From assembly GCF_001499735.1 (NCBI RefSeq), contig NZ_LN848257.1, positions 1,605,125 to 1,640,265 of the forward strand: DNA of 35,141 bases, in the 5' to 3' direction. The stretch comes from Thiocapsa sp. KS1 (GTDB lineage Bacteria > Pseudomonadota > Gammaproteobacteria > Chromatiales > Chromatiaceae). The notes beneath the pieces were generated by a model. That model saw only the letters and a program-made list of their open reading frames with translations, did not search any database and was not told the origin of the DNA. The position numbers were made by a program, and so were the translations under genes. Positions 1-35,141 of the stretch are shown one piece after another (positions within the stretch are counted from its first letter, which is position 1; each line of letters starts with the position of its first letter).

Positions 1-272
1 TGCGCGAAGAGGTCTTCGAGCAGCTCGGCATCGAGCGCCTGAACGCGACCCGCAGCGACTTGGAGCGAGCCGCACGCGAGCAACGCACGCAACAGGCCCC
101 GGCGAGCCCGCGGGTCGACCAGGCAGAGCCCATGTTTACGGGCAATCGCGCAACCCATGCAGGAGGAGGATCGGGCGGTGGTGCCGGCGCCCTCTCGCTT
201 TGGGAGGTCGCGCTGATGCTCTTCGGTGTCGCCGCGATCCTCGTGATCCGCCGCCGGCCCGCAAACGCGTAG
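1..272 (+). CDS. C-terminal end of a GlyGly-CTERM surface protein (partial)
   Basis: This frame is open from the left edge of the window, so only about the last 90 residues are visible. The tail has the three parts of a GlyGly-CTERM sorting signal: a Gly/Ser-rich stretch (GGGSGGGAGA, from base 162), a hydrophobic membrane segment of about 20 residues, and a basic end (RRRP). In known systems this signal is cut in the membrane by a rhombosortase, and the protein then goes to the cell surface, usually by type II secretion. The next gene encodes a rhombosortase-like protein, which supports the reading. The polar, charged stretch before the tail gives no clue to the catalytic domain, so the protein's own function is unknown. 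The call on the tail is good; the identity is open. Confidence 0.75.
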   Translation, partial: REEVFEQLGIERLNATRSDLERAAREQRTQQAPASPRVDQAEPMFTGNRATHAGGGSGGGAGALSLWEVALMLFGVAAILVIRRRPANA

Positions 273-276
273 GCCC

Positions 277-393
277 GTAGGTCGGATGAGCGCAGCGTAA
301 TCCGACATTGCCCCTGCCAACGTCTGGTTACGGCGCGCTTAAACCTCTGAGCAGGTTTGAAAACTCATCCCAAGCGCGCCTAACCCGACCTAC
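277..393. repeat. Two-hairpin dispersed repeat, GTAGGTCGG family, copy 1
   Basis: The element is bounded by near-inverted ends (GTAGGTCGG at the left, CCCGACCTAC at the right). It holds two stem-loops. The left is GTCGGAT paired with ATCCGAC around a loop containing AGCGCAGCG. The right is GGTTA-c-GGCGCGCTT paired with AAGCGCGCCTAACC. Related copies are at 10993-11125 and, as the left half only, at 18708-18737. It lies between the stop of the GlyGly-CTERM protein and the rhombosortase start. Architecture resembles REP/REPIN elements. Confidence 0.7.
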
Positions 394-413
394 GGGGTCT
401 CGGAGCCACCGTC

Positions 414-1415
414 ATGACGACCAAGATGCCCTGGACGCTCGCCCTCGCCCTCGCGGCGGTCGGCGTCTATCTGATCCTCGGAGCGGTTCCGGAAGGACTG
501 ATCCTCGACCGCTCGATCCCGCTCGCGGCCGAACCCTGGCGTGCCTTCTCGGCCCATCTCGCACACAGCGACCCATCTCATCTCATCCTGGATGTCGCCG
601 GCCTCCTGCTGGTCGGTTGGCTGTACGAGCCGGTGCTGCGAGACCGGATGACCGTGCTTCTGTTGCTCGGCATGCCGAGCATCGTCGGAGCGGTCATGCT
701 GCTGGAGCCCCGCGTCGCCGCCTATTGCGGTCTCTCGGGCATCGTCAATCTGATCGTCGGAGCCGGATTGGCCGCGACATGGCGAGCCGAGCCGCGGGAC
801 CCGCTCCCCATCCTCTTCGCCCTCGCCGTCGCGGCCAAGATCCTGCTGGAGTGCCTCACCGGTCAGGCCGTCTTCAGCAACACCGTCTGGGCGGCGCTGC
901 ACAGTGCCCACGCGGCCGGTTTTCTGATCGGGATCGTGTTGGAGACGGCAAGACCGGCTAAGATTGCCGGCATCGTCAATCCACAAGAGGACACCTCGAT
1001 GACCTCGAGCAGCGGTCCGCGTCACGCCAAGACCGGCAAACCCATCGACAGCGCCAAGCTCGATCGCGTGGTCGCGGACGCCCGCAAGGCCAGCGACGAG
1101 CGCGCCGCCGGCTACCGCGAGCAGGCACTGAAGCTCTACGACTGGGTCTGCGGCCGGTGTGCACGCACCTTCACCCGCGAGAACCTGCGCGAGCTGACCG
1201 TCCATCACAAGGACATGAACCACGACAACAACCCGCCCGACGGCAGCAACTGGGAGCTGCTCTGCGTCTACTGCCACGACAACGAGCACCAGAAGTACGA
1301 GGAGCACTTGGCCGCTTTGGCCGGCGGCCGGGTCGCCAAGCCGGGCATGGCGGGAAAACAGACGACACACAACCCCTTCGAAGGGCTGGCCGATCTCCTG
1401 AAGAAAGACGCCTGA
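414..1415 (+). CDS. Rhombosortase with in-frame C-terminal YajD-like HNH nuclease domain
   Basis: One uninterrupted 333-residue frame contains two unrelated proteins. Residues 1 to about 185 are a small rhomboid-type membrane protease of the rhombosortase kind: several hydrophobic segments, a CGLSG motif with the expected nucleophile Ser108, and His163/His166 in the last helix (LHSAHAAG). This family cleaves GlyGly-CTERM tails, and such a tail ends just upstream. Residues 196-333 match the YajD family of HNH proteins: C246xxC249, HHKDMNHDN (His264/265), then C284xxC287-H288 and His292, with the family's NPF ending. No stop codon separates the halves. The start at 414 has GGAG eight bases upstream. 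ATG 999 (Met196) has AAGAGGA seven bases upstream, so the nuclease could also be made alone. A true fusion, read-through after loss of a stop, and two overlapping products are all possible. Confidence 0.8.
   Translation: MTTKMPWTLALALAAVGVYLILGAVPEGLILDRSIPLAAEPWRAFSAHLAHSDPSHLILDVAGLLLVGWLYEPVLRDRMTVLLLLGMPSIVGAVMLLEPRVAAYCGLSGIVNLIVGAGLAATWRAEPRDPLPILFALAVAAKILLECLTGQAVFSNTVWAALHSAHAAGFLIGIVLETARPAKIAGIVNPQEDTSMTSSSGPRHAKTGKPIDSAKLDRVVADARKASDERAAGYREQALKLYDWVCGRCARTFTRENLRELTVHHKDMNHDNNPPDGSNWELLCVYCHDNEHQKYEEHLAALAGGRVAKPGMAGKQTTHNPFEGLADLLKKDA
985..1001 (+). promoter_or_regulatory. Internal ribosome binding site and ATG for the HNH domain
   Basis: AAGAGGA at 985-991 is followed after seven bases by ATG at 999-1001, in frame with the rhombosortase. 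Translation from here would give a free 138-residue YajD-like protein, close to the usual length of that family. This is the main sequence argument that the nuclease is, or once was, an independent gene. Confidence 0.5.
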
Positions 1416-1438
1416 CGGAACGCACCCGGACGATCCCG

Positions 1439-1808
1439 GTGCCGACCCGTCGCGACATCCTGCTGAGCCTCGGATCGCTCGCCTTCACGCAAGCCATGCC
1501 GGGCTGCGCAGCGCGGTCACCCTTATCGATCGGCAGTCATGTCCGGCCGGGCTACCCGGCCGACCGCAGCCTTTCGGATGGCGATACGGCTCGGCGTGAC
1601 CGGGCAACAGGTCCTGGACGCCTTCAGGGGGCTCACGCTGCCGGATATCGACGCCAATCGGACGCTGCCCGGAACCACCGGGAGCGTCCGACTCGCCGAC
1701 GAGCGGTTGAACCGCTTCATGTCCGAACGGGGTTTGCTCGAACGACCCGATTCGCTGGATCGTCCGGTCAGCGCGGAGTATCTGCCGCGAAGGGTGTCGG
1801 TACCTTGA
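1439..1808 (+). pseudogene. Remnant of an ABC-type substrate-binding lipoprotein, internally deleted
   Basis: From GTG 1439 the frame gives a twin-Arg/lipoprotein-like leader (PTRRDILLSLGS, then MPGCA as lipobox) and then LSIGSHVRPGY. This resembles the beginning of NitT/TauT-type substrate-binding lipoproteins, where SIGxxxWPGY is typical. The frame then becomes meaningless. In another frame, from about 1575 to the stop at 1806-1808, the sequence resembles the C-terminus of the same family (RLGVTGQQVLDAFRGL, LPDIDANR, RFMSERGLLERP, LDRP, YLPR). Roughly two hundred central residues are missing and the two ends are out of frame, so the gene is broken. In related genomes (from memory) such lipoproteins precede GGDEF/EAL genes, as here. 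Family assignment is by eye; the internal deletion is the simplest explanation. Confidence 0.6.
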
Positions 1809-1809
1809 T

Positions 1810-4800
1810 ATGCAGAATAAGGGATTCGGCCTGTTGCTCTGGCTTGTGCTGACGGCCTGCGTCACCGGCACAAACGCCTTGGCGGCGGAGAAGACACTCG
1901 CATTCGGGATCGCCGCGTACCGACCCGAAGCGGTCATGCTCCCGCAATGGCGCCCGCTCGCGGACTATCTTGAACGCACGCTGCCCGGCTACCGGATCAG
2001 TCTGAGGATCCTCGAGCCCGAGGCGCTCGAGCAGGCGGCCAAGCGCGGCGAGCTGGATCTGGTCTTGACCAATCCGGCGCACTACATCGCCATCCGCTCG
2101 AGCAATCTCCTCAGCGGCGCAATCGCCACCCTGGTACGGCGCGAGGGCGATCTCGCACTGGCCGTGTTGGGCGGGGTGATCTTTACGGCGGAGGACCGCG
2201 ACGACATCGACAGCCTGGAGGACCTGGCCGGCAAGCAGATCGCGCTGAGCGGCCGTTACAACCTCGGCGGCTATGCCGCACCCATGACCGAATTGCGAGC
2301 CAGGGGAATCGGCCCCGATCGGATCCGCATTTTGGTCTTCGGCGCGCCGCATGATCGCGCAATCGAGGCGGTCCTCTCCGGCGCGGCGGACGCCGGTTTT
2401 GTCCGCACCGGCATCATCGAGCAGATGCGGCGCGAAGGTCGACTGACCAAGCCGCTCAAGATTCTTGCTCCCCGGCATCTGCCGGGCTTTCCATTTGCGC
2501 TCTCCACGGATCTGTATCCGGAATGGCCGGTCGTCGCCCTGCCCTCCGCCGGCGAGGTCGCCAGTCGCCGCATCGCCGGCGCCCTGCTCGCGCTGGAGCC
2601 GGATGACCCGGCGGCCGGAGCAGCCGGCATCATGGGATTCACGATTCCGGCCGATTACACCACGGTGGAGGAGCTTCTGCGGACCAATCGGATGCCGCCG
2701 TTCGAGCATCAGCCGCCGATCCGCTGGCACGACATCTGGGTGCAGCATCGCTTTGCGCTGATCGCCACCCCCGCGGCCTTCGTCGCGATTCTCGGCCTCG
2801 CGCTTTGGCTGAGCTTGACCAATCGGCATCTGTCCGCAGAACGCAGTCGAGCGCTCACCCTGGGCCAGCGTCTGGAACGCGAGCACGCGCACCTGGAAAC
2901 GCTCGTGCAGACCATCCCCGATCTGGTCTGGCTGAAGGATCTCGACGGCGTCTATCTTGCTTGCAACCCCAGGTTCGAGGCGTTTTTCGGTGCACCGAGG
3001 CAGCAGATCATCGGCAAGACCGACTACGACTTTACTACGCGAGACACGGCGGACCTCTTCCGCGAATTCGATCGCCGGGCCATGTGTGCGGAAGGCCCCT
3101 GCACAAACGAGGAGTGGGTGACCTTCGCACGGGACGGCCATCGCGAGCTGCTGGAGACCACCAAGGTCGCCATGCGGGATACCAACGGCGCGCTCATCGG
3201 GGTGCTCGGGATCGGACACGACATCACCGAGCGCAAGCGCATCGAGCACGACCTGCGCAGCATCACCGAATATGCCGCCGAAGGGATCTGGACCAGCGGA
3301 CTCGACCATCGTTATCTCTACGCCAACCCGGCCGCGCTGGCGATGACCGGACACACCCTCGAAGAGCTGCAAGGGATGAGGATCGAGGATCTGGCGGCAC
3401 CCGAGGAGCATGAGCGCCTCGCCGAGCACTTCGCGCACATGCGCACCGTGGGTGCTGTCGATCACCGGCTCTGGAAGCTGAAACGCAAGGACGGCAGCCT
3501 TCTGGAGGTCGAACTGACCGCTCAGCGACTCCCCGATGACCGCCTGCTGGCAGTCGGGCGGGACCTGACCCATCTGAGGAACCACGAAGAGGCCCTCTTC
3601 CGCGCCATCTACTACGACGCCCTGACCGGACTGCCGAACCGCACGCTGATGCTCGAACGTCTGGAGCAGTCGCGCTTGCGCGCATGCCGCGATCAGAGCC
3701 ATCTCGCTTTGGGTTTCTTGGATCTGGATCGCTTCGGCGTCGTCAACGAGACCTATGGACACGCCCGCGGCGATCGGATCCTGGCCGAGATCGCATTGCG
3801 TCTGCGGGCGACGCTGCGTCCGGGCGATACCCTGGCGCGCATCGGCGGCGACGAGTTCGCACTCCTGATGGACGCACTCCCGCACCCCGAGGCCGCATCT
3901 GCGGTCATCGAGCGCCTGCTGACCGAGCTTGCGACACCGCTCGCCTTCCACGGCGACACGGTCCGCGTCTCCGCCAGCCTGGGCTTGACGATCTTCCCCG
4001 AAGACGACGGCGATTCGGAGACCCTGCTGCGGCATGCCACACAGGCGATGTATCGCGCCAAAGAGCTCGGCCGTAATCGGATCCATCTCTTCGATGTCGC
4101 GCAAGACCAAGCCTTGCTCGCCCGCATCGACGATCTGAAACGTTTTCGCGAAGCGATCGAGCACCATGAGCTGGCGCTCCATTACCAACCCAAGGTGGAT
4201 CTCGACACCGGCGATATCGTCGGTGCCGAGGCCCTGATCCGCTGGCAGCACCCCGAGCGCGGATTGCTTCTCCCTGCGGATTTTCTCACGCTCGTGGACG
4301 GATCCGAGCTCGAGATCCGCCTCAGCGAGTGGGTCATTACGCACGCACTTGCTCAAATGACGGCTTGGCATGCATCGGGGCTGAGGCTCTCGGTCAGCAT
4401 CAATCTGCCCGCTGCCCATCTGCTGCTGCCGGGTTTTGCCGACTGGCTCGCCGCCGCGCTGTCTCGGCATCCGGATCTGACCGCGCATTCTCTGGAGCTC
4501 GAGATCCTCGAATCCGCCGCCATCGCGGATATGGACATCGCCGTCGAGACGCTCACGGCAATCAAGATCCTGGGTGTCGACGTCTCGCTCGACGACTTCG
4601 GGACCGGTTTTTCATCGCTCGCCTATTTCCGCAGGCTCCCGGTCGATACGCTGAAGATCGATCGCAGCTTCGTGAGCGACATGCTGGTCGATCCGAACGC
4701 CTTGGGCGTCGTCGAGCATGTCATCAGACTCGCAAAGATCTTCGACCGCAACGTCATCGCCGAGGGGCTTGAAACCATCGACGACTGGATTGCGCTGCGG

Positions 4801-5340
4801 CTGCTCGGGTGCGACCAGGCGCAGGGCTTCGGCATCGCGCATCCGATGCCGGCCGAAGCCGTTCCCGGATGGCTCGACGCTTGGCGCTCGGCCGAGATCC
4901 GGCGCGATATGCCGGCTCGGAACTGTACCGGCAGCGATGCCACTCTCGTCGTCGCCGGCATCATTCACCGCCGCTGGTTTCGCGCCTTGACCGCTGCGGT
5001 GGAGACCGGAAACGCCTCGGACGTCGGCATCTTCGATGCCGGGCAGTGCCCGTTCGGCAAATGGTATCGAGGGATCGGTGAACGTCGCTACGCCGGCTTG
5101 CCGGATTTCGAGGTGATCGACGATATCCATCGACGCGCGCACCGGATCGCCGAGGAGATCGTCGAACGCCTCGTGTGCGGCGACGCGTGCGCGGCTCGCG
5201 CGCAATTGCCGCAGCTGCAGACCACCTGCGATGCGCTGCTGGAGCACATCGATCGTCTGGCTGCGTACACGCAGGAAAGGGCCGCTCGACCTGCGCACCC
5301 GCCACCGCCTGCGGAACCGGCAAAAGCCGATTACACTTGA
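1810..5340 (+). CDS. Periplasmic-sensing PhnD-PAS-PAS-GGDEF-EAL-CZB c-di-GMP protein
   Basis: A 1176-residue inner-membrane signalling protein predicted to make and/or break cyclic di-GMP. In order: signal peptide (about 1-26, ending ALAAE); a PhnD-like periplasmic ligand-binding domain (about 28-285); one membrane segment (about 315-337); two PAS domains (about 355-480 and 485-590, the first ending in GHDITERK); GGDEF with intact GGDEF at 679-683; EAL with the signature at 807-809, DDFGTG, KIDRSF and AEGLE; and a C-terminal CZB zinc-binding domain (about 1045-1160) with His1053, Cys1080 in CPFGKWY and the two histidines of DIHRRAH. All motifs needed for both activities look present, but which dominates cannot be told. 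The start follows the broken substrate-binding gene by one base, so the two were probably co-transcribed. CZB at the C-terminus of an EAL protein is uncommon and suggests control by zinc or redox state. Confidence 0.9.
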   Translation: MQNKGFGLLLWLVLTACVTGTNALAAEKTLAFGIAAYRPEAVMLPQWRPLADYLERTLPGYRISLRILEPEALEQAAKRGELDLVLTNPAHYIAIRSSNLLSGAIATLVRREGDLALAVLGGVIFTAEDRDDIDSLEDLAGKQIALSGRYNLGGYAAPMTELRARGIGPDRIRILVFGAPHDRAIEAVLSGAADAGFVRTGIIEQMRREGRLTKPLKILAPRHLPGFPFALSTDLYPEWPVVALPSAGEVASRRIAGALLALEPDDPAAGAAGIMGFTIPADYTTVEELLRTNRMPPFEHQPPIRWHDIWVQHRFALIATPAAFVAILGLALWLSLTNRHLSAERSRALTLGQRLEREHAHLETLVQTIPDLVWLKDLDGVYLACNPRFEAFFGAPRQQIIGKTDYDFTTRDTADLFREFDRRAMCAEGPCTNEEWVTFARDGHRELLETTKVAMRDTNGALIGVLGIGHDITERKRIEHDLRSITEYAAEGIWTSGLDHRYLYANPAALAMTGHTLEELQGMRIEDLAAPEEHERLAEHFAHMRTVGAVDHRLWKLKRKDGSLLEVELTAQRLPDDRLLAVGRDLTHLRNHEEALFRAIYYDALTGLPNRTLMLERLEQSRLRACRDQSHLALGFLDLDRFGVVNETYGHARGDRILAEIALRLRATLRPGDTLARIGGDEFALLMDALPHPEAASAVIERLLTELATPLAFHGDTVRVSASLGLTIFPEDDGDSETLLRHATQAMYRAKELGRNRIHLFDVAQDQALLARIDDLKRFREAIEHHELALHYQPKVDLDTGDIVGAEALIRWQHPERGLLLPADFLTLVDGSELEIRLSEWVITHALAQMTAWHASGLRLSVSINLPAAHLLLPGFADWLAAALSRHPDLTAHSLELEILESAAIADMDIAVETLTAIKILGVDVSLDDFGTGFSSLAYFRRLPVDTLKIDRSFVSDMLVDPNALGVVEHVIRLAKIFDRNVIAEGLETIDDWIALRLLGCDQAQGFGIAHPMPAEAVPGWLDAWRSAEIRRDMPARNCTGSDATLVVAGIIHRRWFRALTAAVETGNASDVGIFDAGQCPFGKWYRGIGERRYAGLPDFEVIDDIHRRAHRIAEEIVERLVCGDACAARAQLPQLQTTCDALLEHIDRLAAYTQERAARPAHPPPPAEPAKADYT

Positions 5341-5380
5341 TCCGTAGGCTTCAACCCGATCCCGCTCAGCGAGGTATGCG

Positions 5381-5851
5381 ATGGAGACTCGAGATTATCA
5401 ACGCCTGTTGCTCGCGGTGGATTTCGAGAAGGAGAGCGAGCCGGTCGTCGCACGCGCACAGCGTCTCAAGGCATTGCTGGATGCGCGGCTTGTTCTGTTG
5501 CACGTGGTCGAGCACGTCCCGCCGACGATGGAGTACATGCCGGTCGGTTATGCCGGCGACGTGACCGTCCCTGAAAACCTCGATTTGGAAGAGGAGCTGC
5601 TGGCAATCGCCCGGCGGGAGCTCGATGTCTTGGGTGAACGCATGGGTGTGCCGATCGCCGATCGATTGGTGCGTGTCGGTCCGACCGGGCGCACGATCGA
5701 CGAGGTTGCGAGCGAGCTGGCTATCGACCTGGTCGTCATCGGAAGTCGCGGACGGCATGGCTTCTTGGGGCTTTTCGGATCCACGGCGCGCGCCGTGCTG
5801 CGCAACTCGACCTGCGACGTGCTGTGCGTGAAGATCGAGGAGGCCGGCTAA
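5381..5851 (+). CDS. Universal stress protein (UspA family)
   Basis: A 156-residue single-domain cytoplasmic protein of the Usp fold. It begins with the typical YQRLLLAVDF strand, has VVIGSRGRHG near residues 118-127, and carries the nucleotide-binding glycines G121xxG124 followed by G133-S134-T135, which place it with ATP-binding Usp proteins. It ends with the usual CDVLCVKI strand. The start ATG has GAGGT a few bases upstream. It follows the c-di-GMP gene by 40 bases and may be co-transcribed with it. The physiological stress is not evident from sequence. Confidence 0.9.
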   Translation: METRDYQRLLLAVDFEKESEPVVARAQRLKALLDARLVLLHVVEHVPPTMEYMPVGYAGDVTVPENLDLEEELLAIARRELDVLGERMGVPIADRLVRVGPTGRTIDEVASELAIDLVVIGSRGRHGFLGLFGSTARAVLRNSTCDVLCVKIEEAG

Positions 5852-5951
5852 ACCGCGGCCCGGGTTGTTTGTGATCGCCTCGCGTGAGTCGGACCTCGGG
5901 TGAGACCTGCACTGTCGGCGCTGCCGCGGTTTAGTAACGGTTCAGAAAATG

Positions 5952-6027
5952 GTAGGTTGTGCCGAGCTATGCGAGGCACAACCAACAGCCGGTAAAGGTT
6001 GTGCTTCCTATCGTCAGCACAACCTAC
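5952..6027. repeat. 76-bp two-hairpin repeat, copy 1
   Basis: Bounded by GTAGGTTG and CAACCTAC. Left stem: GGTTGTGCC with GGCACAACC. Right stem: GGTTGTGC with GCACAACC around TTCCTATCGTCA. The second copy at 6303-6378 has exactly the same length. Confidence 0.8.
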
Positions 6028-6088
6028 AGGTATGGCAATTCCCGGAAATCGCCTTAGCCATTCCGGTTCATTCTCCCCCTCTCCCCAA

Positions 6089-6113
6089 CCCCTCTCCCGC
6101 GAGGGGAGAGGGG
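6089..6113. repeat. C/G-rich hairpin repeat
   Basis: CCCCTCTCCC (6089-6098) pairs perfectly with GGGAGAGGGG (6104-6113) over a five-base loop. Sequences of this kind (CTCCCCAACCCCTCTCCC plus its inverse) are scattered through many beta- and gammaproteobacterial genomes. No T-run follows, so it is not a convincing intrinsic terminator. Confidence 0.6.
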
Positions 6114-6302
6114 CTAAGATGGATCGCTTGTGATTCAACCGTTGCTCAGGAGTCGGGGAGATCAAGACGAGAGCCTTGAACCTGGATTCACGAGGGCAGC
6201 CACCCCTCTCGCGGGTCGGGGTCGGCGAGAGCACGGCCACCGGCGGTTGCTTGGACTGCCACTTCAGATCGGCATCCACGCGGCGGCAAGAGCCAGGAGC
6301 CG

Positions 6303-6378
6303 GTAGGTTGTGCCGAGCCGTGCGAGGCACAACCTGCCGCCGGCGCAAGTTGCGCGTCCTATCGTCAGCGCAACCTAC
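6303..6378. repeat. 76-bp two-hairpin repeat, copy 2
   Basis: Same ends, length and layout as 5952-6027. In the right stem T changes to C on one side (GTTGCGC) and A to G on the other (GCGCAAC), so pairing is kept. It begins 13 bases beyond the pgpA stop codon in the direction of transcription and could cap or stabilise the 3' end of the riboflavin operon mRNA. Confidence 0.8.
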
Positions 6379-6390
6379 GGGCTCTGTTGG

Positions 6391-6909
6391 TCAGATGGGC
6401 ATCCAAAAGGCGGCAAGGGCGATGGGGATGGCGGCCATCGCCCCGGCGATCAGGTCGTCGAGCATGATCCCGAGGCCGCCGGGAACCTTGCGGTCCGCGA
6501 CCCTCACGGGCCAAGGTTTCCAGATATCGAAGAGCCGGAAGAGGACAAAGCCGGCGAGGATCCAGGCCCATCCGGCGGGTGCGGCAACCATGGTCAGGAG
6601 AAAGCCGATCCACTCGTCCCAGACGATCGCGGAGGGATCTTTCGTGTCCAGATCGCGTGCGGTGCGGTCGCAGGCCCAGATCCCGATGAAGGTGAAAAGA
6701 ACCAGCAGGCCGACATAGAAGGGCCAGGCCAATGGACTGAGCAGCAGATAGAGCGGGATCGCCGCGAGCGTGCCGACTGTTCCGGGCGCGCGCGGGGCCA
6801 ACCCGGAGCCGAAGCCGAAGGCGATCCAATGATGGAGTCGTCGCGGATTGAAGCCGGACTTGAAGCCGCTCTTGGCCATGCCGTCAGGTGTTGTTCGAGA
6901 AGTGGTCAT
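6391..6909 (-). CDS. pgpA: Phosphatidylglycerophosphatase A
   Basis: A 172-residue inner-membrane enzyme that removes the terminal phosphate of phosphatidylglycerophosphate to give phosphatidylglycerol. The family signature FGFGSGLAPRAPGTVGTLAA is at residues 32-51, followed by hydrophobic helices, the acidic VWDEWIG motif and a second conserved stretch near LDDLIAG at the C-terminus. Length matches the family. Start 6909 overlaps the thiL stop by 26 bases; a second ATG at 6879 would give a 162-residue protein with a 4-base gap. Neither has a strong ribosome binding site. It is the last gene of the operon, in the common nusB-thiL-pgpA order. Confidence 0.92.
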   Translation of the reverse strand: MTTSRTTPDGMAKSGFKSGFNPRRLHHWIAFGFGSGLAPRAPGTVGTLAAIPLYLLLSPLAWPFYVGLLVLFTFIGIWACDRTARDLDTKDPSAIVWDEWIGFLLTMVAAPAGWAWILAGFVLFRLFDIWKPWPVRVADRKVPGGLGIMLDDLIAGAMAAIPIALAAFWMPI

Positions 6910-7858
6910 AACCGGTACTCGAAAGGCGCATCGGTACGCCGCCCGGCCCCTTCAGGATCAACCCAGGCTCCGCACGAATGCGCCCGACGGCGGTCAGGGC
7001 GCAGCCAAGCCCCGCAGCCATCGATACGATCAGCGCGGCATGCTCGGACGGCGCGCAAAAACAGAGCTCGTAGTCGTCGCCGCTCGACAACGGCAGCGAC
7101 CAATCACCCTCGGATGCGATCCGGCTTGCCACGGCGTGAGACAGGGGCAAGGCCGCGAGGTCGATTTCGGCCCCGACACCGGATGCCGCGAGGATGTGGC
7201 CGAGGTCCCCGGCCAGACCATCCGAGAGATCGATCATGGCCGTGGCGATCCCGCGCAAGGCGGTTCCGAGTGCGACGCGCGGGACGGGGCGTTCCAGCCG
7301 CGCACGCAATGCCGGATCGACCGGACCGCCCTCGCGCAAGAGCCGGAGCACGAGCCCGGCATCGCCCAGCGTCCCGCTGACCCAAACGATGTCGCCGGGG
7401 CGGGCGCCGTCGCGACGCACCGCCGCTGCGTGGCGCACCAGACCATGGACCTGCACGGTCACGCTCAAGGGGCCGCGCGTGGTATCCCCGCCCACCAAGC
7501 GCACCCCGTAGGTTCGGGCCAAGTCGCCGAAGCCGCGCGCGAATGCGGCGAGCCAGTCGTCGTCGCGCTCGGGCAGGGTCAAGGCCAGCGTCGCCCATGC
7601 GGGTGCTGCGCCCATCGCGGCCAGATCGCTGAGCCCGACGGCCAGCGACTTGTGTCCGACGGCCTCGGCATCGCAGTCATGAAAGAAGTGGATACCGGCG
7701 ACCAGGGTGTCGATGCTGACCGCCAGGCTCAGGCCGGCGGGGACTTCGAGCAGGGCGCAGTCGTCGCCAACGCCGAGCAGAACGTCGGCACGGAACGCAC
7801 CGAGATCGGCGAAGAAGCGACCGATCAGGTCGAATTCGGATCGCGATCCTTCATCCAT
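6884..7858 (-). CDS. thiL: Thiamine-monophosphate kinase
   Basis: ThiL phosphorylates thiamine monophosphate with ATP to give thiamine diphosphate. The 324-residue product begins with the family pattern SEFDLIGRFFADL, followed by GVGDDCALL (the acidic metal/ATP site), SIDTLVAGIHF, GHKSLAVGLSDLAAMGA and GGDTTRGPL. IDLSDGLAGDLGHI and SSGDDYELCF occur in the C-terminal half. The frame is open upstream to 7906, but that longer start would overlap nusB and lacks family-like sequence. ATG 7858 lies 19 bases after the nusB stop and has GCAGG immediately upstream. Complete, with no missing motif seen. Confidence 0.93.
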   Translation of the reverse strand: MDEGSRSEFDLIGRFFADLGAFRADVLLGVGDDCALLEVPAGLSLAVSIDTLVAGIHFFHDCDAEAVGHKSLAVGLSDLAAMGAAPAWATLALTLPERDDDWLAAFARGFGDLARTYGVRLVGGDTTRGPLSVTVQVHGLVRHAAAVRRDGARPGDIVWVSGTLGDAGLVLRLLREGGPVDPALRARLERPVPRVALGTALRGIATAMIDLSDGLAGDLGHILAASGVGAEIDLAALPLSHAVASRIASEGDWSLPLSSGDDYELCFCAPSEHAALIVSMAAGLGCALTAVGRIRAEPGLILKGPGGVPMRLSSTGYDHFSNNT

Positions 7859-7877
7859 CCTGCGGTGCCACGCGCGC

Positions 7878-8375
7878 CTAGACCGGCCGACCCGACGCCG
7901 CCGCATGGGTGCGTGCGACCTTGTCGAGCACGCCGTTGACGTACTTATGCCCCTCGTGGGCGCCGAGCAGCTTGGTCAGCTCGACCGCCTCGTTGATGGC
8001 GACGCGATCCGGAATGGAGTCGGAGAAGAGGATCTCGAAGGCGCCCAGACGCAGGATCGCAAGCTCCACCGGATCGACCTGACTGATGGGTCGGTCGAGG
8101 ACACGGTCGAGCTGCGCATCGATCTCCGCGACATGGATCGGAACACCTGTCAGCAATTGATCCAACAGCTCCATGTTGAAGTTGAACCGCTCCTTGGCAT
8201 CGGGCGGAGCCTCATCGTCCTCGGCCCCGTTCAGCGAGCCTGCGACGGCATCGAGCCATTCGGGGTCATCGAGGAGATGGCGCTTGATCTCCATCGGGTC
8301 TTCGCCTGTCAGGCGCCATTGGTAAAGCGCCAAGGCGGCATAGCGGCGTGACTGACTGCGCGGGCTGATCGTCAT
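7878..8375 (-). CDS. nusB: Transcription antitermination factor NusB
   Basis: NusB pairs with NusE (ribosomal protein S10) at boxA RNA and promotes antitermination in rRNA operons. The 165-residue protein has the family's opening RSQSRRYAALALYQW and closing block (ILRLGAFEIL, PDRVAINEAVELTKLLG, KYVNGVLDKVAR). It includes a 15-20-residue acidic insertion (GAEDDEAPPDAKERFN) in its middle. ATG 8375 overlaps the ribH stop by one base, so translation is probably coupled. The frame stays open upstream, but that part is a shadow of ribH. Confidence 0.93.
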   Translation of the reverse strand: MTISPRSQSRRYAALALYQWRLTGEDPMEIKRHLLDDPEWLDAVAGSLNGAEDDEAPPDAKERFNFNMELLDQLLTGVPIHVAEIDAQLDRVLDRPISQVDPVELAILRLGAFEILFSDSIPDRVAINEAVELTKLLGAHEGHKYVNGVLDKVARTHAAASGRPV

Positions 8376-8845
8376 CAATCGAGCTGCCGCAAGAGGTCGA
8401 CCATCTCGATGGCGGACATGGCCGCCTCTGCGCCCTTGTTGCCGGCCTTGGTGCCTGCGCGCTCGATCGCCTGCTCGATGGTGTCGACGGTCAGCACGCC
8501 GAAGGCGACCGGGATGGCGTACTTGAGGCTGACCTGGGCCATGCCTTTGACGCACTCACCGGCGACGTACTCGAAGTGCGGCGTGCCGCCGCGGATCACG
8601 GCACCCAGCGCCAGGATGGCGTCGAAACTGCCCTTGGCGGCGATGCGCTCGATCGTCACCGGCATCTCGAAGGCGCCGGGCACACGCACGATCGTCAGCG
8701 CGTCATCCGTTGCACCGTGGCGCTTGAGCGTGTCGATGGCGCCTTTCTCCAGCGCCTCGACCACGAAACTGTTCCAGCGCGACACCACCAGGCAGAAGCG
8801 CGCATTGTCGGCGCGCATGGCGCCCTCGATCGTCTTGATACTCAT
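8375..8845 (-). CDS. ribH: 6,7-dimethyl-8-ribityllumazine synthase
   Basis: Lumazine synthase condenses 5-amino-6-ribitylamino-uracil with dihydroxybutanone phosphate to form the direct riboflavin precursor. At 156 residues it has the expected length and motifs: VVSRWNSFV at the N-terminus, [27 protein letters not shown] with the catalytic His in the PHFEYV stretch, and [20 protein letters not shown] before the C-terminal helix. It lies between ribBA and nusB, the usual gammaproteobacterial arrangement. The gap to ribBA is 179 bases and carries an inverted repeat. Confidence 0.95.
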
Positions 8846-8867
8846 CGGTTGGCTCGTCTCGATTCGA

Positions 8868-8994
8868 AACGCAAAGGCGCAAAGGGCGCGAAGGGTTTCA
8901 AACCGAAGTCTGGGAAGCTGTTCTTACCAACGAGGTGTCGGCGAATCGTGCATCGCCACCTCGTCATCCTTTGCGTCCTCTGCGCCTTTGCGTT
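8868..8994. repeat. Inverted repeat between ribBA and ribH
   Basis: AACGCAAAGGCGC at 8868-8880 is matched exactly by its reverse complement at 8982-8994, and the pairing continues imperfectly inward (AAAGGGCGCGAAGG against CCTTTGCGTCCTCT). The enclosed 100 bases show no gene. The element looks like one of the small repeats (cgcaaaggcgc...gcgcctttgcg) found in many proteobacterial genomes. It could form a large hairpin in the rib mRNA. Confidence 0.65.
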
Positions 8995-9024
8995 CGCCCT
9001 CTCCGTCTCGGCATCCGCCGAGGC

Positions 9025-10170
9025 TCAGCTCGCTGGACCGCTCGCCGGCTTCCCGCCGGTGTACTCCACGACCTCCAGATCGAAGCCCGAGATGGCGTGC
9101 ATCGCCTTGGGCGCACTCATGACCCGCATCTTGCGCACGCCGATATCCGAGAGGATCTGGGCGCCGATCCCGTAGGTCCGCAGGGCATTGCGATCCTGGC
9201 GGCGGGCGGGCACCACGTCGTCCTCATCGTGGAGCTGGAAGTCCTTCAGACGCGCCAGCAGGTCGGCGGCGCTGTCGCGGTTGCGCAGCACCACGATCAC
9301 GCCCTCGCCTTCGGCCGCGACCTGTCTCATTACGTCCTGCAGCGGCCAACCGCAGGCGTTGTGACGCGTGCCGAAGAGGTCGCACAGGGTGTTCTGTAAG
9401 TGCACCCGGACCAGGGTCGGGCGCTCCGGGCTGATCTCGCCGAGGGTCAAGGCCAGATGGATCTCGTTGTCGATACTATCCCTGTAGGCCACCAGGCGGA
9501 AGGTCCCGTAGTCGGTACGCAGCTCGCACTCGCACTCGCGCAGGACCGCCTTCTCGTGCCGAACCCGATAGTGGATGAGATCCGCGATGGTGCCGATCTT
9601 CAACCCGTGGGTCTCGGCGAAAACTTCGAGATCCGGCCGGCGCGCCATCGAGCCATCCTCGTTCAGGATCTCGACAATCACGGCGGCGGGGCTATAACCG
9701 GCGAGACGCGCCAGATCGCATCCGGCCTCGGTATGACCGGCCCGCACCAAGACCCCGCCCGGTTGGGCCATGAGCGGAAAGATGTGTCCGGGCTGGACCA
9801 GATCCTTCGGCTGCGCATCCGGCGCGACCGCGGCCTGGATGGTCGTGGCCCGATCGGCCGCCGAGATGCCGGTCGTCACGCCGCGAGCGGCCTCGATGGA
9901 GACGGTAAATGCTGTCGAATGGGCGGCCTGATTGTCGCTGACCATCATGGGCAGGCGCAGTCGCTCGCAGTGCTCCTTGCTGAGCGTCAGGCAGATAAGA
10001 CCACGCCCGTATTTGGCCATGAAGTTCACGGCCTCCGGGGTCACGCGATCGGCCGCCATGAGCAGATCGCCCTCGTTCTCGCGATCCTCGTCGTCCATGA
10101 TCACGACCATCCGCCCCGCACGGAGCTCTTCGATGATCTCTTCGGTACTGTGAAGGCCTGAATTACCCAT
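9025..10170 (-). CDS. ribBA: 3,4-dihydroxy-2-butanone-4-phosphate synthase with degenerate GTP cyclohydrolase II-like domain
   Basis: Residues 1-205 form a complete dihydroxybutanone-phosphate synthase, which splits ribulose-5-phosphate. Present are the acidic [10 protein letters not shown] loop (26-35), the YGRGLICL strand, [12 protein letters not shown] and the [14 protein letters not shown] segment. Residues 206-381 keep the overall GTP cyclohydrolase II fold but not its zinc site. Active RibA has a Cys followed after ten residues by a Cys-x-Cys. Here the corresponding stretch (255-274, [10 protein letters not shown]...HNACG) has only Cys263 and Cys273 and lacks the CDCG pattern. The protein therefore probably supplies only the RibB activity, as described for hybrid RibBA-like proteins in other proteobacteria. 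A separate ribA should exist elsewhere. Weak ribosome binding site; the start fits the family N-terminus. Confidence 0.9.
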
Positions 10171-10254
10171 GACTGAAATGTCGTCCGAGCGAAAAGCGGT
10201 TTAGTTTAGCAAAGTAGGATCCGAGAAGCGGTCGACGAATCCCTCTCGGTTCGG

Positions 10255-10285
10255 AGGATGGGTTTCGCTGCGCTCTACCCATCCT
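10255..10285. repeat. Short hairpin repeat (AGGATGGGT family)
   Basis: AGGATGGGT (10255-10263) pairs perfectly with ACCCATCCT (10277-10285) over a 13-base loop containing CGCTGCGC, the reverse complement of the GCGCAGCG loop core of the GTAGGTCGG repeats. It lies in the 129-base space between ribE and ribBA and is flanked by TACGG, like the ends of other repeats here. Confidence 0.65.
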
Positions 10286-10299
10286 ACGGCTGGCGATGA

Positions 10300-10974
10300 T
10301 CAATCGCTGGATCTCGCAAATCCATGCTGGGCGAGAAACCCCATGGTCAGCCCCGGCTTCGCCGGGTCGCTCTCGGCCGCGGCATCGCCCAACAACAGCC
10401 GTTCCAGATAGCGGGCAATCAGGTCGACCTCCAGATTGACCCGGGTGCCGCTGCGGTAGCCGCCGATGATCGTCTCGGTCAGCGTATGGGGCACGATGTT
10501 CAACTCGAAGATTGCGCCGTCCACCTGGTTGACCGTCAAGCTGGTGCCGTCGACACAGATGGAGCCCTTCGGCGCAATGTAGCGTGCCAGCTCGGCCGGG
10601 GCCTGGATGCGCAGCCGCCAAGACCGCGCATCCTCGCGCTGCTCGATGATCTGCCCGACGCCGTCGACATGACCGCTGACCAGGTGCCCGCCGAGCGGGG
10701 TCGCCAAGGTGAGGGCCGGCTCCAGATTGACCGGGCTGCCGGGCGTCAGCGTCCCGAGCGTGGTGAGCGAGAGGGTTTCGCGCGAGACATCCGCGGCGAA
10801 GCCGCGCCCGGTCAGCTCGACCGCCGTCAAACAAACCCCGTTGACGGCGATGCTGTCGCCGAGCGCCGCGCGCGCAAGATCGAGCTTCCCGGCATCGATC
10901 GAGAGACGCACGTCGCCGCCGCGCGGCTCCAGCCGCTCGATCCGGCCGATGGATTGGATGATTCCGGTGAACAT
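10300..10974 (-). CDS. ribE: Riboflavin synthase (alpha subunit)
   Basis: Riboflavin synthase dismutates two lumazine molecules into riboflavin and the pyrimidine precursor. The 224-residue protein has the classic start MFTGIIQSIGRIERL and two tandem lumazine-binding barrels. The first has GDSIAVNGVCLTA and FAADVSRETL; the second has KGSICVDGTSLTVN and HTLTETI. GGHLVSGHVDGVG lies near the domain boundary. The frame is open upstream to 11091, but those residues come from repeat DNA; ATG 10974 gives the conserved N-terminus. The gene is separated from ribD by the composite repeat at 10993-11125, which forms almost all of the gap. Confidence 0.95.
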   Translation of the reverse strand: MFTGIIQSIGRIERLEPRGGDVRLSIDAGKLDLARAALGDSIAVNGVCLTAVELTGRGFAADVSRETLSLTTLGTLTPGSPVNLEPALTLATPLGGHLVSGHVDGVGQIIEQREDARSWRLRIQAPAELARYIAPKGSICVDGTSLTVNQVDGAIFELNIVPHTLTETIIGGYRSGTRVNLEVDLIARYLERLLLGDAAAESDPAKPGLTMGFLAQHGFARSSD

Positions 10975-10992
10975 GGTTTCAATGGCCCAAGT

Positions 10993-11125
10993 GTAGGTCG
11001 AGTTAGCGCAGCGTAACCCGACCGACCCCATTGCAGCGATCCGCCTGCGTTGCTGTCGGATTACGGCGCGCATCGACGTCGATCGCGACATCGAACGTCG
11101 TACCGGCGCGCCTAATCCGACCTAC
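10993..11125. repeat. Two-hairpin dispersed repeat, GTAGGTCGG family, copy 2
   Basis: The ends (GTAGGTCGA... and ...ATCCGACCTAC) and both stem-loops match copy 1 at 277-393. Here the right stem reads GGATTA-c-GGCGCGC against GCGCGCCTAATCC, where copy 1 has GGTTA against TAACC, so the two sides changed together. The element is 133 bp, has an extra inner palindrome (ATCGACGTCGAT), and fills the ribD-ribE gap. Its last bases provide the ribD stop codon (11122-11124). Confidence 0.75.
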
Positions 11126-12300
11126 GACCTGCGAGCACTGCCGGTCGGGTCCGGGCGTGCCGTGATGCGCAGATCTCGGCCGACAGCGCGCACGTCGGCG
11201 ATCGCAAGCGGAATGCGATCGCGCATCCGATCCAGGCCGGGTAGTCTGAATAGACCGCGCCCCGCATCGCCCATGAGGTGCGGGGCCAGGTAAAACAGAA
11301 TCTCGTCGACCAAGCCTTCCGAGACGGCGGCCCCGGCGAGGGTCGGCCCGGTCTCCAGGAGCACCTCGTTGATCTCGCGCCGGGTCAGCTCGCTCATGAG
11401 AGCACCGAGGTCGACCTGCGCGGAGGCCCCGGGACAGAGAAACACCTCGGCACCTGCGCCCTTCAAATCGGCCATCCGTGCGGGGTCGTCGACCGCGCCG
11501 ACGATCAGGGTCGTCCCGGGGAGGGTCAGGATGCGTGCGGTCGGCGGCGTGCGCCAGCGGCTGTCGAGGACGACTCGAAGGGGCTGGCGAATCGCCTCGC
11601 CGGGTCGCATCCCGGGCAGATCGTCGGTACCGAGCCGAACATTCAGGCTCGGATCATCCGCCAGCAGCGTCCCGATCCCGGTCAGGATCGCCGAGCTTCC
11701 GGCGCGCAGGCGCTGCACGTCGCGGCGCGCCGCCTCGCTCGTGATCCAGTGACTCTCGCCGCTCGCCATCGCGGTACGCCCATCCAGGCTCGCCGCGAGC
11801 TTGCACCGGACGAATGGACGACCCTGTTCCATCCGCTTGATGAAGCCCGGGTTGAGTGCGCGCGCATCGGACTCCAACAACCCGGTTTCGACCTGCACGC
11901 CGGCCTCCGACAGGATCCTAAGCCCTCGCCCGGCGACCAGCGGATTCGGGTCCACCATGGCGCAGACCACCCGAGCGACCCCGGCCTCCAGCAGACCGTC
12001 GGTGCAGGGCGGCGTGCGACCTTGATGACAGCAGGGCTCCAGCGTGACATACGCGGTGGCGCCGCGGGCACGCTCGCCCGCCTCGATCAGGGCGTGGCGC
12101 TCCGCATGCGGCTCGCCCGCGCGCCGGTGCCAACCCTCGCCGACGACAACACCGTCACGGACGATCAGGCAGCCGACGCGCGGATTGGGGTCGGTCGTGA
12201 AGCGCCCGAGCTCGGCGAGCTGAACGGCACGCGCCATGAAGGCATGGTCGGCACCCGGAGCCGGCCCGCCCCTCGGCGCGTCATCCGACCCGGTCGTCAA
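11122..12300 (-). CDS. ribD: Riboflavin deaminase/reductase
   Basis: RibD carries out the second and third steps after GTP: deamination of the diaminopyrimidine and NADPH reduction of the ribose side chain. The N-terminal deaminase domain has the zinc motif HAERHA with [11 protein letters not shown]. The reductase domain follows from about residue 165 ([32 protein letters not shown]). TTG 12300 is taken as start, giving 392 residues, because it overlaps the nrdR stop (TTGA) and because the family has an acidic, aromatic residue just before MARA, here [11 protein letters not shown] 12237 would cut that off. The stop codon lies inside the repeat at 10993-11125, so the last residues may be repeat-derived. 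Confidence 0.93.
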
Positions 12301-12809
12301 GGCTTGGGCTCCAGCTCCTGGAGCAGATCCAACTGCTGACGTTTCACCTCGGGCGTGGGCTGCTGCTCGAGCCGCTCGATCTCCTCGCGGAAGGCGGCGA
12401 CGTCTTCGAACTTGCGGTAGACGGAGGCGAAGCGCACGTAGGCGACCTGATCGAGCTGACGCAGCTCCTCCATCACCAGCTCGCCGATGCGCAGGGCCGG
12501 GACCTCGCTCTCCCCGCTCGACATCAGCTTGCGCTGAATCCGCCACATGGCGCTGTCGATCTCGTCCGTACTGACCGGCCGTTTCTCGAGCGCGCGCATC
12601 ATCCCGGAGCGCAGCTTGCGCCCGTCGAAGGGCGCGCGGCTGCCGTCGCGTTTCACGACCCGCGGCAGATTCAGCTCGGCCGTCTCGAAGGTCGTGAAGC
12701 GCTCGTGACAGACGACGCACTTGCGCCGCCTGCGCACCTGGTCGCCCTCACCGGAAAGACGCGAGTCCACCACCTTGGTGTCCTGGGCGCCGCAGAAGGG
12801 GCAGCGCAT
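12297..12809 (-). CDS. nrdR: Transcriptional repressor NrdR
   Basis: NrdR represses ribonucleotide reductase genes in response to nucleotide pools. The 170-residue protein has the N-terminal zinc ribbon (Cys3, Cys6, Cys31, Cys34; MRCPFCG and CVVCHERF) with the basic RRRRK patch used for DNA binding, then an ATP-cone domain (about 46-136; [21 protein letters not shown]). The last 20 residues are a proline/glutamine-rich tail. The ATG directly abuts the glyA stop and the stop overlaps the ribD start, so translation is likely coupled. This position, between glyA and ribD, is typical. Confidence 0.96.
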
Positions 12810-14066
12810 TCAACGCTCGTAGACGGGAAAGCGTTTGCAGAGCGCCAGCACTTTGCTCTTGACCGCATCGATGGTGGCTTGATCGCCGCGGGCGTCGATC
12901 AGATCGCACATCCAGCCGGCGAGATCGCGTGCCTCGTCGGTCCCGAAACCACGCGTGGTGATGGCCGGTGTGCCGACACGGATACCGCTGGTGACGAAGG
13001 GCGATTGCGGATCGTTGGGCACCGCGTTCTTGTTGACCGTGATGTTGGCCGCACCCAACCAGGCGTCGACGTCCTTGCCGGTCAGACCCTGCTCGATAAA
13101 GCTGACCAGGAAGAGGTGATCGTTCGTGCCGCCCGAGACCACGTCGAAGCCGCGCGAGAGAAAGACCTCCGCCATCGTTTGGGCATTGAGCAGGACCTGT
13201 TGCTGGTAGACCTTGAAGCTCGGCTCCAATGCCTCCTTGAAGGCCACCGCCTTGGCGGCGATCACATGCATCAGCGGTCCGCCCTGGGTACCGGGGAAGA
13301 CCAGCGAATTGAACTTCTTTTCAAGCTCGGGGTTGGCCTTCGCCAGGATCAAACCGCCGCGCGGACCGCGGAGTGTCTTGTGGGTCGTGGTCGTGGTCAC
13401 GTCGGCGATCTGCACCGGGCTCGGGTAGACGCCTGCGGCGATCAGGCCGGCGACGTGCGCCATGTCGACCATCAGATAGGCACCGACGGCATCGGCGATG
13501 GTCCGGAAGCGCGCCCAATCGACGATCCGCGAATAGGCCGAGAAGCCGGCGATGATCATCTTGGGGCGATGATCAAAGGCCAGACGCTCGACCTCGGCGT
13601 AATCGATCTCGCCGGTCGCCGGATCCAGTCCGTACTGGACCGCGTTGTAGATCTTGCCCGAGAAGTTCGGCTTGGCACCGTGGGTCAGGTGACCGCCGTG
13701 CGCCAGACTCATGCCGAGGACGGTGTCGCCAGGCTCGCATAGGGCCATGAAGACCGCCGCGTTGGCCTGGGATCCGGAATGCGGCTGGACGTTGGCATAG
13801 TCGGCGCCGAACAACTTTTTGGCGCGTTCGATGGCGAGGCTCTCGGCCACGTCCACGTACTCGCAGCCGCCGTAGTAGCGCTTGCCCGGATACCCTTCGG
13901 CATATTTGTTCGTCAGGACGCTGCCCTGAGCGGCCAAGACACGCGGGCTCGCGTAGTTCTCGGAGGCGATGAGCTCGACGTGCTCCTCCTGACGGCGCTC
14001 CTCGTTCTGGATTGCACCCCAGAGCTCAGGATCATAGTCGCTGATCTGCATGCTTTTCTCGAACAT
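12810..14066 (-). CDS. glyA: Serine hydroxymethyltransferase
   Basis: GlyA interconverts serine and glycine with tetrahydrofolate and PLP, feeding one-carbon units to purines, thymidylate and methionine. At 418 residues it is full length. Visible landmarks are [10 protein letters not shown] (31-40), the [16 protein letters not shown] substrate/PLP loop, [11 protein letters not shown], and the PLP lysine Lys230 in [27 protein letters not shown] is near the C-terminus. GGGGGA lies a few bases before ATG 14066. As first gene it probably brings the promoter for the whole minus-strand operon to pgpA. Confidence 0.97.
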
Positions 14067-14097
14067 CGTTCATTCCCCCGGCGGCGCAAAGCCGCAC

Positions 14098-14103
14098 AGT
14101 ATA
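14098..14103 (-). promoter_or_regulatory. Possible -10 element for glyA
   Basis: On the minus strand TATACT lies 31 bases before the glyA start, preceded by an AT-rich patch (GAAAAATCGA) in an otherwise GC-rich region. No convincing -35 hexamer is seen at the right distance, so this is a tentative call. Confidence 0.35.
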
Positions 14104-14236
14104 TCGATTTTTCGGTCCCGCGTCGCGATCTGGGTCGCGCAGATGGGAAGAGGTGAGGGATGTCGTGAGGATTGGCAATCCCGCGGGGGACGGTTTGAAC
14201 GGAATCGGTCTCGCTCCGAGCAGAACCCGCCTCCGA

Positions 14237-14305
14237 GATAGTCGACTTGCAGTCGACCCGCTGGCCGCAACGCCAGCGCAAGAAGTCGACTGCAAGTCGA
14301 CTATC
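14237..14305. repeat. Perfect 21-bp inverted repeat with nested hairpin
   Basis: The arms at 14237-14257 and 14285-14305 are exact reverse complements for 21 bases (outer end GATAGTCGAC). The 27-base spacer contains a smaller stem, GCTGGC with GCCAGC around a six-base loop. Each arm also holds an imperfect internal palindrome (GTCGACTTGCAGTCGAC). It lies in the 429-base space between the divergent glyA and DUF29 genes. The rest of that space shows no gene. It is not followed by a T-run in either direction. Confidence 0.85.
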
Positions 14306-14495
14306 CCGGGGGTGTCGGCATTGCCGATCGAGACCATGTAGAACCTGTGCCGGTCGAGATGACATGACTATAGGTTGGGGAAGCGACGGCGACAAATCCG
14401 ACCGGCCTAGGCAGGAATTCCGGCTGACGCTTCGGCTGGACCGAACCATGCCCGGCATGCGAGATTTCGATAGCCTGACCAGGGGAGGATTCTCG

Positions 14496-14945
14496 ATGAC
14501 GCCCGAAGCCGATTACGACCATGATTTTTATGCATGGATCGCACGCAATGTCGCGCTGCTGCGCGCGGGCCGCGTCTCGGAGGTCGACGCGGAGCACATC
14601 GCCGAGGAGCTCGAAAGCATAGGAAAGCGCGACCTGAGGCAATTGCGGAGTCGCTTGCAGGTGCTGACCATGCATCTGCTCAAGTGGCAGTTCCAACCGG
14701 ATCTGCAAAGCAAAAGCTGGCTCGCGACCATCGATCACCAGCGCGACGAGATCGAGGCGCTTCTACTCGACAGCCCGAGCTTACGTCCGTCATTGGATAC
14801 GGCGCTGGCGATGATCTATCCCAAAGCTGTCCGGGATGCCGCGCGTGAGTCGGGTCTGCCCGAGACGGCCTTTCCCGGCACCTGTCCTTACGCGCTTGAG
14901 CAGATCCTCGCACCCGGCTTTTTGCCCGAGAGCGACCGACGCTGA
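14496..14945 (+). CDS. DUF29 family protein
   Basis: A 149-residue soluble, mostly helical protein. It matches the DUF29 pattern: YDHDFYAWIARNVALLRAGR at the start, then AEHIAEELESIGKRDLRQLRSRL, MHLLKWQFQPDLQSKSWLATI and a C-terminal PGTCPYALEQILAPGFLP. DUF29 has no assigned biochemical function; it is common in cyanobacteria and scattered in proteobacteria. ATG 14496 is preceded by a strong AGGGGAGGA, which decides the start over longer readings. It stands alone, divergent from glyA and ahead of ubiG. Confidence 0.88.
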   Translation: MTPEADYDHDFYAWIARNVALLRAGRVSEVDAEHIAEELESIGKRDLRQLRSRLQVLTMHLLKWQFQPDLQSKSWLATIDHQRDEIEALLLDSPSLRPSLDTALAMIYPKAVRDAARESGLPETAFPGTCPYALEQILAPGFLPESDRR

Positions 14946-15041
14946 TCCGACGCGGGCGCTTCGCGGTGTAGAATTGCGGCCCGATCAGACCGACATGGCC
15001 CTCATGACCATGTCGACAGCACACCGCCGGGGCCGCAGACG

Positions 15042-15761
15042 ATGACCGAAACCATCCACAACGTCGATCACGCCGAGATCAGCAAGTTCGAGGAGCTGGC
15101 CTCTCGCTGGTGGGATCCGCACAGCGAGTTCAAGGCGTTGCACGAGATCAATCCGCTGCGCCTGGACTATATCGAGCGCGCTGCTGGCGGGCTGGCCGGC
15201 AAGCGTGTTCTGGATGTGGGTTGCGGCGGCGGCATCCTCTCCGAGTCGATGGCGCTGCGCGGTGCGGAGGTGACCGGGATCGATATGGGCGCCATGCCGC
15301 TGCGTGTCGCCGAGCTTCACACCCTGGAGAGCGGCGTGGAGGTCAGCTATCGGCTCGTGCCGGTCGAGGTGCTCGCGGCGGAGCAGCCGAACAGCTTCGA
15401 TCTGGTCACCTGCATGGAGATGCTCGAGCATGTGCCGAGCCCGGCCTCGATCGTCGATGCCTGCGCACGTCTGGTGAGTCCGGGCGGGACGGTGGTCTTC
15501 TCGACGCTGAATCGCAATCCCAAGTCCTATCTCTTCGCCATCCTGGGCGCCGAATATGTCATGGGTCTCCTGCCCAAAGGCACGCACGACTACGGGCGCT
15601 TTATCCGCCCCTCGGAGCTGCATGGCTGGATCCGACCGACCGATCTGCGCACGACCGATATGACGGGCATGACCTACAATCCGCTGACGCAGACCTATCG
15701 ACTCGACCCCGACAATCTCGACGTCAACTATCTCGTGACTTGCGTGCGCGACTCGGATTGA
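15042..15761 (+). CDS. ubiG: Ubiquinone biosynthesis O-methyltransferase
   Basis: UbiG performs both O-methylations of ubiquinone synthesis, using S-adenosylmethionine at the inner-membrane face. The 239-residue protein has the family's N-terminus ([35 protein letters not shown]), the SAM motif VLDVGCGGG (56-64), [16 protein letters not shown] and [23 protein letters not shown] and the C-terminal VNYLVTC complete the match. A possible -10 TAGAAT is seen about 65 bases before the start. The stop overlaps the next ATG by one base. Confidence 0.96.
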
Positions 15762-16609
15762 TGCAGGGATCGTCGGCAGCAACCGAGTGGGCCTTCCCGA
15801 ATCCCGCAACTCCGCCCGGATCGTCCGCGTACTACAGCCTGCGTTTCGCACCGCCCGAGCTGCGCGACGATCTGGCCGCGCTGCTCGGCTGGCGTCATCT
15901 GGTGCGATCGGTCCTCGATGAGGTGTCGGATCGAGGTGTGGCGGCGCGCAAGCTCGGCTGGTGGAACGACGAGCTCGAGCGCCTCTTCGCGGGCGCGGGT
16001 CGGCATCCGATCGGGCTGTCGCTCGGTCCGCTGATCGCGCGGGCCGAGCTGCCGCGACAACCCTTCATCGACATCATCGCGGGAACGGAAGCCATCCTGG
16101 CCGATCGACGCGCGCAGGACGTCGCAGCCCTCGCGGCCCTGGCCGATCTGGATCTCGGCGCGCTCTTCGAGCTGATCGCCCGCGCCCACGGCGAGACCAC
16201 ATCCGTCGGCTTAGCCGCGGCCCGACGCGCCGGGAGCTATTGCGGAATGGTCGAGCTCGTCCGAGACAGTGGTCGCCTGCTGAGGCAGGACAGATGCGGC
16301 TTCCTGCCCGAGGATCGACTCCATCGTCACTGGATCGATCACACCGCTGGGCGGCAGACCGAGATCCGCAAGCACTTAGCCCCGCTGCTCGCCGATCTCT
16401 CCGAGGATCTGAATCGCCATCGCGCCGGCCTGAGCCATGACCTTCGCCGTCTGCCCGCCGTCATCCGGATCCGCGTCCGCCTCGCGGATCGCCTCCTCGC
16501 CGAGATTGCGGCCGGCGGTTTTCAGGTCGCCGATCAGCGGATCGCCCTGACCCCGATCCGCAAGCTCTGGAACGCCTGGCGCGAGAGTCGGCGCGGGGCA
16601 CTCGCCTAA
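15761..16609 (+). CDS. Squalene/phytoene synthase-like protein, partly degenerate
   Basis: A 282-residue protein of the all-helical head-to-head prenyl synthase fold. Recognisable are YYSLRFAPPELRDDLAALLGW, a first aspartate motif D53EVSD57, and KLGWWNDELERLFAGAGRHP. The second aspartate site is altered: the segment VRDSGRLLRQDRCGFLPEDRL has D169 but Leu173 where active enzymes have Asp. That makes classical synthase activity doubtful. It more closely resembles the NDUFAF6-like branch of the family, which has accessory rather than synthase roles. ATG 15761 overlaps the ubiG stop (TGATG), so the two are co-translated. Context suggests a link to quinone or respiratory functions, but this is inference. 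Confidence 0.75.
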   Translation: MQGSSAATEWAFPNPATPPGSSAYYSLRFAPPELRDDLAALLGWRHLVRSVLDEVSDRGVAARKLGWWNDELERLFAGAGRHPIGLSLGPLIARAELPRQPFIDIIAGTEAILADRRAQDVAALAALADLDLGALFELIARAHGETTSVGLAAARRAGSYCGMVELVRDSGRLLRQDRCGFLPEDRLHRHWIDHTAGRQTEIRKHLAPLLADLSEDLNRHRAGLSHDLRRLPAVIRIRVRLADRLLAEIAAGGFQVADQRIALTPIRKLWNAWRESRRGALA

Positions 16610-16700
16610 ACCGCGTCTTCGCCAAGGGTTGTGCATGCGCCGAACGTCGAAACTCAATCGTCAATGCCGCTTCTCCCGATCGCGGCGATAATTCCGAATC

Positions 16701-17480
16701 ATGACAACCGAACACGAGGCATTTCATCCAATGGACCAAGGACAATCCGACGCCGACCGACTAAACGGGCGCATCGTCTTGGTGACCGGCGCCGCCGAGG
16801 GGATCGGACGGGCCGTCGCGCTCGCCTGCGCGGCCGCCGGGGCGACCGTCGTCCTGTCGCAATCCAACGAGTCGGACCTGACCGACGTCTACGATGAAAT
16901 CGAGGCCGACGGCGGACCCGAGCCGGCGATCCTTCCGCTGAACCCGGAGACCGCGACCGAAGACGATTTTCTCGCCGCGGCCAACGTCCTCGGCGATGCC
17001 TTCGGTCGTCTCGACGGACTGGCTCACTGCGCCTCCTACGCGCCCTTCCTCAGCCGCATCGACGACTATGACGCGAGCGAATGGGATCGCGTGATCCGCA
17101 TCAATCTCACCACGCCCTTTCTCCTGACGCAGGTCTGCATGCCCTTGCTGCGGGCCTCCAAAGACGCCTCGGTGATCTTCACCTCGGACCGCGTCGGCCG
17201 TCAGGGGCTGGCCTACTGGGGCGCTTACGCCGCGGCCAAGTTCGGCATCGAAGGGCTGATGCAGGTCCTGGCCGCGGAGATGCGCGAAAACGGCAAGATC
17301 CGGGTCAACAGCATCGACCCCGGCGTGGTGCGGACCGCCTTGCGGGCCCGCCTGTATCCGGGCGAGAACGCGCTGAACAACCCCTTGCCCGAGACCATCG
17401 CCGGCATCTACGTCCGCCTACTCGGTCCGGCCGGACGGGGAACCAACGGCGCGGCGCTTCAGGCGCAAGACCCGGCTTGA
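16701..17480 (+). CDS. YciK-like short-chain dehydrogenase/reductase
   Basis: A 259-residue Rossmann-fold SDR. It has the cofactor motif TGAAEGIG (29-36) and the active-site pair Tyr176 and Lys180 in YAAAK. The stretch [21 protein letters not shown] and the C-terminal [14 protein letters not shown] are close to E. coli YciK. In many gammaproteobacteria a YciK gene follows ubiG; here one gene lies between. The residue 13 before the Tyr, normally the catalytic Ser, is Asp163, with Ser162 next to it (TSDRVGRQG). The usual NNAG motif reads HCAS. Activity may therefore be altered. A second ATG at 16731 would drop ten poorly conserved residues. Substrate unknown. Confidence 0.85.
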
Positions 17481-17514
17481 TCGCCCGAGCCGGAACGCCG
17501 CGGATACTGAAGCC

Positions 17515-18690
17515 ATGACCCCCGACCTCGACCAGGCGCTCGACCGGGCGCTCGACCGCCTGCGGACCGCGGGGCTCTATCGGCGCCGTCGCGTACAGGA
17601 CCGTCCCCAGCAGCCGGAGGCCATCGTGGACGGCCGCCCCATGCTGAGCTTCTGCAGCAACGACTACCTGGGGCTCGCCAATCACCCCGAGGTGCTCGCG
17701 GCCTTGCGACAAGGGGCGGAGCGTTGGGGCGTCGGCAGCGGCGCCGCCCATTTGGTCAACGGACACAGCGCCGCCCATCATGCACTGGAAGAGGAGCTGG
17801 CCGACTTCACCGGTCGACCCCGCGCGCTCCTCTTCTCGACCGGCTACATGGCGAACCTCGGGATCATCTCGGCGCTGACCGGCCGCGGCGACATGCTCTG
17901 GCAGGACCGCCTCAACCACGCCTCGCTGCTCGACGGCGCCCTCCTCTCACGCGCGACGCTGCGCCGCTATCCGCACGCCGATGCCGCCGAGCTCGACCGC
18001 CTGATCGGCGACCGAGACACCCGAATGATCGCCAGCGACGGCGTCTTCAGCATGGACGGCGATCTCGCCCCCTTGCCCGCGCTCGCCCTGATCGCACGCC
18101 GCTCGGGCGCCTGGCTTTTGGTCGACGATGCCCACGGGCTCGGGGTGCTCGGGCGCGAAGGACGCGGAACGCTCGATCATTTCGGGCTCGCCGCCGAGCA
18201 GGTGCCGATCCTGATGGGCACCCTGGGCAAGGCGTTCGGCACCTTCGGCGCCTTCGTGGCCGGCTCGGATGCCCTGATCGAGACCCTGATCCAGCGTGCG
18301 CGAAGCTACATCTACACCACCGCGACACCCCCGGCCATCGCCGAGGCGACGCGCACGAGCCTCGCCCTCGCGCGTCGCGAGGACTGGCGACGCGAGCACC
18401 TGCAAGCCCTGATCGCCCGATTCCGAACAGGCGCGAACCAGCTCGGCATACCGTTGTCCGAATCGCCGACACCCATCCAGCCGCTGATCGCCGGGAGCAG
18501 CCATCAGGCGCTGGCCTGGGCGGCGGAGCTGGAGGCGCGCGGGATCCTCGTCGGCGCCATCCGCCCGCCCACCGTCCCCGAGGGCAGCGCACGTCTGCGG
18601 GTCTGTCTGTCGGCCGCCCACACAGAGACCATGGTCGATCGCCTGCTCGACGCCCTCGGAACCCTGCAACCCTTGGTGCCGAACGAATAG
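17515..18690 (+). CDS. bioF: 8-amino-7-oxononanoate synthase
   Basis: BioF condenses pimeloyl-ACP with alanine using PLP, the first step in building the biotin ring. The 391-residue protein shows [14 protein letters not shown] (45-58), [33 protein letters not shown], Asp204 and His207 in VDDAHGLG, and the PLP lysine Lys239 in GTLGKAFG. The end ([17 protein letters not shown]) fits the family. It starts 34 bases after the SDR stop with no evident terminator between. A repeat-bearing gap of 175 bases separates it from bioH. Confidence 0.97.
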
Positions 18691-18707
18691 ACCAGAGGCC
18701 GGAATCC

Positions 18708-18737
18708 GTAGGTCGGATCAGCGCAGCGTAATCCGAC
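18708..18737. repeat. Single-hairpin (half) copy of the GTAGGTCGG repeat
   Basis: Only the left half of the element is present: GTAGGTCGGAT, the GCGCAGCG loop, then ATCCGAC. It sits just after bioF in the 175-base gap before bioH. The rest of the gap shows nothing recognisable. Confidence 0.7.
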
Positions 18738-18865
18738 GCCTCAACATCTCGTTGCCCCGCCGGCATCGGGCTGCGGCCCCCGTCGGCGCATTGCGTTAAG
18801 ATCAGACGCCGCACCACGCGGGCCCAATCCAACCCGCGTGTCAACCACCGATAACCCGACACAGA

Positions 18866-19678
18866 ATGCCCGACGCAAAAGACTCAAAAGACACCGACCG
18901 CCACCTGGTTCTGCTCCACGGCTGGGGGATGAACAGTGCCGTCTGGGGCGGTCTCGCCGGCGATCTCCCTCCCGGCGTCGCCCCCTGCCCGATCGACCTG
19001 CCCGGTCACGGCGATCGCCCCTTCTCGCCGCAGCTAGCCGACCTCTGGGCTTGGGCCGACGCCGGCCTGGAGGCTGCCCCGGAACGCGCGATCTGGCTCG
19101 GCTGGTCGCTCGGCGCGCTGGTCGCCCTGGCGGCCGCGGTGCGTGCGCCCAAGCGGGTCGAAGGCTTGATCCTCATGACCGGCACGCCGCGTTTCGTGCG
19201 TGCGGCGGACTGGATGCCGGCGATGCTGCCCGAGACACTCGACCAGTTCCATGCCGGCCTGCTCGCCGATCCCGCCGAGACACTCGCACGCTTCCTCGCG
19301 CTCCAGGTGCGCGGCAGCGACGACGCGCGCGAGACCCTGCGGGGCCTGCGCCGACGCATCGCCGAGCGGCCCCGGCCGGACGCGGATGCGCTCTCGATCG
19401 GCCTGGACATCCTGCGCGACGAAGACATGCGCGGTCGTCTCCCCGATATCCGCTGTCCGACCCTGTGGATCTTCGGCACGCACGATGCCCTGGTACCCCC
19501 AGCCGTAGCCGAGCGTGTCGAGATCCTGATGCCGGGCGCGGTCACGGCGATCGTCCAGGGTGCCGCCCACGCGCCGCATCTCTCGCACCCGGATCGAACC
19601 GGCGAGATCGTTCGGAACTTCCTGGCCGGGATCGAAGATCCGGGGGCAGATCGGAACAAGGTTCGGCCCACGCCATGA
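18866..19678 (+). CDS. bioH: Pimeloyl-ACP methyl ester esterase
   Basis: BioH removes the methyl group from pimeloyl-ACP methyl ester, ending fatty-acid elongation at the pimeloyl stage. The 270-residue alpha/beta hydrolase has the oxyanion motif LLHGWGMNSAVW, DLPGHGD, and the nucleophile Ser81 in GWSLGA. Asp207 in FGTHDALVP and His235 in GAAHAPHLSHP complete a full triad. GWSLG and the position next to bioC support BioH rather than a generic esterase. Its stop overlaps the bioC start (ATGA). Confidence 0.94.
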   Translation: MPDAKDSKDTDRHLVLLHGWGMNSAVWGGLAGDLPPGVAPCPIDLPGHGDRPFSPQLADLWAWADAGLEAAPERAIWLGWSLGALVALAAAVRAPKRVEGLILMTGTPRFVRAADWMPAMLPETLDQFHAGLLADPAETLARFLALQVRGSDDARETLRGLRRRIAERPRPDADALSIGLDILRDEDMRGRLPDIRCPTLWIFGTHDALVPPAVAERVEILMPGAVTAIVQGAAHAPHLSHPDRTGEIVRNFLAGIEDPGADRNKVRPTP

Positions 19679-20592
19679 ACCCGATCGACCAACCCATCGA
19701 GCAGAGAATCGACAAAGGTCGAGCTCGGCGCAACTTCGAGCAGGCCGCCGAGCGCTACGACAGTGTCGCCGTGCTCCAGCGCGAGATCGCCGACCGACTG
19801 CTGGAACGCCTCGATTACGTGCGCCTGGAGCCCGAGCGCGTTCTCGATCTCGGGGCCGGCACCGGCTATGCCGTCGAGGCACTACACCGCCGTTATCGCA
19901 AAGCGCGGGTCATCGCACTGGATTTCGCACACGGCATGCTGCTGCATGCGCGCCGGCGCGGTCGCTGGCTCAGGCGCCCGCTCTGCATCTGTGCAGATGC
20001 CGAATCCCTCCCGCTTGCCGACGGCGCGGTCGACCTTATCGTCTCGAACGCGGCCTTTCAGTGGTGCAACGACCTGGACCGGGCCTTCGCCGAGTGTCTG
20101 CGTGTCCTGCGTCCGGGTGGACTCCTGATGTTCACCACCTTCGGGCCCGATACCCTGAAGGAGCTGCGCCAAGCCTGGGCGCGGGTCGACGGCGCCTCGC
20201 ATGTGAGCCCCTTCCTCGATATGCACGACGTCGGCGACGCTCTGGTGCGTGCCCGCTTCGCCGATCCGGTCATGGACACCGAGCGGATCACGTTGACCTA
20301 TCCCGCTGTCCGGGAGTTGATGCAGGATCTGAAGATCCTGGGCGCGGGAAACGCCACGTCCGATCGCCCGCGCGGTCTCACCGGGCGTGACCGGCTGGCG
20401 GCCTTGGACGCGGCCTACGAGATTCACCGCCGAGAGGGTCGCTTGCCGGCCAGCTACGAGGTCGTCTACGGCCATGCCTGGGTGCCTCAGCAAAAACCCG
20501 CGCAGGGCGGCATCGCCGTCCCCATAAGCGCCATCGGACGCCGCAACCGCGCGACCTCGCCCGCGGATCGCGCCGTCGAGACCGGGGGCTGA
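19675..20592 (+). CDS. bioC: Malonyl-ACP O-methyltransferase
   Basis: BioC methylates malonyl-ACP with SAM so that the fatty-acid enzymes accept it as a primer for pimelate. The 305-residue protein has a family-typical N-terminus (KGRARRNFEQAAERYDSVAVLQREIADRLLERL), the SAM loop VLDLGAGTGY (56-65) and DLIVSNAAFQWCNDL. FTTFGPDTLKELRQAW and SPFLDMHDVGDALV, where BioC proteins are most alike, follow. The last 25 residues are a polar tail without clear family match. ATG 19675 overlaps the bioH stop by four bases, consistent with coupled translation. Confidence 0.95.
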   Translation: MNPIDQPIEQRIDKGRARRNFEQAAERYDSVAVLQREIADRLLERLDYVRLEPERVLDLGAGTGYAVEALHRRYRKARVIALDFAHGMLLHARRRGRWLRRPLCICADAESLPLADGAVDLIVSNAAFQWCNDLDRAFAECLRVLRPGGLLMFTTFGPDTLKELRQAWARVDGASHVSPFLDMHDVGDALVRARFADPVMDTERITLTYPAVRELMQDLKILGAGNATSDRPRGLTGRDRLAALDAAYEIHRREGRLPASYEVVYGHAWVPQQKPAQGGIAVPISAIGRRNRATSPADRAVETGG

Positions 20593-20619
20593 CCCCGTCG
20601 AAGGGAGGATCGCATCGCC

Positions 20620-21381
20620 ATGCATGGGCTTTTCGTAACAGGAACGGACACCGGCTGCGGCAAGACCGAGATCAGTCTCGGACTCATGGCCGCCGTGCAG
20701 ACGACCGGGGCAAAGGTGCTCGGGATGAAGCCGGTCGCCTCCGGTTGCGTGCGTGGTCCCGACGGGTTGCGCAACGACGACGCCGTGCGCCTGCGCGCGC
20801 AGGGCAGCTCCGAGGCGCCTTACGGCCTGGTCAATCCCTACGCCTTCGCACCCCCGATCGCGCCGCACATCGCCGCCGGAGAGGCCGGGATCGAGATCAG
20901 GCTTCCGACCATCGAGCAGGCGTATCGAGCACTCGCCGGGGAGGCCGATCAGGTCATCGTCGAGGGCGTCGGCGGCTGGCGCGTGCCGCTGGGGCCGAAC
21001 CTCTTCGTCAGCGACATCCCCGGGGCGCTCGGGCTGCCGGTCATCTTGGTGGTCGGCATGAAGCTCGGCTGCATCAACCACGCCCTGCTGACGGTCGAGA
21101 GTATCCAAAACACCGGCGGTGTCCTGCTCGGCTGGGTCGCCAATCAGGTCGACCCGACGATGCTGTCTCGCGACGCCAATCTCGCCACCCTCGCGGCCCT
21201 GATCGATGCGCCCTGCCTGGGCGTCCTGCCCTGGCTCGAAGCGCCGACGCCGAGCGAGCTGGCCGGATACCTCCACCCCGAGCTGACCGACCTGCAGCCG
21301 CGACATGCCGCCAAGCTCGCCACGATACAGACTCGGACGGAGACTCGATCGGAGACACGGACCGGAAAGCGACGCGCATAG
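20620..21381 (+). CDS. bioD: Dethiobiotin synthetase
   Basis: BioD closes the ureido ring of dethiobiotin from diaminopelargonate, CO2 and ATP. The 253-residue protein has the P-loop GTDTGCGKT (8-16), GMKPVASGC, NPYAFAPPIAPHIAA and VEGVGGWRVPL. LPVILVVGMKLGCINHALLT and the late NQVDP motif also fit. The C-terminal 20 residues are Thr/Arg-rich (RTETRSETRTGK) and look like an unstructured extension. It lies 27 bases after bioC, with GAAGGGAGG upstream as ribosome binding site. It is the last bio gene here; bioA and bioB are absent from the window. Confidence 0.96.
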   Translation: MHGLFVTGTDTGCGKTEISLGLMAAVQTTGAKVLGMKPVASGCVRGPDGLRNDDAVRLRAQGSSEAPYGLVNPYAFAPPIAPHIAAGEAGIEIRLPTIEQAYRALAGEADQVIVEGVGGWRVPLGPNLFVSDIPGALGLPVILVVGMKLGCINHALLTVESIQNTGGVLLGWVANQVDPTMLSRDANLATLAALIDAPCLGVLPWLEAPTPSELAGYLHPELTDLQPRHAAKLATIQTRTETRSETRTGKRRA

Positions 21382-21403
21382 GCCGACGTTGTCGGCTATT
21401 CTT
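21382..21403 (+). terminator. Possible weak terminator after bioD
   Basis: GCCGAC (21382-21387) pairs with GTCGGC (21391-21396) over a three-base loop, directly after the bioD stop, and TATTCTT follows. The stem is GC-rich but only six base pairs and the T-run is broken, so termination would be partial at best. Confidence 0.35.
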
Positions 21404-21411
21404 GCGCCTCG

Positions 21412-22707
21412 ATGCCTTTCGTCCCGCTCACTCACCTTGGATCCGGAATGATCGCCCTTTCGATGCCGTCACCGCACCCTGCTCGCCCCCGGTCGAAGCC
21501 CCTTACCCTGCTCACGCATGGGCTCGTTCTCATGCTCATGCTCATGCTCATGCTCATGCTCGCGGCAGTCCCGATCGCACGAGCCGCGAGTACGGATCCG
21601 TTGGCCCAAGTCCAGGCCCTTCCGCAGGCGAGCCTGCTGCTCCAAGAGAACGGCCGCGACCTGATCGCGACCCGCGCCGATACCCCGCGCATCCCGGCCT
21701 CGACCATGAAGGTGCTGACCGCATTCGCCGCGCTCGAGACCTGGGGACGCAACCATCGCTTCGAGACCGACTTCTACACCGACGACGCCGGCTGGCTCTG
21801 GGTCAAGGGCTATGCCGATCCCTATCTGGTCTCGGAGGAGCTCGACAAGGTCGTGAGCGCGCTTGCAGCCAAGGGCCCGCGCCGGATCACGGGCATCGGT
21901 CTCGACGACAGCTTCTTCAGCCCGGATGTCGAGATCGCCGGACGCTCCTCGACCGACAACCCCTACGACGCGCCCGTCACCGCATTGGCCGCCAACTTCA
22001 ACACCGTCAGCTTGATTCGCACCGGCGACAGCATCAAGAGCGCCGAGCCCCAGACCCCGCTCACCGACTCGGCGCGGCGCTTCGGCATGGCCGGGGCCGC
22101 CGGCAAGCAGCGCGTGAATCTGCGCGAGCGCGACAAGGCGCTGCGCTATTTCGGCGAGCTGCTCGCCGCCAAGCTCGAAGGCGCCGGCATCCAGGTCGGG
22201 GAGCAGCAACGCATCGGGTCCATGCCGCGCGACGCCGAGCGCATCTACCGGCACGCCAACAGCCGCACCCTCGCCGAGATGGTGTCGCCGATGCTGGACT
22301 ATTCGAACAACTTCATTGCCAACGCGCTCTTCCTGCGGCTGGCCGATCCGAAAGGCACCGGGCAGGTGAGCATGGCGGCGGCGAAGCGCGCCATGACGGA
22401 CTTCGCACGCACGCGTTTTGCGTGGCGCGATTTCACGATCGACGACGGCGCCGGACTCTCACGCGCCAATCGGCTCAGCGCCCGCCAGCTCGTGGAGCTG
22501 CTCGACGCCTTCGAACCCTATCGGGATCTGATGCCTCAGCAGGACGGGAACCCCTCCGTGCGTGCCAAAACCGGCACCTTGCGCGGCGTCAGCACCTATG
22601 TTGGCTATGTCCGCCGCGGCGGGGACTGGGCACCCTTCGCCCTGATGATCAACGAGCCGGTCGACGGTGCCATCAGACAACGCGTCGCCAGCAGCTTGGC
22701 GCGCTGA
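21412..22707 (+). CDS. dacB: D-alanyl-D-alanine carboxypeptidase/endopeptidase (PBP4 type)
   Basis: A periplasmic penicillin-binding protein that trims or opens peptidoglycan cross-links. The 431-residue product has the three active-site motifs of the class: S97TMK100, S298NN300 and K386TG388. Between the first two lies the PBP4-type insert (GIGLDDSFFSPD, NPYDAPVTALAANFNT). The signal peptide's hydrophobic core is a run of alternating Leu-Met (residues 40-50) encoded by five perfect CTCATG repeats, ending at about ARAAS. The first ATG gives a long 30-residue n-region; ATG 21463 would leave a more usual signal peptide. It overlaps nothing and is followed 43 bases later by the HtrA-like gene. 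Confidence 0.92.
   Translation: MPFVPLTHLGSGMIALSMPSPHPARPRSKPLTLLTHGLVLMLMLMLMLMLAAVPIARAASTDPLAQVQALPQASLLLQENGRDLIATRADTPRIPASTMKVLTAFAALETWGRNHRFETDFYTDDAGWLWVKGYADPYLVSEELDKVVSALAAKGPRRITGIGLDDSFFSPDVEIAGRSSTDNPYDAPVTALAANFNTVSLIRTGDSIKSAEPQTPLTDSARRFGMAGAAGKQRVNLRERDKALRYFGELLAAKLEGAGIQVGEQQRIGSMPRDAERIYRHANSRTLAEMVSPMLDYSNNFIANALFLRLADPKGTGQVSMAAAKRAMTDFARTRFAWRDFTIDDGAGLSRANRLSARQLVELLDAFEPYRDLMPQQDGNPSVRAKTGTLRGVSTYVGYVRRGGDWAPFALMINEPVDGAIRQRVASSLAR
21529..21561 (+). repeat. Hexanucleotide tandem repeat (CTCATG)5 in dacB signal peptide
   Basis: Five exact CTCATG units plus a final CTC encode Leu-Met repeats in the signal-peptide core of dacB. Gain or loss of a unit keeps the reading frame and changes the hydrophobic length by two residues. 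Confidence 0.95.
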
Positions 22708-22750
22708 CGTTCCGCGCCCACTCCATCGCCTCGACCAACGGGAGCTCGCC

Positions 22751-23614
22751 GTGGAATGTTCGACAGCAGGGATTCTGCCCCGGCGCCGAGCCGGTCCGCT
22801 CGCGGCCATGGCGTACGTCGCACTGCTCTTGACGGGTTGTGCGGTCGCGCCCGATGCCGACCGCGATGCGGGTCTGCCGACCGCGATCGCCGGCGCCCCG
22901 GCCCTCGGCGCAGGCTCCGGCTTCCCCTCGCTCGCACCCCTGATGCGACGGGTCACCCCGGCGGTGGTGAATATCTCGGTCAAGTCCGAGGTGCCGATGG
23001 AGGACCATCCCTTCCTGCGTGATCCGGAATTCCGCCGCTTCCTCGATCGCTTCGGCCTGCCCGCACCCGAGGATGCGGAGCTTGAGCAACGCCAAAGTGT
23101 GGGCTCCGGGATCATCGTCGATGCCGCCCGCGGCTATGTGATGACGAACGACCATCTGCTGCGCAACGCAACCGAGATCCGCGTCACGCTGAAAGACCGG
23201 CGCAGCTTCCGCGCGCGGCGACTGGGCTCGGACGCGGCCTCGGACGTGGCCATCCTCGAGATTCCGCCGGTGGACGTGCGCCCGCTCAAGCTCGGGGACT
23301 CCGATCGACTGGAGGTCGGCGATTTCGTCATCGCCATCGGCAATCCGTTCGGCTTGGGCCAGACCGTCACCTCGGGCATCGTGAGCGCGGTCGGGCGCAG
23401 CGGGATCGGCGGCAACCGTCTCGGCGAGCTGATCCAGACCGACGCCTCCATCAATCCCGGCAACTCGGGCGGCCCCTTGATCAACCTCGCTGGCGAGGTC
23501 GTGGGCATCAACACCGCACTCATCGGCCCGAGCGGGGGCAATGTCGGCATCGGGTTCGCGGTACCGAGCAACCGCGCCCGTGCCGCCCTGGACAGCGTGC
23601 TGCGCGGGCGATGA
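22751..23614 (+). CDS. HtrA/Deg-like serine protease lipoprotein without PDZ domain
   Basis: A trypsin-fold protease of the Deg family predicted to sit in the cell envelope. GTG 22751 is chosen because GGGAG lies about six bases upstream and because it yields a clean lipoprotein signal (AYVALLLTGC, lipidated Cys30). The residue after the Cys is Ala, which favours the outer membrane. The frame is open upstream into dacB but that part is non-family sequence. The triad is complete: His135 (MTNDHLL), Asp165 (SDVAILEI), Ser239 (NPGNSGGPL). GNPFGLGQTVTSGIVSA and NVGIGFAVP fit DegQ/DegS. The protein ends after 287 residues, right after the protease domain, so the usual PDZ domains are absent. Activation must differ from PDZ-gated relatives. 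Confidence 0.9.
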   Translation: MECSTAGILPRRRAGPLAAMAYVALLLTGCAVAPDADRDAGLPTAIAGAPALGAGSGFPSLAPLMRRVTPAVVNISVKSEVPMEDHPFLRDPEFRRFLDRFGLPAPEDAELEQRQSVGSGIIVDAARGYVMTNDHLLRNATEIRVTLKDRRSFRARRLGSDAASDVAILEIPPVDVRPLKLGDSDRLEVGDFVIAIGNPFGLGQTVTSGIVSAVGRSGIGGNRLGELIQTDASINPGNSGGPLINLAGEVVGINTALIGPSGGNVGIGFAVPSNRARAALDSVLRGR

Positions 23615-23703
23615 CCTTGCGGCTTTGCGGTCGGCTGCCTGATCCAGTTTCAGGGCTTCGCTGCGGGACAAGGGCACACGCCATCCGCTGAGACCCGCAC
23701 GCC

Positions 23704-24933
23704 TTGGATCACCTTCCACTCTGGACACTCGGCGGCGTGCTCGCGCTGATCGCCGCACGCAACCTCGCGCGGATCCCGCTCGGGATCTGGCAGATCATGG
23801 GGCTCGGGGCGCTGCTCGTCCTCCTGACCGGCGCCATTGCGCCGGGCGCCGCCTGGCAGGCGATCGACCGGGAGGTGATCGGCTTTCTCTTCGGGGTCTT
23901 CGTGCTGGGCCACGCCTTGGTGGAGAGCGGTTGGCTGAGGGCCATGAGCGCGCGTCTACTCGGCCGCATCAAGGGCGCCGACACCTTGTTGATCGCCGTC
24001 CTCTTCGCCGCGGCGATCGGCTCGGCCTTCCTGATGAACGACACGCTGGCCGTGATCGGGACCCCGATCGTGCTCGCCTTGGCGCGCGATCACCGCCTAC
24101 CGCCGGTTTTGCTGCTGCTTGCGCTCGCCTTCGGGGTCACCATCGGCTCGGTCATGAGCCCGATCGGCAATCCCCAGAATCTGCTGATCGCGCTTCACGG
24201 GGGCCTTCAAAATCCCTTCGTCGACTTCTTCCGTGCACTGGGACCGCCGACACTGCTGAATCTGTTGATCGCCTACGCCGTTCTGCGCCTGGCCTTTTGG
24301 CGCCACATCCACGGCAAGGCCCTGGTACACCTGCCCGCAAGGATCGAGGATCCGCGACTGGCCCGCCTGGCGAGCCTCTCGCTGGGACTGCTGGTGCTCA
24401 TGGTTGCGATGCGCATCGCCCTGTCCTTTCTTGCACCGCACCTTGCCTTTCCGCTGGTCGTCATCGCCCTGGTCGCCGCCGCGCCGCTGCTGCTGTTCAG
24501 CCCGCACCGGGTTGCCCTGCTGCGCGGGATCGACTGGCATACCCTGATCTTCTTCGTCGCCATGTTTATCCTGATGCGCAGCGTCTGGGACACCGGGATG
24601 CTGCAATCCTGGATGCCCGTCGGGGCCATCGGACTCGGCGAGGTCTTCGGCGCCGGGGTACTGGGCAGCCAGCTGGTCTCCAACGTCCCGCTGGTCTCGC
24701 TCGCCCTGCCCTTGCTGCCGCCCGAGCGACCGGACCTGCTCATGGCGCTCGCCGCCGGCTCCACCATCGCCGGCAACCTCACCCTGATCGGCGCCGCCAG
24801 CAACATCATCATCGTCCAAGCGGCCGAGCGGCGCGGCGCGCACCTCGGGTTCTGGGTCTTCTTTGCCGTGGGGGCACCGCTGACGCTGTTGAACCTGGCG
24901 GTGTATTGGGCCTGGCTCGGGACGATGGCCTGA
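23704..24933 (+). CDS. ArsB/NhaD/SLC13-like anion or ion transporter
   Basis: A 409-residue polytopic inner-membrane protein of the ion transporter superfamily, with about eleven hydrophobic segments. Two repeat-related motifs mark the fold: FLMNDTLAVIGTPIVLAL with GSVMSPIGNPQNLLIAL in the first half, and SQLVSNVPLVSLALPLL with AGNLTLIGAASNIIIVQAA in the second. Such motifs occur in ArsB arsenite pumps, NhaD antiporters and dicarboxylate carriers alike, so the substrate cannot be named. The start is TTG 23704, which directly precedes the first hydrophobic stretch; no strong ribosome binding site is visible. The upstream 89 bases and its neighbours give no functional hint. Confidence 0.85.
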   Translation: MDHLPLWTLGGVLALIAARNLARIPLGIWQIMGLGALLVLLTGAIAPGAAWQAIDREVIGFLFGVFVLGHALVESGWLRAMSARLLGRIKGADTLLIAVLFAAAIGSAFLMNDTLAVIGTPIVLALARDHRLPPVLLLLALAFGVTIGSVMSPIGNPQNLLIALHGGLQNPFVDFFRALGPPTLLNLLIAYAVLRLAFWRHIHGKALVHLPARIEDPRLARLASLSLGLLVLMVAMRIALSFLAPHLAFPLVVIALVAAAPLLLFSPHRVALLRGIDWHTLIFFVAMFILMRSVWDTGMLQSWMPVGAIGLGEVFGAGVLGSQLVSNVPLVSLALPLLPPERPDLLMALAAGSTIAGNLTLIGAASNIIIVQAAERRGAHLGFWVFFAVGAPLTLLNLAVYWAWLGTMA

Positions 24934-24988
24934 TCGGGAAAGGGCTGCGGGGCGAAGACTTGAGTACCGTCGCAGAATTTTCGTTGTT

Positions 24989-25041
24989 GTTGTCGTTGTC
25001 GTGGACGTCGGGAATCCGATTACGATTACGACAACGACAAC
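24989..25041. repeat. Inverted GTTGTC-repeat hairpin between convergent genes
   Basis: A 14-base arm of GTTGTC-type repeats (24989-25002) pairs exactly with 25028-25041 (ACGACAACGACAAC). The left arm extends a GTT microsatellite beginning at 24983, and the spacer contains ATTACG repeated. It lies in the 159-base gap between the transporter stop and the dnaB stop and could act as a two-way transcription barrier, though no T-run follows on the plus side. Confidence 0.7.
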
Positions 25042-25092
25042 GCGCAGAGCATTCGACCACGCTTCTTGGTTCCCGCGTCGGCGCCTTGGCGC

Positions 25093-26490
25093 TCAGTCGC
25101 CGCCCTCGCCGTAATAATTGCCGATATAGTTCTCGAACTTGGTGTATTTGCCGAGAAAGGTCAGGCGGGTGGTTCCGATGGGCCCGTTGCGCTGCTTGGC
25201 GATGATGATCTCGGCGACACCCTTGTCCTTCGTGTCCTCGTGATAGACCTCGTCGCGATAGATGAAGACGATGAGGTCTGCATCCTGTTCGATTGCGCCC
25301 GACTCGCGCAGATCCGACATCACGGGCCGCTTGTTCGGCCGCTGCTCGAGACTGCGATTGAGCTGCGAGAGCGCGATGACCGGGACGTTGAGCTCCTTGG
25401 CGAGTGCCTTGAGCGAGCGGGAGATCGCGGAGATTTCGGTCGCCCGATTCTCGCCGACACCGGGGGCCTGCATGAGCTGGATGTAGTCGAGCACGATCAG
25501 ACCCAGATCGTCCTGATCGCGCTTGAGACGCCGTGCGCGCGCCCGGACCTCGGTCGGCGAGAGGGCGGGTGTGTCGTCGATGAACATGGATGCGCCGGCC
25601 AGGATGTTGACCGCCGAGGTCAGGCGCGGCCACTCGTCTTCCTCCAGTCGCCCGGTCCTGACACGGTGTTGATCGATGCGCCCGAGCGAAGACATCATGC
25701 GCATCGCCAGCGCATCGCCCGGCATCTCCATGCTGAAGACCGCCACCGGGCGCTTGGACTGGATGGCGACATGCTCGGCCATGTTCATCGCGAACGAGGT
25801 TTTGCCCATCGACGGGCGCCCCGCCACGATGATGAGATCCGCGGGCTGCAGCCCCGAGGTCATCATGTCGAAGTCGGTGAAGCCGGTCGCCAGCCCGGTG
25901 ATGGGCTCGTCGCGCTGATAGAGTGCGTCGATGCGCTCGACCGCGCGGCCGAGCAGGGTCTTGATCGGCTGGAACCCGCCGCCGCCGCGCGCCTCCTGCT
26001 CGGCGATCTCGAAGACGCGTCGCTCGGCCGCATCGAGCAGCTCGGAGGCATCGCGCCCCATGGGGTTGTAGCCGCTGTCGGCGATATCGGTACCGGCGGC
26101 GATCATCTGCCGCAGCACCGAGGTCTGGCGGACGATCTTGGCGTAGGCCTTGATGTTGGCCGCGCTCGGGGTCTCGTTGATGATGCTTCCGAGATACGCC
26201 AAGCCACCCGCGCCTTCCAGCTGCTCGGTGCGCTCGAGGGTCTCGGCGAGGGTTACAACGTCGAAGGGCTGGTCCGCAGCGGCGAGCTTGGCGATGGCCT
26301 GGAAGATGAGGCGGTGCTCGCGCCGATAGAGGTCACGCTCGGTGACCATGTCGGCGATGCGGTCCCAGGTGCTGTTGTCCAGCATGAGACCGCCGAGCAG
26401 GGATTGCTCGGCGTGGACGTTGTGCGGCGGGATGCGCAGCTCGTCGAAGTCCGCGCCCGGGGGGGGGCCTTGGGAATCCGAGTCGAACAT
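25093..26490 (-). CDS. dnaB: Replicative DNA helicase
   Basis: DnaB is the hexameric helicase that unwinds the replication fork. The 465-residue protein has the N-terminal primase-interacting domain (PPHNVHAEQSLLGGLML; about 18-120), a linker, and the RecA-like C-terminal motor. The motor has Walker A GRPSMGKTS, Walker B LGLIVLDYIQLM, SQLNRSLEQRPNKRP and SDLRESGAIEQDADLI. A run of nine G/C bases (26459-26467) encodes Gly-Pro-Pro-Pro near residues 8-11. It follows rplI at 147 bases, the common order in gammaproteobacteria. No intein or insertion is present. Confidence 0.97.
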   Translation of the reverse strand: MFDSDSQGPPPGADFDELRIPPHNVHAEQSLLGGLMLDNSTWDRIADMVTERDLYRREHRLIFQAIAKLAAADQPFDVVTLAETLERTEQLEGAGGLAYLGSIINETPSAANIKAYAKIVRQTSVLRQMIAAGTDIADSGYNPMGRDASELLDAAERRVFEIAEQEARGGGGFQPIKTLLGRAVERIDALYQRDEPITGLATGFTDFDMMTSGLQPADLIIVAGRPSMGKTSFAMNMAEHVAIQSKRPVAVFSMEMPGDALAMRMMSSLGRIDQHRVRTGRLEEDEWPRLTSAVNILAGASMFIDDTPALSPTEVRARARRLKRDQDDLGLIVLDYIQLMQAPGVGENRATEISAISRSLKALAKELNVPVIALSQLNRSLEQRPNKRPVMSDLRESGAIEQDADLIVFIYRDEVYHEDTKDKGVAEIIIAKQRNGPIGTTRLTFLGKYTKFENYIGNYYGEGGD

Positions 26491-26512
26491 AGGTCACCTC
26501 AGCCCGAATGAC

Positions 26513-26560
26513 TCACGCGACGGGGCGCGCCTCGCCGAAGCTTCGAGTCGAGTCGCGTGA
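26513..26560. repeat. Stem-loop between rplI and dnaB
   Basis: TCACGCGAC (26513-26521) pairs with GTCGCGTGA (26552-26560). The hairpin lies just upstream of the dnaB start in the mRNA, after the rplI stop, and may influence dnaB expression. Confidence 0.45.
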
Positions 26561-26594
26561 CGTGCCCGACGGAGCCGGGCGAGGCTCGCCGTGA

Positions 26595-26619
26595 CTCCGG
26601 CGGACATGCGCCGCCGGAG
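26595..26619. terminator. GC-rich hairpin after rplI
   Basis: CTCCGGCG (26595-26602) pairs with CGCCGGAG (26612-26619) over nine bases, 20 bases beyond the rplI stop. No T-run follows on the minus strand, so it is more likely an mRNA-stabilising or attenuating structure than a full terminator. Confidence 0.35.
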
Positions 26620-26637
26620 CACGAGGACAGGGGCTTC

Positions 26638-27087
26638 TCAGTCTTCGGGGACGACATCCACCGTGATGGTGGCATCGACCTCGGGGTGCAGGTGCAGGGT
26701 CACCGCATACTCGCCGGCAGCGCGGAAAGGTCCACCGGGGAGCTTGATCTCCTGCTTGGTCAGCGCGAACCCGGCCGCGGCCACCGCGTCGGCGATGTCG
26801 CCGGTTCCCACCGAGCCGAACAGACGCCCCTGCTCGCCGGCGCGGCGCGCGATCGTGACGCTCATGCCTTCGAGATGATCGCGTCGGGCACGCGCCTCGG
26901 CCAACTGCTCCTCGGCGATCCGTTCGAGCTCTGCACGCCGAGCCTCGAAGGCTTCGAGGTTCGCCTCGGTCGCCGACACGGCAAACCCGGAGGGGATCAA
27001 ATAATTCCGACCGTATCCCGAACGGACACTGACCTTGTCGCCGAGCGCACCGAGGCGACCGACATTCTTCAACAGGATGACTTCCAC
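26638..27087 (-). CDS. rplI: Large ribosomal subunit protein bL9
   Basis: bL9 binds 23S rRNA at the base of the L1 stalk. At 149 residues it is full length. The N-terminal domain reads MEVILLKNVGRLGALGDKVSVRSGYGRNYLIPSGFAV, followed by the long connecting helix (LEAFEARRAELERIAEEQLAEARARRDHLE). The C-terminal domain has GRLFGSVGTGDIADAV and the ending DATITVDVVPED. GAGAGGA lies about eight bases before the ATG. The 138-base space to the upstream DUF2232 gene shows nothing notable. Confidence 0.97.
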   Translation of the reverse strand: MEVILLKNVGRLGALGDKVSVRSGYGRNYLIPSGFAVSATEANLEAFEARRAELERIAEEQLAEARARRDHLEGMSVTIARRAGEQGRLFGSVGTGDIADAVAAAGFALTKQEIKLPGGPFRAAGEYAVTLHLHPEVDATITVDVVPED

Positions 27088-27225
27088 GTGTGTATTCCTC
27101 TCAAAAGTTCGTCGAGATCAGGATCGGGTGTCCTTGATTCTCGGAGACGCATGGCCCGTACGGTCGGACCTGCTGCAAACCGGTCAAGCTGTTTCGGTCG
27201 TGACGACCGACCCGACATGTCGGGG

Positions 27226-28161
27226 TCAGACCACAGGCCCGCGCGGACCGGAACCCGGCGGCAGAGCCGACGGGGTGATCCGGGACCGGATGTCGGCCCA
27301 GATATCCACCAAGCCGACACAGGCGATCAAGAGCAGGGTCTGCGGCATGAACAAGACCATCAAGACGTAGAGTCCGACCAACCACGCCTGTCGTGCCTGT
27401 TTCAGCGCGCGCACCTGATGGGCCACCGCGAGACCCTGAAGCAGGAGCAAGACACCCGGAATCAGCAACAGATTTGCCGTGAGGCTCGCGCCGTCGCCGA
27501 AGGGAAGGAGCGCCAACAACAGCAGGACGAGGACCCCGAAGGGACGGCCCAACCGCAGATCCCGAAACTCGTCCCCGAATCCGCCCGGGTTGTAGAGCAG
27601 GGCTTGCCACCAGCGAGCGATGAAGAGCCCGAACAGCAGCTGCGCAACCAAGGCTGCGGCGAATGCACCGGTCATCCAACCCGCAAGCTCGGCGAAGACC
27701 GCCGCACTTGCCGGACCATCCAGCACACCGTCCTTCACCAACGCGTCCCGAAACGGCTCGAGCACCGTCAGCCAGGTCGCACCCGGATCGTCCAACAGGG
27801 CGTAGGCCGACAGCATCAGGAGGACGCCCAAAGCACCCGCCACCTGGACCGTCAGCGCCAGGGAGCGGCTCGACCGCAGCAGCAGCGCCAGGGCCAGAAT
27901 CGGCACCCAGAGCATCAGGAGCACCCCGAGCGCCGGCATGGGCGACCCCAAGGACAACCAGGCAAGTGCCGCCATGCCGAGGGTCGCCACCGCACTCACG
28001 ATCAGCCCGTAGACCGGACCGCTGCGCAGGGTGACCAGGCCAATCGAGCCCGCGCTGAGCAAACCCAACGGCGGGATCAGGATCGATAACAGGGCCGTGA
28101 CGGCGGCAACCAGCGCCGCCTGCGACGGACCGCGCATCACGAAGGCCGCAAGCGCCTTCAT
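27226..28161 (-). CDS. DUF2232 membrane protein
   Basis: A 311-residue integral membrane protein with about eight hydrophobic segments and little charged sequence apart from the cytoplasmic tail. Its location between rpsR and rplI is where gammaproteobacteria of this kind carry a DUF2232 (YybS-like) gene, and the pattern of an N-terminal IPPLGLLSAGSIGLVTLR and a later RWWQALLYNPGGFGDEFRDLRLG agrees. Function is not known; some relatives are proposed as parts of small-molecule uptake systems, but nothing here specifies that. It begins nine bases after the rpsR stop. Confidence 0.85.
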   Translation of the reverse strand: MKALAAFVMRGPSQAALVAAVTALLSILIPPLGLLSAGSIGLVTLRSGPVYGLIVSAVATLGMAALAWLSLGSPMPALGVLLMLWVPILALALLLRSSRSLALTVQVAGALGVLLMLSAYALLDDPGATWLTVLEPFRDALVKDGVLDGPASAAVFAELAGWMTGAFAAALVAQLLFGLFIARWWQALLYNPGGFGDEFRDLRLGRPFGVLVLLLLALLPFGDGASLTANLLLIPGVLLLLQGLAVAHQVRALKQARQAWLVGLYVLMVLFMPQTLLLIACVGLVDIWADIRSRITPSALPPGSGPRGPVV

Positions 28162-28170
28162 GCCGGCGGC

Positions 28171-28407
28171 TCAGTGGCCGTCGGTATAGGGGAGCAACGC
28201 CAGATAACGGGCGCGCTTGACCGCTTGAGCCAGCTGACGCTGATACTTCGCCGAGGTGCCGGTGATCCGGCTCGGGACGATCTTGCCGGATTCGCTGACG
28301 TAGGCCTTCAGCAGGTTGAGATCCTTGTAATCGATCTCGGTGATGCCTTCGGCGGTAAAGCGACAGTAGCGCTTACGACGGAAAAAACGTGAGTTGTTGG
28401 ATTCCAT
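28171..28407 (-). CDS. rpsR: Small ribosomal subunit protein bS18
   Basis: bS18 pairs with bS6 on the platform of the 30S subunit. The 78-residue protein has the usual content: [16 protein letters not shown] at the start, [52 protein letters not shown] through the core. A single Cys sits at position 15 and there is no zinc-ribbon pair. It starts 15 bases after rpsF and is translated in the same mRNA. Confidence 0.97.
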
Positions 28408-28422
28408 GGCTGGCTTCTCGTC

Positions 28423-28836
28423 TTAATCGCTCTGGGAGTCGCTGTCGGCGTCGCCGCCGCGCACCGAGTCGTCTCGACGGCTGCTGCCCTCGGAGGAATC
28501 GGAGCGCTCGCGCTCCTCGCCGGTCTTCACCAAGGGAGACGGCTCGGTCACCGCATCCTCGCGACGAATGATAAGGTTCCGCAGAACCGCGTCGTTGAAG
28601 CGGAAGGCACTCTCGAGCTCGTCGATGGCCTCTTGGTCGCACTCGACGTTCATCAGAACGTAGTGTGCCTTGTGCACCTTGTTGATCGGGTACGCCAGCG
28701 GGCGACGACCCCAATCCTCCATGCGGTGGACGACGCCGCCACGTTTTTGCAGATTCGTCTGGTAGCGCTCGATCATGCTCGCCACCTGCTCGCTCTGGCT
28801 CGGATGAACCATGAAGACTACTTCGTAATGTCGCAT
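28423..28836 (-). CDS. rpsF: Small ribosomal subunit protein bS6
   Basis: bS6 binds bS18 and 16S rRNA in the central domain. The 137-residue protein opens [25 protein letters not shown] and has the family block [33 protein letters not shown]. The C-terminal tail is long and rich in Ser, Asp and Glu, as in other gammaproteobacterial S6 proteins that receive added glutamates. AAGGAGC before ATG 28836 sets the start; the frame open to 28875 is leader sequence. It is first in the operon and lies about 90 bases behind a strong promoter. Confidence 0.97.
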
Positions 28837-28901
28837 TGAAGCTCCTTTCGGATTGACAGCCTCCCGAGGCGGCAAGATGGCCGAAACGGTGAGACAAGGA
28901 G

Positions 28902-28920
28902 TTCCCCGGAATGCGGGGAA
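28902..28920 (-). promoter_or_regulatory. Hairpin at the 5' end of the rpsF leader
   Basis: TTCCCC pairs with GGGGAA around GCATTCC at the expected start of the rpsF transcript. A second small palindrome (GCCTCCCGAGGC, 28859-28870) lies nearer the start codon. In many bacteria the rpsF leader folds into an RNA bound by the S6-S18 complex for feedback control. Whether these hairpins are that element cannot be decided by eye. Confidence 0.35.
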
Positions 28921-28926
28921 TCGCGC

Positions 28927-28954
28927 ATTATACGGAGTCCGGCCGACAGGTCAA
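28927..28954 (-). promoter_or_regulatory. Sigma-70 promoter of the rpsF-rpsR-DUF2232-rplI-dnaB operon
   Basis: On the minus strand TTGACC (28949-28954) and a perfect TATAAT (28927-28932) are 16 bases apart. The predicted start point is near 28920, giving an untranslated leader of about 85 bases. Such a near-consensus promoter is expected for ribosomal protein genes. Confidence 0.75.
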
Positions 28955-29009
28955 AGGTTTGCGGCGACGTCGGCATGACGGTGCTCCGCTCGCCGGGGAT
29001 CCGACGCAC

Positions 29010-29462
29010 TCAGACGGTGCCGACCAGCTCGGACTCGATCAGTCCCTTCAAGTTGCGGATTACCCGCTCGGCGCCGTCTTGTGCCGCGATCCGAATCAGC
29101 TTCTCGAAAGGACGAAGCGCCAGATTGAGCTGCGCAAGCTCGAAGATGAAGGTGAGGTGCGTATGCTCGCCGAGCGGCTCGAACCGGTACTCGATGAGGT
29201 AGGGGTCGGTCGTCCCCCTGAAGGAGACGCGACGGCCCGGCTCGAGCGCGACGACGCGGAACCGGCTGTCGGTGCGCCGCCCTTGATCGACACGAATCTG
29301 TCGAGCGATCCAACCGACCCGGACCGGGCCTTCGGTCATAGCCTGAAGACTCTGAACCTCCGGCGACCAGCGCGGATAGTTCCGGAGGAAGTCTTCGACC
29401 ACGAAACCGAAAACCTGCATCGGCGGTAGACGAATCAGTGTCTGTGCTTGGGTCTTGACCAT
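29010..29462 (-). CDS. SRPBCC (START/Bet v1-like) ligand-binding protein
   Basis: A 150-residue soluble protein with the helix-grip pattern of the polyketide cyclase/COQ10 type SRPBCC family: LIRLPPMQVFGFVVEDFLRNYPRWSPEVQSL at the start, GWIARQIRVDQGRRTDSRFRVVAL in the middle strands, and a long C-terminal helix (ERVIRNLKGLIESEL). Proteins of this fold bind lipids or hydrophobic ligands; the ligand is not evident. ATG 29462 gives the family N-terminus; the frame runs on upstream without family features. It is transcribed away from the acyltransferase gene with only 38 bases between starts, and converges on nothing; its stop lies 56 bases before the rpsF promoter. Confidence 0.82.
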   Translation of the reverse strand: MVKTQAQTLIRLPPMQVFGFVVEDFLRNYPRWSPEVQSLQAMTEGPVRVGWIARQIRVDQGRRTDSRFRVVALEPGRRVSFRGTTDPYLIEYRFEPLGEHTHLTFIFELAQLNLALRPFEKLIRIAAQDGAERVIRNLKGLIESELVGTV

Positions 29463-29500
29463 GGGTGATACCGTCCCCCGATGCGCGCTGTGAACGAGGT

Positions 29501-30856
29501 ATGCAGGACCGAACACGGATCTTCGCAGAGAATGGGGCCTTGCGTAACCTGCCCAAGCCCCGGCCCGAACCCGGGTCCAAGCCCGTGCACCGCCGACGCC
29601 GACGTCGCCCGACCGATCCTCTATCCATCCGAATCGCCGAGGCCCCGAGATTGGATCCGACCTTACCCGACCGAAATCGCGCGCTCGACGGCATTCGCGG
29701 GCTCGCGATCCTCTGGGTTTTCGCGTTCCACGCCAACGCACTCTTGGTCGGCTGGCCCTCCGATGCGTCCCCGGGCTGGGGGCCGTCGCTGGCTCAGAAG
29801 GGCCTGCTCGGCGTACAGCTCTTCTTCGTGCTGAGCGGCTTTCTGCTCGCGCAACCCTGGATGACGGCGGCCGAGACAGGCACGCCGTACCCGCGCACCG
29901 GAACCTTCTTCGCCCGCCGAGCCCGACGGATCCTCCCGACCTATTGGCTCCATCTAGCCCTGTTGTTCGGGGTGATACTGCCGATCCTGCGCGGCAGCTC
30001 TGCGCTCCTGGCGAGCGACATCGGACAGATCAACCTCTGGCTGCACATCCCCTTGCTGCACTTTTTGCACCCGGGCAGCTCCGGCTCGCTCGGACTCAAC
30101 ATGGCGCTTTGGAGTCTGAGCATCGAGGCGCAATTCTATCTGCTCTTGCCGTTGCTGGCCCCGTTGTTCGTCCGCAACCGGGTCTTGATCGCGCTCCCGG
30201 CTGCACTGGCGGTCGCGCTGCTGTGGAAGACCTACGCGCCCGACCTGCTGACCGAGTGGCTCTACCTGAGTGTCTCGCCGTCCCGATTGGTCTTCTTCGA
30301 TCCGGTCTCGGGCCGCGCCGGACCATTCCCGGTCGAGATGATGCGATTCTTTCTGGAGCGCCAGTTGCCGGGCGAGATCATCGCCTTTGCCTTGGGAATG
30401 GCGGCAGCCAACCTCTATACGCGTCTGCGCTCGGTCGAGCCGGTACGGCAACCGCTGCGCGCCATCGACATGGCCGCATTCGCCTTCCTGGTGCTTGCGA
30501 CGCCGATGCTGATCCACCTCTCGCTCGCCGAGATCTTGACCGGCGTCGGGTGGCGACTCCTCGGCATGCCGCTCTTCCTCGCCGGCTGCACCCTGCTCGT
30601 CCTCGCCGCCGCGCTTCGGACCCCGTTGATCGACCGGATCTTCGCGAGCCCGATCCTGGTGCCGATCGGGATCGTCAGCTACAGTCTCTTTCTGTGGCAC
30701 GAGCCCGTGCTGCGGCTCGTCGCAACCGGGCGGCTGCTCCCGAACGCCTGCGACGGGGCACCCTGCCGCGTCGCTCTCGCCCTCGGGCTCGCCCTGCTCG
30801 TTGCCGGGGCTTCCTATGCTCTGACCGAGCACCGCCGGTCATGGCGGATCAGGTGA
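29501..30856 (+). CDS. Acyltransferase-3 family membrane protein
   Basis: An inner-membrane O-acyltransferase of the family that transfers acetyl or other acyl groups to surface polysaccharides, lipids or antibiotics. Typical features are RNRALDGIRGLAILWVFAFHAN with the catalytic His, FFVLSGFLLAQPW, and RRARRILPTYWLHL. LNMALWSLSIEAQFYLLLPL and a C-terminal GIVSYSLFLWHEPVL follow. About ten hydrophobic segments lie between residues 60 and 445. ATG 29501 (GAGGT just upstream) gives 451 residues with a 50-residue polar, Arg/Pro-rich start; GTG 29465 is also open but would overlap the neighbouring leader more. No glycan operon is adjacent, so the acceptor is unknown. Confidence 0.85.
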   Translation: MQDRTRIFAENGALRNLPKPRPEPGSKPVHRRRRRRPTDPLSIRIAEAPRLDPTLPDRNRALDGIRGLAILWVFAFHANALLVGWPSDASPGWGPSLAQKGLLGVQLFFVLSGFLLAQPWMTAAETGTPYPRTGTFFARRARRILPTYWLHLALLFGVILPILRGSSALLASDIGQINLWLHIPLLHFLHPGSSGSLGLNMALWSLSIEAQFYLLLPLLAPLFVRNRVLIALPAALAVALLWKTYAPDLLTEWLYLSVSPSRLVFFDPVSGRAGPFPVEMMRFFLERQLPGEIIAFALGMAAANLYTRLRSVEPVRQPLRAIDMAAFAFLVLATPMLIHLSLAEILTGVGWRLLGMPLFLAGCTLLVLAAALRTPLIDRIFASPILVPIGIVSYSLFLWHEPVLRLVATGRLLPNACDGAPCRVALALGLALLVAGASYALTEHRRSWRIR

Positions 30857-31079
30857 CCTGGCGCAGTTGAGCCAGGTGCGTGGTCGTGAGCAGCCGCAGT
30901 GGGATCGCGTCATCCGCCGGACAGCCATTTTCCGCCAACATTTCCGGAACCCGGACCTGCAAAAGCGTCATCATGGCTTCCAGCGTAGACGCCTCTCCGA
31001 CCAATCCGGGCACATGGCTGTTCTCGATGTACCAGACGCCGGCTTCGGCATCCCATTCCACGCAGATTTCATAGTGCAT
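30849..31079 (-). CDS. DUF1902 (HicB-like) small protein
   Basis: A 76-residue protein with the DUF1902 pattern: ICVEWDAEAGVWYIENSHVPGLVGEASTLEAMMTLLQVRVPEMLAENG. The fold is related to HicB antitoxins, but no HicA-like or other toxin gene lies beside it: the 57 bases upstream are empty and the next gene is a J-domain protein. It therefore looks like an orphan. Its 3' end overlaps the end of the convergent acyltransferase gene by eight bases. DNA-binding capacity is not visible, as there is no ribbon-helix-helix part. Confidence 0.8.
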   Translation of the reverse strand: MHYEICVEWDAEAGVWYIENSHVPGLVGEASTLEAMMTLLQVRVPEMLAENGCPADDAIPLRLLTTTHLAQLRQVT

Positions 31080-31136
31080 AGGGGTTCCCGATGTGCAGTG
31101 ATGACGCGAAACGATCGATACGTCCCCGGACGTGGT

Positions 31137-31898
31137 CTAGTCACCGAGCAACAAGCGCTTGGCCTCGTTGATCTTCGCCGCCAGATAATCCGAGCCGCCG
31201 CGATCCGGGTGCAGGCGCTGCATGAGCCGACGGTGGGCCGCGCGGATGGCCTCCGCGTCGGCGTCCGGCTCCAACCCGAGGATCGCCCAGGCTTCTGTCT
31301 TGGTGAGACGATCGCTGTGTGCAGGCGCGCGACCGGTACGGCCGGCGCCCTCGTCGCGTGCGCGCCAGTCAGCCTCGCGCTCGCGGTCCAGGTAAGCCTC
31401 GAGCACCGCGGCCGACTGGGCATCGGCGTCGCGATACAACTCGAGCATGCGCATCAGCTCATCGAGGGTGAGATCGGAGAGTCGGCGACCCTGAAAGGGG
31501 CCGTCGAGGACCTCCCCGTCCATGGTGCCGGTTGTATGATCCAGACACATCTCGAGGAACTTGGTGCGGATGCTCGATGCCTGAGCGGCACCTCCGGCAC
31601 CGGCTCCGGCGGGTCCGGCCAGGCCACCCAGACCGAGACTGCGCAGCATCTGCTGGATGGCGGGGAAGAGTCGCACCAGGTAGGCCGCGCGCAGCAGGAG
31701 CGGGATCGCCGCACCGATGGCCGCGAAGATCGGATTCAGCCGCCCGGTCGCCGCGGCCAACACCAGCACGCCGATCAGGCCCCAGAGCGCGGCCTTGCGC
31801 AGCACTTGGCTGACGCGGTGCGCCGGGGTTCTTCGAAACCAGTAGAGAAACCACAGAACTGCGCCCAGAATTGCCAGCAGGATCAGCAAACGCGCCAT
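31137..31898 (-). CDS. Membrane-anchored protein with C-terminal J domain
   Basis: A 253-residue DnaK co-chaperone-like protein. Residues 1-20 and about 37-80 are hydrophobic and should anchor it in the inner membrane. A Gly/Ala-rich linker (89-106) follows, then a region with [37 protein letters not shown] domain occupies residues 200-253 ([50 protein letters not shown]) with the HPD motif at 230-232. This layout, membrane anchor first and J domain last, is like mitochondrial Tim14/Pam18 and its bacterial relatives rather than classical DnaJ. It stops seven bases after the VWA gene, so the two are very likely one transcript. Confidence 0.88.
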
Positions 31899-31905
31899 GC
31901 AGACC

Positions 31906-32625
31906 TCAGGTCCCTTTCTTCGTCATTTGGTGGGTCAATTGAAGGACGGCGCCCCCGTGGGTCTCGCCGTAGTGCGTCAGGGCCGCCCGGCCGCCGGCGG
32001 CATAGACGGCCACCGCGGCAAGCAGATCGTGCAGCATTCGGGGGCTGCTCGCGTCGAACGGACACCAAGCCCCGCCGCTCAAGCGGGCGATCTCGCGAAA
32101 GCTCCGCTCGGTCGCCGGATCACGGCCTTCCTGAAAGACGAACGCCGGCACGCCCAAAAGCCCGAGCCGTCCGGCGAGATCGGCAAGACGATCGCGACTC
32201 TCTTCCATGCAGTCGCCGACCAGCACCAGGGCATCGACCCGACCATTCTTGGCCTCCTCCAGGGCATGTTCCAGTACACGACCGACCTGGGTCAGGCCGG
32301 CCTCGCAGAAGACCCGGTTCATGCGCTTGAGCAACGCCTCCGAATCCTGGAGCCAGGGTGAGGCCGAGAAGTCCCGGAAGCCGCGATAGTAGCAAAGTTG
32401 AACCTCGAGGCCGCCCAGATCGCGGGTCTCGATGAACATGCCGGATTGGATCTGCGCCGCCCGATCCCAGGTCGGCTCGCGGCTCGCCGTCGCGTCCATC
32501 GCGAAGATCAGCCGCCCGCGCGCACCGCGCGGGCCCACGCGCGGTGTCGCGGCGACCTGACGCAGGAAGGCGCTCACATCGGTCGCATCGGCAGGTGATT
32601 CCAGATCGGTTCGTTTGGAGGTCAT
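31906..32625 (-). CDS. VWA domain protein
   Basis: A 239-residue soluble protein that is almost entirely a von Willebrand A-type domain. The first strand, [17 protein letters not shown], carries the metal-site pattern D44-x-T46-x-S48, a variant of DxSx[16 protein letters not shown] is the later acidic strand, and [12 protein letters not shown] follows. Two starts are possible, ATG 32625 and ATG 32637 four codons earlier; neither has a strong ribosome binding site. No signal peptide or membrane segment is seen, so it is cytoplasmic. It precedes the J-domain gene by seven bases, which suggests a common, perhaps chaperone-linked, task. Its partner is not identifiable from sequence. Confidence 0.82.
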
Positions 32626-32832
32626 CTCAGATTGCATCCGTCCACATGCCCGCGGTTCTCGCCATGGCCCGCCGCGGATTTCGAGCATTCGACCGGCTCG
32701 GGCGATAAGCATTCCCGCCGGGGACGACTCTGCCGCATGCCTCCTGCCGCGAATTTCCCTCAATGACAATGCTGCGCGGCGATCGCTTTCAGGGAAATGC
32801 CGACATCGTCCATCTCGATCAAGCGCGCGAGG

Positions 32833-34806
32833 TCAGATCGGAACCTCGACGGCCGTGGCTTGGGCCGAATCGACCCGATCCGACACCTCATTCGCCCCCG
32901 GCGCCGACTCGAAAAAGGCCCTCACGTCGTCGATCGACCGCGTGCGTGCCATCGCCGGCAGGCTCTCCAGAAAGCGATGCCCGTAGGAGCGGCCCAGAAG
33001 ACGCGGATCGCAGACCACCAGCACGCCGCGATCCTCGCCGTCGCGGATCAGCCGCCCGGCGCCCTGCTTGAGTGCAATGACGGCCTGCGGGAGCTGGTGG
33101 TCGTTGAAGGGGTTGCCGCCGCGACGCCGTACCGCATCGATCCGCGCAGCCAACACCGGATCACCGGGCGAGGCGAAGGGCAAGCGGTCGATCAGCACGC
33201 AGGACAACGCCTCGCCGCGCACGTCGACACCTTCCCAAAAGCTCGATGTCCCCAGCAAGACGGCATTGCCGAACGCACGGAAACGCTCGACCAGATCGGC
33301 CCGCGGCGCCGTGCCCTGGACCAGGATCGGGTAGGGGATCCGCCCTTCCAGTCCCTCGGCCGTCTCGCGCAATGCGCGATAGCTCGTAAAGAGGAGGAAG
33401 GCGCGCCCGCGGCTGTAGCCGAGCACCTCGCAGGCCAGCTCGAGGAGGTGGCTGTTGTAGTCGGGCTCCGACGGCTGCGGCAGACCGCGCGGGACAAACC
33501 AAAGCGCCTGATTCGCATAGTCGAAGGGGCTGTCCCAGCGCTCGGTTTGGGCCTCCTCGATCCCGAGCTGACGGGCGAAATGATCGAAGCGATCCCCGAC
33601 GGCCAACGTCGCCGAGGTGAACACCCAAGCGGTTTGGGGTCGCCCCATCTGAGCACGGAAGGGCTCGGCCACCTCGAGCGGTGTCTCGTGCAGCCGAAAC
33701 CCGCGGCCTTGGGTCTCGAACCAGCGCACCGCCTCGTCCGGCTCGTTCGAGGTCAACCTCTGCAGGGCCTCGCCGAGATCCTCGGCCCGACCCAGACAGG
33801 CATCCAGGCCCTTGCCGCGACCCTCGACCGCCTTCAAACCCTCGGTCACGGATGCCAAACGCCGCACCAAGGTCTCAAGCGCCTTCAGGACCTCCGGCAC
33901 TCCGGCAAGCTCGCTCCAGGGCCCGCGACGGTCGATCTCGCCGAGGCCCAGACGCAGATCCTGAACCGCTCGACGCAGCGCCGCAAGCCGCTTGGGCAGC
34001 TCGGGCAGGTCGCCGGCCTCGCGCCGATATTCGAGCTCGCTGTCCCGGACCAGATCCAGCAGCTGCCGAGCGCTGACACGCACGCCGAAGAAGCTGGTCG
34101 CCGTCTCCGGCAGCTGATGCGCCTCGTCGAGCACGAAGCAGTCCGCACCCGGCAGGATCTCGCCGAACCCCTCGTCCTTCAACGCCAGGTCGGCACAGAA
34201 GAGATGGTGATTCACGACCACCAGATCCGCGGCCTGGGCCTCGCGGCGCGCGGCGACCAGATGGCAGCCCTGCCAGTCCGGGCAGTCCTGTCCGAGACAG
34301 TTGTCGCTGGTCGAGGTCACACTCGGCCAGATCTGAGCGTCTTCCGGGATCCCCAGCTCGGCGATGTCCCCGCGCGTCGTCGACTTCGCCCACTCCTGCA
34401 CCTGCTTGAGACCGCCGCGCGACTCGGGGTCCAGGTGAGCGATGTCGTCGATCGCGAGCTTCAGACGATGGCGGCACAGATAGTTGGCGCGTCCCTTCAG
34501 CAAGGCGGCCCGAACCGGAACCCCGAGCGCAGCCCGGACCAGCGGCAGATCGCGATGAAACAACTGGTCCTGGAGGTTGCGTGTCCCGGTGGAGATCAGG
34601 ACCTTACGCCCGGAGAGGATGGCCGGCACCAGATAGGCGAAGGTCTTGCCGGTTCCGGTGCCCGCCTCGCAGATGAGCGTGCCGCCCTCCTCCATGAGCG
34701 CGGCGATCCGCTCGGCCATCGCCTGTTGTTGCGCCCGGTGGGCAAATCCCGGCAGACGCTCGGAAAGCCGACCATCGGGGCCGAAGATGTCGCCGAGATC
34801 GGCCAT
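32833..34806 (-). CDS. yoaA: YoaA/DinG-type ATP-dependent DNA helicase
   Basis: A 657-residue superfamily 2 helicase of the XPD-like group. Landmarks: Walker A in EAGTGTGKT (47-55), the four iron-sulfur cysteines Cys111, Cys170, Cys175 and Cys181, and DEAH at 227-230. FTSATL, TSSFWEGVDVRGEALSCVLIDRLPF and QGAGRLIRDGEDRGV (motif VI) follow in the second motor domain. Length and the short iron-sulfur segment fit YoaA better than the longer DinG. E. coli YoaA helps repair replication forks and interacts with the clamp-loader subunit HolC. The gene ends 195 bases before the VWA start; that gap holds only a small inverted repeat (ATTTCCCT/AGGGAAAT) and nothing else recognised. Confidence 0.93.
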   Translation of the reverse strand: MADLGDIFGPDGRLSERLPGFAHRAQQQAMAERIAALMEEGGTLICEAGTGTGKTFAYLVPAILSGRKVLISTGTRNLQDQLFHRDLPLVRAALGVPVRAALLKGRANYLCRHRLKLAIDDIAHLDPESRGGLKQVQEWAKSTTRGDIAELGIPEDAQIWPSVTSTSDNCLGQDCPDWQGCHLVAARREAQAADLVVVNHHLFCADLALKDEGFGEILPGADCFVLDEAHQLPETATSFFGVRVSARQLLDLVRDSELEYRREAGDLPELPKRLAALRRAVQDLRLGLGEIDRRGPWSELAGVPEVLKALETLVRRLASVTEGLKAVEGRGKGLDACLGRAEDLGEALQRLTSNEPDEAVRWFETQGRGFRLHETPLEVAEPFRAQMGRPQTAWVFTSATLAVGDRFDHFARQLGIEEAQTERWDSPFDYANQALWFVPRGLPQPSEPDYNSHLLELACEVLGYSRGRAFLLFTSYRALRETAEGLEGRIPYPILVQGTAPRADLVERFRAFGNAVLLGTSSFWEGVDVRGEALSCVLIDRLPFASPGDPVLAARIDAVRRRGGNPFNDHQLPQAVIALKQGAGRLIRDGEDRGVLVVCDPRLLGRSYGHRFLESLPAMARTRSIDDVRAFFESAPGANEVSDRVDSAQATAVEVPI

Positions 34807-34848
34807 GACCGGGGCGTGGGTGCCCTGAGCGAGCCGCCGCCGGCTCGA

Positions 34849-35141
34849 TCAGTTCCCGCTCGCCCGCTTCTCCGCCTCGGTCGCGCCGGCGACATCACCG
34901 GAACGACGCTTGGACTCCGCGATCACCCGCCAGTTGTCCTGCTTGACGTTCGGGGTATCGCCCGCGAGGTCGTTGGAGCGCGAGGCGAGGTTGCCGGCCT
35001 GCCCGGCCTGACCCTGCTCCAGCCGGACCCGGGCGAGACGGTTCCAGAGGTAAGCCTCGCGCGGGGCAATCCGCAAGGACCGCTCCAGCGACGCCGCGGC
35101 ACCCGCGTAGTCACCCGACTGGCGCTGCTGCTCAGCCTGAC
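34849..35141 (-). CDS. C-terminal end of a tetratricopeptide-repeat protein (partial)
   Basis: The frame is open to the right edge, leaving the last 97 residues. They contain a TPR unit (QRQSGDYAGAAASLERSLRIAP, then AYLWNRLARVRLEQGQAGQAGNLA) and a second, shorter helical pair (NWRVIAESKRRSGDVAGATEAE). A TPR protein next to a yoaA-like gene is a familiar arrangement in related bacteria, often predicted to be an envelope lipoprotein, but the N-terminus is outside the window. It ends 42 bases before the yoaA start. Confidence 0.8.
   Translation of the reverse strand, partial: QAEQQRQSGDYAGAAASLERSLRIAPREAYLWNRLARVRLEQGQAGQAGNLASRSNDLAGDTPNVKQDNWRVIAESKRRSGDVAGATEAEKRASGN

Follow-up and report, generated by a model that had tools for sequence, protein, structure and literature searches.

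One uninterrupted reading frame in Thiocapsa sp. KS1 encodes a rhombosortase followed by a complete YajD-like HNH nuclease, and this fused frame is shared by three genomes of one genus. We regard it as probably a lineage-specific run-on fusion, an accident of gene placement of which the joint frame is a tolerated by-product. A functional link between the protease and the nuclease is not supported by the analysis but is conceivable. The sequence analysed, here called the window, is a stretch of 35,141 nucleotides of contig NZ_LN848257.1 from the genome assembly designated G000, which holds one copy of the joint frame. The features at the left end of the window are as follows.

3..272, + strand: C-terminal end of a VIT/VWA protein, the presumed rhombosortase substrate; the gene begins to the left of the window
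277..307, + strand: repeat copy lying between the VWA gene and the rhombosortase gene, its core an inverted repeat
414..1415, + strand: joint reading frame of 333 codons plus stop, open throughout
414..947, + strand: rhombosortase part, codons 1-178, with the Ser-108 codon at 735-737 and the His-166 codon at 909-911
948..998, + strand: linker between rhombosortase and yajD, codons 179-195
985..991, + strand: Shine-Dalgarno-like site of yajD, AAGAGGA, 5′ of the internal ATG at 999-1001
999..1415, + strand: yajD, HNH nuclease, with its own ATG at 999 (codon 196) and matches to NF008448 and Pfam HNH above the cut-offs

Domains of the joint frame and the start of yajD

The joint frame had originally been predicted from the letters of the sequence, and both of its halves were confirmed by domain models. 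Residues 31-176 match the NCBIfam equivalog model for rhombosortase, TIGR03902, with 91.4 bits (cut-off 84), and residues 221-331 match the YajD equivalog model NF008448 with 156.6 bits (cut-off 87). The Pfam domains Rhomboid (residues 39-176, 38.4 bits, cut-off 22.6) and HNH (residues 246-294, 40.4 bits, cut-off 21.4) were also detected. The HNH domain is complete, as proposed: Cys-246, Cys-249, His-264, His-265, Asp-267, Cys-284, Cys-287, and His-288 are invariant in 16 aligned sequences, with Lys-266 the exception among the residues named. The complete domain with its conserved Cys and His positions is typical of the YajD family; the difference lies in the membrane protease that precedes it in frame, an arrangement seen in 3 of 210 genomes of the taxonomic family. 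On the protease side, Ser-108 had been proposed as a nucleophile acting with His-163 and His-166. Ser-108 and His-166 are invariant among 10 aligned rhombosortases and His-163 is variable, so that His-166 is the likely partner of the serine and the part of the proposal concerning His-163 falls away.

A sequence search of the PDB gave two weak matches to endonuclease VII, with E values of 0.047 and 0.083, both confined to the HNH part. An AlphaFold2 model of the fusion, made from 16 alignment rows, had a mean pLDDT of 41.8 and was set aside. A scan of window positions 1-1900 for promoters and terminators gave nothing beyond the chance level.

Beyond the motif conserved in the last helix, the free-standing rhombosortases of genomes G028, G180, and G187 extend for 26, 34, and 50 residues, respectively, to their own stops. 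The Thiocapsa frame runs for 22 residues (174-195) past the same motif and then reaches the start of YajD. The last 27 bases before this start are identical at 19 of 27 positions to the yajD leader of G028, a value found in 0 of 10000 shuffles. The corresponding comparison gave 14 matches with Thiocystis (101 of 10000 shuffles) and 12 with G070 (370 of 10000), and the other five of the eight leaders tested against that of Thiocapsa, including those of Thiocapsa imhoffii (G006) and G007, were not significant. Most of the case for leader homology therefore comes from G028, the other seven of the eight leaders being weak or not significant.

A leader could be identified in 26 of 28 loci, L031 and L040 falling outside the search pattern. 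Outside the genus, 9 of the 13 distinct leaders carry the motif GAGGA within 25 bases 5′ of the yajD ATG, and none of these lies behind a rhombosortase, to the extent examined; the motif is not present in the yajD leader of T. imhoffii or G007. The yajD start region is also alike in relatives without a rhombosortase. Together, the GAGGA motif and the leader matches indicate that the leader and the ribosome site were most likely those of yajD before the protease came. The linker most likely derives, at least in part, from the former leader of yajD, Shine-Dalgarno site included, and free YajD is probably also made from its own start at ATG 999. The AAGAGGA and ATG on which the original prediction had based an internal start are both present, and the frequency of GAGGA in leaders outside the genus makes such a start credible.

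The VWA-rhombosortase module

The protein encoded immediately upstream contains VIT and VWA domains, as found by Pfam, and its tail consists of a Gly/Ser-rich stretch, a hydrophobic helix, and a basic end. The gene is whole in the relatives L050 and L051, at 722 and 712 codons, respectively, counted from stop to stop. TIGR03788, the model for a marine proteobacterial sortase target, is matched by four VWA proteins of this and related loci with 183-228 bits, against a cut-off of 551.65; the whole protein in L050/L051 scores 196 bits, far under the cut-off. The proteins thus resemble this family in matching its model and differ from it in their sub-threshold scores and in having a rhombosortase as neighbor. 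Haft and Varghese (2011, PMC3237569) already give the tails of the TIGR03788 family as GlyGly-CTERM, LPXTG, or PEP-CTERM, and VIT/VWA proteins with GlyGly-CTERM appear in Figure 3C of that paper. TIGR03501, the GlyGly-CTERM model, matched nothing in the 11 genomes of the genus at an E value of 1 and none of the four VWA proteins at an E value of 0.5; species-specific versions of this model were also used in PMC3237569.

Dedicated neighbor pairs of a rhombosortase and a GlyGly-CTERM protein were described by Haft and Varghese (PMC3237569). The rhombosortase of Thiocapsa is like those described there in that it adjoins one presumed target, of the VIT/VWA type. It differs in that the protease, lacking its own stop, continues into yajD, and in that the tail of the target falls below TIGR03501.

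Pairs of VWA and rhombosortase genes with their own stops, and with no match to yajD along the retrieved sequence, were found in G028, G180, G187, and G293. A TetR gene accompanies the pair in G028 and G187, and in G028 yajD sits on a different contig from the pair. The rhombosortase of G293, which belongs to another family, is a free-standing protein of 212 residues with its own stop, encoded behind the VWA gene. In this genome (L173:1910-2548 and 2545-3492, minus strand) the stop of the VWA gene, whose product has a Gly-rich tail, and the start of the rhombosortase gene overlap by 4 bases.

Between the VWA and rhombosortase genes of Thiocapsa sp. KS1 lies a repeat with the core GTAGGTCGGATNAGCGCAGCGTAATCCGAC, found at window positions 277-307 and again at 18708-18738. 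Its 30-base core has 34 copies in the genome at ≤2 mismatches and 0 in a reversed-pattern control, and the copies listed are all on contig C1. At 10.38 Mb, the G000 assembly (43 contigs) is roughly double the size of other genomes in the genus. C1 accounts for 5.07 Mb and carries the yajD locus, the single rpoB, and the 34 repeat copies; the remaining ∼5.3 Mb may be of another origin.

Distribution and decay of the arrangement

The fused protein is matched in 158 of the 210 family genomes, and a single match runs across both halves in three of them (G000, G002, and G005). All three belong to the genus of the window, one being Thiocapsa roseopersicina DSM 217, and the joint frame in the two further genomes is 92% identical to that of G000. 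Of these 210 genomes, 57 have a TIGR03902 match above the cut-off, the taxonomic order containing no more genomes than the family. Inspection by eye of the matches listed placed a rhombosortase and yajD together only in G000, G002, and G005. In a class sample of 369 genomes, 191 match the fused protein and G000 alone has the joint frame. More than 80 named yajD loci exist; among the 80 listed, an intact rhombosortase adjoins yajD in one, that of T. roseopersicina DSM 217 (L065), and rhombosortase debris lies beside yajD in the Thiocapsa MAG ALJrbin.11 (L067).

No rhombosortase-YajD architecture was found in unrelated lineages among the 210 family genomes, the 369 class genomes, and the 80 listed yajD loci. 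An overlooked recurrent architecture, which had been one of the possibilities raised, is not supported in view of this confinement to a single genus, the only case in the class sample being the window's own genome. Searches of the open-licence literature showed no earlier description of a rhombosortase-YajD fusion. Two apparent fusions were ruled out. The match of a Thiohalomonas MAG (L117) to residues 71-332 is genuine in the HNH part alone and has stops upstream of it, and the rhombosortase match of G293, which extends to query residue 215 through a TAG, belongs to a gene with its own stop and no in-frame nuclease.

A divergent TetR-family gene lies 5′ of the VWA gene and is preceded by DUF6487, DUF2939, and poly-A-polymerase-type genes. 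The order in G000 and G005 is DUF2939, DUF6487 (minus strand), TetR (minus strand), VWA, rhombosortase, yajD. G002 has the VWA, rhombosortase, and yajD genes, and TetR and DUF2939 were unmatched in the 6 kb upstream of its VWA gene, so its left flank differs. In T. imhoffii and G007, DUF2939 is followed by yajD and the module is absent; these genomes may never have had the module or may have lost every trace of it.

In five members of the genus (G001, G004, G008, G009, and G010) the protease is deleted or reduced to debris and yajD is intact. Specifically, TetR scraps and three VWA fragments remain in G001, whose rhombosortase has lost an internal segment. In G004 the remnants are a TetR fragment, a scrap of VWA, and the rhombosortase from residue 151 onward; G009 retains VWA fragments and the rhombosortase end; G008 TetR scraps, the repeat, and the start and end of the rhombosortase; and G010 the last ∼20 rhombosortase codons alone. 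YajD was not found in G003 (91% complete) with either the protein query or the family model. The VWA query matches 6 of the 11 genus genomes: the gene is whole in G002 and G005 and whole except for an assembly gap in G000, fragments remain in G001 and G009, and G008 gives a weak match at a different place. The joint decay of the VWA and rhombosortase genes, with yajD staying behind, is as expected for an enzyme and its sole substrate. Stop codons between the two domains in all close relatives would have spoken against the original prediction. No adjacent pair with such a stop was seen among the relatives examined, which have one gene without the other or in-frame protease debris 5′ of yajD.

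Genomes with intact and decayed arrangements are interleaved in an rpoB tree. G005 pairs with G004 (support 100/100), G002 groups with G010, G001, and G008 (99/99, internal order open, the G008 sequence being 35% filled), and G000 lies outside the other seven core genomes (83/85). This interleaving suggests that the arrangement is most likely older than the core clade and was lost several times at different breakpoints; transfer between lineages is conceivable as well. In-frame debris is also present in G009, outside the core, and the arrangement may accordingly date back further.

On the other side of yajD, window positions 1426-1808 hold a gene-like stretch that is split over two frames (ORF 1157-1852 and ORF 1539-1808) and has, on visual inspection, the appearance of a broken gene. 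A Tat-like or lipoprotein-like start lies in the frame of ORF 1157-1852 and another piece in ORF 1539-1808; 1539-1805 had no match in Pfam or NCBIfam. The next gene downstream, 1810-5340, encodes 1176 residues with phosphonate-binding-type, PAS, GGDEF, EAL, and CZB domains.

Origin and meaning of the fused frame

Substitutions were compared among the three intact genomes by the Nei-Gojobori method. For the rhombosortase dN/dS lies at 0.22-0.27, and for yajD at 0.03-0.11, indicating that the protease is in use and that conservation is stronger in the nuclease. Across the 17 codons of the linker, G002 does not differ from G000, and 5 non-synonymous changes and 1 synonymous change separate G005 from G000; these small numbers from three intact genomes give no sign of constraint at the protein level. 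The frame into yajD is open in all eight genomes that have linker sequence. In simulations assuming independent lineages and a transition bias of 2, the linker stayed free of stops by chance in 50-74% of runs for three lineages and in 15-44% for eight; selection inferred from the stop-free linker was rejected on this basis as not significant. The two internal deletions that retain the rhombosortase start, one of 522 nt in G008 and one of 378 nt in G001, where the matches overlap by 19 nt, both keep it in frame, which would happen by chance in 1 case in 9. Taken with the eight open frames, the deletions hint, and no more, at a role of the upstream start for yajD.

Such a role is the essence of one alternative, in which the rhombosortase transcript and start were captured for expression of yajD only, giving an N-extended YajD with the protease in between or not. 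In G008 the Shine-Dalgarno region and ATG of the rhombosortase now stand in frame with yajD, 20-21 codons upstream of its ATG, and G001 also retains the rhombosortase start in frame, as capture would predict; yet yajD has kept its own leader and start, and a recognizable rhombosortase start is missing from G004 and G010. We consider capture unlikely. The two domains might instead form a selected protein, with the rhombosortase as an inner-membrane tether for YajD and a joint frame that is maintained. The mostly non-synonymous linker changes, few as they are, speak against this, as do the chance frequencies of a stop-free linker, the retention of yajD in five genomes after loss of the protease, and the lack of any case outside the genus in the family and class samples. 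These points have to be set against the persistence of the frame in three diverged genomes whose protease is under purifying selection, a frame open in eight of eight genomes, and internal deletions of which two of two are in frame. A selected two-domain protein is, on balance, quite improbable. We likewise attach little weight to a combined form, in which selection keeps the joint frame, YajD exists both free and membrane-bound, and after in-frame loss of the protease the start is captured as that of an N-extended yajD. An error of assembly or sequencing at the junction could be suspected from the run of N in the nearby VWA gene of G000, but the same open junction in two further genomes, one of them strain DSM 217, means that it is not an error of the G000 assembly, and this explanation is extremely improbable.

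Among the origins first proposed (fusion, loss of a stop codon, and recurrence), a fusion through the absent protease stop fits best, and recurrence is not supported. According to the run-on fusion, the genes for a divergent TetR-type regulator, for a VIT/VWA surface protein whose tail resembles GlyGly-CTERM, and for the rhombosortase dedicated to it would have come to sit as a module directly 5′ of yajD, in an ancestor of some or all members of the genus. Having no stop before yajD, the protease would read through the linker into it. Initiation at ATG 414 would yield an inner-membrane rhombosortase with YajD as a C-terminal tail, and the tail would be cytoplasmic if the topology of the fusion follows that of GlpG. 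Initiation at ATG 999 would yield ordinary free YajD, which most likely keeps its usual work. The rhombosortase would process the neighboring VWA protein, as proposed for the known dedicated pairs.

For annotation, a Thiocapsa protein labeled rhombosortase-HNH is no evidence that protein sorting and this nuclease act together. The locus is a well-resolved case of a gene fusion arising and fading, with intact, partly deleted, and vanished states in one genus. Because the conserved gene has its own ribosome-binding site inside the new frame, the old product need not be lost when such a fusion forms.
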